From Natronococcus amylolyticus DSM 10524 (GTDB lineage Archaea; Halobacteriota; Halobacteria; Halobacteriales; Natrialbaceae): a stretch of DNA of 44,874 bases. The notes beneath the pieces are model-generated. The model was not told the origin of the DNA and made no database searches. It saw only the letters and a program-made list of their open reading frames with translations. Positions 1 through 44,874 of this stretch are shown in pieces; the first letter of the stretch is position 1; every line of letters starts with the position of its first letter. A program made the translations under genes and the position numbers. The stretch spans positions 21,452-66,325 of the forward strand of contig NZ_AOIB01000005.1 in NCBI RefSeq assembly GCF_000337675.1, in the 5' to 3' direction.

Positions 1-37
1 ATCCCCCGGTCGGTCCCGGGCGAACAACCAAACCGAT

Positions 38-421
38 TTGACGGTCCGTTCCCGAATTCCGGACGTGTCGGAAGCGAACCCCGTCGAGCGCTGGCAGGCC
101 CGACTCGAGGAGACCGGCGAGCTCACGCCGGAGATCGTCGACCGGGTCTCAACGATCCACGGCGACCGCGGGGTTCGCGCCATCGAGGCGGTCGGCGAAC
201 ACCGCGTGAAGTCCTACCGCGACTTTACGATCGTCGTCGGTTACGACGACGAGTACATCGTCGAGGACGGCGGCTGTACCTGCAAGGACAGCGAGTACAA
301 CCTGGACGACGACGATCCCACGGAGCTGTGCTGGCACGCCCTCGCGGTGGCGATCGCCCGTCGCGTCGGCCATGTCGACTACCACGATATGTGGTACTCC
401 GACGTCCGTGAACTGCTCTGA
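38..421 (+). CDS. SWIM zinc-finger domain protein
   Basis: A small acidic protein of 127 residues. The SWIM-type metal-binding pattern CxC...CxH is visible as C80-T-C82 and C98-W-H100. SWIM fingers bind DNA or protein partners in other families; nothing here identifies the partner. The start shown is a TTG; an in-frame GTG at position 65 (nine residues later) would give a protein beginning VSEANPVERW and is an equally good choice. It converges on the orc1/cdc6 gene with a 44-bp gap, so it forms the outer flank of the origin region. Its promoter lies at the window edge. The ORF is convincing from its composition and motif; the function is unknown. Confidence 0.72.
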   Translation: MTVRSRIPDVSEANPVERWQARLEETGELTPEIVDRVSTIHGDRGVRAIEAVGEHRVKSYRDFTIVVGYDDEYIVEDGGCTCKDSEYNLDDDDPTELCWHALAVAIARRVGHVDYHDMWYSDVRELL

Positions 422-465
422 AAACCGCACGTGCGAGGTGGAACCGCTCGTCGGAGTCAGAACTG

Positions 466-1665
466 TTAGTCGGACTCGTTACAGGCCGCAATGATGACCT
501 CCGGATCGTCGATCAGCCGGTTTTCCATGTAGTTTCCCTTCCCCTTCCCCGCCCACTTGCGCTCCTGTTCGATGATCGAGAGGAACTCGAGCTCCGAGAG
601 GATATCCCGCACCCGCCGGAGCTTCAGGTGATCCGATCGGTCCCGGTCACAGAGGCGCTTGTAGAGGTCGTAGGCCTCGTTGGTCGTCACCGGTGCGTCC
701 TCGCCTTCTTTCTGCTGGGTAAGCAGTGCCATCGCCTCGAGGACGAGCTTCGCGTGGCTCGGGCTCTTCGAGATGAGTTCGGCCAGCCGGCTGGTCTCCT
801 CGCGCTCGTGAGCGTGGTCGACGCAGGCCTCGGTGACCGCCTCGAGGTCGTCCTCTTCGGCGATCTCGCCAGCAAAGCGGAGGATGTCGATCGCCTTGCG
901 CGCGTCGCCGTGTTCGCGTGCGGCGAGGGCGGCGACGCGGGGGACGACGCCGTCCTCGAGGACGCCGTCGTGGAAGGCATCCGAGCGGGAGCGCAGGATC
1001 TCGCGGATCTGTGAGGCGTCGTACGGCGAGAAGACGTACTCGCGTTCACAGAGGCTCGACTTGATCCGCTCGTCCAGCGAGTCCTTGTACCGGACCTTGT
1101 TCGAGATGCCGATGACGCCGACCGTGCTGTCGGTGAGTTTGCCGGATTCGACCGCCCGGGAGAGCTGCATCAGGATGTCGTCGTCCTCGATCTTGTCGAC
1201 TTCGTCCAGAATGATCAGCGCGACGTCGTACTCGGTGTCGACGATTCGCCAGAGCCGACGGTAGTACTCGGCGGTGCTCAGTCCCGAGTGGGGGATCGAG
1301 ATCCCCGTCTCGGGCTGGTCGTTGAGCTGGTGAGCCGTCGACTGGACGGCCTGGGTTTCCGTCGACTCCTGGAGGCAGTCGACGTAGGCGACGCCGATCG
1401 AGATGTCGTTACCCTCGGCGCGGTCGATCGCCTGATTCGTGATGAACTTCGAACACAGCGACTTGCCGGTCCCGGTCTTCCCGTAGACGAGGACGTTGTT
1501 CGGCGTGTTTCCCCGCGTGGCCGGTTTGATCGCGTTCGCGAGGTTCGTCAACTCGTCCTCGCGACCGATGATACGGTCGCCGTCGGGGAGGTGTGACACC
1601 TGCAGCAGCTCCTTGTTCCGGAAAATCTCGGTTTCGCTGCCGAAGTAGTCCATCGAATCCGACAT
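466..1665 (-). CDS. Orc1/Cdc6 family replication initiator
   Basis: An AAA+ ATPase that in archaea recognises origin recognition boxes and loads the MCM helicase. The 399-residue length is usual for the family. Walker A is GKTGTGKS at 62-69, Walker B ILDEVDK at about 152-158, the sensor-1 segment GISNK at 186-190, and the last ~90 residues form the winged-helix part (KLRRVRDILSELEFL). A TATA-like tttacaagc (minus strand) lies at 1694-1702, about 33 bp before the ATG, and one origin repeat lies immediately upstream of it, so binding of the initiator could repress its own gene. The gene sits directly beside the repeat-rich gene-free region, the usual layout for a haloarchaeal origin and its cognate Orc. 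Haloarchaea carry many orc paralogues, so no numbered symbol is given. Confidence 0.96.
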   Translation of the reverse strand: MSDSMDYFGSETEIFRNKELLQVSHLPDGDRIIGREDELTNLANAIKPATRGNTPNNVLVYGKTGTGKSLCSKFITNQAIDRAEGNDISIGVAYVDCLQESTETQAVQSTAHQLNDQPETGISIPHSGLSTAEYYRRLWRIVDTEYDVALIILDEVDKIEDDDILMQLSRAVESGKLTDSTVGVIGISNKVRYKDSLDERIKSSLCEREYVFSPYDASQIREILRSRSDAFHDGVLEDGVVPRVAALAAREHGDARKAIDILRFAGEIAEEDDLEAVTEACVDHAHEREETSRLAELISKSPSHAKLVLEAMALLTQQKEGEDAPVTTNEAYDLYKRLCDRDRSDHLKLRRVRDILSELEFLSIIEQERKWAGKGKGNYMENRLIDDPEVIIAACNESD

Positions 1666-1705
1666 TCAGCTACTCCGACTATCGGGAGGGGGTGCTTGTA
1701 AACGT

Positions 1706-1730
1706 TCGGAACCGGATTGCCGCTGTAATT
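1706..1730 (-). repeat. Origin repeat (ORB-like) copy 1
   Basis: Core tgccgctgta at 1718-1727 on the plus strand. The C-run is weaker than in other copies. It is the copy nearest orc1/cdc6 and lies just upstream of the TATA-like box at 1694-1702, so it may double as an operator. Confidence 0.7.
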
Positions 1731-1769
1731 CCCTCGGTTTCGTTGTGTCGCGTTCTGAGAAACGGGAAC

Positions 1770-1794
1770 GACACCCCTCGATGCCGCTGTATAG
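1770..1794 (-). repeat. Origin repeat (ORB-like) copy 2
   Basis: Core tgccgctgta at 1782-1791, preceded by cacccctcga (GAGGGGTG on the minus strand, the G-string typical of archaeal origin boxes). It starts 64 bp after copy 1. Confidence 0.8.
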
Positions 1795-1802
1795 GCCGTC
1801 CG

Positions 1803-1827
1803 GGGACTCCGGAGTGCCGCTGTATGA
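1803..1827 (-). repeat. Origin repeat (ORB-like) copy 3
   Basis: Core tgccgctgta at 1815-1824, followed by tga. It lies 33 bp from copy 2, about three helical turns. The C-run is imperfect (gactccggag). Confidence 0.72.
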
Positions 1828-1868
1828 GTGTGTCTCTCGCGGTAAGTTGGTCGGGGGGTGCTCGAGGA

Positions 1869-1893
1869 AACACCCCACGGTGCCGCTGTATGA
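1869..1893 (-). repeat. Origin repeat (ORB-like) copy 4
   Basis: Core tgccgctgta at 1881-1890, preceded by acaccccacgg. Spacing is 66 bp from copy 3. Confidence 0.8.
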
Positions 1894-1935
1894 ACGGGCC
1901 TCTCGTAGCGAGGCGCTGTGCAAGATGGGGTCGAG

Positions 1936-1960
1936 ACCACCCCTCGATGCCGCTGTATTG
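1936..1960 (-). repeat. Origin repeat (ORB-like) copy 5
   Basis: Core tgccgctgta at 1948-1957, preceded by cacccctcga as in copy 2. Spacing is 67 bp from copy 4. Confidence 0.8.
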
Positions 1961-2011
1961 GCGAGCGGATGGGCGAGCCTGCAGCCTCTCCGACGGGGCT
2001 CGAGGAGCGGG

Positions 2012-2036
2012 CACACACCGGAGTTCTTCTGTATGT
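2012..2036 (-). repeat. Origin repeat (ORB-like) copy 6, degenerate
   Basis: Diverged core ttcttctgta at 2024-2033, preceded by cacaccggag. It keeps the spacing pattern (76 bp from copy 5) and the ctgtatg end but has lost the central gccg. Confidence 0.5.
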
Positions 2037-2074
2037 GGACAAATTTCTCGGTAGACGGTCGTACTCGCTCGCTT

Positions 2075-2099
2075 CTCACCCCTCGGTGCCGCTGTATAG
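2075..2099 (-). repeat. Origin repeat (ORB-like) copy 7
   Basis: Core tgccgctgta at 2087-2096, preceded by cacccctcgg and followed by tag. Spacing is 63 bp from copy 6. Confidence 0.8.
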
Positions 2100-2106
2100 A
2101 TACACA

Positions 2107-2131
2107 CACACCCCGCAGTGCCGCTGTAACA
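2107..2131 (-). repeat. Origin repeat (ORB-like) copy 8
   Basis: Core tgccgctgta at 2119-2128, preceded by acaccccgcag. It is 32 bp from copy 7 and is the last of the left array. Confidence 0.78.
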
Positions 2132-2346
2132 GGACGGAGGTGGGGGAGTCGAAACGGAGGGTACTCGAGAACCGGCGTTCGCGGCGACGCGATAGCGGAC
2201 GCCGACTTCGACTGCTGCACGATATCGTCGAGGGATACCGGGAAGCTTCCGAAACGGATCGCAGGTGCCTCGAAACGGCCGTCGATAGCCACACAACGAA
2301 AGACCCGTCCGACCGCGAGGAACTTCACGGAGACTCCCAGCCCAGA

Positions 2347-2381
2347 CTCGAGTGACAAGCACCGCGGGCTCGAGTGACAAG
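2347..2381 (+). repeat. Short direct repeat ctcgagtgacaag (x2)
   Basis: The 13-mer ctcgagtgacaag occurs at 2347-2359 and again at 2369-2381, a 22-bp period, inside the putative origin between the left repeat array and the AT-richer patch. The role is unknown; it could be a secondary protein-binding site. Confidence 0.55.
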
Positions 2382-2469
2382 TCGGAGGTCGCGACCGAAA
2401 CGGAACCCGGCCCGAGTCCGAACCCCGGATTCGACTCGAGTCCTCTCCTCGTTCGATACGATCGACCGA

Positions 2470-2535
2470 AGTAACGTTCGATACTGCTAATGGACTTTGA
2501 CTCAGTGATGGTATTTAGGTATGGTGATATCCGTA
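2470..2535. other. AT-richer patch, candidate unwinding element
   Basis: Within an otherwise very GC-rich window this stretch is visibly AT-richer (for example tgctaatggactttg and ggtatttaggtatgg). It lies between the left repeat array and the single inverted repeat, where a DNA unwinding element would be expected. This reading is inferred from composition and position only. Confidence 0.5.
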
Positions 2536-2682
2536 GCGAAGAGCCCTGCCGGGCGGATCGACGCCCTTGGTCGGGAAGTGATAATCCAAATCGCGGGTCG
2601 TGAAGTCTCACGACCGCTCGAGAGGTGGTTTCCCCTCCACGCAGCGACCGTCCGGTCTTCCACCCCGTCTCCTCTCCGTGAG

Positions 2683-2707
2683 CTATACAGCGGCAACGCG
2701 GGGTGTG
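2683..2707 (+). repeat. Origin repeat (ORB-like) copy 9, inverted
   Basis: Contains tacagcggca at 2686-2695, the exact reverse complement of the core, followed by acgcggggtgt. It is the only copy in this direction and sits on the far side of the AT-richer patch, giving the origin its opposed-box arrangement. Confidence 0.8.
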
Positions 2708-2834
2708 TCTCTTCCACTTTCACGTCCGCAGTTGGCTCGCCCACCTGAGTCCACAGGCGGTTCATCGATCTCCGAACGCCCCCGAGCGACGACCTTCCTC
2801 ACGAGTTCCCAGCGGTTTCGCTCACGGCCCCGGT

Positions 2835-3656
2835 TCAGGCAGGCGTTGCCTTCTCCTCGCGCAGTCGTTCGATCGCCTCCCGAACCGTCGCAGCGTCGTC
2901 CGGGTACGTGCCGTAGACGATCTCGTCCGCGTGGCGTTCGACCCGCCGCGTGACCCCCGCGAGTCGCTCGGGGTCGATCTCCGCTCCCGACAGCTGGATC
3001 GAAAGCGAGACCTCGAGTCCCTCGAGGCGACGCGCGAACCCGCGAGCCAGCGACTCGACCCAGTAGCTCGTCCCGTAACCGGGGTCACAGAGCGGGACGA
3101 GGAAGCCGTCGACGTGGGTCGCGAGCGCCTCCGGCTCGATCCCTGCACGCGCCCGGAGGTTCCCCGGGTAGGGATCGGGGTACAGCGTCGCGGTCAGATC
3201 GCCGTCGACCCGGCTCGCGACCTCCGCGACGAAGGCCGTAAGGACATCGGCTCGCCACGCGTCGCGCTCGTCGAACCCACTTCGTCCGAACCGTCGGTCG
3301 CAGCGCTCGCACCGACAGAACCCCGGTCCAGGAAAGCCAAGCGTCGTCAGCCGAACGTCGCCCTCGATTCCTCCCAGCCGCTCGAGCAGCCCCTCGCGGT
3401 AGTCCGGATCGGTCGGACAGACGGTGCCCCAGTGGTGGCCCTCGACGTCGGGCGCGGCCCGCGTTCCGTCGGCGTCGACGGCCGCCCGCTCAGGTTCGTC
3501 GCGGACCGTCGCTGTGTCACCCCAGCAGGCGACGGAGCTGACCGCTCCCTCGAGTGGCTCCTGCCGACGTCCGTCGACGTACTCCGTGAAGTAGTAGCTT
3601 CGGTCGCCGACCCCGGCTCGAGCGAGGTCGCGGTCGTCCGTGAGGATGGCGTACAT
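2835..3656 (-). CDS. Conserved-looking hypothetical protein, possibly TIM-barrel hydrolase-like
   Basis: A protein of 273 residues with no signal peptide or membrane segment. Visible features are a cysteine motif FCRCERC near residue 113, an aromatic/acidic stretch YPDPYPGN near residue 170, and alternating strand/helix segments that recall glycoside-hydrolase-like TIM barrels. The family cannot be named with certainty. The ATG at 3654-3656 has a TATA-like cgttttaaga (minus strand) about 30 bp upstream, which supports this start. It forms the right flank of the origin region and is transcribed toward it. The next gene in the same direction, hisH, ends 60 bp upstream of its start, but its own promoter suggests separate transcription. 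Confidence 0.72.
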   Translation of the reverse strand: MYAILTDDRDLARAGVGDRSYYFTEYVDGRRQEPLEGAVSSVACWGDTATVRDEPERAAVDADGTRAAPDVEGHHWGTVCPTDPDYREGLLERLGGIEGDVRLTTLGFPGPGFCRCERCDRRFGRSGFDERDAWRADVLTAFVAEVASRVDGDLTATLYPDPYPGNLRARAGIEPEALATHVDGFLVPLCDPGYGTSYWVESLARGFARRLEGLEVSLSIQLSGAEIDPERLAGVTRRVERHADEIVYGTYPDDAATVREAIERLREEKATPA

Positions 3657-3716
3657 GGCTCTCAGTGCCGTGCGAACGATCTTAAAACGTTACTCGAGAT
3701 CGCGAGTCCTGGACCG

Positions 3717-4436
3717 CTACTCCTCGCTACAGATCTCGACGAAGTTCCGAAGGATTCTCAGGCCCGTCTCGCCGCTCTTCTCGGGGTGGAACTGGGTACC
3801 GAAGACGTTGCCGGCTTCGTTCGCGACGATTGCGGGAAAGTCGATTTCGTAGTCGGTCGACGCCACCGTGGCGTCCTCGTTGTCGGGAACCGCGTAGTAG
3901 GAGTGGACGAAGTAGGCGTACCGGCCGTCGACGGATCCGCCAGCGGCGGATCCGTCCTCTCGTTGGCTTTCCGACTCGACGCCGTCGACTCCTCTCACGA
4001 GGGGGTGGTCGCGCTCGACCGACAGCTGGTTCCAGCCCATGTGGGGGACCTTCTGGCCCTCGGCGAAGCGGACGTTCGTTCCGGGAATCAGGTCGAGTCC
4101 CTGCACCGCGGACTCGCCCTCGTTCGCTCCCTCCTCGCTGGTCGTCAGCAGCATCTGCATGCCGAGACAGATCCCGAACAGCGGCGTGCCGGAGTCGGCG
4201 ACCTCGAGTAAGTCCTCCCGGAGCGGGTCGGCGTTTTCGACGCCCTCGCGGAACGCGCCCACGCCGGGCAGGACGACCCCGTCGGCGTCGGCGAACGCCT
4301 CGGGATCGTCGGTGATCTCGACGTCGGCGCCCGCGCGCTCGAGCCCGCGGGTGACGCTGCGGAGGTTGCCGAGGCCGTAGTCGACGACCACGACGTCGGC
4401 GAGCGACTGCTGCTGGTCGGACGTGACGGTGCTCAT
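3717..4436 (-). CDS. hisH: Imidazole glycerol phosphate synthase, glutaminase subunit HisH
   Basis: Class I glutamine amidotransferase that releases ammonia from glutamine for HisF in histidine biosynthesis. The product is 239 residues. The nucleophile lies in GICLGMQ (C90), and the His-Glu pair in FHPEKS (H217, E219); the oxyanion segment PGVGAF is at 57-62. The start chosen is the ATG at 4434-4436 (MSTVTSDQQQ); a further in-frame extension upstream has unrelated composition. There is an extra acidic, Ser/Gly-rich stretch at about 152-171, just before the conserved GRYAYFVHSYY. HisF is not in the window; haloarchaeal his genes are usually scattered. Confidence 0.95.
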   Translation of the reverse strand: MSTVTSDQQQSLADVVVVDYGLGNLRSVTRGLERAGADVEITDDPEAFADADGVVLPGVGAFREGVENADPLREDLLEVADSGTPLFGICLGMQMLLTTSEEGANEGESAVQGLDLIPGTNVRFAEGQKVPHMGWNQLSVERDHPLVRGVDGVESESQREDGSAAGGSVDGRYAYFVHSYYAVPDNEDATVASTDYEIDFPAIVANEAGNVFGTQFHPEKSGETGLRILRNFVEICSEE

Positions 4437-4556
4437 GCCCCGATCTGGGTGGGGCGGAAAGAAGTGTATTGCCATTGCCGCAGCATCCCGCAAGGAATCG
4501 AGGACGTTCGGGACCACCGAACGCAGGAACTACGTGCTGGGACCCGTAGCTCCGGT

Positions 4557-4913
4557 ATGGCCGACCGCGAACCAGAAACGGTGGTCCGGGAGTACTACGA
4601 CACCGTCGACGACGAACGCTACGACGACCTCGTCGCGCTGTTCGCCGAGGACGTCCGCTACGAGCGTCCGGGACAGGGTGCGATCGAGGGCCGAGCGGAA
4701 CTCCGGGAGTTCTACCTCGAGGAGCGGCCGCTCGAGGAGGGCAGCCACGAGGTCGACGACCTGGTCGTCCAGGGCGACACGGTCGCCGTACGAGGGACGT
4801 TTACGGGTCGCCAGGGCGGCGAGGACGTCGCCTTCGCCTTCGCGGACTTCCACGAGTTCGAGGACGGGGAGATCGCACGGCGCTACTCGTTTACCGATCG
4901 CGACGAGGTTTAG
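4557..4913 (+). CDS. SnoaL-like / NTF2-fold protein
   Basis: 118 residues starting MADREPETVVREYYD. The pattern is that of SnoaL-like cone-fold domains: an N-terminal helix with YYDTVDDERYDDLVALFAEDVRYERPG, then FYLEER, a strand pair (DLVVQGDTVAVRGTF) and FHEFEDGEIARRYSF. Members are small cyclases, isomerases or binding proteins; the substrate cannot be told from sequence. The ATG at 4557 is preferred over an in-frame GTG far upstream because the extension overlaps the hisH promoter region. It is divergent from hisH. A second, distant SnoaL-like gene lies at 14720. Confidence 0.85.
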   Translation: MADREPETVVREYYDTVDDERYDDLVALFAEDVRYERPGQGAIEGRAELREFYLEERPLEEGSHEVDDLVVQGDTVAVRGTFTGRQGGEDVAFAFADFHEFEDGEIARRYSFTDRDEV

Positions 4914-4931
4914 GGAGCAGAAGCGAACGTG

Positions 4932-4949
4932 GTGTCGGAAAACCGACAC
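4932..4949 (+). terminator. Perfect stem-loop after the SnoaL-like gene
   Basis: gtgtcgg-aaaa-ccgacac: a 7-bp perfect stem with an AAAA loop, 18 bp after the stop codon at 4913. It could mark the 3' end of the transcript. No U-tract follows, so termination is only a guess. The rest of 4914-5172 shows no gene. Confidence 0.35.
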
Positions 4950-5172
4950 TGGACGTGTTACCGAAACTGAATTGAGCGTTCTGCCCAGGCTGACAACGGG
5001 AAATTTCCACACCCTCCCCATCCGATTCGTTCGGTCACAGCGCTCCCTCCCTCATCCCTCGCACAGCTTCGGCCGATAGCTCGCCGTTCGCTCGCTATCG
5101 TCCGGCGCGCGCCACCGCAGCGTGGCCCGATCAATAGACGATCACTGTCGACGACCGAAGTGGTACGAGCTC

Positions 5173-5769
5173 TCAGAAGCCGTCGAGACGCGTCTGACCG
5201 CCCTCCGACCCGTCGACGTCCGCGAGTTCCGCGGCGCGTTCGATCGCGTCCGCGAACGTCTCCTCCTGGCTGCGGTCGTACAGCGTCGCCGCGGGGTGGA
5301 CGCAGATCAGCAGTCGGCGCGGCGTTCCCTCAATGCGGACCTCCTCGACGGAGCCGGCCTCCTTCGTCACCGACACCGATCGGCCCAGCAGGTGTTCGGT
5401 CGGCACCTTCCCGAGCGTGACGATCACGTCCGGCTCGAGCCGATCGATCTCCGTCTCGAGGTAGCCTCGACAGTTCTCGAGTTCCTCTTTCGTTGGGTCG
5501 CGGTTCTCCGGGGGGCGACAGCGCACGCAGTTGGTGATCCGGACGGTGTCGCGGTCCAGCCCGACCGTTCGCAGCTTATCGTCGAGCACGGAGCCGCTTC
5601 GCCCGACGAACGGCTCGCCCTGTTCATCCTCATTTGCACCGGGTCCTTCGCCGACGAACAGCACGTCGGCGTCCTCGGGACCGGTGCCGTTGACGATCCG
5701 ACTTCGCGACTCGACGAGTTTCGGACACCGGGTACACTCGGTGACACAGAGATCCTCCATCGTTCCCAT
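5173..5769 (-). CDS. udg: Type-4 uracil-DNA glycosylase (4Fe-4S)
   Basis: Removes uracil produced by cytosine deamination from DNA (base excision repair). It is 198 residues long. The four cysteines expected to hold the 4Fe-4S cluster are C12, C15, C84 and C100, with the family spacing (3, 69, 16). The uracil-pocket motif GEGPGANEDEQG starts at about residue 40 and the second active-site motif HPAA is near residue 158. An ATG three codons downstream (MEDLCVTECTRC) is an alternative start. It follows DUF99 on the same strand with a 92-bp gap. Confidence 0.94.
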   Translation of the reverse strand: MGTMEDLCVTECTRCPKLVESRSRIVNGTGPEDADVLFVGEGPGANEDEQGEPFVGRSGSVLDDKLRTVGLDRDTVRITNCVRCRPPENRDPTKEELENCRGYLETEIDRLEPDVIVTLGKVPTEHLLGRSVSVTKEAGSVEEVRIEGTPRRLLICVHPAATLYDRSQEETFADAIERAAELADVDGSEGGQTRLDGF

Positions 5770-5861
5770 AGCCGTCCCTCAGACGGCTTCCTACTACGCC
5801 TTTCGGGTCGCAGCTGCCGGTCGACGAATCGAGGATCAACGGCCGTCGGCTGACGGCGCCC

Positions 5862-6455
5862 TCACCCGCTGTGGACGAGCGAGTCCGCGTACGCGTCGGC
5901 CGCTCGAGCGGCCTGTCTGGCGACCCGGATCGGCTCCGGGCGCCCGCCCTCGGGGGTGAAGTTGCGAACGACGTCGGCCCCCTCGCTCGACTCGAGGCCG
6001 ACGCTGCGGACGTACACCGTCTCGTCGTTCACCGAGACGGCGCGTCGCTCGGGAAGCCGGCGATACCGCTCGAGACGCTCCTCGAGCGCCGCTCCGGAGA
6101 AGGCGTCCTCGAGACCGGCCTCGAGTCCCTCACTCTCCTCGAAGGTCACCGCGAGAACCGGTCGCTGGGCGTGTTCGTACACTGCCGAAAGATCGAGAAC
6201 GTTGTACCAGGCGGGTGCGACGGCGCCGATCAGTACGTACCGAACGTCGGGGCGACCGAGGTCGTCGACGAGCCGGCAGATAGCCTCGGTCGCGTCGGTG
6301 TCACCCACGGTACACCTGCGGTAGCCGACGCCGTCCAGAACGCGGTCGGCGCGGACGACGGTACCGGCGACCGTGCTCCGACCCCGTTCGCTCGGGGCGT
6401 TCGATTCGACGCGGAACGACTCGGCGACGCCGAGCGCCCGCGTCCCAGCCTTCAT
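5862..6455 (-). CDS. DUF99 / UPF0215 family protein
   Basis: 197 residues with the DUF99 pattern: an N-terminal strand (GTRALGVAESF), VVRADRVLDGVGYRRCTVGDTDAT, the central VRYVLIGAVAPAWYNVLDL, and RPVLAVTFEESEGLE. The family is archaeal, with a fold related to endonuclease V, but no activity is established to my knowledge. Its ATG overlaps the stop codon of the preceding DUF5786 gene (ATGA), so the two are translationally coupled. The product is probably cytosolic. The upstream neighbour and udg may share a transcript. Confidence 0.88.
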   Translation of the reverse strand: MKAGTRALGVAESFRVESNAPSERGRSTVAGTVVRADRVLDGVGYRRCTVGDTDATEAICRLVDDLGRPDVRYVLIGAVAPAWYNVLDLSAVYEHAQRPVLAVTFEESEGLEAGLEDAFSGAALEERLERYRRLPERRAVSVNDETVYVRSVGLESSEGADVVRNFTPEGGRPEPIRVARQAARAADAYADSLVHSG

Positions 6456-6628
6456 TCGGGGTCGTCCTTGATCTCCTCGAGACGGTCGAGCAGCTCGTCG
6501 CTCGAGGCGCCGTTCTCGAACTCGATCGAGCCGTGGTGATGGTTCTGTTCCGACTGGACAGCGTCGTTATCATCAAAATCGGTGTCGACCTCCTGTTGTT
6601 CGGACTCGTCGTAGCTCCCGAATCCCAT
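6452..6628 (-). CDS. DUF5786 family small acidic protein
   Basis: A 58-residue protein beginning MGFGSYDESEQQEVDTDFDD and ending in ELLDRLEEIKDDPE. I recognise this MGFGSYDESE... pattern as a haloarchaeal small-protein family (DUF5786). A TATA-like gacttttcag on the minus strand at 6652-6661 is about 28 bp before the ATG, consistent with a leaderless transcript. The last four bases overlap the DUF99 start (ATGA). It has a histidine triplet at 30-32 but no cysteine. Its function is unknown; coupling to DUF99 suggests a joint role. Confidence 0.88.
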   Translation of the reverse strand: MGFGSYDESEQQEVDTDFDDNDAVQSEQNHHHGSIEFENGASSDELLDRLEEIKDDPE

Positions 6629-6821
6629 ACAGTGTCACATTCGAGAGCGGAACTGAAAAGTCTCGGGGTGACCCACCTTCAATCCCCTTAAACAGCACAT
6701 ATTCGGGCCAACGTCGTTCCCTCGGGGCGTTCCGACGACGCCACAGTTGCGCCCGCTCCGAGGAGAGGACGTTCACGGATCCGGCAGTACCGTTTTGCCG
6801 TCGGCTCACGACCGACTCCGT

Positions 6822-7433
6822 ATGGAGGTCTACCACGTCACCGAGGACGCCGAGACGTTCACCTGCAACGCCTATCTGGTCGTCGGCGACCGAACCACGC
6901 TGGTCGACGCCGGGTCGTGGGACGGCATCGTCGAGGAGATCCGCGAGCACACCGACGACCTCGATGCCGTCGTGATGACCCACCAGCACGGCGACCACGT
7001 CGAACAGCTCGAGGCCGTCTGCGAGGCGTTCGACCCCGAGGTGTACGCCTACGACCACCACCCGGAACGAGACCACGCGATCGAGGACGGGGACACCGTT
7101 CGGATTGGCGACGAGGAGTTCGACGTCGTCTACACGCCCGGCCACTCGGACGACCACGTCTCGTTCGTCTCCGAGACGACGCTGTTCTCCGGCGACGTGG
7201 TCGTCCACGACGACGGCGCCTTCGACTACGGCAGCTTCGGCCGCACCGACATGGCCGGCCAGTCCCGCGAGCGACTCATCGAGAGCATCGAGGACCTCCT
7301 CGAGCGCATGCCCGACAGGGTCGAGCACATGTACGCGGGCCACGGCGACGTCTTCCACGGGGACGTCCGCGACGTCGTCGAGACAGCCCTCGAGCGGGCG
7401 GAGACGCGGGAGCCGAAGTACCCCGACGAGTAG
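6822..7433 (+). CDS. MBL-fold metallo-hydrolase
   Basis: 203 residues starting MEVYHVTEDAETFTCNAY. The metallo-beta-lactamase metal motif THQHGDH (H54, H56, D58, H59) is intact. Later ligands are the histidine in YTPGHSDDH, the aspartate in FSGDVV and the histidine in YAGHGD. The substrate is unknown; this group includes glyoxalase II-like and lactonase-like hydrolases. TATA-like ccgttttgcc at 6789-6798 supports the ATG at 6822. It is divergent from the DUF5786-DUF99 pair. The final 53 bp around the stop codon recur 156 bp downstream (see direct repeats). Confidence 0.9.
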   Translation: MEVYHVTEDAETFTCNAYLVVGDRTTLVDAGSWDGIVEEIREHTDDLDAVVMTHQHGDHVEQLEAVCEAFDPEVYAYDHHPERDHAIEDGDTVRIGDEEFDVVYTPGHSDDHVSFVSETTLFSGDVVVHDDGAFDYGSFGRTDMAGQSRERLIESIEDLLERMPDRVEHMYAGHGDVFHGDVRDVVETALERAETREPKYPDE

Positions 7434-7447
7434 CACCCGCGAGCGAC
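7395..7447 (+). repeat. 53-bp direct repeat, copy A (3' end of MBL gene)
   Basis: Bases 7395-7447 cover the last 13 codons of the MBL gene, encoding ..RAETREPKYPDE, plus stop and 14 bp of downstream DNA. They are identical to 7551-7603. Similarity with mismatches extends a further ~20 bp upstream in both copies. Confidence 0.95.
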
Positions 7448-7477
7448 TGACGGGAGCGAGCGGCTTTTTGGTCCAGA

Positions 7478-7525
7478 TTTTCCGCGAGGGGTTCGCGACC
7501 GCGAGGAGCGAATCCGAGCGGAAAA
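7478..7525. repeat. Inverted repeat between the two direct-repeat copies
   Basis: ttttccgc at 7478-7485 pairs with gcggaaaa at 7518-7525 across a 32-bp loop. It lies in the spacer that separates the two 53-bp copies. It could be a terminator for the MBL gene or a scar of the duplication. Confidence 0.45.
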
Positions 7526-7550
7526 AGGTGGGTCCGAGACGGCGCTCTCG

Positions 7551-7603
7551 CGGGCGGAGACGCGGGAGCCGAAGTACCCCGACGAGTAGCACCCGCGAGC
7601 GAC
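7551..7603 (+). repeat. 53-bp direct repeat, copy B (orphan gene end)
   Basis: A perfect copy of 7395-7447, including the last codons and the stop of the MBL gene, but with no gene body in front of it. It lies just beyond the 3' end (7618) of the convergent DUF2249 gene. Confidence 0.95.
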
Positions 7604-7617
7604 GAACGACCGAACTC

Positions 7618-7881
7618 TCAGGGCTTCCAGACGACGGTTACTACGTCTTCTTCTCGCTCGAGCGTCTCATGTGTGTAGCCGCGCTCCTCGAGCTTCGGGA
7701 AGAGAAACTGCGGGACGCGGTCGTTGCGCTGGACGAGCACCGTCTCGTCGGGAAGCGCGGCGAGTCGCTCGAGGGTCCGCTGGAGGGGCTCCGGCGGTCC
7801 GAGCGACCGAACGTCGAGGTGGTCGGTCGGCCGATCGGTCGGGGCACAGGTTTGGTCGAGGACATCGACGTGTGACTCCAT
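7618..7881 (-). CDS. DUF2249 domain protein (copy 1)
   Basis: 87 residues. After a ~20-residue leader comes the DUF2249 pattern: LDVRSLGPPEPLQRTLERLAALPDETVL, then VPQFLFPKLEERGY and a C-terminal strand VVTVVWKP. DUF2249 is a small TusA-like fold; its biochemical role is not established. One cysteine is present (C12). The gene has its own palindrome CGAACGCGTTCG centred 44 bp before the ATG and no clear TATA box. It is one of three DUF2249 genes in 900 bp that share this operator with a membrane protein gene. Confidence 0.88.
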   Translation of the reverse strand: MESHVDVLDQTCAPTDRPTDHLDVRSLGPPEPLQRTLERLAALPDETVLVQRNDRVPQFLFPKLEERGYTHETLEREEDVVTVVWKP

Positions 7882-7918
7882 GTTCGAACGATCGTGCCGA
7901 CGGTACCAGACGTTCGTG

Positions 7919-7932
7919 CCGAACGCGTTCGG
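7919..7932 (-). promoter_or_regulatory. CGAA-N4-TTCG palindrome, site A
   Basis: ccgaacgcgttcgg, a perfect 14-bp palindrome centred about 44 bp before the start codon of DUF2249 copy 1. The same position is occupied upstream of four neighbouring genes. It is probably an activator site just upstream of the core promoter. Confidence 0.8.
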
Positions 7933-7962
7933 ACAGGTGATGGGCGCCGGCCGTCGCCCCCG

Positions 7963-8196
7963 TCAATCGCTTCGTTTCGGGAACGTCGCCTCGAACTCGT
8001 TCGGGGCGACCCGCTCGACGGCGTACCCGTCCGCGTCGAACGAGTCGACCTCCGCCTGGAACTCGTAGAACAGCGGCTTCGGTTCGTGGTCGTTGACGAT
8101 CGTGAGCGATTCGCCGACCTCGAGGTCCTCGAAGGCCTCGTGGATCATCGGGTGGCGCTCCGGCGGTGGAACCTCCCTGACGTCGAGTCGTGTCAT
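7963..8196 (-). CDS. DUF2249 domain protein (copy 2)
   Basis: 77 residues, beginning MTRLDVREVPPPERHPMIHEAFEDL and continuing with the DUF2249 core GESLTIVNDHEPKPLFYEFQAE. There is no cysteine. A short C-terminal strand pair (EFEATFPK) ends the domain. It lies 81 bp from copy 1 on the same strand but has its own palindrome (site B) centred 46 bp before its ATG, so it is probably transcribed separately. The family function is unknown. Confidence 0.9.
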   Translation of the reverse strand: MTRLDVREVPPPERHPMIHEAFEDLEVGESLTIVNDHEPKPLFYEFQAEVDSFDADGYAVERVAPNEFEATFPKRSD

Positions 8197-8235
8197 ACGG
8201 GTAGAGCTCCGGGCTCCGGTCGTATTGGTATTCGT

Positions 8236-8249
8236 CCGAACCCGTTCGG
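8236..8249 (-). promoter_or_regulatory. CGAA-N4-TTCG palindrome, site B
   Basis: ccgaacccgttcgg at 8236-8249, centred about 46 bp before the start codon of DUF2249 copy 2. It has the same arms and spacer length as sites A, C, D and E. Confidence 0.8.
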
Positions 8250-8299
8250 GCGTCCTCGAGCGCGGCGTTCGAAGCGACGGACTCGACCGACTCGCTCGC

Positions 8300-8527
8300 T
8301 CAGGGACGCTCGATCAGCACGTGCCATTCGTTCTCGCCGGACCGTTCGGTCTCGAACGACAGCCCGCGTCCCTCGAGCACCTCGTACAGCGGCACCGGTT
8401 CGAACCCCGCGATCAGCCGCAGTCGTTCGTCGGCCTCGAGCGCGTCCAGTGCGGCGGTGATTCGCGCGAACGGCGGGCCGTCGATCTCGCGAACGTCGAG
8501 GGTCGTCTCGGTCGTGGTCGTTCCCAT
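8300..8527 (-). CDS. DUF2249 domain protein (copy 3)
   Basis: 75 residues, starting MGTTTTETTLDVREIDGPPFARITAAL, then RLRLIAGFEPVPLYEVLEGRGL and the end strand NEWHVLIERP. The shared LDVRE(I/V) start and the EPxPL(Y/F) motif align it with copy 2. The ATG at 8525-8527 is chosen because site C lies 45.5 bp upstream, matching its neighbours; longer in-frame extensions overlap the divergent membrane-protein gene. No cysteine is present. It is divergent from the CcoN/NnrS-like gene. Confidence 0.9.
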   Translation of the reverse strand: MGTTTTETTLDVREIDGPPFARITAALDALEADERLRLIAGFEPVPLYEVLEGRGLSFETERSGENEWHVLIERP

Positions 8528-8565
8528 ACGCGACCGATAGCACGTGCCCCAAGGATGACGTTCGT

Positions 8566-8579
8566 GCGAACAGGTTCGA
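8566..8579 (-). promoter_or_regulatory. CGAA-N4-TTCG palindrome, site C
   Basis: cgaacaggttcg at 8567-8578, centred 45.5 bp before DUF2249 copy 3. Next to it on the minus strand is cacgaacgtc, also found beside site A. Confidence 0.72.
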
Positions 8580-8711
8580 CTGCGCCTCCAGGCGGTCTCC
8601 CTCCCGCCTTGAGTCGGCCACCCGCCCCGAACCGATCGTGCTCCCGCTCCGAACCGGTCGTCTCCACTCGAGCATCGCGAGGCCCCTCGCTGCGCAGCCC
8701 GACGACGTCCG

Positions 8712-8725
8712 CCGAACCCGTTCGG
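8712..8725 (+). promoter_or_regulatory. CGAA-N4-TTCG palindrome, site D
   Basis: ccgaacccgttcgg at 8712-8725, centred 44.5 bp before the ATG at 8763. It is followed by gagcaggg, and the equivalent position next to site E reads cagcaggg. The rest of the 8528-8762 divergent region is GC-rich without a TATA box. Confidence 0.8.
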
Positions 8726-8762
8726 GAGCAGGGCGACGGTCGACCGGTCCGAACGACGAGGT

Positions 8763-10124
8763 ATGAGCACGATTCCGGACGGGTTGCGGACCGATCGGAC
8801 GCCACCGATCTCGATCCCGCTCCAGCACTTTCTGGTCGGGCTCTGTTTTCTCGTCGTCGGGATCGGCGCGGGAACGATCCTGTCGGTCACCGCGCTGCCG
8901 GGGCTGGCTGACGTCGCCCAGCTCCACCTGCTTCTGGTCGGCTGGATCGCGCTGACCATCATGGGCGCGATGACGCAGTTCGTCCCCGTCTGGTCCGGCG
9001 TAGCACTTCACTCGAAGCGACTCGCGACGGCCCAGCTCTGGCTGGTCGTGGGCGGACTGGTCGGCTTCGCGGCCGCCCTCGCGACCGGGTCGGTCTCGCT
9101 CCTGCCGATCGCCGCGGGACTGTTGCTCGCCGGCGTGTGGCTCTTCGTCTACACGATCGGCCGAACCCTGCTGCGAGCCCGGCCGCTCGACCGGACGGAG
9201 CGACACTTCGCGTTCGCCCTCTTCTGTTTCGCCGCGCTCGCCCCCCTCGGGACGCTGCTCGCGGCCTCGTTCTCGACGTCGGTGCTCGAGAGCCTGCCCG
9301 TCACACGAGGCGGTATCCTCCTCGCTCACGCGACCGTCGCGCTTTACGGCGCCGTCCTCGTGACGATCGCCGGCGCACTGTCACAGCTCGCGACGATGTT
9401 CACCCAGACGGAGTACGCGACGATCGACCGACATCTCCTCGGACTCGAGGAACTCGCCCTCTACGGCGGCGTCGCGGCGCTTGCCGTCGGCCGCGGGGTC
9501 GGTCTCGAGTCCCTCGCCCGCGCCGGCGCGCTGGCGGTACTCGTCGGTGCGGCCGCGCTGGGGCTCGTGATCGCTCGAGCGCTGTTCCGGTCGACCGTCG
9601 AGCGCAGCCCGATGACCGCACGGTACTGGGTCGTCGTCGGATCGCTGCTCGCCTGGGCCGTCCTCGCCGTACCGGCGTGGTGGCGCGATCCGACGGGCCA
9701 GGCGGGGCTGTTCGGCGCACCCGGAACGACCGACCTGCTCGTCCTCGGCGTGTTCGGTTTCGTCGTCGTCGGCACGCTCTACCACGTGATCCCGTTTATC
9801 GTCTGGCTCGAGCACTACAGCGATCGGATCGGACTCGAACCCGTCCCGACGATCGACGACCTCTACTCGAGCCGGCTCGAGCGTGCCGACTTCGGGCTCA
9901 CGCTCGCCGGCTTCCTCGTCCTCGCGGTCGCCGGACTGCTCTCGCTGCCGACCTGGCTCGCCGCGGTCGGTGGCGCCCTCGCGAGCGTCGGGTTCGCGCT
10001 CTTCGCCGCTAATATGGTGTGGACACTCCGCCGACACGGTCCCGGGGGTGTGGGCGACGTCGTCCGCGGAACCGGTAGCGATTCGGAGCCCGACGCGACT
10101 GAGGTCGACCGCGTCGGCGATTAG
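8763..10124 (+). CDS. CcoN/NnrS-like multi-pass membrane protein
   Basis: 453 residues with about 12 predicted membrane helices. Histidines in helices resemble haem or metal ligands of the haem-copper oxidase/NnrS superfamily: H22 (PLQHFLVG), H55 (QLHLLLVGW), H189 (LLAHATVALYG) and H341 (LYHVIPFIVW). The segment IMGAMTQFVPVWSG is typical of CcoN-related (COG3278-like) proteins that lack full oxidase function. It probably acts in the cytoplasmic membrane in nitrogen-oxide or oxygen-limited metabolism; this is inferred from family resemblance and from the shared palindromic operator with the DUF2249 genes. No catalytic partner subunit is adjacent. Confidence 0.82.
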   Translation: MSTIPDGLRTDRTPPISIPLQHFLVGLCFLVVGIGAGTILSVTALPGLADVAQLHLLLVGWIALTIMGAMTQFVPVWSGVALHSKRLATAQLWLVVGGLVGFAAALATGSVSLLPIAAGLLLAGVWLFVYTIGRTLLRARPLDRTERHFAFALFCFAALAPLGTLLAASFSTSVLESLPVTRGGILLAHATVALYGAVLVTIAGALSQLATMFTQTEYATIDRHLLGLEELALYGGVAALAVGRGVGLESLARAGALAVLVGAAALGLVIARALFRSTVERSPMTARYWVVVGSLLAWAVLAVPAWWRDPTGQAGLFGAPGTTDLLVLGVFGFVVVGTLYHVIPFIVWLEHYSDRIGLEPVPTIDDLYSSRLERADFGLTLAGFLVLAVAGLLSLPTWLAAVGGALASVGFALFAANMVWTLRRHGPGGVGDVVRGTGSDSEPDATEVDRVGD

Positions 10125-10208
10125 GTCCCCGGACGAATCATTTTCGACCGCACTCCAGGCCGACGATCGATCTTCGACAGAAGAGACGTTGGCGAACGAG
10201 CTGACGGT

Positions 10209-10721
10209 TCAGTCCGAGAGCGCCGACTCGAGCGGTTCGCCCGCTTCGAGCGCCCGTTCGGCCCGCTCGAGCGAGGCCTCGAGCGCGTCGGCCTGCTGGT
10301 GCATCGGGTGGACGCGCACCCGAACCCGATCGTACTCGTGTCGGTCCGCGAGCGCGTTCCACGCCCGGAACGACCCCGTGACGAGCGCGTCGGCGATCGG
10401 ACAGAACGCCGTCGTCGGGGTGAACTCCGCCCGGAGTACGCCGGGGTCGTCGGCGTCGACCGCGTACCTGAAGCCGGCCTCGGGCTGTCGGCGGTCGAGG
10501 TTGAGTCTGGCGAGGTTGTAGCCGAAGGTGGCGTCGTACACGCCCCGCTCCTCGAAGAGGTCGTGGGTGAGTCGGTGAAACGCCGCGTGATCCCCGTCCT
10601 CGAGGAGCGCGTGGCCCTCGAGGAACGGCCCGGGATCGGGGAGGTGAGCGGGGACGAACTCGTCCCAGCCGTCGAACGCCGCGTTGGCGTCGTCTGATCG
10701 GCCGCGCGAGAGCGGGTTCAT
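10209..10721 (-). CDS. Hypothetical protein of the DUF2249 cluster, weakly MIP18/DUF59-like
   Basis: 170 residues. The N-terminal half is His-rich (GHALLEDGDHAAFHRLTHD). The C-terminal half contains TPTTAFCPIADALVTGSFRAW with the only cysteine (C107), then VRVRVHPMHQQADAL. A conserved Cys after a threonine-rich strand followed by a helix and a Vxv strand recalls MIP18/PaaD-type iron-sulfur assembly proteins, but the match is weak. The gene shares the CGAA-N4-TTCG operator (site E, 44.5 bp upstream) with the DUF2249 and membrane-protein genes, which argues for a common pathway. It converges on the membrane-protein gene. Confidence 0.78.
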   Translation of the reverse strand: MNPLSRGRSDDANAAFDGWDEFVPAHLPDPGPFLEGHALLEDGDHAAFHRLTHDLFEERGVYDATFGYNLARLNLDRRQPEAGFRYAVDADDPGVLRAEFTPTTAFCPIADALVTGSFRAWNALADRHEYDRVRVRVHPMHQQADALEASLERAERALEAGEPLESALSD

Positions 10722-10758
10722 ATCCGAGCGTACGGGCGGCGGCTCCCTGGCCCTGCTG

Positions 10759-10772
10759 CCGAACGGATTCGG
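10759..10772 (-). promoter_or_regulatory. CGAA-N4-TTCG palindrome, site E
   Basis: ccgaacggattcgg, centred 44.5 bp before the ATG at 10719-10721. On the minus strand it is followed by cagcaggg, matching the flank of site D. Confidence 0.78.
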
Positions 10773-10868
10773 CTACCGCCGCTCGCCTGAGGAGCAACCG
10801 ACGGAGCCGTTCGAGGTTGGGACTGGAGAGAACTCACTCGAGGATCGAAAACGCCGCAGAGAACCGAG

Positions 10869-11018
10869 TTAGGCCGCTCGCGGCTCGGTCGCCTTCGGTC
10901 GGAGGTTCTTGTAACCGCACTTGCGACAGCGGTCGGAGTCCTTCGCGTTGCGAGCGTTACAGCGCATGCAGATCATCTTCTGGAGCGTCCGGTTTTTGGC
11001 GGCGTCGAAACTTGGCAT
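10869..11018 (-). CDS. rpl40e: 50S ribosomal protein L40e
   Basis: 49 residues: [20 protein letters not shown]..., with four cysteines in two CxxC pairs (CMRC and CRKC) forming the zinc ribbon, and the basic tail of L40e. The true start is the ATG at 11016-11018. A TATA-like ggttatatgg (minus strand) at 11040-11049 is about 26 bp upstream, indicating a leaderless transcript. The longer in-frame extension would run through this promoter and is rejected. Confidence 0.95.
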
Positions 11019-11238
11019 GTCGCTCCGTTGGCCCGTCGTCCATATAACCGCTGTGGTCGCGAACCCGTCCCGAGCCGAATAATTATGTTTCGGCGACACG
11101 AATTGTCGTTCGACGCTGCTCTTGTTCGAGCTGCTCACGCTCTGGTACGCCGGTTACCAGCCGCTGCTCGCGCATCGGGAGCGAATCCGTTCACGGCAGT
11201 AGCCGATCAGAACGATCGGGTCGAGAGCGACACCGACC

Positions 11239-11799
11239 CTACGCCGATTCGTCGTCGGCCAGGTAGTCGTCCTGGACCGCGACGACCTCGCTCGAGTCCG
11301 CACACTCGCCGTACCGTCGCAACGGCTCCTCGTTTAGCGTCAGGAACGTCTCCCCCCAGCGGAACGGCTCGAGGAGCTCCTCGGCGCGCTCCTGGTCGCC
11401 GAGGATACAGCAGGCGGCCGCGAGCGCCTCGACGGTCGTCAGCTGGAACGGACGGCCGTAGTTGACCGGGTTCGCGGCCACCAGAAAGGGCAGCGCGCGG
11501 TGGACGCCGTTCATCCGAAAGGCGGCCTCCTCGGCGGACTCCCAGGAACAGTCGAGGGCGACCAGCGTGCCCAGCGCCTCGTCGCCGTCGGCCGGCGAGA
11601 GCGCCTGCTCGGCGTGGGGGTTGAGGACGACGCCGTAGGGCACCTGCCGCATGGTACGGTACAGCGTCGCCTCGTCGAACTGCTCGAGTCGGCGCGCGGT
11701 GCACTTCTTCGGGTCGTCGTCACCCTCGTAGTAGACGTGACAGTCCACGGTCGATGCGAGATAGGCGCGCCGGTGAGAAAAGCCGGTCGATGCGTCCAC
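11239..11799 (-). CDS. tsr3: Tsr3-type rRNA aminocarboxypropyltransferase (DUF367)
   Basis: Transfers the 3-amino-3-carboxypropyl group from S-adenosylmethionine to a hypermodified uridine of small-subunit rRNA. 186 residues. Family landmarks are [13 protein letters not shown] near 29-41, [30 protein letters not shown] near 82-94, [17 protein letters not shown], and the helix [15 protein letters not shown]. It sits just downstream of a membrane-protein gene on the same strand, with only a few bases between them, so the pair may be co-transcribed. It is a cytosolic protein of ribosome maturation, in keeping with rpl40e nearby. Confidence 0.92.
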
Positions 11800-11805
11800 G
11801 ACGAC

Positions 11806-12588
11806 TCAGTTCGCCGTCGCACCCAGTTTCGATCGACCGTGTAACCGGCGATACTCGAGGCCGCCGACGAGCAGCGCGAGCGCGAGGGGAACGAACCAGA
11901 ACACCGCGTAGGTGAGCATCGGCGACGGCGAGGCGCCCAGGTGGACGGTCTCCTGCACGTAGCGCCACGTCCGGAGGATCGCGAGCGCGAAGCCGCCCGC
12001 GACGACCACCGCGGGTAATCGCAGCCCCCACCGGGCAAACAGCAGCGACGGAACCGTACCGAGCGCAATGAGGCCGGCCACCACGAGCGCGAGCATCGCG
12101 TACTCGACCGGCTGTGCGGCGAACAGTTCGGTGGCGATCCCGGAGACGCCGTCGCCGGCCGCCTCGGCGACGAGGGTCACTGCGAAGAGGTGACCGATGC
12201 CGACCGCGAGACTCGCGAGGAGCCCCCGCCTCGACACCGACTCGAGCACCCGCTTTCGGTTTCGAACGGCGTGCTCGAGGGCAATCAGCACGACGCCGCC
12301 GACGGCGACGAACAGGAGCGTGTGGACGACCGCGGCGAACGAGACGAAGTGTGGACCGAGCCCGAGGTCGCCGAGGTGGGGGACGAGCACGAACACCGCG
12401 AGCGAGATTGCGACCGCAACCCAGGCGCCGGCACGGACCGCGAGGGCGGCAGCGAGGGCGAATCCGCCCGTCGCGGCGACGAACAGGGTGGTCGTCGACG
12501 CCGTAAGCGAGAGGTCGTAGCCGACCGCGCCGAGGTAGGCGAGCATCGCGACGGGGAAGAGAACAAACCCGAGATAGCGAACTCGCAT
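11806..12588 (-). CDS. Hypothetical integral membrane protein
   Basis: 260 residues with about eight hydrophobic helices and short loops. There is no motif I can assign. The protein begins MRVRYLGFVLFPVAMLAYLGAVG and ends with a basic tail GGLEYRRLHGRSKLG. Its stop is 6 bp from the tsr3 start on the same strand, so the two are probably co-transcribed, but no functional link is obvious. Confidence 0.8.
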   Translation of the reverse strand: MRVRYLGFVLFPVAMLAYLGAVGYDLSLTASTTTLFVAATGGFALAAALAVRAGAWVAVAISLAVFVLVPHLGDLGLGPHFVSFAAVVHTLLFVAVGGVVLIALEHAVRNRKRVLESVSRRGLLASLAVGIGHLFAVTLVAEAAGDGVSGIATELFAAQPVEYAMLALVVAGLIALGTVPSLLFARWGLRLPAVVVAGGFALAILRTWRYVQETVHLGASPSPMLTYAVFWFVPLALALLVGGLEYRRLHGRSKLGATAN

Positions 12589-12736
12589 ATGACAGCCATA
12601 CGACCGGTGTGGTCAAAACGGTACTGGCGCTCCCGCCGATACCGACCGCTCCTCGAGGCCATTTCGCCGAGTCCGTCTCCTCGAGCGGCCCCTCGAACTC
12701 TCGTCGATGCTCCTGTGCGTGCGTCGCTTCGTCCCA

Positions 12737-14539
12737 TTACCCCTCGTGGATCGCCTCGCCGCGGTTGAGCCGCGCAGCGATCGTAAACGTCTGTTCGGCC
12801 TCGCGCCTGGTCGGGAAGTGCGCGGCCATGTACCGCGCCGTCGCGACCATCGGAATTCGCCGGCGGGACTCGAGATGGGACGCCTCGTCCGTCCCCTCCG
12901 CCGCGCGCTCGTCCGCGAGGTCGAACTGCCGGACTGCGGCCTCGAAGTTCTGGATCGTGTGGAAGCCGGCGTCTTCCCGCAGGAGCCCGTGACCGAGAGT
13001 CCGCTTCAGCTCCCCGGGGTCGCCCCCGCAGTCGAAGAACTCGCCGACGAGCCGCCCCGCCTCGTTGACCTCGCCCTCGACGTTGAACGTCTCGAGCAGG
13101 TCCTCGAGAACGTCTTCGGGATCTCGACCGGTCTCGTTCGCACCCGGCTCCGGGACTGGCGCGGGCGGCGTGCTAAGGAAGCGATCGAGGTAGACGCTCA
13201 TCGCGGCGTCGAAGACTCCCCGGTAGAGCTCGGCGGCGTCGGTCCGGCGGGTCGCCCCGTGAACCGCGTTCGCGTAGGTGAACGTGTGGTGGACCGTGTT
13301 CCAGTCGGAGAACTCGTTGGCGGTACCGAACTGTGCGACCCGCATCGCAGCAGCGCCGGCAACCTCGCTCGCGAGCTCCTCGCTCGTTGCGCCTCCCCGA
13401 ACGGCGTCCGCCAGCGCATCGACGATCGCCTCGGGGTCGTCCGCGAGCAGCGTCTCCCGGAGGTCGGCGGGCGGCTCCCAGTCCGCGTTCGCGGCCTCGG
13501 CGACCAGCGCCTCGAGCCCGCTCGTCTCGGTGACGTCACCGCCGTAGACGGCCTCGAGCAGGGCGACGAGGTCGACGGGCTGGCGCCACGACGATCGCTC
13601 GTCGCTCCTATCAGCGGTCACCAGCGGCTCGACCAGACTTGCGAGGACGTCGTCGGTGTGCTCCTGGCCGGCGTGCTCGAGGCTCTCGAAGGCCGTGTTC
13701 GCGAAGTCGAGCACGTGGCCCGTCGAGAGGTAGGGGTGGTCGGTCGCGGCGGCGAAGACGAGTTCGGCGAGTTCGCGCTCCGAGCGGTCGGCCGCGACGG
13801 CGGTTCGCAGACACCGTTCCGCGCCGTCGGCGTCCCGGACCTCGACGCAGTCGCGGAACCAGCGCTTCAGCCGGTCGAACTCGACTTCGCGGGTCGCAAA
13901 CGAGGGCTGGTCGAAGTTCGGTGGTTCGCCCGCGCAGTCGTTCGCCACGCGGCGCGCGCCGACGTACAGCGCCCGCTTTCGGTCCTCGGCTGCGAGGTCG
14001 TCGATCACGTTCGCCAGACAGCCCAGGATCGTCAGCCCGGGTCCCCAGCCGTCCTCGCGGTAGCGGGTGCCGAAGTCGAGGACCGTCGCCGTCGGCTCAC
14101 GGTGGTCGACGCCGGCATCGAGCAGCCCGATCGTCGCCTTCGCCAGGACGAGCCCGAGATTTTCCTCGAGTCCGGCCTCGAGTCTGCCTGCCCAGTGCTC
14201 GTCGGGTGGGAGGTCCTGTTCGGGGTTCGGATTCACGTAGACGTCGCCGTCGCGGATCTCGACGGGGTAGGTCTGAACGTCGTCGGCCCAGGGGTCGAAC
14301 GTGTCGCCGCAGGCCAGTTCGAACCGCGCGTGATGCCAGTGGCAGGTGAGGACGCCGTCGTCGACGGTCCCCTCCGAAAGGGGAAACCCCATGTGGGGAC
14401 AGCGGTTGTCGACGGCTCGAACCTCGCTCTCGTGGTGGAATAGCGCCAGCGGCGTCCCGTCGACGCTGACCTGCGCGCGCCCCTGCTCTCGTAGCTCCTC
14501 GAGCGGGATCGCCGTCCGGAACTCGTCGGTCGTCGCCAT
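12737..14539 (-). CDS. Rieske [2Fe-2S] domain fused to a ~490-residue helical region
   Basis: 600 residues. The N-terminal ~105 residues are a Rieske ferredoxin-type domain, with cluster ligands C47 and H49 (RCPHMGF) and C66 and H69 (CHWHHARF). The remainder is alpha-helical, with many short acidic helices and histidine-containing stretches such as NTVHHTFTYANAVHG, and has no domain I recognise. Most stand-alone Rieske proteins are ~100-150 residues, so the fusion is unusual. The ATG at 14537-14539 is supported by a TATA-like cccttacg about 27 bp upstream; the longer extension crosses the tandem repeats and is rejected. It is divergent from a SnoaL-like gene. Confidence 0.88.
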   Translation of the reverse strand: MATTDEFRTAIPLEELREQGRAQVSVDGTPLALFHHESEVRAVDNRCPHMGFPLSEGTVDDGVLTCHWHHARFELACGDTFDPWADDVQTYPVEIRDGDVYVNPNPEQDLPPDEHWAGRLEAGLEENLGLVLAKATIGLLDAGVDHREPTATVLDFGTRYREDGWGPGLTILGCLANVIDDLAAEDRKRALYVGARRVANDCAGEPPNFDQPSFATREVEFDRLKRWFRDCVEVRDADGAERCLRTAVAADRSERELAELVFAAATDHPYLSTGHVLDFANTAFESLEHAGQEHTDDVLASLVEPLVTADRSDERSSWRQPVDLVALLEAVYGGDVTETSGLEALVAEAANADWEPPADLRETLLADDPEAIVDALADAVRGGATSEELASEVAGAAAMRVAQFGTANEFSDWNTVHHTFTYANAVHGATRRTDAAELYRGVFDAAMSVYLDRFLSTPPAPVPEPGANETGRDPEDVLEDLLETFNVEGEVNEAGRLVGEFFDCGGDPGELKRTLGHGLLREDAGFHTIQNFEAAVRQFDLADERAAEGTDEASHLESRRRIPMVATARYMAAHFPTRREAEQTFTIAARLNRGEAIHEG

Positions 14540-14605
14540 GTGCGTGGAATCGACACGCACGGTCGTAAGGGTTCGCTGAATCTCGCTTTTGTACGGGGAG
14601 CGACA

Positions 14606-14662
14606 GCAGGACAGCAAAACGCGAGCAGGGCAGCAAAACGCGAGCAGGACGACAAAACGCGA
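14606..14662 (+). repeat. 19-bp tandem repeat (3 units)
   Basis: Three adjacent 19-bp units (14606-14624, 14625-14643, 14644-14662) of the form gcagg(a/g)c...caaaacgcga, differing at one to three bases. They lie in the 180-bp divergent region between the Rieske gene and the SnoaL-like gene, upstream of both promoters. They could be regulator-binding sites or a slippage expansion. Confidence 0.9.
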
Positions 14663-14719
14663 GGCAGCGGCCGCGTCCGGACCGCCGCCGTTTTTGATAG
14701 TCGGGCCGCTACGTGGGGT

Positions 14720-15049
14720 ATGGACGCCGTCGCCCTCGTCGAACGCTACTACGACGCGCTGGACGCTCACGAGTACGACGCCCTCGAGGACGTCCTCGAC
14801 CCCGAGTTCGTCCAGCGGCGCCCGGACCGCCGGTTCGAGAATCGGGAAGCGTTCGTCGAGTTCATGCGTGATGGCCGGCCGAACAAGCGGACACGCCACG
14901 ACCTCGAGGACGTCCTCGTCGACGACGAACGCGTCGCGGTTCGGGGGCGAGTGGTCGACGACGAAACAGGGTCGGCGCTGTTCGAGTTCGCCGACGTCTT
15001 CGAGCTCGAGGACGGAGCGATCGTTCGCCTCGAGACGTACAGCCGGTAG
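14720..15049 (+). CDS. SnoaL-like / NTF2-fold protein
   Basis: 109 residues: MDAVALVERYYDALDAHEYDALEDVLDPEFVQRRPDR. It has the helix-then-barrel plan of SnoaL-like proteins and ends in a strand-rich region FADVFELEDGAIVRLETY. TATA-like gtttttgata at 14688-14697, about 27 bp upstream, supports the ATG at 14720. It resembles the protein at 4557 in plan only. It is divergent from the Rieske fusion gene and separated from it by the 19-bp tandem repeats. The substrate is unknown. Confidence 0.86.
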   Translation: MDAVALVERYYDALDAHEYDALEDVLDPEFVQRRPDRRFENREAFVEFMRDGRPNKRTRHDLEDVLVDDERVAVRGRVVDDETGSALFEFADVFELEDGAIVRLETYSR

Positions 15050-15097
15050 CTGGCGACCGAGGGTTTTTGCTGTCAGAATTGAACTGTTCAGCTACCG

Positions 15098-15748
15098 ATG
15101 ACATCTGTCGCACGAATCGGGCGCGCCGGACGACGGGCGGTCGGCGCGCTCGGCGCCCGCCAGACGTACAAGAACCTCCTGTACCTGTTTCTGGCCATCC
15201 CGCTCGGCTTTCTGTACTACTTCACGTTCGGCTTCGGCGTCCTGTTGGGTCTGCTCCTGACGCTCGTTCTCGTCGGCGTGGCGATCCTCTTCGTCGCCCT
15301 CCTCGGCGCCAGGATCGCCGCGGGGCTCGAACGACGGCTCGCGAACGCACTACTGGGGCTCGACCTCGAGCGGTACGGGGACGTCGCCGACGCTCCCGGG
15401 GCTCGCTCCCGGCTCCGCGCCTATGTCGACGCACCCTCGACCTGGCGGGCCGTCGGCTTCCTCTCGATGAAGACGCTCGTCTCCGTCGTCGCCCTCCTGG
15501 GAGTGATCGCGCTCGCGTGGATCGCCGAGCTTCTCCTCGCGCCGCTTCGATACCCCACCGACGCCGAGTTCGGCGAACTCAACGGCGAGCCGCTCGTCTG
15601 GACGATCGAAACGGTCCCGGAGGCGGCGCTGGCCGGTGTGCTCGGCGCGGTGCTGCTGGTCGTCTTCGTCCACGTCGCAAACGCGATCGCCTACGTCTGC
15701 GGACGGATGAGCGCCGCGTTGCTCGGCGAGCCGGTAACGACTCACTGA
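15098..15748 (+). CDS. Sensor-domain (PF13796-like) membrane protein
   Basis: 216 residues with four hydrophobic helices: a pair at about 26-70 (NLLYLFLAIPLGFLYYFTFG...) and a pair at about 123-150 and 180-205. The intervening motif APSTWRAVGFLSMK and APLRYPT match the putative-sensor membrane domain found in front of bacterial and haloarchaeal histidine kinases, but here the domain stands alone. A TATA-like tttttgct lies about 30 bp before the ATG. A 5'-truncated relative of this gene lies about 2.3 kb downstream (17389-17772). Confidence 0.82.
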   Translation: MTSVARIGRAGRRAVGALGARQTYKNLLYLFLAIPLGFLYYFTFGFGVLLGLLLTLVLVGVAILFVALLGARIAAGLERRLANALLGLDLERYGDVADAPGARSRLRAYVDAPSTWRAVGFLSMKTLVSVVALLGVIALAWIAELLLAPLRYPTDAEFGELNGEPLVWTIETVPEAALAGVLGAVLLVVFVHVANAIAYVCGRMSAALLGEPVTTH

Positions 15749-15786
15749 GTCGACTCTCGAGCGCCGCCCCGACCGACCGACGGCGC

Positions 15787-16980
15787 TCACGCCGAACAGT
15801 TGTTCGGCCCCATCTCGAGTTCGACCCGATCTTCTGGAGCGAGCTCGAGCGCCCCGCGGTTGCGCTCGATGATCTCCTCGAAGTTCGCCGGCTTCTCGCC
15901 GGCGTCGGCCAACCGGTCGACGAACGCCTCCTCGTCGAGCTCGAGAACGTCGATCCCCGTGCGTGCCTCCCGGATCGTCGTCGAGATCTCCCCGCCCGGC
16001 GAGCCGTGTTCGAACTCCCCGTCGGCCGTAACGGTGACGTGTCCCGGGAGGACACGAACGCTCTCGGGTTCGGCCAGGATTGTCCGATGGAGCGTCTCGT
16101 AGAGCATTCGCGCGCCCTCCTCGCCCTCTCTCGCGGTTCCACCGCTCGAGCCTTCCGAGGCGCGTGGCGCCTCGCCCTCGTCTTCACTAAATTCGAGCTC
16201 CGTCCGTCCCGTCGAGTCGACGTGCAAGGTGTCGGCCGTCAGCAGCGCCCGGTCGTCGACGAGGACGTTGATCATCTCGCTCGTGTGGCCCGGCGCGGCG
16301 ATCGCCTTCAGCTTGCGCTCGCCGACCGCGAGCACCTCGTTGCGCTCGAGGGCGGTGTACTCGACCTCGACGTCGCGCTTCTCGGCCCGTTCGCCCAGGT
16401 AGTACGGCACCTCGAGCTCGTCGGCGAGCTGGCGGCCCCCGGAGACGTGGTCGGCGTGGACGTGAGTGTCGATCACCCCGGCGATCGAGAGCCCGGCCTC
16501 CTTGGCGGCGACCGCGAACTCGTCGGTGTCCGCGGTGGGATCGACGACGACGGCCTCGCCACTCGACGCGCAGCCGACGACGTAGCCCAGACACCCCTTC
16601 GCGCGGCGCTGAACCTGGACGATCCGGGCGTCGCCGGTCCCCTCGAACTCGACCGCGTCGTAGACGCCGCTCCAGCCCTCCATCCCGCCGTCGACGGTTT
16701 CGACGTCGTAGGCGTCGGTCGCCGACTCGAGCTGGGTCGCCAAGTTTCCCGAAGAGATCCCCTTCGCGCAGATGGTGATCACCCGCTCCGTATTGCCGAC
16801 CAGCTCCTCGAACTCCTCGAGGCGGCCGTCGAGCTCCTCCTCCGGGCCGAACGGGAAGTGAAGCGCGCCGGAGACGTGCCAGGATTCGTAGCTGTCCTCG
16901 GGACGCGTATCGACGAGCGCGAACTCCTCGTCGCCGTCCTGTAGCTCCGCGAGCCGATCCGCAGTGAGGGTGGTAACCAT
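15787..16980 (-). CDS. Rhodanese-MBL-fold fusion (persulfide dioxygenase/sulfurtransferase-like)
   Basis: 397 residues. Residues 1-110 form a rhodanese domain with the active-site loop ICAKGISSG (C71). Residues 125-397 form a metallo-beta-lactamase domain with HVHADH (H173, H175, D177, H178), then PGHTSEM, LLTADTLHVD and LPGHV, the ETHE1/persulfide dioxygenase-type pattern. Such proteins handle persulfides and sulfane sulfur. An acidic Glu/Ser/Gly-rich insertion lies at about 270-300 (SEDEGEAPRASEGSSGG). The start is the ATG at 16978-16980; the upstream extension is short and unlike the family. It is convergent with the sensor-domain gene, with a 38-bp gap. Confidence 0.92.
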   Translation of the reverse strand: MVTTLTADRLAELQDGDEEFALVDTRPEDSYESWHVSGALHFPFGPEEELDGRLEEFEELVGNTERVITICAKGISSGNLATQLESATDAYDVETVDGGMEGWSGVYDAVEFEGTGDARIVQVQRRAKGCLGYVVGCASSGEAVVVDPTADTDEFAVAAKEAGLSIAGVIDTHVHADHVSGGRQLADELEVPYYLGERAEKRDVEVEYTALERNEVLAVGERKLKAIAAPGHTSEMINVLVDDRALLTADTLHVDSTGRTELEFSEDEGEAPRASEGSSGGTAREGEEGARMLYETLHRTILAEPESVRVLPGHVTVTADGEFEHGSPGGEISTTIREARTGIDVLELDEEAFVDRLADAGEKPANFEEIIERNRGALELAPEDRVELEMGPNNCSA

Positions 16981-17106
16981 ACGCGAGGTACGCCGGTGAG
17001 TCACCTAAACGTCTCTACGACATGTGCCGGCGTATCGGTGCGAAACGGCTCGCGACGCCGACGGCCAGTCGCAACCACTACGACCCCGGACCGGAAACGG
17101 ACAGCC

Positions 17107-17388
17107 ATGACAGCAGTACGAAACGTCCTCCGCGGGCTGCTCGGCAGCGTGATCGGCATCGTCGTCGTCGGGGCGCTGGCGACGGTCGTCTTCACGGTCG
17201 CGATCTTCGTCGTCTCGACGGGCGCGGGGCTGGCCGGCTACGACCCGAGCGCCGACTTCGTGGTCCTCTCGGCGGCGCTGGTCGTCGTCGCCGTCATCCT
17301 CACGGGCGGGTTCACGCCCCGGCTGTCGAACTCCGGGTCCGAGGGCTCGAGCGACGACGCCACGTTCGACGATCGGACGTACAACTGA
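17107..17388 (+). CDS. Small two-helix membrane protein
   Basis: 93 residues: two hydrophobic helices at about 9-40 and 50-70, then a Ser/Asp-rich polar tail ending DDRTYN. No known family. The ATG at 17107 is preferred; the upstream in-frame extension is Arg/Thr-rich and unlike a coding sequence. Its TGA stop is immediately followed, in the same frame, by the remains of a sensor-domain gene, so it may have been brought next to that remnant by a deletion. Divergent from the rhodanese-MBL gene. Confidence 0.68.
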   Translation: MTAVRNVLRGLLGSVIGIVVVGALATVVFTVAIFVVSTGAGLAGYDPSADFVVLSAALVVVAVILTGGFTPRLSNSGSEGSSDDATFDDRTYN

Positions 17389-17772
17389 TCCTCGCGACGG
17401 CCGCGCGGTTCGCGGCTCCGGGCGTACCTCGAGGCTCCCTCGACTTGGCAGGCGGTCGGTTTCATCTCGCTGAAAGTCCCGATCGCGATCGTCGCCGTCC
17501 TCGGGCTCTTCCTGCTGGCGTCGGTCGCGTCGCTGCTCGCGGCGCCGCTCCGATATCCGACGACCGCCGAGTGCGGCGGGGTGAACGACGAACCGGCCAC
17601 GTGGACGATCGAGATGGCGCCCGAAGCCGCGCTGGCGGGCGCACTCGGCGCGGTGGGGTTGATTGTCCTCGTTCACCTCGCGAACGCCGCCACCTACGTC
17701 TGCGCCCGGATCTGTGCGGCGCTTGTGGGCGAACCGATGACCGACGACGATCCGACCGCGACCTCGTCGTAG
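17389..17772 (+). pseudogene. 5'-truncated copy of the sensor-domain membrane protein gene
   Basis: Translation from about 17410 gives SRLRAYLEAPSTWQAVGF, then APLRYPTTAECGG and PEAALAGALGAV, closely matching residues ~103-214 of the gene at 15098 (SRLRAYVDAPSTWRAVGF, APLRYPTDAEFGE, PEAALAGVLGAV). The N-terminal half with the first two membrane helices is missing and no suitable start precedes it; only an internal GTG at 17581 could start a 63-residue fragment. The frame is the same as that of the preceding small membrane protein and is broken only by its TGA. It is most likely a decayed paralogue. Confidence 0.8.
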
Positions 17773-18170
17773 ACGTTCCTAACCGTTCATCTCGGTAGTG
17801 GCGGTTTCACACCCTTACACGCCGGTCGTCGACTCGAGAGGGGTACCGCGTGTCGCGTTCGATCTCGATCGACGACGTCGTCACTTTCCGGGCGCTTCGT
17901 CGCCCGACCTGCTCGTCCCCACATCCGAACTACGGGTGGCGATACTGGTACGTGTTAACTATGAACTTTCCTGCAGGAATCCCGTGCAATAATTGTGATC
18001 AAAGTGCGGTTTAACGATCACTATAATTCAACAACGACCCGTATGCGAGACAGCCGCGATACCGAATCCCACTGCGTTCACCTCGAGAGGCGGAAGCCAC
18101 GACAGCGGCTCCAATCGGGCGGAAAGACGACCGGAACGTCGTTGACCAATTCCACGGTGAGGGCCGGTCG
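17773..18170 (+). promoter_or_regulatory. Upstream region and leader of the DUF4212-symporter operon
   Basis: About 400 bp without a convincing gene. It contains an AT-rich patch at about 17945-18035 with an imperfect inverted repeat: gtgatc at 17995-18000 pairs with gatcac at 18016-18021. The second arm runs into ctataatt, a good TATA candidate. If that TATA box is used, the transcript would carry a leader of about 110-120 bases, unlike most genes here. ggtgagg about 12 bases before the ATG at 18171 could serve as a ribosome-binding site. Confidence 0.5.
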
Positions 18171-18557
18171 ATGACCGACGACGAGACGCCGAACGGTGAG
18201 ACTGCCGACTACCTCGACAGCAGGATACACATGTTCAAGCCGGCAACGCCGTTTATGCGGGATCACCTGAAGGTGATCTGGGGACTGTTCGCCGTCTGGG
18301 TACTGGTCACGTTCGGGCCGGTGACGGCGACCTGGATCGCGACGGACACCATGACGAGTACGCAGGTGTTCGGATTTCAGCTTCACTACTTCCTGACCGC
18401 GCTCGGCTCCCCGATCGGCGTGTTCGTTCTGTGTGTGGCCTACGCGTGGCAGCGCGATCGACTGGACGCGCAGTACGGCGTGAGCCACGAGGTGCCGGCC
18501 GAAGCCGACGGGGATGCCGGCCAGCACGTCGCTGCCGACGGTGGTGAACGCCCGTGA
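18171..18557 (+). CDS. DUF4212 protein, small subunit of sodium:solute symporter
   Basis: 128 residues with two membrane helices, at about 36-60 (LKVIWGLFAVWVLVTFGPV) and 75-100 (FGFQLHYFLTALGSPIGVFVLCVAYAW). The WGLFAVWVLVTFGPV and FxLHYFLTALGSP(I)GVF patterns are characteristic of DUF4212. Such proteins are encoded directly before VC_2705-type symporters and are regarded as their small partner. The stop overlaps the start of the symporter gene (GTGA), so the two are translationally coupled. The C-terminal tail is acidic and lies probably in the cytosol. Confidence 0.93.
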   Translation: MTDDETPNGETADYLDSRIHMFKPATPFMRDHLKVIWGLFAVWVLVTFGPVTATWIATDTMTSTQVFGFQLHYFLTALGSPIGVFVLCVAYAWQRDRLDAQYGVSHEVPAEADGDAGQHVAADGGERP

Positions 18558-20206
18558 TCGAAGCGGCGGCTCTCGAGATCAACACCGGACTCTTCGACGG
18601 CGGTTTCAAGCTCGTTCCGGCGCTGACGCTCACGGTGATGCTGGCGCTGTTTCTCGGCGTCGGCTGGTTCTTCCGCGTCGCGGCGGTCGACGATATGTGG
18701 GTCGCCGGCCGCTCGATTGGGGCGATCGAGAACGGGATGGCGATCGCGGCGAACTGGATGAGCGTCGCCGCCTACCTCGGGGTTGCCTCGACGGTCGCAT
18801 TGCTCGGCTACTTCGGACTGGCGTACGTCGTCGGCTGGACGGCCGGCTACTTCATCCTGCTTATCTTTCTGGCCGCGCAGTTCCGCCGGTTCGGGAAGTA
18901 TACCGCCCCCGACTTCGTCGGCGATCGGTACTACTCCGACCTCGGTCGCGCGATCGCGGCGTCGACGACCCTGCTGATCGCGTTCGTCTATATCATCGCA
19001 CAAGGAAACGGACTCGGCCTGATGGCCCAGTACATTTTCGGCGTCTCCTACGAGGTCGGCGTGATTCTGCTGATGGCGATCACCATCGGGTACGTCGCGC
19101 TCTCGGGGATGCTCGGTGCGACCAAGAACATGGCACTGCAGTACGTCATCCTCATCGGTGCGTTCCTCCTCGGATTGTACGCGACCGGCTGGACGCAGGG
19201 ATGGTCGACGGTCGTGCCGTTCGTCGAGTACGGCGAACAGGCGACCGCGATGGCCGAAATCGAGCGCCAGTACACCGAGCCGTTCCAGGACGCCGGGTAC
19301 TACCACTGGATCGCACTCTGTGTCAGCCTGATCGCGGGAACCTGCGGTCTGCCCCACGTGCTCGTCCGGTTTTACACCGCCGACAACGAGCGCAACGCCC
19401 GCTGGGCGACCGTCTGGGGGCTGCTCTTCACCCTGTTGCTGTTCCTGGGAACGACGGCGTACGCCGCGTTCGGCTCGTTGCTGTACCAGGACAACGTCGG
19501 CGAGTACACCGAGATGACCGGGACGGAGTCCGACACGCTCGTCGTGCTGACCGCGTACCTCGCTGATCTTCCGGAGTGGCTCGTCGGCATCGTCGCTGCC
19601 GGTGCGATCGCGGCCGGACTGGCGACGACCGCCGGCCTGTTCATCTCCGCGTCGTCCGCCGCTGCACACGACATCTACACGAACCTCTACAAAGAGGACG
19701 CGACCGCGCGCGAACAGCTGATCGTCGGTCGATCGACGATCCTCGGGCTGGGCGTCATCGTTACCTACCTGGCGCTTAACCCGCCCGCACTCATCGCCGA
19801 GGTCGTCGGGATGTCCTTCGCGCTCGCGGGGACCGTGCTGTTCCCGGTGTTCTTCCTCGGACTCTGGTGGGAAGACGCCACTCGAGAGGGCGCGATCGCC
19901 GGCATGTTCGTCGGCCTCTTCTTCGGCTTCGGGTCGATCCTCAACGAGATCCTCCCGCAGTACGTCGCCGCGCTCTCCGGAGAGGCGATCTTTCCGACGT
20001 TTGCGGTGGTCGTTCCCGCGACATCGTCGTCGCTCGTCGGCGTCCCGGCTGTTATGCTCACGATCATCGTCGTCTCGATGTTCACCGAGGATCCACCCGA
20101 GGACGTCAAACGTCTCGTTCGCCAGTGTCACAGCCCCGAACCGATGGAGACGATGCAGTCCGCGGAAGACGTCGCCACGGACGGCGGGAAACCGACCGAC
20201 GAGTGA
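18554..20206 (+). CDS. Sodium:solute symporter (VC_2705 family, acetate/monocarboxylate-like)
   Basis: 550 residues, starting with GTG inside the DUF4212 stop codon. About 13 membrane helices. SSS-family segments are visible: WVAGRSIGAIENGMAIAANWMS near 52-73, the substrate/sodium region FGKYTAPDFVGDRYY near 115, GTCGLPHVLVRFYT near 260, and the C-terminal FALAGTVLFPVFFLGLWW. This subfamily transports small organic acids such as acetate with sodium; substrate choice is inferred. The C-terminus is a short acidic cytoplasmic tail. Confidence 0.93.
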   Translation: MIEAAALEINTGLFDGGFKLVPALTLTVMLALFLGVGWFFRVAAVDDMWVAGRSIGAIENGMAIAANWMSVAAYLGVASTVALLGYFGLAYVVGWTAGYFILLIFLAAQFRRFGKYTAPDFVGDRYYSDLGRAIAASTTLLIAFVYIIAQGNGLGLMAQYIFGVSYEVGVILLMAITIGYVALSGMLGATKNMALQYVILIGAFLLGLYATGWTQGWSTVVPFVEYGEQATAMAEIERQYTEPFQDAGYYHWIALCVSLIAGTCGLPHVLVRFYTADNERNARWATVWGLLFTLLLFLGTTAYAAFGSLLYQDNVGEYTEMTGTESDTLVVLTAYLADLPEWLVGIVAAGAIAAGLATTAGLFISASSAAAHDIYTNLYKEDATAREQLIVGRSTILGLGVIVTYLALNPPALIAEVVGMSFALAGTVLFPVFFLGLWWEDATREGAIAGMFVGLFFGFGSILNEILPQYVAALSGEAIFPTFAVVVPATSSSLVGVPAVMLTIIVVSMFTEDPPEDVKRLVRQCHSPEPMETMQSAEDVATDGGKPTDE

Positions 20207-20271
20207 GGATCGCGTTCGTCCTCGGCTGAACATTCAATCGATTTTAACCCGGGGAAGACCGAACCGTCGGT

Positions 20272-21801
20272 ATGGCCCTCTCCGAATCCGTTACTGCTGC
20301 TATCGCCGTCCTTCGGCGTCGACCGGCAGACATCTTGCCGTTCTACCTGCTCGGCGCCGCGATACCGGCGATCGTCCGCGTCCTTCCGTTCCTGGGGATC
20401 GCGGTCGCGTTCGTCTACCTCGAACTGTCTGGACGCTTAGACGCCGTCCTCACCGAGCTCGAAACCGGCGTTCCCGACCCTCCCGACCCCGAAACGGATC
20501 CGGAGGCGTTCGATGCCTGGGCCGAGGAGGTCGCCCCGCTGGCCCAGCAGCTGTTGCCGCTCGAGCTCCAACTGTTCGCGGCTGCGGTCATCCTCGCCTC
20601 GATCGTCCTGGCGATAACCCTCTACGCAGCCGTCTCGGCCGCCCAGCTCTCGGCCTGTTACGGGCGACTGCGGGACGACCGCGGGCTCGTCATCGGCCTC
20701 GCCGGCGCGGGGCGGTTCTGGCTCCGCTTCGTCGGGCTCTACGTTCTCGAGATCGTCGCCTGGCTCACCGTCGGGACGATCGCGCTCGTCGGCGCCGTCT
20801 TGCTCGGTGCCGCCCTCGCGCCTGCGACCGGGGCCGGTGTCGCCGCCGTCGTCGTGGTCCTGCCGACCCTTCTCGTGGCGGGCCTCGCGATCGCGGCGAT
20901 TCGAGCGGTGTTCGCCTTCGCTCCCGTCGCCGTCGTCGTCGACGACGCGGGCGTGTTCGGCTCACTGTCTGCGACCCTCGGCTTCCTCCGTCGACACCCG
21001 ATCGCGGCCGGCTTCTACTACGTCCTCGCGGTCGGCGCGTCGGTCGCGCTGTCGGTCCTCACGGGACTGCTCGTGGTCGCCGAGGTAGCCTCCCTCGGAA
21101 CGCTGCTCACGACGCTGATCGTCTTCCCGTTCCTCGATCTGCTGAAGACGGCGCTGTACGGCGGCCCGAAGGACAAACTCTCCCCGCCGTCGGCCCCGGA
21201 GCGTCCGTTCCGGAGTCGCTTCGCGGACGGGCTTCGCCGAGGTTGGGCCGAGATGTTCTCGTTCGTTCGGGCGACGCCGTTCTTGCACGCGTTCGTCGTC
21301 GTTGCCGCCGTCGGCACGTTCTGGGCCGGCTGGGAACTGGCCGAGCCCCTCGCGGGGACGGTCGAGACCTCCATCGACGAGCGCCTCGAGGGGCACGTCC
21401 CGCCGACGGCCGCCCTCGAGTTCTTCGGGAACAACTGGATGGTGGCGTACACCACTGCCTTCGGCGGGCTCGCCCTTGCGATTCCGGCGCTGTTCTCGCT
21501 CGCGTTCAACGGGGTCGTGCTCGGCGCCGTCGCCCGCCTCGAGGTCGAGATCGTCGAACTCGCGGCGTTCGTCGTCCCCCACGGGATCCTCGAGGTGCCC
21601 GCGATCTTCGTCGCCAGCGCGCTCGGGCTCTGGCTCGGCGCCGTCGGCTGGCGGGCGTTCCGCGGTCGCGCGAGCCGACAGGACGTCGTCGAGGCCCTCG
21701 AGCGGGCGTTCTGGGTCGTCGTCGGCCTCGGGATCGTGCTCGCGGTCGCGGCGTTCATCGAGGGGTTCGTCAGCCCGTACTACTACCAGCCGTTCATCTA
21801 G
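20272..21801 (+). CDS. SpoIIM-family membrane protein with extra N-terminal membrane region
   Basis: 509 residues with roughly 10 membrane helices. The C-terminal ~190 residues match the stage II sporulation protein M family: FLHAFVVVAAVGTFWAGWE, FFGNNWMVAYTTAFGG, the NGVVLGAVA helix and the hallmark VVPHGILEVPAIFVAS. The N-terminal ~310 residues form a separate membrane region with a positively charged cytoplasmic loop. SpoIIM proteins occur widely in non-sporulating archaea with unknown function. TATA-like gattttaaccc at 20240-20250 is about 27 bp before the ATG. Confidence 0.87.
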   Translation: MALSESVTAAIAVLRRRPADILPFYLLGAAIPAIVRVLPFLGIAVAFVYLELSGRLDAVLTELETGVPDPPDPETDPEAFDAWAEEVAPLAQQLLPLELQLFAAAVILASIVLAITLYAAVSAAQLSACYGRLRDDRGLVIGLAGAGRFWLRFVGLYVLEIVAWLTVGTIALVGAVLLGAALAPATGAGVAAVVVVLPTLLVAGLAIAAIRAVFAFAPVAVVVDDAGVFGSLSATLGFLRRHPIAAGFYYVLAVGASVALSVLTGLLVVAEVASLGTLLTTLIVFPFLDLLKTALYGGPKDKLSPPSAPERPFRSRFADGLRRGWAEMFSFVRATPFLHAFVVVAAVGTFWAGWELAEPLAGTVETSIDERLEGHVPPTAALEFFGNNWMVAYTTAFGGLALAIPALFSLAFNGVVLGAVARLEVEIVELAAFVVPHGILEVPAIFVASALGLWLGAVGWRAFRGRASRQDVVEALERAFWVVVGLGIVLAVAAFIEGFVSPYYYQPFI

Positions 21802-22075
21802 GTCCCCGCTTCCAGTTACAGAGCACGCGAGACGGCGGGAATCGTCCGCAGTACCGAAAACGGGCTCCCGAAGAGATAACAGTACAAACATATACGGCGT
21901 CGTTCGTATCTGTCCGTATCATGTCACAGTCCGCACGCGCGGCGGCTCTCGAGGACTCGATTCCGCGGGCTGTAGCACGTGTACGACGAAGCTCGACTGA
22001 AGATCGACTCCCTTCCCCGCCGGACGGCGAACTCCCCCCGACAGGTTCGAGTGTCCGGTATCAGTACGTCGGCGA

Positions 22076-23374
22076 ATGACTGACGAACACGGCGGTTCGG
22101 CGTCGGCTGTGACACCCCACGACCCCGTGACGACGCCGGCTCCGGACGATCCCGAACCGACGGCGCCGACCGATCGCATCGTCGCCCTCGACGCGCTTCG
22201 CGGGTTCGCCCTGCTCGGGATCCTGGTGATCAACATCTGGCTGTTCGGCATGCCGGCGGTGGCGGCCATCAACCCGGCTCTCTACGGGAACTTCTCCGGG
22301 ATGGATTACCTCGCCTGGCTGGTCAGTCACGTCTTCTTCGAGCAGAAGTTCGTCACGCTGTTTACGTTCATGTTCGGCGCCGGAATCGTGCTGTTCCTCG
22401 AGTCGAAGGACCGAAAGGAACAGCCCGGTCGGCGGCTCCACTTCGCCAGAACGTTCTGGCTGCTCGTCATCGGTCTCGGACACGCGTACCTGCTCTGGTA
22501 CGGCGATATCCTCGTCCTCTACGCCCTCTCCGGCTTCCTCGTCGTCTGGGTGTGGCGATGGCAGCCCGCCCGCCAGTTCGCCCTCGGCATTACGATGTTC
22601 GCGATTCCCTCGCTCCTCTACCTCTTGGCTGGCCTGGGTTACTTCGCGCTCCCCGAAGACGGGCGGGCCGAACTCGAGGCGGAGCTGCTCGCTTCGTTCG
22701 GCGGCGGGTTCTCGCCGGAGCGGGAGATCGAAATCTACCAGAGCGGCTGGGTCGATCAGCTGGCCCACCGGGTCCCCGTCCTCTTCGAGTTCCACACGCT
22801 CGGATTCCTCTTCGAGGCGTTCTGGATGCTCGGCGGACTGATGATTATCGGCATGGCGCTCTACAGGTGGGGCGTGATCTCCAACAGGCGGAGCACGCGC
22901 TTTTACCGGCGCCTGTTCGTCGGCTCCGGCGGAATCGGGCTCGCGCTCGTCCTCGTCGGGGTGTGGGTTCGGGAGGCGTTCGCCTGGGAGACCCTACCCG
23001 TGATTACGCTCGCGTTCCAGTTCAACTACTGGGGCTCCCTGCTGCTCGCACTCGGCTACCTCGCGGGGATCATGCTGCTCTGTCGGTGGGCCCGTGACGG
23101 CGTCGTCGTCGGGGCACTGTCGGCAGTCGGGCGCACCGCCTTTACGAACTACCTGCTCCAGACCGTCCTGGCGACGACGATCTTCTACGGCCACGGACTC
23201 GGCCTGTTCGGACAGCTGAGCCGCGTGGAGCTGCTCGGCATGGTCGTCCTGATCTGGGCGATTCAGATCCCGCTGTCGGTGTGGTGGCTGGAACGGTTCC
23301 GGTTCGGACCGGTCGAGTGGGTGTGGCGGACGCTCACGTACCGAAAGCGACAGCCGATGCGTCTCGAGGACTGA
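22076..23374 (+). CDS. DUF418 (YeiB-type) membrane protein
   Basis: 432 residues. The N-terminus has the YeiB/DUF418 signature DRIVALDALRGFALLGILVIN, followed by VTLFTFMFGAGIVLF, and the C-terminal DUF418 domain has ALSAVGRTAFTNYLLQT and the final WWLERFRFGPVEWVWRTLTY. About ten membrane helices. This family is related to acyltransferase-3/NodX-like membrane enzymes and its substrate is unknown. The 274-bp gap upstream contains an AT-richer aaacatatacggcg at about 21886 but is otherwise featureless. It is convergent with the sugar dehydrogenase gene. Confidence 0.93.
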   Translation: MTDEHGGSASAVTPHDPVTTPAPDDPEPTAPTDRIVALDALRGFALLGILVINIWLFGMPAVAAINPALYGNFSGMDYLAWLVSHVFFEQKFVTLFTFMFGAGIVLFLESKDRKEQPGRRLHFARTFWLLVIGLGHAYLLWYGDILVLYALSGFLVVWVWRWQPARQFALGITMFAIPSLLYLLAGLGYFALPEDGRAELEAELLASFGGGFSPEREIEIYQSGWVDQLAHRVPVLFEFHTLGFLFEAFWMLGGLMIIGMALYRWGVISNRRSTRFYRRLFVGSGGIGLALVLVGVWVREAFAWETLPVITLAFQFNYWGSLLLALGYLAGIMLLCRWARDGVVVGALSAVGRTAFTNYLLQTVLATTIFYGHGLGLFGQLSRVELLGMVVLIWAIQIPLSVWWLERFRFGPVEWVWRTLTYRKRQPMRLED

Positions 23375-23441
23375 CGCCGTTCTCACCGAAGTACGGAGAT
23401 AGAGTCGCTACGACTCGCGTTCGCCCCTCGAGACAGTTGTC

Positions 23442-24614
23442 CTACTCAGGCGTCAGTCGAACGATCGGGGCGTCCGCGTCGTCGACGGCGACGTACAGCA
23501 CGCCCGTCTCGGGGTGGGTCACGACGTCCCGGATCCGCCACCCCTGTCCCTCGAGCAGCGGATCGACTTCTTCGACGTCGGTCCCGTCGACGGTGAACCG
23601 TCCCAGGTACTCGCCGGCGAGGTTGCCGACGAACAGGTCGCCCTCCCACTCCTCGAAGGCGTCACCGTCGTAGAACGTCATCCCTGCGGGCGGGAACCCG
23701 CCGCTGTTGCACTCCCAGTAGTAGACCGGGTCGACGACGTCGTCGCGGTCGTCGAACTCGTCGCCGACGGGGTCGTCGGTGCCGTACTCGCAGCCGTAGT
23801 GGACGACCGGCCAGCCGTGGTTGGCGCCTTCCTCGACGATCCGGAGCATGTCGCCGTCCTCCTCGCCGTGTTCGGACTGCCAGAGCTCGTCCGTCTCGGG
23901 GTGGATGGTCATCCCCTGGGCGTTGCGGTGGCCGTAGCTGTAGAGTTCGTCGAGGACGTCGTCGTCGTCGAGGAACGGGTTGTCGTCGGGGATCGAGCCG
24001 TCCGGCTCGAGGCGCAGCGTCGATCCGATGGCGGTGGACGTATCCTGAGAGTAGTGATCGGGGCCGAACTCCTTCGAGCCCCGGTCGCCGACGGTCACGT
24101 AGACTGCGCCGTCCTCACCGAAGACGACGCGGGAGCCGTAGTGGTCGGTCGCATCGAGAAACGGCTCGACGGCGTACAGCTCCTCGAGCCCCTCGAGGCT
24201 CCCCGACTCGAGGTCTAGCTCGCCGCGGCCAAGGGCCGTCGTCGACTCGCCGTCGCCGTTGGCCGTCGCGTAGGTGAGATAGAGCCACGGTTCGTCCGGA
24301 AAGTCGGGATGGAAAGCGGCGTCAAGTAGCCCGCCCTGGCCCTCCGCGTACACGTCCGGCACGCCGTCGACGTCCTCGACGTCGCCGTCGTCCGGGTCGA
24401 GGACTGAGAGGGCCCCTTCCCGTTCGGTCACGAGCAGTCGGCCGTCGTCCGGCACGACCGAGAGGCTCCAGGGGTGTTCGAACCCGTCGGCGACCTCCTC
24501 GACCGCGAGGTCGTCGTCGCCGTCGCTGTCGTCGGTCTCGAGCACGCCGGCGCAGCCGGCAACGGTCGCCGAGAGGGCACCGCCGGACGCCGCGAGGATC
24601 CTACGTCGATTCAC
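23442..24614 (-). CDS. Lipoprotein sugar (glucose/sorbosone) dehydrogenase, PQQ-type beta-propeller
   Basis: 390 residues, GTG start. The N-terminus MNRRRILAASGGALSATVAGC combines a Tat-like RRR with a lipobox ending at C21, so the mature protein is probably anchored outside the membrane. The body is a six-bladed propeller: EHPWSLSVVPDDGRLLVTER, GGLLDAAFHPDFPDEPWLYLTY, YSYGHRNAQGMTIHPETDELWQSEHG, and WPVVHYGCEYG are all GSDH hallmarks. It probably oxidises an aldose with a quinone cofactor; substrate not known. TATA-like ccttttagcc about 28 bp upstream supports the GTG start. Confidence 0.93.
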   Translation of the reverse strand: MNRRRILAASGGALSATVAGCAGVLETDDSDGDDDLAVEEVADGFEHPWSLSVVPDDGRLLVTEREGALSVLDPDDGDVEDVDGVPDVYAEGQGGLLDAAFHPDFPDEPWLYLTYATANGDGESTTALGRGELDLESGSLEGLEELYAVEPFLDATDHYGSRVVFGEDGAVYVTVGDRGSKEFGPDHYSQDTSTAIGSTLRLEPDGSIPDDNPFLDDDDVLDELYSYGHRNAQGMTIHPETDELWQSEHGEEDGDMLRIVEEGANHGWPVVHYGCEYGTDDPVGDEFDDRDDVVDPVYYWECNSGGFPPAGMTFYDGDAFEEWEGDLFVGNLAGEYLGRFTVDGTDVEEVDPLLEGQGWRIRDVVTHPETGVLYVAVDDADAPIVRLTPE

Positions 24615-24764
24615 GCGATAGTCTCCGATTCGGCCGGCTAAAAGGCTTTCACGGCGTTTGCCATCCCGTCGCCCTCGAGACCGCCGACCGCTCGCTCGAG
24701 CGATTCCGGTGGTAGTGAGGTCTAACCGAATCCATAAAGGCTGACGGGTTCAACCCCTCTACAC

Positions 24765-25724
24765 ATGACAACGACGCTCGGAACGGCGAGCGCGGATCCC
24801 GGCGAGATCGACACGGGTCGCCTCGAGGTCGGCGAGACTCGAGACGGGAGCCCGTTCGGTCTTCCCGTCGCCGTCGTAAACGGTGCGGACTCCGGAAAGA
24901 CGCTCTACATACAGGCAGCCAGCGACGGCGACGAACTCAACGGCGTCGGCGTCGTCCAGCAGGTCGTCCCGCAGCTCGATCCGACGGAACTCAGCGGCAC
25001 GATCCTGATCGTCGGCATCGTCAACTACCACGGGTTTCAGGTCGCCGAACACCGCAACCCGATCGACGATACGAAGATGAACCGGGCGTACCCGGGTAAC
25101 GCGGCGGGCACCTCGAGCGAGCGGATCGCAGCGGCCACCTTCGAGGCAGCCACCCGCGCGGATCTCATCCTCGATCTCCACCAGGGGTCGACCAGCCGGA
25201 TGATCGACGAGGTCCGCGTTCGCTGTGGCACCCGCCACCGCCTCCACGGCGAGTGCCTCGAGCTCGCGAAGGTCTTCGGCTGCGGCTACATCCTCGACCA
25301 GAAGGGCCCCGACGGCCAGCTCGCCCGTGCGGCGCCCGACGAGGGGATCCCGACCGTCGACCCCGAACTCGGCGGCTGCGTCGGCTGGGACGAGACGAGC
25401 ATCCGGAAGGGCGTCGAGGGCGTGTTCAACGTGCTTCGCTACTACGGCTTCCTCGAGGGCGAGCGGAGCCCCGAACCCCAGACGCGCGCGAAGGGATTCG
25501 AGCAGTTCGGCGCGCCCGCCGGCGGGCTCGTCGATCTCGAACCCGACCTCGGCGACCGGGTGACCACCGGTGACACGCTGTTTACCGTGACGACGCCGTT
25601 TGGCGAGCCAAAGCAGACGGTGACCGCCGACAGCGACGGGATCCTCTGGCGGAGCCGTCGACTTCCGCAGGTCGCGACGGGGGAGTACGTCTGCTCGGTC
25701 GCAACCGACATCGACGAGTACTGA
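24765..25724 (+). CDS. Succinylglutamate desuccinylase/aspartoacylase family protein (M14-like)
   Basis: 319 residues of the zinc amidohydrolase family that removes acyl groups from amino acids. Conserved motifs are DGDELNG near 51-57, the substrate loop NPIDDTKMNRAYPG near 99-112, and LDLHQGSTSRM near 134-144 with the C-terminal zinc histidine. The usual first motif is HGDExnG; here the histidine is replaced by aspartate (DGDE), which may alter metal binding. The C-terminal ~90 residues form a barrel-sandwich-like region. TATA-like ccataaagg is about 29 bp before the ATG. Its stop overlaps the next start (TGATG), implying coupling to the PLP enzyme. Confidence 0.9.
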   Translation: MTTTLGTASADPGEIDTGRLEVGETRDGSPFGLPVAVVNGADSGKTLYIQAASDGDELNGVGVVQQVVPQLDPTELSGTILIVGIVNYHGFQVAEHRNPIDDTKMNRAYPGNAAGTSSERIAAATFEAATRADLILDLHQGSTSRMIDEVRVRCGTRHRLHGECLELAKVFGCGYILDQKGPDGQLARAAPDEGIPTVDPELGGCVGWDETSIRKGVEGVFNVLRYYGFLEGERSPEPQTRAKGFEQFGAPAGGLVDLEPDLGDRVTTGDTLFTVTTPFGEPKQTVTADSDGILWRSRRLPQVATGEYVCSVATDIDEY

Positions 25725-26863
25725 TGGCGAGCGACCTCGTCTGCCCCGACTGCGACGCCGTCTACGCGGCCGGCCCCGACGAGCCGTGGCGCTGTGACTG
25801 TGGACGTCCGCTCGAGTTCGCCGACCGACTGCTTCCCGACGATCCGAGCGCGTTAGCACTCGAGCCGGGTCGTGGCCTCTGGAACTTCGCACCGTGGCTC
25901 CCGATCGACGAGCGGGTCTCCCTCGGCGAGGGCTTCACCCCGCTGGTCGACGCCCCGGAGTGGGACGCCGCGTTCAAACTCGAGTACGTCTTCCCGACGG
26001 GGTCGTTCAAGGACCGGGGTGCAACGACGACCCTCTCCCGGGCGGCCGAACTCGGCGTCGACCGCGTCCTCGAGGACTCCTCGGGCAACGCCGGCGCCGC
26101 GATCGCGACGTACGCGGCTCGAGCCGGAATCGGCGCGGAGATTTACGTTCCCGCGGACGTCAAGGCGGCGAAGCTGGGGGCGATCGAGCGAACCGGCGCC
26201 CGACCGGTTCGAATCGAGGGAACGCGCCAGGACGTCACCGACGCCTGCATCGAGGCGGTCGAGGGCGGACGCGAGGACGACCGCGACGGCGCCGCCACCC
26301 GACAGACCGGCGACGGCTGGTACGCCAGCCACGCCTGGAACCCCGCCTTCTACGCCGGAACGATGACGTTCGCCCTCGAGATCGCGGCCCAGCGCGACTG
26401 GACGGCGCCCGACGCCGTCGTGCTCCCGCTCGGTCACGGCACGCTGTTTCTGGGCGCCTACCGGGGTTTCTCGCTGCTGTCCGAGGCCGGGATCATCGAC
26501 GAGCTGCCGCGGCTGCTCGCCGCACAGGAGACGGGCTACGCGCCCGTCGCGAACCGCTTCGGCGAGACGGTCGCGGCCGAACCCGGCCACACCGAGTCCG
26601 TCGCCGACGGGATCCAGATCGTCGAGCCCGCCCGCCTCGACGAGATCCTCGAGGCGATCGAGCGGACCGACGGCGACGCCGTCGCCCTCGAGCCGGCCGC
26701 AATCGAGGACGCCCTGGAGCGGCTTCACCGCAGCGGGTTCTACGTCGAGCCGACCTGCGCGGTCGCCCCGGCCGCCTTAGAGCGCTACCGCGAGGACGGC
26801 GTGCTGGACGCTAATGCGGACGTCGTCGTCCCGCTGACCGGCAGCGGGTTAAAAATCGAGTGA
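25724..26863 (+). CDS. Threonine synthase-like PLP enzyme
   Basis: 379 residues of the fold-type II pyridoxal-phosphate family. An N-terminal zinc ribbon (CPDC...CDCG, residues 5-25) is followed by LGEGFTPLVDAPEW, the PLP-lysine motif GSFKDRGATTTLSRA near 97-108, and the phosphate-binding region DSSGNAGAAIATYAARAG. It would convert O-phosphohomoserine to threonine if it is a true ThrC. The one-base overlap with the AstE-like gene suggests instead, or in addition, a shared role in processing an acylated amino acid. Fold and cofactor are secure, the exact reaction is not. Confidence 0.88.
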   Translation: MASDLVCPDCDAVYAAGPDEPWRCDCGRPLEFADRLLPDDPSALALEPGRGLWNFAPWLPIDERVSLGEGFTPLVDAPEWDAAFKLEYVFPTGSFKDRGATTTLSRAAELGVDRVLEDSSGNAGAAIATYAARAGIGAEIYVPADVKAAKLGAIERTGARPVRIEGTRQDVTDACIEAVEGGREDDRDGAATRQTGDGWYASHAWNPAFYAGTMTFALEIAAQRDWTAPDAVVLPLGHGTLFLGAYRGFSLLSEAGIIDELPRLLAAQETGYAPVANRFGETVAAEPGHTESVADGIQIVEPARLDEILEAIERTDGDAVALEPAAIEDALERLHRSGFYVEPTCAVAPAALERYREDGVLDANADVVVPLTGSGLKIE

Positions 26864-26906
26864 GAATCGTGCGGTTACAGCCTCTTCGCGCTCGAGTCGA
26901 CCGGAG

Positions 26907-27185
26907 TTAGGCGAAGGTGAGACCCTTCTCGAGCTTCGCGTACAGCTCCTTCTGCTGGAAGTACGCCGCGGCGCCCAGCAGCGTCGGGGCCCAGAGACCG
27001 ACGAACAGACCGGCGACCTTGTCCTCCTTGAGGTAGAACAGGTACCACGAGTACGCGACCGACAGCGCGGCTGCGACCGATACCGGGTCCCCGGACGAGA
27101 GCGGCGTCTCCTCGAGCGCCTCCAGTTCGTCGAACTCGGATTCGGACTCGGACTCGGATTCGTCAGATTCGGTTAGCGTCGTCAT
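26907..27185 (-). CDS. Small membrane protein with acidic Ser/Glu repeat
   Basis: 92 residues. An N-terminal acidic segment contains a DESESESESEFDELE run, followed by two hydrophobic helices at about 36-52 and 60-76. The ATG at 27183-27185 is chosen because the upstream extension (45 residues) has unlike composition and overlaps the argS promoter region. No known family. It is convergent with the threonine synthase-like gene and divergent from argS. Confidence 0.72.
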   Translation of the reverse strand: MTTLTESDESESESESEFDELEALEETPLSSGDPVSVAAALSVAYSWYLFYLKEDKVAGLFVGLWAPTLLGAAAYFQQKELYAKLEKGLTFA

Positions 27186-27348
27186 GCACTCTCCGGAAGG
27201 AACCACTACGGTTGATGTTGCGGCCGTCCATTTCAGGGCGCGAACACGAATCGCCCGACGGGGCCGACGCCACAGTTCGAAACCGAACCTGCCGCGGTCC
27301 GGAACGGAACCCGACATTCCTTTACTTGCCCCCTGAATACGGGCGGGT

Positions 27349-29136
27349 ATGTTCCTCTCCCTACGCGCGGAGGTCGAGAGCGCCCTCGAGACGGCGCTGT
27401 CGACGCTCGACTACCCGACCGACGATCTCGGGATCGAAGAACCGCCCGAGGACGTCGACAGCGTCCTCGCCTCGAGCGTGGCGTTCCGGCTGGCCGGCGA
27501 GGCCGGCGCCCCGCCGCCACAGGTCGCCGCGGCGGTCGCCGACGAGATCGACGCCGACGAGCTGACGTACGTCGCGTCGATCGAGACGCAGGGGCCGTAC
27601 CTCAACTTCCTGCCGAGCGAGGCCTACCTCGAGAATACGCTCGAGACGGCGACGGCAGCCGACTACGGCGCCCTCGAGGACCGCGGCGAGAGCGTCGTCG
27701 TCGAACACACCAGCGCGAACCCGACGGGACCGGTCCACGTCGGCCGCGCGCGGAACCCGATCATCGGCGACGCCGTCGCCAATCTGCTCGACTACGCCGG
27801 CTACGACGTCGATCGCCACTACTACGTCAACGACGCGGGTCGGCAAATGGCCGTCTTCACCTGGGCCTACGAGACGTTCGACGAGGACGATCTCGAGGGC
27901 GAACCCGAGCGGGATCGCCCGGAGTACGACCTCGTGCGCTACTACCGCAAGGGCAACGCCTTCCTCGAGAACGCCTCGGAGCCGAAGGTCGCCGACGCGG
28001 AGGCCGAGATCGAGTCGATCATGCAGGGTCTCGAGGCCGGCGACGACGAGGCCTACGAGCGGGTCAGCGAGGTCGTCGACCAGGTGCTCGGCGGGATGAA
28101 GGCGTGTCTCGCCCGCCTGCCAGCGGAGTTCGACGAGTTCGTCAAGGAAACGCGGTTCATGCGCAACGGCGACACCGACGACCTCGTCGCCCGGCTCAAG
28201 GAACTCGACGAGGCGGTGTACGAAGAGGACGCCTGGCAGCTCGAGCTCGACGCCCACGGGATCGAGAAGAACCTCGTCTTCCTGCGGGCCGACGACACCT
28301 CCCTGTACCCGACGCGGGACCTGGCCCACCACGAGTGGAAGTTCGAGAACTACGACAACGCGGTGACGGTGCTGGGCGAGGACCACACCCTCCAGGCCGA
28401 CCAGCTCCGGACGACCCTCGAGCTGCTGGGCAACGACACCGAACCGCTCCGGCAGGTGCTGTACTCCTACGTCAACCTCCCGGAGGGGAAGATGTCGACA
28501 CGTCGCGGGACCGGCGTCGACCTGGACGACCTGCTCGACGAGGCGATCGACCGCGCCCGCGAGGAGGTCGAGGAGCGCCTGGACGATCGGATCCGCGACG
28601 ACGACCTGGACGACGAGGACGTCGAGCGCATCGCCCACCAGGTCGGAATCGGTGCCGTTCGGTACGACATCGTCTCGAAACAGCCCTCGAAGGCGATCAC
28701 CTTCGAGTGGGAGCAGGCGCTCGACTTCGAGGCCCAGTCCGCGCCGTACGTCCAGTACGTTCACGCGCGGTGTTGCGGTATCCTCGAGGAGGCCGGCCTC
28801 GACTCCGCGGCCGACCTCGAGGGCCAGGATATCGATCTCGAGTCCGTCGCCGCCGACCTGCTCGAGACCCCCGAAGAGCGGGAGCTGCTCGAGACGATCG
28901 CCCGCTTCCCGGCGGTCGTCGAGGAGGCGGCCGACGACCTCCAGCCTCACCAGATCGCGACCTACACGCGCACGTTCGCCGACCGGTTCAACGCCTTCTA
29001 CCGGGAGTGTCCGGTGCTGGCCGAGGACGTCGAGCCCGAGGTCCGGGAGGCCCGTCTCGCGCTCGTGGCGGCGTCGAAACACACGGTCGCGAACGCCCTC
29101 TCGATCCTGGGCGTCGCGGCCCCGCGTTCGATGTAG
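27349..29136 (+). CDS. argS: Arginyl-tRNA synthetase
   Basis: Charges tRNA-Arg with arginine using ATP. 595 residues, usual for the enzyme. The N-terminal additional domain (residues 1-110) precedes [19 protein letters not shown], in which HVGR (130-133) is the HIGH motif. The KMSKS-loop equivalent is KMSTRRGTG at about 383. The C-terminal anticodon-binding DALR domain ends [19 protein letters not shown]...[17 protein letters not shown]-like cctttacttg at 27319-27328 is about 26 bp upstream of the ATG. Confidence 0.97.
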
Positions 29137-29261
29137 GCCCGCGGCTCACAGTAGGCCGACAGATCACAGCCCGCTCCGGTGCCCGCGGGCCGCGTGAACC
29201 ATCGACGGACGCGTAGCGCGTGTCAAAGGATACTTAGCCACAGCTCCGTTTTGTACGCCCA

Positions 29262-30521
29262 ATGAGCCAGGAGGCCGAACAGGAGCAATCCGACCGGAAA
29301 AAGTACGAGTTCCGGAAGGTCATCGAGGATCTCAAGGACTTCGACGGCTCCGGCACGCAGCTCGTCTCGATCTACATCCCCGAGGACCGCCAGATCAGCG
29401 ACGTCGTCGCACACGTCACGCAGGAACACAGCGAGGCGGCCAACATCAAGTCCAAACAGACCCGAACGGCCGTCCAGGACGCGCTGACCAGCATCAAAGA
29501 CCGGTTGCGCTACTACGACACCTTCCCGCCGGAGAACGGGATGGTGATCTTCTCGGGCGCCGTCGACTCCGGCGGCGGCCGCACCGAGATGGTCACGAAG
29601 GTCTTAGAGAGTCCGCCACAGCCCGTCGAGTCCTTCCGCTATCACTGTGATTCGGACTTCCTCATCGAGCCGCTCGAGGAGATGATGGCCGACAAGGGCC
29701 TCTACGGGCTGATCGTCCTCGACCGTCGAGAAGCGAACGTCGGCTGGCTGAAGGGCAAACGCGTCGAGGCGGTCAAGTCCGCCTCCTCGCTGGTGCCCGG
29801 TAAGCAGCGGAAAGGTGGCCAGTCCGCCCAGCGATTCGCCCGGTTGCGCCTCGAGGCGATCGACAACTTCTACCAGGAGGTCGCCGGCATGGCAAACGAC
29901 CTGTTCGTCGCCAAACGCCACGAGCTGGACGGGATCCTCGTCGGCGGCCCCTCCCCCACCAAGGACGAGTTCTTAGACGGCGACTACCTCCACCACGAGA
30001 TCCAGGACAACGTCATCGGCAAGTTCGACGTCGCCTACACCGACGAGTCCGGCCTCAAGGACCTCGTCGACAACGCCGAGGACGCGCTGGCCGACGCCGA
30101 GGTAATGAAGGACAAAAAGCAGATGGAGGAGTTCTTCGAGGAACTCAACGCGGGCGACCTCGCCACGTACGGGTTCGAGCAGACCCGACGCAATCTGATG
30201 ATGGGCGCGGTCGACCGACTGCTGATCAGCGAGGACCTGCGACGGGACGTCATCACCTACGACTGCGAGGAGTGTGGGAACACCGACCGCGAGGTCGTCG
30301 ATCGACGGAAGGCGACGCCCGAGCACAGCTGCACCGACTGCGGCAGCGAGGTCGAGGCGAGCGACGAGGACCGCGAGGACGCCATCGACCACCTCATCGA
30401 GATCGCCGAACAGCGCGGCACCGAGACGAAGTTCATCTCGACGGACTTCGAGAAGGGCGAACAGCTCTACAACGCCTTCGGCGGGTTCGCCGGCATCCTC
30501 CGGTACTCCACCGGCGTCTGA
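29262..30521 (+). CDS. prf1: Peptide chain release factor aRF1
   Basis: Recognises all three stop codons and triggers peptide release. 419 residues. The codon-recognition motif NIKS is at 61-64 and the catalytic GGQ at 185-187; the YxCxxxF loop is YHCDSDF at 127-133. Domain 3 ends with a zinc-ribbon-like segment with CEECG and CTDCG near 335-365. TATA-like ggatactta at 29228-29237 is about 29 bp before the ATG. It follows argS on the same strand with its own promoter. Confidence 0.97.
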   Translation: MSQEAEQEQSDRKKYEFRKVIEDLKDFDGSGTQLVSIYIPEDRQISDVVAHVTQEHSEAANIKSKQTRTAVQDALTSIKDRLRYYDTFPPENGMVIFSGAVDSGGGRTEMVTKVLESPPQPVESFRYHCDSDFLIEPLEEMMADKGLYGLIVLDRREANVGWLKGKRVEAVKSASSLVPGKQRKGGQSAQRFARLRLEAIDNFYQEVAGMANDLFVAKRHELDGILVGGPSPTKDEFLDGDYLHHEIQDNVIGKFDVAYTDESGLKDLVDNAEDALADAEVMKDKKQMEEFFEELNAGDLATYGFEQTRRNLMMGAVDRLLISEDLRRDVITYDCEECGNTDREVVDRRKATPEHSCTDCGSEVEASDEDREDAIDHLIEIAEQRGTETKFISTDFEKGEQLYNAFGGFAGILRYSTGV

Positions 30522-30659
30522 GACTCGGCGTAGGCACCGATTACGAGGGCCTCCTCGACTGAACGGCTCGTTTTCGACTTCCGACGATCCGTGAATCACT
30601 CCTTATTCGGGTAACGATCCCAGGGAGTTATCGCTCCGGCCAGACGCCCCTCGAGCACC

Positions 30660-31985
30660 ATGTGGGGGGACCGACAGCTGCGACGATACGGACGTCGTCG
30701 CGTCCTCGGCGGTATCGCGGCCGGAGCAGTGCTCGCGGCGACGTCGGTCGCCGTCGGTCGAACTCGACCCGAAGGCGTCGGGGTTCGGCTCCGCGAGACG
30801 AACGCGCCCGTCGCGGCCGGCGAGCGCCTCGAGGTGACGGCCGATCTCGAGGGTCGAACGGAGACGACGGTCGACGCGCGCCTCGTGGTCGGGCACGACC
30901 CCGAGACGGTCGAGGAGCGATCCGTCGCTCTCGAGCCCGACGAGACGGCGTCGATCACGCTCGGCTACGAAACGCCCCGCGTCCGGCGTACCCAGTCGTT
31001 TCCGGTGCGACTCGAGGCCGGCGCCGACGCCGACGAGCGAACCGTCACCGTACTCGGCACTGACGACGGCGAGAGCGCGGCGATCAGGCCCGACGCCGAC
31101 GAGATTACGGTGCAGCCGGGTACCACAGTGCTGTTCGAGGTCGCGGCGGGACGGCGGCTCGAGCCTGCCGACCTCGAGTGGGAGGCCGACGACGCGATCG
31201 CGGGCGACCTCGCGCTCGCGAGCGACTACACCTTCCTGACGGGAACCGGGGCCTACCTCGCGGCGCCCGAGGCTACCGGAAGCTACGACGTCGGCGCGAC
31301 CGTTCCCACGGAGACGGGATCGGCGAGCCACGACTGGATCCTCGAGGTCGATTCCACCGGTCGAGAGCCGCCGACGATCGAGTCGTTCGACAGCGACCCC
31401 GATGCGGACGCGACCGTCGGGGTCGACGACGTCGTCGAGAACAGGCTCGTCGCGCGCGATCCCGAGGGGCGGCTCGACCGCGTCGTCTGGATCGAGGGAC
31501 AGAACCGGACGGTGCTTCGAGTCGACGACCTCGAGGGGGAACGCGACGAGTCGACGCTCGCCCGGATGGGTCCGGGCTGGGTCGCCGCCGGCTACCCGAC
31601 CGGGGCACGGGTCGTCTGCGAGGACGGCCGAACGAGCGCGGAGGCGGTCGTCGACGGCCCCGAGATCAGACCCCCGTTCGCGGTCGAGATCGTCGGCACC
31701 AACGAACCCCTCGAGGGCGGCGATCGGCTCGAGATCACGGTCGAGGTCGAGAACGAGGGCGGAATGATGGTCGTCGGCGACACGACCCAGGAGATCGAAC
31801 TCCTGGTCGGGACGGATCGCGAGCGGGTCGACACCGCTGCCGTCACCGTGCCGTTCGGAACGACCGAGACGGTCACCCTCGGGTACGAGACCTACCCAGT
31901 CGCTACCGAGGACACATTCCCCGTTCGGGTCGAGAGCCCCGACGACGCGGCCGAACGTACCGTTACCGTCGACGCCAGCGGGTGA
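30660..31985 (+). CDS. Tat-exported protein with CARDB/Ig-like repeats
   Basis: 441 residues. The N-terminus MWGDRQLRRYGRRRVLGGIAAGAVLAATSV is a twin-arginine-type signal with a hydrophobic stretch. The mature part contains two similar beta-rich modules at about 42-135 and 340-440, both with the pattern ETNAPVxxGxxLEVTADLEG / GTNEPLEGGDRLEITVEVEN and ending in LGYET...FPVR(L/V)E...RTVTV. The middle (about 140-330) is a further beta-rich region. It is an extracellular or surface protein of unknown ligand. It has no lipobox cysteine. Confidence 0.84.
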   Translation: MWGDRQLRRYGRRRVLGGIAAGAVLAATSVAVGRTRPEGVGVRLRETNAPVAAGERLEVTADLEGRTETTVDARLVVGHDPETVEERSVALEPDETASITLGYETPRVRRTQSFPVRLEAGADADERTVTVLGTDDGESAAIRPDADEITVQPGTTVLFEVAAGRRLEPADLEWEADDAIAGDLALASDYTFLTGTGAYLAAPEATGSYDVGATVPTETGSASHDWILEVDSTGREPPTIESFDSDPDADATVGVDDVVENRLVARDPEGRLDRVVWIEGQNRTVLRVDDLEGERDESTLARMGPGWVAAGYPTGARVVCEDGRTSAEAVVDGPEIRPPFAVEIVGTNEPLEGGDRLEITVEVENEGGMMVVGDTTQEIELLVGTDRERVDTAAVTVPFGTTETVTLGYETYPVATEDTFPVRVESPDDAAERTVTVDASG

Positions 31986-32016
31986 GCCTTTTGCCCCTGG
32001 CCCGCGAACGTGTGGT

Positions 32017-32928
32017 ATGGGGGAACAGTACACTATCCTCGTCGCGCTGTCGAACCCCGCGGCCGTCGAGCAGCTCCTGCGAACGGCCTCGGACCTGGCA
32101 ACCCGACACGACGGTCGCATCCACGCCATCGCGATCGAGCACAAGCCGGTCAACTCTCCGTTCTTGCTGTTCTCCGACGATTACATCTCCGCGGAGTACG
32201 CCGAGGAGAGCACGCAGTTGCTCGAGCGAGCCGAGGGCGTTTCGGACGTGCCGATCACGACCGACCTCCGGGTCGGCAGCGACGTGCCGGGAGCCATCCG
32301 GGACGTCGTCGACGAGGTCGGCGCCGACGTCTTGCTCATGGGGTGGCGCGAACGCGCCAGTACCGCCGACGCGGTTCTGGGAACGTCCGTCGATCCCGTG
32401 TTGCGCCGACCCCCGTGTGACGTGCTGGTCGAGCGGATGGGAACAGTTGCCGACGGTGTCGACACCGTGCTGGTCCCGACCGTTGGCGGCCCTCACGCGG
32501 GCCTGGCCAGCGACGTCGCCGCGGCGATCGCCGCGATGAACGGCGCTCGAGTCACCGTCCTCTCGGTGATGACCGACGAGGGACCGATGGCCGACCGAGC
32601 CACCGCGCAACGACGCCTTCGCCGCGCCGCAGCCTCGTTCCCGGCCGTGCCGGTCGACCAGCGGCTCGTCGACGCCCCCTCGTCGACGACGGGGATCCTC
32701 GAGGCCGCGGCCGACCACGATCTGATCGTGCTGGGTGCGACCGGCACCGGACTGGTGCGCCCACCCGTGATTGGTTCCGTCGCGGACGCCGTCGGCCGCG
32801 AGGCCGAGTGTCCGGTCATCATCGCCAAGTGTCGGGCGGAGTCCCGGCTCGATCGGCTGCTCGAGCGGGTTGGGTCGCTCCCCGAGTCGATCAGAGCGTC
32901 CCCCGAAGGCGGACGGCGTCGTCGGTGA
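32017..32928 (+). CDS. Two-domain universal stress protein
   Basis: 303 residues formed by two UspA domains in tandem. The first runs from YTILVALSNPAAVEQLLRTASDLA to DVLLMGWRERA; the second from TVLVPTVGGPHAGLASDVAAAIAA to the ATP-type motif GATGTGLVRPPVIGSVADAV. UspA proteins bind ATP or AMP and respond to stress; a partner is unknown. TATA-like agccttttgcc about 27 bp upstream supports the ATG. Its last 38 bp overlap the 3' end of the convergent PRC-barrel gene. Confidence 0.92.
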   Translation: MGEQYTILVALSNPAAVEQLLRTASDLATRHDGRIHAIAIEHKPVNSPFLLFSDDYISAEYAEESTQLLERAEGVSDVPITTDLRVGSDVPGAIRDVVDEVGADVLLMGWRERASTADAVLGTSVDPVLRRPPCDVLVERMGTVADGVDTVLVPTVGGPHAGLASDVAAAIAAMNGARVTVLSVMTDEGPMADRATAQRRLRRAAASFPAVPVDQRLVDAPSSTTGILEAAADHDLIVLGATGTGLVRPPVIGSVADAVGREAECPVIIAKCRAESRLDRLLERVGSLPESIRASPEGGRRRR

Positions 32929-33136
32929 TCTCCTCGATGCTTCCCGCATCGAAGGGGTGGGCGGCCGTCCCGTCGGGTCGAAGGCCGAGTTTGGCTCGCA
33001 GCGTGGTCACGATCGTCGGATCCGGATCAACGTACCCGTAGCCGTCGTCGACCCGAACGAGTCGGCCGACCGCGGTCCCGTCGGCGTTCAGCACGCGTTT
33101 TCCCTCGTCGACGCTCGTGAGTTCCGTTCGTTCCAT
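32891..33136 (-). CDS. PRC-barrel-like domain protein
   Basis: 81 residues starting MERTELTSVDEGKRVLNADGTAVGRLVRVDDGYGYVDPDP. The pattern G(K/x)VxxxDGxxVGRLVxVDDGxxYVDPDP is that of the haloarchaeal PRC-barrel-type small proteins. It binds an unknown partner. The ATG at 33134-33136 is preferred; an upstream in-frame start adds 11 residues with no family match. Its end overlaps that of the universal stress protein by 38 bp. A TATA-like ctttattcg on the minus strand lies further upstream, which would leave a leader. Confidence 0.82.
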   Translation of the reverse strand: MERTELTSVDEGKRVLNADGTAVGRLVRVDDGYGYVDPDPTIVTTLRAKLGLRPDGTAAHPFDAGSIEEITDDAVRLRGTL

Positions 33137-33281
33137 ATCGAATCGTTTGTGACCGCTTCGCGCCGTCACCGAAACGACTCGAGGGAGGGTTTCGTCGCGA
33201 ATAAAGCGAGGAAATCGTTTCCGACGGCTCCGGGAACGGTTGCAGTCGTTCGGCGGGTCAAGCCGACGTTAGATACAATGT

Positions 33282-33299
33282 AACGGTTCTTCGACCGTT
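33282..33299. terminator. Short hairpin between the PRC-barrel and zinc-ribbon genes
   Basis: aacggt-tcttcg-accgtt: a 6-bp perfect stem with a 6-base loop, about 40 bp beyond the 3' end of the zinc-ribbon gene (minus strand). It could end that transcript. No strong U-run follows. Confidence 0.3.
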
Positions 33300-33339
33300 T
33301 AACATGGCGTTGAAAGGGATCGAGTGCGGTAGTCGGACG

Positions 33340-33663
33340 TTACTGCCGGAGACCGGAGACGCAGTTCCAGCAGTAGGTGAACGTCTGATCGGCGTCGTTT
33401 CTGGTACCGCAGTGGGGACACCTGATCGTCTCGCCGTCGATGTCGGCGTCGACCTCGCCGTCGTCAGTGTCGCCGACGCCGTCCGACGCCGAGTGGTAGC
33501 CGTCGGAACCGGGCGAGGAGTGGGACTGGCCCCGACCGGGGTCTGCGACCGACGGCGACTGGACGCCGTCGCCGTCCTCGCGGCGGACGTAGACGTAGTA
33601 CAGTAACAGATGTAGGAGGGCAAACAGCACCACGTAGCCGACGAGCCAGCCCCAGAGCTCCAT
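33340..33663 (-). CDS. Membrane-anchored zinc-ribbon protein
   Basis: 107 residues: one N-terminal membrane helix (LWGWLVGYVVLFALLHLLLYYVYV), an acidic, Ser/Gly/Asp-rich linker, and a C-terminal zinc ribbon with CPHC and CWNC. I would place it in the haloarchaeal DUF7577-like group, but the family name is from memory. The ATG at 33661-33663 is chosen because the membrane helix begins directly after it. The ribbon faces the cytosol if the helix is a signal anchor. Function unknown. Confidence 0.82.
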   Translation of the reverse strand: MELWGWLVGYVVLFALLHLLLYYVYVRREDGDGVQSPSVADPGRGQSHSSPGSDGYHSASDGVGDTDDGEVDADIDGETIRCPHCGTRNDADQTFTYCWNCVSGLRQ

Positions 33664-33779
33664 CACCGTGTGATACGGTCTCAACGCACTTGGATATTCC
33701 CTCCCTCATCGCGCCGTGACAGTACCACGCCACTGAACGAACCCCGGCTTCGTGCTCGGGTCGATCCGTCGTCTCGCGA

Positions 33780-34679
33780 CTACTGGGGCGGACGGAGGTC
33801 GCGCTGGAACTCGTCGAAGACCTCGAGATCCTCGGGCAGGTCGTACTCGAGGTGGCGCTGTTCCTGGCGGTTGACGCCGGCCTCGCCGATCGGCGTGGCG
33901 ACGTCCTCCCAGCCGGGTTTGATCTTGACGCTCTTGGCCGGCATGCCGATGGAGATGTGGTGGGCTGGAACGTCGTGCTGGACGATCGCGCGGGCGCCGA
34001 CGATGGCGTTCTCGCCGACCTTGCAGCCGGCGCGGACCATCGAGTCGTAGGTCAGCCGGACGTCGTCCTCGACGATCGTGTGGTAGTTGCGGACCTCGGT
34101 CTGGTCGACGACGTCGTGGTCGTGGCTGTAGACGTGGACGCCGTCGGAGACCGAGACGCGGTCGCCGATCGTCAGCTTTCCGCGGTCGTCGAGGTGAACG
34201 TCGTCGTGGACGACGGTGTTGTCCCCGATCGTGATGTTGTGGCCGTAGGTGAACGTCACGCCCTTGAAGAACCGACAGTTCTCGCCACACTCCTCGAAGA
34301 GGTGGTCGGCGAGCATCCGTCTGAACCGCAGCGCGAACTCGACGTTGTCCGCGATCGGCAGGCTGTCGAACTGCCGCCAGAGCCACTGAATGTGCTTCGA
34401 GTGGCGAAACGCCTCCTCATCCTTCTCGGCGTAGTACTCGCTCTCCAGGGTGGTGTTACACGGATCGTAGCTCTGGAGTCGGACCCGTTCGGCCGGCGTC
34501 ATCGACTCGCCGCCCCGCCAGCGCTCGTAGGCCTCCCGGTCTCCCGAGAGGTCGATCAGCACGTCCTCGACGACCGAGCACGTATCCTCCTCGCTCGAGA
34601 GGCGCCGATCGACCTCGTCGATGAACTCGCGCATTCCTGCTTCCGCCTCGTCGGGAAGCGAGACGTCCCGCTTTGTCAT
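33780..34679 (-). CDS. Left-handed beta-helix acyltransferase (LbetaH)
   Basis: 299 residues. The N-terminal ~110 residues are helical with DEEAFRHSKHIQWLWRQFDSLP. The C-terminal half has hexapeptide repeats typical of a left-handed beta-helix: FFKGVTFTYGHNITIGDNTVVHDDVHLDD, KLTIGDRVSVSDGVHVYSHDHD, and CKVGENAIVGARAIVQHDVPAHHISIGMPAKSV. The maltose/galactoside acetyltransferase-like ending GMPAKSVKIKPG is clear. It probably acetylates a sugar or similar acceptor with acetyl-CoA. The catalytic His candidates are in HDHD (about 191-194). No operon partner is evident. Confidence 0.9.
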   Translation of the reverse strand: MTKRDVSLPDEAEAGMREFIDEVDRRLSSEEDTCSVVEDVLIDLSGDREAYERWRGGESMTPAERVRLQSYDPCNTTLESEYYAEKDEEAFRHSKHIQWLWRQFDSLPIADNVEFALRFRRMLADHLFEECGENCRFFKGVTFTYGHNITIGDNTVVHDDVHLDDRGKLTIGDRVSVSDGVHVYSHDHDVVDQTEVRNYHTIVEDDVRLTYDSMVRAGCKVGENAIVGARAIVQHDVPAHHISIGMPAKSVKIKPGWEDVATPIGEAGVNRQEQRHLEYDLPEDLEVFDEFQRDLRPPQ

Positions 34680-34829
34680 ACAGAGCCGTTTTGCCCGCGG
34701 AGGTGATAGGAGTTCGGTTGTCGGTTCGTCTCCCCGGTGTTTCTTCGATCGGGCTCGGCACAGAAGACACGACGGAGTCGACCGACCTCCACCAGTTGCA
34801 CAAGTCCTTTCGCCGACGCCACCTCGCAG

Positions 34830-36269
34830 TTAGTTCGAGAGCGCGCGCTCGACGGCCTCGGCGACCTCGAGGGCCTTCTCCCCCAGCGGCGCCGCGACGA
34901 CCCCGTCGTCCATCGCCGTCTCGAGCTCCTCGCGGTCGACGATCTCGACCGCGCCGTCGGGCGTGCGGATCACGTCGACGTAGAGGTCGACGTACCGCAC
35001 GCAGTCGGGAAACAGCTCGAGGGGTGTACAGACGTTGACGTAGGTGCCCTTCGCCGACCCCTCGCTGTCCCTGTAGGTCGTCGGATACCACCAGCGACCC
35101 TCGCGGAACTTCGTCACCGCGACGTCGCCTTCCTCCTTGGGGACGCCGAGGGCATCGTACGTGCCGCCGCCGCGCATCGAGCGCTCGAGCGTGATCGTCC
35201 CCTCGGGATCCCAGTCGGTCACGTCGCCGTAGCCGAGCGAGATCAGGCGGCCGTCGGGTTTCCCGTGGCCGATCTCGAGGCGGTCGCCCTCGAGCGGGCC
35301 GAACTGTCGGGAGACGGCGTCGAACGGGAATCCGTCGGCGAACCCGTTTCCGGCAGAACCGCAGACGGCTTCGGCGAAGTCGACCGCGGCGCTCGCGGCC
35401 CGATCGGCGGCCTTGGTCCGGTGGTGGCCCGGCATCGTCGACTCGACCTCGCGACGGTGTTCGTCGAGCGCGAAACGGGACTTCCGGCCGAACCAGAGCC
35501 AGCGGGTCGCTTCGGGCGTCGCCAGTCGGTCCGGCGAGCCGGGCTCCTCGGGGCTATCGGCGAGGGCGTCCTCGAGCCCGCGGGCGCGCTCGACGGCGTC
35601 CTCGAGGGCCCGTTCCATCGCCGCGAGGTCCGCGTCGGCTGCGGGACGGTGCCAGCGCAGCCCCCAGCTCTCGGGGACGTCGACCGAGAGGAGGTCGGTA
35701 ATGCCCACGAGTTCCTCGGCCCGCTCCCCGCGAAGACTCGCGGAGACGCCGTTCCGGGCTCGAGAGAGGGTGCAAAGTCCGCCCTCGGCCTCGAGCCCCG
35801 GGGCGACCCGGGGATCGTCGTCGGCCCACGGCGGCGTTGGTTCGCGAACCTGCACGCGGTAGCGGTTCCCCGAGTCGACGTAGCCGTCAACGTCGTCGTA
35901 GCTCAGGTAGCCCCGACGGCCGTCGCCGAGGTCGACGACGGCGCCGCCTCCACCCCCTGCCTCGAGCACCTCGGCGTCGAAGACCGCGCCGCGGGGGACG
36001 TCGTCGTCCCAGCGAAACGTATCGATAGCGAGCTCCTCGAGCCTCGAGACGGCCGTCGCGACCGCGTCCGGCGTGCCGGAAACCTCGACGCCCTGCCGGT
36101 CGCGGGTCGTCTCGAGCGAGACGTCGGCGGGCGCGGCCGCGAACGACTCCTCCTCGAAGCGCTCGCGGATCGGGTCGGAGGCCTGGACGACCTCGAGCCC
36201 GTCGTCGTTCAACAGCTGCGTCAACGCCGTCGTGTAGATCCCCCGCACTCGAGCGGTTGTCATCGCCAC
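34830..36269 (-). CDS. FAU-1-type ribonuclease (RNase G/E-like with DUF402)
   Basis: 479 residues. The N-terminus VRGIYTTALTQLLNDDGLEVVQASDPIRERF, an S1-like part with AVVDLGDGRRGYLSYDDVDGYVDSG, and the C-terminal DUF402 region with WDPEGTITLERSMRGGGTYDALG, WWYPTTYRDSEGSAKGTYVNVCTPLELFPDCVRYVDLYVDVI match the archaeal FAU-1/RNase E-related family, which binds AU-rich RNA and processes RNA. A second in-frame ATG two codons downstream is possible. It follows the DUF7532-like gene on the same strand with a 37-bp gap and is probably co-transcribed with it. Confidence 0.92.
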   Translation of the reverse strand: MAMTTARVRGIYTTALTQLLNDDGLEVVQASDPIRERFEEESFAAAPADVSLETTRDRQGVEVSGTPDAVATAVSRLEELAIDTFRWDDDVPRGAVFDAEVLEAGGGGGAVVDLGDGRRGYLSYDDVDGYVDSGNRYRVQVREPTPPWADDDPRVAPGLEAEGGLCTLSRARNGVSASLRGERAEELVGITDLLSVDVPESWGLRWHRPAADADLAAMERALEDAVERARGLEDALADSPEEPGSPDRLATPEATRWLWFGRKSRFALDEHRREVESTMPGHHRTKAADRAASAAVDFAEAVCGSAGNGFADGFPFDAVSRQFGPLEGDRLEIGHGKPDGRLISLGYGDVTDWDPEGTITLERSMRGGGTYDALGVPKEEGDVAVTKFREGRWWYPTTYRDSEGSAKGTYVNVCTPLELFPDCVRYVDLYVDVIRTPDGAVEIVDREELETAMDDGVVAAPLGEKALEVAEAVERALSN

Positions 36270-36306
36270 TCCTCCGCGAGCCGCGGTTCGGTTCCCGACA
36301 CGGCGA

Positions 36307-36684
36307 TCACCGCAGCGTCTCGCGGTCGGGGGCGAACCGGACTCGATCGTGGATCGTCGGCCCCAGCGTTAGCTCGACGGAGCCGTCCGAAAGCACCCGC
36401 CCGTCCTCGACGTAGACGCCCCAGCTGTCGAAGCGAAGCCAGCCCCGCATCTCGTCGGCGTGGGTCGTCAGATCGAGGTTGTCGACGGTGTGTTCGGGGT
36501 AGTCGGCGCTCGAGTGGGCCATCTCCATGTCCGAGTACACCGTTTCGTGGGCGTCGAAGAAGGCTTCGAGCGCGGTGACGTCCTCCTCGACGGCCTCGAC
36601 GACCGCCTCGGAGGCGGCCTGGAGTTCGTCGGTCTCGAGGCCGACCTCGCGAAGCGCCCGCTGCGTTCGCTGATCGAAGTGCAT
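36307..36684 (-). CDS. Conserved haloarchaeal hypothetical protein (DUF7532-like)
   Basis: 125 residues starting MHFDQRTQRALREVGLETDEL. A helical N-terminal half (about 1-60) is followed by HETVYSDMEMAHSSADYPEHTVD and a strand-rich end WLRFDSWGVYVEDGRVLSDGSVELTLGP. The family label is from memory and not secure. Its stop is 37 bp upstream of the FAU-1-type RNase gene on the same strand, so a role in RNA metabolism is possible. The ATG at 36682-36684 is preferred over an in-frame start 8 codons upstream. Confidence 0.75.
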   Translation of the reverse strand: MHFDQRTQRALREVGLETDELQAASEAVVEAVEEDVTALEAFFDAHETVYSDMEMAHSSADYPEHTVDNLDLTTHADEMRGWLRFDSWGVYVEDGRVLSDGSVELTLGPTIHDRVRFAPDRETLR

Positions 36685-36821
36685 GCGGGGACGTTGGCGC
36701 GACGCCACTTTGTGCGTTCGGTTCGTCGCCAGCTTCTCCGACGTACCATCCGCCGCGCGTCGTTACCGGAGCGGCCGCTGGACCGATCGAGCCTCACGGA
36801 TCCGCAGGAACAAGTCGCGTC

Positions 36822-36977
36822 TCAGTCGTCGGCGGCGAGACCGGTTTCGGCCGGCGACGAGGCGTCGTCGGCGCTGGCGGGCGTCACCGACTCGGTTGCG
36901 TTCTCGGTCGTCTCCTCGGTCTCGTCCTCGGGACCCGGCGGGGCGGTGTAGTGGATACCGCGGCTCGCGTTGTACAT
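36822..36977 (-). CDS. Small acidic protein (51 residues)
   Basis: An ORF of 51 residues: MYNASRGIHYTAPPGPEDET then a Thr/Glu/Ala/Ser-rich acidic tail ending GLAADD. It has no cysteine, signal or membrane helix. Support for its being a real gene: its composition is typically haloarchaeal and a TATA-like cttatgtg on the minus strand at 37003-37010 is 29-30 bp before the ATG, as for a leaderless gene. It lies between the DUF7532-like gene and the divergent PrsW gene. No family recognised. Confidence 0.55.
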   Translation of the reverse strand: MYNASRGIHYTAPPGPEDETEETTENATESVTPASADDASSPAETGLAADD

Positions 36978-37114
36978 CGTGATTCGTTCTCACGATCGAG
37001 TACACATAAGCTCGATCCTAATACGGATCATGAGATCTGATATCATACTAGGACGCGCCGACCCGGACTGCGGCGGGCCGAACTATTACCGGGCCGGGCA
37101 GAGTATCGCGCTAC

Positions 37115-38128
37115 ATGAAACGACGGCGGGACCCGGTCGAACGGGCCAGCGACGAGTCGACGGACCTCCAGGACGTCTCGACGTGGGAGCCACGGAACGC
37201 CCTCGATCGGCTCTCGGTCGCGACGTACAACGGGATCGCATACGGGCTCCACGCGATTATCATCGGGGTCGCCCTCGCGATCACCGCCTTCCTGCTCGTC
37301 CAGCCCGGCGTGCTCGTGCTCGAGGATCCGTGGCTCGCGCTCTTTTTCGGGCTCTCGGTCGTTCCGGCGGCCCTGCTGGCGGCGTTCATCTGGTACTCCG
37401 ACATCACGACGAACGAGCCGCTGGGACTGCTGGTCGCGACGTTCGTTCTGGCGGTTCTCTTCGCGACGTTCGCGGCCATCGTCAACTCGGTGACGAGGCC
37501 GTACTTCCAGCTGTTCGGCGCGCTCGGCACGGTCTTCTTCTTCTTCCTGATCGTCGGCCCCGTCGAAGAGACGGTCAAGCTCCTCGCGGTCCGAGTCTTC
37601 GCGTACCGCAGCGACACGTTCGACGCCGTTATCGACGGCGCCGTGTACGGCGCGATCGCCGGGCTCGGCTTCGCCGCCATCGAGAACACGATCTACGTCG
37701 CGGGCACGGTCGCGGAGGCCCAGGTCGGCACCCTCGCCGCGGCGACCGACATCGCGACCCAGCGGGCGCTGGTCGGTCCCGGCCACGTCATCTACTCGGC
37801 GATCGCGGGCTACTACCTCGGGCTGGCGAAGTTCAACCGCGAGTACGCCGGGCCGATCGTCGTCAAGGGGCTGCTGATCGCCGCGTTCGTCCACGGCGCC
37901 TACAACACTACCGTCGGAATCGTCCCTGAGATCCTCACGTCGCTGTACCCGATCGGGTTCGGCGTCGCGTTCGTCGCGTACGTGATCGTCTTCGACCTCG
38001 CGATCGGCTACTACCTCTATCGGAAGATCGCCCGCTACCGACGAACCTACCGGGAGGTTCGAGGCGACGCCGACGACGCGCCGTCGCCCGAGCTAACCGA
38101 GTTCGATCCGCCGACCCGGCAGCGTTGA
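37115..38128 (+). CDS. PrsW-family intramembrane metalloprotease
   Basis: 337 residues with about eight membrane helices. The PrsW glutamate motif is VEETVKLLAV (E151, E152, K155), followed by the motif GLGFAAIENTIYV, GPGHVIYSAIAGYYLG, and the final HGAYNTT. In bacteria PrsW cleaves an anti-sigma factor; the archaeal substrate is not known. It has a polar N-terminal cytosolic tail. The upstream 36978-37114 region carries an AT-rich gatatcatacta at about 37037 that might be its promoter. Confidence 0.93.
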   Translation: MKRRRDPVERASDESTDLQDVSTWEPRNALDRLSVATYNGIAYGLHAIIIGVALAITAFLLVQPGVLVLEDPWLALFFGLSVVPAALLAAFIWYSDITTNEPLGLLVATFVLAVLFATFAAIVNSVTRPYFQLFGALGTVFFFFLIVGPVEETVKLLAVRVFAYRSDTFDAVIDGAVYGAIAGLGFAAIENTIYVAGTVAEAQVGTLAAATDIATQRALVGPGHVIYSAIAGYYLGLAKFNREYAGPIVVKGLLIAAFVHGAYNTTVGIVPEILTSLYPIGFGVAFVAYVIVFDLAIGYYLYRKIARYRRTYREVRGDADDAPSPELTEFDPPTRQR

Positions 38129-38210
38129 TACGGTCTGCCGCAACAGTTTGCTGGTGCAACCACAGAACGGCCGCGGCTGCACGTCAACGACGTACAGCAG
38201 TCCGTACGAC

Positions 38211-38813
38211 CTACTCGAAGCGGGCCTCGAGCAGCCGCTCGACGTACTTCGCGAGAACGTCGACCTCGAGGTGGACTGGGTCGCCGGGTTCTTTCGTCGA
38301 AAGGGTAGTCAGCTCGTACGTCGTCGGAATGATAGCGACCGTTACTCGCCCGTCGTCCGTCAGCTCGGCGACGGTGAGGCTGATCCCGTCGAGCGTGATC
38401 GATCCCTTCTCGACGACGTAGCGCTCGTAGCCCGCCGGCAGCTCGAACTCGAAGAACCAGTCTTCCTCCACCGATTCGATGCTCGAGACCGTCGCCACCG
38501 TGTCGACGTGACCCTGGACGACGTGGCCGTCGAACCGGCCGTCGGCGGGCATCGCCCGCTCGAGGTTCACCGACTCACCCTCCTCGAGGTCGCCCAGATA
38601 CGTCCGCTCGACCGTCTCGCTCGCGAGAAAGACCTCGAACCACGCGCCCGCTTCGAAGCGCTCGACCGTGAGACAGACCCCGCTGACGCTGATGCTCTGC
38701 CCGTGCTCGAGCCCGGTCGCGACCTCGTCGGCGCCGATCCGGAGCCGGAGCCCGTCCTCGGTTCGGGAGCGGGCGTCGATCGTTCCGGTCTCCTCGACGA
38801 TTCCCGTGAACAT
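38211..38813 (-). CDS. ribE: Riboflavin synthase, alpha (lumazine-binding) type
   Basis: Converts two 6,7-dimethyl-8-ribityllumazine molecules to riboflavin plus a pyrimidine. 200 residues, made of two similar lumazine-binding barrels. The first begins MFTGIVEETG and contains ISVSGVCLTVE; the second contains HVVQGHVDTVATV and ITLDGISLTVAEL. This is the bacterial-type enzyme found in haloarchaea rather than the archaeal RibC family. It ends with the oligomerising helix VDVLAKYVERLLE. The gene stands alone here, convergent with prsW. Confidence 0.95.
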   Translation of the reverse strand: MFTGIVEETGTIDARSRTEDGLRLRIGADEVATGLEHGQSISVSGVCLTVERFEAGAWFEVFLASETVERTYLGDLEEGESVNLERAMPADGRFDGHVVQGHVDTVATVSSIESVEEDWFFEFELPAGYERYVVEKGSITLDGISLTVAELTDDGRVTVAIIPTTYELTTLSTKEPGDPVHLEVDVLAKYVERLLEARFE

Positions 38814-38926
38814 ATCCGAGGGTTCGAGCCGACGGACAAAACCGCTCCGGAACGCGGATGCGTTCCAGTTCCGTGACGATTCGACAGCCGCCGTGCTTTT
38901 GACGGCCCCCTTCGTAGCCGGCGTCG

Positions 38927-39175
38927 ATGGCCGGAATCATCGATACGATCAAGCTAGCTGGTACCCTCGTGCTCGCGCTGCCGGCCGCGCTCGCCGGGCT
39001 CGAGTTCCTCCTGGTTCGCGGCGAGACGGCCGTCGGCGCGGTGCTGATCGGCCTCGCGATCGGACTCGTGCTCGTCCAGCACCGACTCACCCTTCCTTCT
39101 GACGTTCCGACTGCCGTCGCAAAACGAGTGGTTGGAACGGTACGCAAAGACCCCGACGACGCCGACGATCGGTGA
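38927..39175 (+). CDS. Small membrane protein (DUF7533-like)
   Basis: 82 residues with two helices: IDTIKLAGTLVLALPAALAGLEFLLV and TAVGAVLIGLAIGLVLVQH, then a charged tail with VRKDPDDADDR. TATA-like gcttttgacg at 38894-38903 is about 28 bp before the ATG. It is likely a haloarchaeal membrane-protein family of unknown role; the label is from memory. Convergent with the response regulator. Confidence 0.78.
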   Translation: MAGIIDTIKLAGTLVLALPAALAGLEFLLVRGETAVGAVLIGLAIGLVLVQHRLTLPSDVPTAVAKRVVGTVRKDPDDADDR

Positions 39176-39228
39176 GCAGCGATCGAGCGCTCTCGAGGGC
39201 GCCGAGTGACTCCGTCCGAACGAAATCG

Positions 39229-39678
39229 CTATGCCGCCGTCACCGACGGTAGCTGGGCCGTCCTGACCCAGAACTCGTCGACCGCGCGAGCGAGCGAGAC
39301 GTACTCGTCGTGGCTGTTCGGCTTCGTGAGATAGGCGTTTGCGCGACGATCGTAGCTCTCGGCGATATCCGACTCGTCCTCGGAGCAGGTCAGGACGATC
39401 ACCGGGAGCGTGGTCAGGTCTGCCTCCTCCTGGAGCCTCTCGAGCAGTTCGAACCCGTGTACCCGCGGGACGTTGAGATCGAGCAACAGGAGGTCGGGAA
39501 ACGGGCCGGTGTCGCAGTGGTCTGAGAGATAGCTCATCGCCTCGGCGCCGTCGGAGACGGTGTGGACTCGGACGTCGTCGGCAACCTGGTCGAACGCGTC
39601 GCTGATCAGCGTCGCGTCGCCGGGATTGTCCTCGACGAGAAGAATGTTGGTTGGCTCTGACGGAGTCACGGTTCTCAT
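39229..39678 (-). CDS. Single-domain response regulator (CheY/Rcp1-like)
   Basis: 149 residues of a single receiver domain with no output domain. The acidic pair is in VEDNPGD (16-21), the phosphoacceptor is D67 in LLLDLNVPRVHG, the switch threonine is T97 (VIVLTCSED), and the conserved lysine is K119 (YLTKPNS). The longer alpha4 region is typical of Rcp1-type regulators that pair with phytochrome-like or PAS histidine kinases; none is in the window. Its upstream region has a stem-loop and two TATA-like sites. Confidence 0.94.
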   Translation of the reverse strand: MRTVTPSEPTNILLVEDNPGDATLISDAFDQVADDVRVHTVSDGAEAMSYLSDHCDTGPFPDLLLLDLNVPRVHGFELLERLQEEADLTTLPVIVLTCSEDESDIAESYDRRANAYLTKPNSHDEYVSLARAVDEFWVRTAQLPSVTAA

Positions 39679-39790
39679 ACGGTAGTTTCTCGAGACGCCT
39701 CAATAAGACCGATCACTATACACGTTGGGACCGGCTGCGTGTGCAGCCCCTGAGTATATATGTTAGGGACGACCGGCAAAATCGCCGGAC
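39679..39790 (-). promoter_or_regulatory. Promoter region of the response regulator
   Basis: Contains, on the minus strand, two TATA-like sites (acatatatactc at about 39755-39765 and gtgtatagtg at about 39715-39724) and between them a perfect hairpin ggctgc-gtgt-gcagcc at 39733-39748. The downstream TATA site would give a leader of a few bases to ~15; the upstream one gives a longer leader that contains the hairpin. Two start sites or a hairpin operator are both possible. Confidence 0.45.
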
Positions 39791-40837
39791 TCACTCGAGC
39801 GCCGCCGGATCGAGCGACTGTGGGATTGACTCGAGCCGGTCGACGGACTTGTCGACCGCGAGCAGCTCCGCCAGTCGGATTTGGCCGTCCCCGATCTCGA
39901 CGCCGACGTCGAGTCGAACGACGGCTCCCCCGTCGATCTCCTGGCGTCCGCGATTCGGGCGTTCCGCGGGCTCGAGACCGACGCCGACGACGCGGGTGCG
40001 GATCTCCTCTTCGAACCCGAACGCTCGCACCTCGGCCTCGAGGTCGGCCTCGACAGCGGTCACCGACTGCGCGTCGGCGGTGAGCATCGACGCGGCCGAG
40101 CGAAACGCGCGCGTGACGCCGACGTGAGCGCGTCGCTCGTCGCCGCCGTCGCCGTCGCGAACGTACGTTCGAGCGAGCCCGCCGTAGTAGCCCGACGGCT
40201 CCCGCGGTGCGGTCTCGAGGACGATCGGAACGCCCGATCGAGCCGGGTCGCCGTCGGGAACCGAAACCGCGGTGTTGCCGTTCGGGAACCCGCCCGCGGC
40301 GACGATCCCCCCGCCGATCGCAGTACGGAGCCGCCGACCGGTCAGGGGCTCACCATCGATCGCGAGCCGTCCATCGACGACGTCCGCGCCCGCGAGCAGC
40401 GAGGCGCCGCGTCGGATTCCGGCACCCGCAGCGGTCTGTGCCGTTTCGATCCGTTCTCGTTCGGCGGGTGTCTTCGTCGCCCTGGACTGTTCGATGACGT
40501 CGGTCGAGGCGAGCGCAAAGCCCGCTCCCTCGAGGTAGAGCGCGGCGTCGTGGGGGATCCGGGCCGGCGTCAGTACCGTTCCCTCGAGCCCGGCGGCAGC
40601 GAGGTCGTCGGCGAGGGCGCTGGCGGGGTTGGCCTCGGTGTCGGTCGCCGATCGGACGCGCCACTCGCGGCCGTCGAACGCGACGGCGTGGCGCCCTCGC
40701 TCCAACTCTCGCTCGAGCTCGGGTCGACAGTACCGAATCGCGGGATCGTCGGCGGAGCCGACGTGAACGAACGCGCTCGCGCCCTCGCGCTCGAGGGCCG
40801 TACGCAGGGCGGGCTCGACGGGCGAATCGCCGGTCAC
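39791..40837 (-). CDS. M24 (Xaa-Pro aminopeptidase-like) protein, degenerate metal site
   Basis: 348 residues with a pita-bread-fold plan: an N-terminal creatinase-like domain (about 1-130), then KTPAERERIETAQTAAGAG, the start of the catalytic domain, and the C-terminal VVRLDVGVEIGDGQIRLAE. In active M24 enzymes the metal ligands lie in DxG..YxSDxTRT-type segments; here the matching stretch reads VLETAPREPSGYYGGLARTYV, lacking both aspartates. It may therefore have lost peptidase activity. It begins with a GTG that overlaps the helicase stop (GTGA), so the two are coupled. Confidence 0.84.
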   Translation of the reverse strand: MTGDSPVEPALRTALEREGASAFVHVGSADDPAIRYCRPELERELERGRHAVAFDGREWRVRSATDTEANPASALADDLAAAGLEGTVLTPARIPHDAALYLEGAGFALASTDVIEQSRATKTPAERERIETAQTAAGAGIRRGASLLAGADVVDGRLAIDGEPLTGRRLRTAIGGGIVAAGGFPNGNTAVSVPDGDPARSGVPIVLETAPREPSGYYGGLARTYVRDGDGGDERRAHVGVTRAFRSAASMLTADAQSVTAVEADLEAEVRAFGFEEEIRTRVVGVGLEPAERPNRGRQEIDGGAVVRLDVGVEIGDGQIRLAELLAVDKSVDRLESIPQSLDPAALE

Positions 40838-42699
40838 GGCGCTTCGGCTTCGAGCTCCTCGGCCTCGCCGTCGGGTGCCTGTGCCTGCTCGAGCAGCTCC
40901 TCGAGGCTCAGATCGGTCAGCTGGTTAGTCAGGAGGACGTCGATCGGTAGCGTCGGCGCGCCGTCGACCAGGTTCTCGAGGATGTACAGTCGCTCGCGGG
41001 CCCGGGACATGCCGACGTAGAAAACACGTCGCTCGTTGTCCGTGAGCACGGGAACGGGCGAGGTCGTCTTGGTGAACTCCTCGCAGCCGGGGACGTCAGT
41101 GGGGTCGTCGACGGTCGCGACCATCTGCTCGACGACCTTCTCGGTGAGGTCGGTGCCGATGAAGACGTGGTCGGCCTCGCGGCCCTTCGCGGAGTGGATG
41201 GTACCGACGCGAACCCGGTCGGTGTCCATCCCCTGGTACTCGCCGATGTTGAAGTACGAGCGGATGCTCTTCTTCTGGAAGTTCGTCACCTTCCGGACCA
41301 TATCTCCCGCGGAGGCGGGGCCGGGCATGAACGGCGCGTGGTCCTCGATCACGTCGCCAGGGATGGTGAGCTCCACTAAGTCCTCGACGCCGGCTTCCTC
41401 CTGGCGCTCGTCGATCTCGTCGAAGAGGGCGTCGCGCTCGTTGGTGCCAAAGGCCGAGTCCTGCAGCATGTCGGCGAGCCGGCGGGCCTGGAGCCCGGTA
41501 ACGTCGTCACCGGCGTCGATCGCCTCGACGGCGCGGACGTACTGGGTGAGCCGGTCCGTCCACATCCGCTGGTCGGTCAGCGAGCGGAACGGCACGCCCT
41601 CGGTGATGAACTCGTCGATGAACTGGAACATCTGATACCGGGCGCGAAACAGCAGCATGATCGTCCCGTCGCCCTCGACGAGGGTACGCCGGACCATCCG
41701 GACGACGTCGAGCATCGAGGCGTTCGCACGGGCCTCGACCGAGCCGCCCTCCTTGCGGGGCTTGAGGTCCTTGTCCTGGCGCTGATCGATGTGGCGGATC
41801 TCCTTGTTGACCGCGTTGAGAACGTTCGAGGGGAGTCGGTAGGAGTTGGGCAGAATAACGTCCTCGTCGACCTCCTCATCGAGCAGCAAGGCGGGATCGG
41901 CGCCCTGCCAGGAGTAGACGACCTGGTCGTCGTCACCGGCGATCAGCACCTCCTTCATGTGAGGTTTCCACTCCTCGTAGACGTCGTACTGGAGCGTGGT
42001 GATGTCCTGAAACTCGTCGATCACCAGGTAGTCGACGTTCGGCAGCAGCGAGCGCTGTTTGACCCGCTCGAGCATGTCCGCAAAGCCGATCTTGCCCTGC
42101 TCGCCCTTGTAGCTGCGCCAGCCGCGGATCGCCTCGGGGACGTCGATCCGATCGTCGTCGGAGGGCCAGGTCGGCGTGTACTTGTTGCCCTCCTGGGCGC
42201 GGTCGTCGATCTCGGGAGGGAGCCGAACCTCCTCGTCGTCCCACTGGAAGGGGACGTCGTACCAGTCGGAGACCTCGCGGCTGGTCCGCTGGAGCCACTG
42301 GCTCGTCGCGATAACTTTGTTCCCGATCGTCGTCGAGCGGGCCGTGCGACGGCCCGCTCCCGAGTACTCGTCCTCGTACTCGATGCCGTACTCCTCGCAG
42401 AACTCCTCTTTGTCCTTCTCGCCGATGACGTCGCTTCGAGAGAGATCGAGCAGCTCGTAGGCCTTCGCGTGCATCGTACAGACGTTGCCCTGCAGCGCTC
42501 GCGGGCTCTCGTCGAGCCGCTCTGCCAGCCGTTCGCGAACCTCCTGTGCGGCCGCTCGAGTGTACGAGACGACGAGAATATCCCGGAACGTGACCCCATC
42601 CTGCTCGAGGATCTCTTCGACGTGATCGAGAAGCGCGGTCGTCTTCCCGCTTCCCGGCCCACCGAACAGCCGGGTGACCTTCGTCTCCGTAGTAGCCAT
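40834..42699 (-). CDS. UvrD/Rep-like superfamily 1 DNA helicase
   Basis: 621 residues. Walker A GGPGSGKT (13-20), motif Ia VVSYTRAAAQEVRER, Walker B YLVIDEFQDI near 232, motif III DDDQVVYSWQGADP, motif V VGTIHSAKGREADHVF and motif VI RRVFYVGMSRARERL are all present. It should translocate 3'-to-5' on single-stranded DNA in repair or replication restart. The C-terminal tail is acidic. Leader: a TATA-like acttatggg is about 30 bp before the ATG on the minus strand. The next gene on the same strand, a degenerate M24 peptidase, starts inside its stop codon. Confidence 0.94.
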   Translation of the reverse strand: MATTETKVTRLFGGPGSGKTTALLDHVEEILEQDGVTFRDILVVSYTRAAAQEVRERLAERLDESPRALQGNVCTMHAKAYELLDLSRSDVIGEKDKEEFCEEYGIEYEDEYSGAGRRTARSTTIGNKVIATSQWLQRTSREVSDWYDVPFQWDDEEVRLPPEIDDRAQEGNKYTPTWPSDDDRIDVPEAIRGWRSYKGEQGKIGFADMLERVKQRSLLPNVDYLVIDEFQDITTLQYDVYEEWKPHMKEVLIAGDDDQVVYSWQGADPALLLDEEVDEDVILPNSYRLPSNVLNAVNKEIRHIDQRQDKDLKPRKEGGSVEARANASMLDVVRMVRRTLVEGDGTIMLLFRARYQMFQFIDEFITEGVPFRSLTDQRMWTDRLTQYVRAVEAIDAGDDVTGLQARRLADMLQDSAFGTNERDALFDEIDERQEEAGVEDLVELTIPGDVIEDHAPFMPGPASAGDMVRKVTNFQKKSIRSYFNIGEYQGMDTDRVRVGTIHSAKGREADHVFIGTDLTEKVVEQMVATVDDPTDVPGCEEFTKTTSPVPVLTDNERRVFYVGMSRARERLYILENLVDGAPTLPIDVLLTNQLTDLSLEELLEQAQAPDGEAEELEAEAP

Positions 42700-42800
42700 T
42701 GTAGCTGTTCAGGGTCGCAATACCCATAAGTGACGTGGGTTACGCCCGGAAAACCGCTGTTGGACCGAATACCATCGGTCTCGGTCGTCGCGTCCGCCGA

Positions 42801-42986
42801 CTACGGGGTCGGCGTCCACCCGCAGACGGTACAGGTACTTGCCGACTGCTCGTGAAGCCCGCCGCAGTCCGGACACTGTTTCTTGTTATACTCCTGCTCC
42901 CACCCCACTCGCTCTACCGTGTGACCGCGGTCCGAAAGGAATTCATCGAAGACATCGTCACCGGCATCGTTGGGTGAGGTTGCCAT
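42801..42986 (-). CDS. HVO_0416-type small zinc-finger protein
   Basis: 61 residues: MATSPNDAGDDVFDEFLSDRG, then WEQEYNKKQCPDCGGLHEQSASTCTVCGWTPTP. Two CxxC pairs (CPDC and CTVC) form a zinc ribbon. I recognise the DVFDEFL...W(E/x)QxYNKKQCPxCGGLH pattern as the HVO_0416 family of haloarchaeal small zinc-finger proteins. The ATG at 42984-42986 is chosen; TATA-like ctttaatacc (minus strand) at 43009-43018 is about 27 bp upstream. Divergent from ubaA. Confidence 0.92.
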   Translation of the reverse strand: MATSPNDAGDDVFDEFLSDRGHTVERVGWEQEYNKKQCPDCGGLHEQSASTCTVCGWTPTP

Positions 42987-43112
42987 ACCCGTGACAATGT
43001 GAACCACGGTATTAAAGGCCGCGGTTCACACAGTAATCTGCCGGATCTCCCGATCGATCCGAGCCGTTCGGGCGACCCGCGGACTTTTCTCGGTCTCGCA
43101 CGAAGATCGGGT

Positions 43113-43976
43113 ATGAGCGAACTCCGCCTCGACGCGACGCAGCTCGATCGCTACTCGAGACACGTCATCATGGACGAGATCGGCCCCGAGGGCCAGCAGC
43201 GCCTGCTCGAGGGCAGCGTCCTGGTCGTCGGCGCCGGCGGGCTGGGGTCGCCGGCGATCCAGTACCTCGCGGCCGCGGGGATCGGTCGGCTGGGGATCGT
43301 CGACGACGACGTCGTCGAGCGCTCGAACCTGCAGCGCCAGATCGTTCACGGCGACGACGACGTCGGCCGACCGAAGGTCGAGAGCGCGGCCGACTACGTC
43401 GCGGCACTCAATCCGGACGTCGACGTCGACACCTACGAGATGCGGCTGTCGGCGGCGAACGTCGCCGATCTCGTCGGCGAGTACGACGTCGTCCTGGACG
43501 CCAGCGACAACTTCGGCACCCGCTACCTGCTCAACGACCACTGCGTGCTGACGGGAACGCCGCTCTCCCACGGCGCGATCTACCGCTTCGAGGGACAGGT
43601 GACGATGTTTACGAACGACCGGGGCGGGAACGAGGCCGACTCGGAGGGCGAGGCGACAGACGACCCGCCGTGTTACCGCTGTATCTTCCCCGAGGCGCCC
43701 GAGCCCGGCACCGTTCCCGACTGCGCGACGACGGGCGTACTCGGCGTCCTCCCCGGGACGGTGGGCTGCATCCAGGCCACAGAGGTCGTCAAGTACCTCC
43801 TCGGCAAGGGCGACCTGCTCGAGGGACGGCTCCTGATGTACGACGCGATGGGGATGACCTTCGACACCGTCGACGTCCTCCAGAACCCCGAGTGTCCGGT
43901 CTGTGGCGACGAGCCCGAGATCGAATCCGTCGAGGACGTCGCCTACGAGGGGAGCTGTTCGATTTCGGCCGACTGA
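43113..43976 (+). CDS. ubaA: Ubiquitin-like activating enzyme E1 (UbaA; MoeB/ThiF family)
   Basis: Adenylates the C-terminus of ubiquitin-like SAMP proteins for protein tagging, tRNA thiolation and molybdopterin synthesis. 287 residues. The nucleotide motif GAGGLGSPAIQYLAAAG is at about 37-53, with the catalytic Arg in RSNLQRQIVH, the DASDNFGTRYLLND segment, the zinc pairs CYRC and CPVC, and the putative thioester-forming cysteine in VPDCATTGVLG. The start at 43113 is supported by TATA-like gacttttctc about 27 bp upstream; an earlier in-frame ATG at 42999 is rejected. Confidence 0.94.
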   Translation: MSELRLDATQLDRYSRHVIMDEIGPEGQQRLLEGSVLVVGAGGLGSPAIQYLAAAGIGRLGIVDDDVVERSNLQRQIVHGDDDVGRPKVESAADYVAALNPDVDVDTYEMRLSAANVADLVGEYDVVLDASDNFGTRYLLNDHCVLTGTPLSHGAIYRFEGQVTMFTNDRGGNEADSEGEATDDPPCYRCIFPEAPEPGTVPDCATTGVLGVLPGTVGCIQATEVVKYLLGKGDLLEGRLLMYDAMGMTFDTVDVLQNPECPVCGDEPEIESVEDVAYEGSCSISAD

Positions 43977-43994
43977 CGCTCCCGTCCGTCGCTT

Positions 43995-44525
43995 TCAGCC
44001 CTGCTCGACCGTCTCGAGCGTGTAGATCGCCGTCGGGTACGTCTCGCCGGCGATCTCGAACTCCGAACGTCCGGTTCGCTCGAACCCTCGCGCCTCGTAG
44101 AACCGTCGCCCGACCTCGTTTCCGGCCAGCGTCTCGAGGCGCAGCCGCTCGACTTCGTTCGGCAGGGCCTCGAGACACCGCTCGAGCAGCGCCGTTCCGA
44201 CCCCCTCGCCCCAGTAGTCGGGCTCGACGTACAGCTCCTTGAGGCCCGCTTCGTCCGGGCCGACGAACGCCTTCGTCCCCTCGTCCCACCGGACGTAGCC
44301 GTAGCCCCGGACCTCTCCCTCGAGCGCCGCCAGGAAGATCCCCCTGCGATCCTCGCGCAGGCGGTTGGCGTACTCGCGGCGCTGCTCGTCGGACGGGTCG
44401 GCGCCGAACCCCGCGAGCACCTCGTCGGGGAGCAGGTCGTCGTAGGCCTCGCGGAAGGCCAGCGCGTTGACGCGGGTTATCGCTCGAGCGTCCGCCGTTC
44501 CCGGCTCGAGGCGGCGCAGTTCCAT
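43995..44525 (-). CDS. GNAT-family N-acetyltransferase
   Basis: 176 residues, starting MELRRLEPGTADARAITRVNALAFREAYDDLLP. GNAT features are visible: the substrate loop at 20-60, the acetyl-CoA motif LKELYVEPDYWGEGVGTALLERCLE (motif A, about 92-115), and motif B LRLETLAGNEVGRRFYEARGFERTGR. The acceptor is unknown. The ATG at 44523-44525 is preferred to a longer in-frame start whose extension overlaps the adjacent dapA-like gene. Convergent with ubaA. Confidence 0.9.
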   Translation of the reverse strand: MELRRLEPGTADARAITRVNALAFREAYDDLLPDEVLAGFGADPSDEQRREYANRLREDRRGIFLAALEGEVRGYGYVRWDEGTKAFVGPDEAGLKELYVEPDYWGEGVGTALLERCLEALPNEVERLRLETLAGNEVGRRFYEARGFERTGRSEFEIAGETYPTAIYTLETVEQG

Positions 44526-44664
44526 ACTCTCGGCTTGTCGTCGTCGCCCAAAGTAGCTTGGGAGGTGTGTTACTCCCACCCATTCCTCGAGAGCTCTCTG
44601 TCCGCCCGCAGCGAACGCTGCCCGAACCCCACGTTCCATGTGGCCGACGGTCGTACCCCGGTCC

Positions 44665-44874
44665 ATGCACGGTACCGGCGTTCCCCTCGTCACTCCGTTC
44701 GCCGACGGCGCGGTCGATCACGAGCGACTGCGGGCGCTCGCCGAGTGGCTCGAGCGCTCCGGCGTCGACTTCCTGGTTCCCTGTGGCTCGACCGGCGAGG
44801 GGCCGGCCCTGACGACCGACGAGCGCGTCGCGGTCGTCGAGACGGTCGCCTCGGCGACCGATCTCCCGGTGGTC
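44665..44874 (+). CDS. DapA/KdgA-family aldolase (partial, cut by window edge)
   Basis: Only the first 70 residues are present: MHGTGVPLVTPFADGAVDHE then LRALAEWLERSGVDFLVPCGSTGEGPALTTDERVAVVE. VPLVTPF and the pyruvate-binding GSTGEG motif identify the dihydrodipicolinate synthase / N-acetylneuraminate lyase family of Schiff-base aldolases. Whether it makes dihydrodipicolinate or acts on keto-deoxy sugars cannot be decided from this part; the catalytic lysine lies beyond the window. Divergent from the GNAT gene. Confidence 0.88.
   Translation, partial: MHGTGVPLVTPFADGAVDHERLRALAEWLERSGVDFLVPCGSTGEGPALTTDERVAVVETVASATDLPVV

Follow-up and report, generated by a model that had tools for sequence, protein, structure and literature searches.

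Fixed-distance CGAA-N4-TTCG operators on five TATA-less promoters of Natronococcus amylolyticus and their probable place in a haloarchaeal denitrification regulon

Analysis of a 44,874-nucleotide stretch of the genome of Natronococcus amylolyticus DSM 10524 (referred to here as the window; contig NZ_AOIB01000005.1, positions 21,452 to 66,325) identified five genes, each preceded by an exact, intergenic copy of the palindrome CGAA-N4-TTCG at a nearly constant distance from the start codon (Table 1). These genes are likely (probability of approximately 0.8) to be accessory members of a haloarchaeal denitrification/NO regulon under a small activator of the Bat/HTH_10 type, with leaderless promoters of fixed geometry. 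The palindrome itself was known previously; for its rigid placement on TATA-less promoters, and for most of the five genes, no description was found in the literature consulted.

Table 1. Operators, core promoter and genes of the putative regulon within the window
Feature	Coordinates	Strand	Description
DUF2249-1, 87 aa	7618..7881	-	Pfam PF10006, E 6e-16
Operator 1, CGAACGCGTTCG	7920..7931	-	exact, intergenic; 38 bp upstream of DUF2249-1 ATG
DUF2249-2, 77 aa	7963..8196	-	Pfam PF10006, E 7e-25
Operator 2, CGAACGGGTTCG	8237..8248	-	exact, intergenic; 40 bp upstream of DUF2249-2 ATG
DUF2249-3, 75 aa	8300..8527	-	Pfam PF10006, E 2e-18
Operator 3, CGAACCTGTTCG	8567..8578	-	exact, intergenic; 39 bp upstream of DUF2249-3 ATG
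Operator 4, CGAACCCGTTCG	8713..8724	+	exact, intergenic; 38 bp upstream of heme-copper-oxidase-like gene ATG
TATA-less core promoter of membrane-protein gene	8725..8762	+	columns conserved in 59 orthologues; AT profile compared with that of other genes
Membrane protein, 453 aa	8763..10124	+	12-helix heme-copper-oxidase fold (CcoN/NorB-like); AlphaFold pLDDT 88.6
One-cysteine protein, 170 aa	10209..10721	-	predicted MIP18/CIAO2B/DUF59-like fold
Operator 5, CGAATCCGTTCG	10760..10771	-	exact, intergenic; 38 bp upstream of MIP18-like gene ATG

An exact-match search of the window recovered all five palindromes at the centres given in the initial annotation, with centre-to-start distances of 44.5, 46.5, 45.5, 44.5 and 44.5 bp for operators 1 to 5; only the second had been given differently, as 46. 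The window holds eleven exact copies, whereas dinucleotide shuffles gave an expectation of 1.73 +/- 1.35 (0 of 100 reached eleven). The six remaining matches (7992, 24065, 25267, 25489, 26550 and 44264) all lie within predicted coding sequence, and the five operators are therefore the only intergenic copies in the window, as had been claimed. With five genes and four allowed positions each, the probability of five matches by chance is approximately 2e-18. Genome-wide the motif occurs 271 times, most of these copies probably being coding background by the shuffle expectation, which makes a count of exact motifs uninformative as a test. The earlier concern that the motif might be common at random positions is thus partly true, but the spaced copies stand out and the regulon is not refuted. 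Genome-wide promoter calls rest on pattern and model searches plus selected stretches. A 45-nt promoter model, trained on promoters of relatives with the window's own excluded, ranked four of the five window promoters 1st, 2nd, 4th and 8th genome-wide, that of operator 5 being the top match.

Among 80 haloarchaeal relatives of the membrane-protein gene, which are not phylogenetically independent, [N]GAA-N4-TTCG occurs 37-41 bp from the start in 76 and at exactly 38 bp in 59; the proposed regulon is in this respect class-wide. Orthologues of the DUF2249 genes carry an operator at the position matching operator 1. For unrelated genes at the same loci (n=1071), the gap histogram peaks at 37-39 bp (14, 27 and 14 cases), with 0-5 cases at almost every other gap. 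Five non-homologous families share one layout, namely an operator centred at -44.5, A/T at -27 and approximately -10, a pyrimidine at -1 and no TATA box; the layout of the membrane-protein gene thus recurs in genes of the DUF2249, MIP18-like, regulator and cupin families. Where the gap is 40-46 bp, the A/T positions keep their distance from the operator (+12 in 94%, +29 in 88%), and hence the operator-to-start-site distance is the fixed quantity. The core promoter of the membrane-protein gene has conserved positions at A -33 (8730), A -27 (8736), G -25 (8738), C -13, AA -11/-10 and the pyrimidine at -1. The lack of a good TATA box, noted previously for the five promoters, proved to be conserved: TTWT/TWTA at -33 to -22 is present in 0 of 59 orthologous promoters, compared with 20% of other genes at the same loci. 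In 116 genomes, coding matches overwhelmed a loose spaced pattern, which became informative once G -38 and A -33 were added. The layout fits activator-dependent leaderless promoters, and transcription of the membrane-protein gene would start at the A of its ATG.

The three DUF2249 genes, the only ones in this genome, score 58.5, 87 and 66.7 bits against PF10006 (gathering score 29.5); DUF2249-1 also gave a TusA match (E 3e-4) below the cut-off. The membrane protein, annotated merely as 'hypothetical protein', belongs by its 12-TM COX1 fold to the heme-copper oxidase superfamily, its model matching cbb3 CcoN (Z 36.7, 3.0 A over 396 residues) and NOR (Z 34.4). PF00115 (COX1) matches 31 of 41 orthologues, though not the window's own copy. 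Histidines are conserved in TM2, TM6, TM10 and TM12 (invariant columns of the orthologues), the first three in common with CcoN and NorB. In contrast to these enzymes, no conserved histidine was found in residues 215-246, where the TM7 His-His of the CuB site would be expected (TM7 being placed by helix order, not superposition), suggesting an incomplete version of the usual CuB site. Of the earlier description as CcoN/NnrS-like, the CcoN part stands; NnrS (PF05940) was matched in 2 of 41 orthologues with a best E of 0.13, short of the gathering score, and was rejected. The protein described earlier by its one cysteine does possess a single invariant cysteine, in EFTPTT-FC-P, and its description can tentatively be refined: it resembles MIP18/DUF59 iron-sulfur proteins in its predicted fold (Foldseek against CIAO2B, probability 0.99, E 9e-3; VIA Z 7.4-8.0, with unrelated rows starting at 4.9), PF01883 scoring 13.1 bits, below the cut-off of 23.5.

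CGAA-N4-TTCG is a published cis element of denitrification genes in haloarchaea: in H. volcanii, nirK reporter activity needs the operator (Hattori 2016, as cited in PMC5746218). In H. mediterranei, mutations of the motif lower nor and nos promoter activity (PMC10062603), and all four DUF2249 genes are induced by denitrification, two of them carrying the motif (PMC11218638). The published H. mediterranei element (CGAAYATDKTYG; PMC10062603, PMC11218638) shares palindrome and pathway with the window operators, and DUF2249 genes and a Bat-type regulator are already among the induced, motif-bearing genes of that organism. Its sites, however, lie 66, 69 and 79 bp upstream of the ATG of nor, nos and nirK (PMC10062603, PMC11218638), whereas the window promoters are TATA-less with 38-40 bp to the ATG. 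DUF2249 proteins DrpA/DrpB of Thermus thermophilus are likewise tied to nitrate respiration, but have other regulators (DnrS/DnrT) and another domain organisation, and CGAA-N4-TTCG is not among the features described in the available text of that study (PMC6282519).

Gene linkage points to the same pathway. In Haloferax larsenii the membrane-protein and DUF2249 genes are located inside a nirK-nor-ahbD cluster, where operators precede nirK, nor, ahbD and the halocyanin, DUF2249, membrane-protein and HTH_10 genes, most flanking genes having none. One plasmid cluster of Natrononativus brings together three DUF2249 genes with HTH_10, cupin, MoaD/ThiS, membrane-protein and MIP18-like genes. Across 116 genomes the membrane-protein gene is associated with nirK (52/64 against 9/52, odds ratio 21, P 3e-12). 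Operators number 4.2 per genome with nirK and 1.2 without it; relating this count to the membrane-protein gene is partly circular, because it includes that gene's own promoter. The nar operon of Natronococcus has a canonical TATA box and no operator, and its nirK has an imperfect half-site only, which distinguishes its target set from the H. volcanii and H. mediterranei systems and means that 'denitrification on' alone does not describe the regulon. The operator in this genome marks NO-handling and accessory genes: beyond the window, a MoaD-like gene (gap 38) and ScdA (ScdA/RIC, ahead of qNorB; gap 66) were accepted from the promoter model and a cupin gene (gap 38) from the pattern search, which also yielded, less surely, an anaerobic-type molybdoenzyme gene with an operator at 41 bp. 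Model matches below rank 10 were mostly coding and were not accepted. Of the oxygen/denitrification response proposed in the initial annotation, the denitrification link is upheld by published operator, synteny and co-occurrence, and oxygen is just one candidate signal.

Candidate regulators are encoded in the genome. A NarO-like orthologue beside the nar operon (G000:C28:147172-147843) contains DmsR_N and HTH_10 domains and cysteines C17, C86, C88 and C96 in the arrangement CXnCXCX7C of NarO; its own gene lacks a CGAA-N4-TTCG operator. The regulator adjacent to nirK (G000:C20:88035-88709) possesses HTH_10 but, with Cys173 and Cys189 as its only cysteines, not the four-cysteine motif, and is thus a Bat-family relative rather than NarO. 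In 21 of 80 loci a small HTH_10 regulator other than NarO lies within approximately 8 kb of the membrane-protein gene; among 25 examined promoters of such regulators, 18 carry the operator, and in five of the 25 a second copy is located 1-4 bp before the ATG. The nirK-linked type is significantly associated with the membrane-protein gene across genomes (Fisher P 3e-6); its family is found nearly throughout the order, so this association does not prove which protein binds. Judged from these sequence comparisons, the nirK-linked Bat-type protein is the better candidate, and the regulator of the window operators is probably not NarO.

Direct binding of all five operators by NarO, as an oxygen-sensing, four-cysteine Bat-type protein, is accordingly unlikely in our estimate, although an orthologue exists and NarO has been linked to the element in H. 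volcanii (PMC5746218, PMC10062603). The palindrome does match the published element, as the initial annotation suggested, but a role of NarO at the five operators is not established: the adjacent nar operon is operator-free, H. mediterranei reportedly lacks NarO and yet uses the motif (PMC10062603), and it is the other HTH_10 regulators that lie near the membrane-protein gene and carry operators. The site, centred near -44.5, adjoins a degenerate core promoter on its upstream side, a placement that suits the activator proposed earlier and is compatible also with a repressor. An NO- or redox-responsive HTH_10 protein blocking TFB/TBP assembly until a signal arrives would explain why the palindrome abuts the core promoter and why some regulator genes have a second copy in a blocking position; this is nevertheless quite improbable, as core promoters without a TATA box would be weak unaided and motif mutation lowers promoter activity in H. 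mediterranei.

A broader anaerobic or metal/Fe-S stress cue as the trigger of the cluster, with denitrification one setting only, seems somewhat doubtful. Such a cue would fit twelve of the 116 genomes, which have the membrane-protein gene and operators without nirK, as well as the molybdoenzyme gene and the operators found in other families, among them MntR/DtxR-like regulators, a copper P-type ATPase, heme synthesis and peroxiredoxin; the strong overall nirK association and the physical linkage to nirK, nor and ahbD argue against it. That the palindromes merely recur by chance in CGAA/TTCG-rich haloarchaeal sequence, as the 271 genomic copies might suggest, has a negligible likelihood and was rejected by the spacing and conservation tests, the gap histogram included.

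In the preferred reading, that of a small Bat/HTH_10-family activator, a dimer would bind CGAA-N4-TTCG centred at about -44.5, touch the TFB/TBP complex directly downstream and recruit it to a core promoter that lacks a TATA box while keeping only single key A/T positions (-27, approximately -10 and often A at -33). Transcription would then be leaderless, the A of the ATG being its first base, with a constant 38-40 bp between operator and start. The nirK-linked protein is the most likely activator and may regulate itself through its own operator, with NarO possibly upstream; the signal may be NO or nitrite and/or low oxygen. The DUF2249 and MIP18-like proteins may function in sensing and in sulfur/Fe-S or metal-centre upkeep, and the heme-copper-oxidase relative in NO/electron handling in the membrane. 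The Bat-controlled bop promoter, in which the upstream activating sequence adjoins an unusual TATA box, is similar in having an HTH_10-family activator site directly upstream of a poor core promoter; it differs in operator sequence and signal, and the window-type promoters present one rigid layout common to many unlinked genes.

The catalytic genes nirK, norB, nosZ and ahbD have another layout: they possess a TATA box, their operator stands approximately 64-67 bp before the ATG, and a second dyad (TTCC-N9-GGAA) lies between operator and ATG. Two architectures may read one palindrome, a tentative proposal to which we give slightly less than even odds: the nirK-linked Bat-type protein would drive its own gene and the accessory ones, including the window five (centre -44.5, 37-40 bp to a leaderless start, TATA-less), and a second regulator, perhaps NarO, would act on the catalytic set. 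If true, archaea would have in these two classes an equivalent of class II and class I activation in bacteria.

Salt environments release N2O through haloarchaeal denitrification, the regulation of which the literature calls poorly known. The present analysis provides a promoter model at base level for the whole class (operator, spacing and core positions) and a concrete candidate regulator other than NarO. The pathway would gain uncharacterised genes, namely a heme-copper-oxidase relative that lacks the usual CuB histidines, a MIP18-like protein, DUF2249 trios and two RiPP families, and the TATA-less promoters offer a test case for an archaeal activator that may start transcription without a TATA box.

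Each of the five genes (three DUF2249 genes, a membrane-protein gene and a fifth gene with a MIP18-like product) is preceded by an exact CGAA-N4-TTCG palindrome (Table). The five-operator observation of the initial annotation is thereby confirmed, with one of its centre-to-start distances corrected from 46 to 46.5 bp. Eleven exact copies occur in the window, against 1.73 expected from dinucleotide shuffles; the remaining six all lie within predicted genes, leaving these five as the only intergenic ones, in keeping with what the initial annotation saw in the regions it scanned. That the motif is common at random positions is true of bare copies (271 in the whole genome, with about 170 expected when the window shuffles are scaled up), which therefore are not the signal, but not of motif plus spacing: at the shuffle rate, the chance of five hits for five genes with four allowed positions is about 2e-18. 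All five promoters also possess A at +6 and A or T at +12 from the operator, and a pyrimidine at -1 relative to the ATG. Elsewhere in the window, a direct repeat of approximately 50 bp (7396-7448 and 7552-7604, the second copy just downstream) takes in the 3' end and stop codon of a metallo-beta-lactamase-fold gene.

Table. Operators in the window and at further genes of the same genome
Feature	Location	Operator sequence	Gap to ATG (bp)	Remark
Operator 1	7920-7931	exact CGAA-N4-TTCG	38	
Operator 2	8237-8248	exact CGAA-N4-TTCG	40	
Operator 3	8567-8578	exact CGAA-N4-TTCG	39	
Operator 4	8713-8724	exact CGAA-N4-TTCG	38	
Operator 5	10760-10771	exact CGAA-N4-TTCG	38	
Cupin	outside window		38	
MoaD/ThiS-like gene	outside window	first C replaced by T	38	
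ScdA	outside window		66	
Molybdoenzyme operon	outside window		41	probable member

The membrane-protein gene was compared with 80 named haloarchaeal relatives; in 76, [N]GAA-N4-TTCG stands 37-41 bp before the ATG, in 59 of them at exactly 38 bp. These 59 promoters show no variation in the half-sites GAA and TTCG, and further conserved columns are G -38 (88%), A -33 (93%), A -27 (97%), G -25 (95%), C -13 (90%), A/T -11 and -10 (85-86%) and pyrimidine -1 (100%). The lack of a good TATA box noted initially was borne out, with TTWT/TWTA at -33 to -22 in none of the 59, versus 20% of the remaining genes of those loci. An operator match at 30-48 bp was found for 74 of 105 DUF2249 hits, the same layout for 29 of 60 fifth-gene orthologues, and orthologues of an HTH_10 regulator and a cupin share it; as these families are mutually non-homologous, the layout is not accounted for by descent from a single promoter. 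A tally of 1071 other predicted genes of the relatives' loci shows a sharp maximum where 37-39 bp separate the palindrome from a possible ATG (14, 27 and 14 genes for the three values). Almost every other gap is represented 0-5 times, and smaller groups occur at 60-68 and 73-81 bp. When the gap is 40-46 bp, the A/T positions are still found +12 (94%) and +29 (88%) from the operator, making the operator-to-start-site distance the fixed quantity; in these genes the ATG may follow the start site by a few bases. Promoters of this kind (class A) retain single A/T positions and the A/T at -10, and not the TATA box.

The window sites, at 38-40 bp, differ from the published palindromes of H. mediterranei nor, nos and nirK, for which distances of 66-79 bp to the ATG are reported (PMC10062603). 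Operators 62-70 bp out (class B) precede mostly catalytic genes, whose products have the size and N-terminus of NirK, NorB, NosZ and AhbD. In seventeen non-redundant promoters of this spacing, positions +7 to +22 hold a second dyad with the consensus TTCCC-N8-GGAA, and a stretch that is T-rich or TATA-like follows at +35 to +40. TTCC-N9-GGAA occurs at one exact offset in nine of 33 non-redundant class B promoters and shifted by one base in seven, versus none of 57 class A promoters at those offsets. The dyad as a class B mark is a new, post-hoc observation that needs an independent test. It was seen between operator and TATA box in nirK, norB, nosZ and ahbD promoters (loci L049, L051, L058, L060, L061, L070, L114 and L160). 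The operator itself is already known; as far as the literature covered goes, the novelty lies in the fixed class A layout without a TATA box, in its conservation throughout the class and in several of the members.

That the five genes form a regulon tied to denitrification, as the initial annotation had supposed, is well supported by the published operator, synteny and co-occurrence with nirK. CGAA-N4-TTCG has been described as the cis element of haloarchaeal denitrification genes and is essential to the activity of a nirK reporter (Hattori 2016, cited in PMC5746218), and the palindrome is functional in the H. mediterranei nor and nos promoters (PMC10062603), where denitrification induces all four DUF2249 genes, two of them bearing the motif (PMC11218638). 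A nirK-HTH_10-norB-halocyanin-ahbD cluster of H. larsenii includes the membrane gene and one DUF2249 gene; each of these genes has an operator, and most flanking genes have none. One Natrononativus plasmid cluster unites three DUF2249 genes, HTH_10, cupin, FeS/NrfD, MoaD/ThiS, membrane and MIP18-like genes, whose counterparts are dispersed over contigs in N. amylolyticus. Within the order, presence of the membrane gene is associated with that of nirK in a set of 116 genomes (52/64 versus 9/52; odds ratio 21, P 3e-12, which overstates independence as the genomes are related), and operator-plus-spacing counts in these related genomes are 4.2 per genome with nirK versus 1.2 without.

The membrane protein gave a confident model (pLDDT 88.6) with a 12-helix heme-copper-oxidase fold that scores Z 36.7 against cbb3 CcoN and Z 34.4 against nitric oxide reductase, and 31 of 41 orthologues match COX1 in Pfam. 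Of its initial description as CcoN/NnrS-like, the CcoN fold stands; NnrS is not supported by Pfam. Conserved His residues lie in TM2, TM6, TM10 and TM12, and no conserved His pair was found in TM7 (placed by helix order, not superposition), so that the usual CuB site seems incomplete. The fifth protein does possess a single invariant cysteine, within EFTPTT-FCP. It appears to resemble CIAO2B/MIP18 (Z 7.4-8.0, versus 4.9 for the first unrelated rows), with a Pfam MIP18/DUF59 score under the cut-off, and may have an Fe-S role.

Operators at 36-42 bp were also observed in relatives' loci before genes for MntR/DtxR-like regulators, a copper P-type ATPase, a heme O synthase fusion, peroxiredoxins and halocyanins. 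Putative radical-SAM-modified peptides of the CGCGG (TIGR03995) and Htur_1727 (TIGR04031) families (clusters of 17 and 5 genes, respectively) have the operator at 37-38 bp (e.g. L049:6625, minus strand, and L058:7361, plus strand); they are putative denitrification-linked RiPPs.

The genome has 55 HTH_10 matches, and there are two candidate regulators. The search for a NarO orthologue yielded a NarO-like protein (C28:147172-147843; DmsR_N and HTH_10), whose cysteines fit the CXnCXCX7C arrangement of NarO. The other, a 225-aa HTH_10 protein (C20:88035-88709) without such cysteines, adjoins nirK, and its homologues lie about 8 kb or less from the membrane gene in 21 of 80 loci. An operator 36-50 bp ahead of the ATG is present in 18 of the 25 such genes examined, and five, including that of N. 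amylolyticus (1 bp; L125:2022-2033), have a copy 1-4 bp before it. Four of these five loci (L125, L104, L113, L118 and L159) have a further copy 37-49 bp upstream. Operators at both places suggest that the regulator activates its own gene and that a brake is built in. NarO is reportedly missing from H. mediterranei, whose nirK-nor cluster has a motif-bearing bacterioopsin-activator-like gene (PMC10062603, PMC11218638), probably the counterpart of the nirK-linked gene. We favour the nirK-linked protein over the NarO-like one, short of proof; direct regulation of the five promoters by NarO, as first proposed, is uncertain.

The genome encodes nirK, a nar operon and ScdA/RIC followed by qNorB; its only three DUF2249 genes are those in the window. 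The qNorB frame (L126:9900-13169, on C28) spans 1089 codons, with some 370 residues ahead of the NorB cytochrome-c-like domain, reflecting either a wrong start or an unusual N-terminal extension. The nirK promoter has an incomplete half-site and the TTCC-N9-GGAA dyad (L125:879-895). Between the divergent narO gene and nar operon (L126:1843-2030) there are two strong TATA boxes, and CGAA-N4-TTCG is absent; nitrate reductase therefore seems not to belong to the operator regulon here. The genes marked by the operator in this genome thus serve NO handling and accessory functions, not nitrate reduction.
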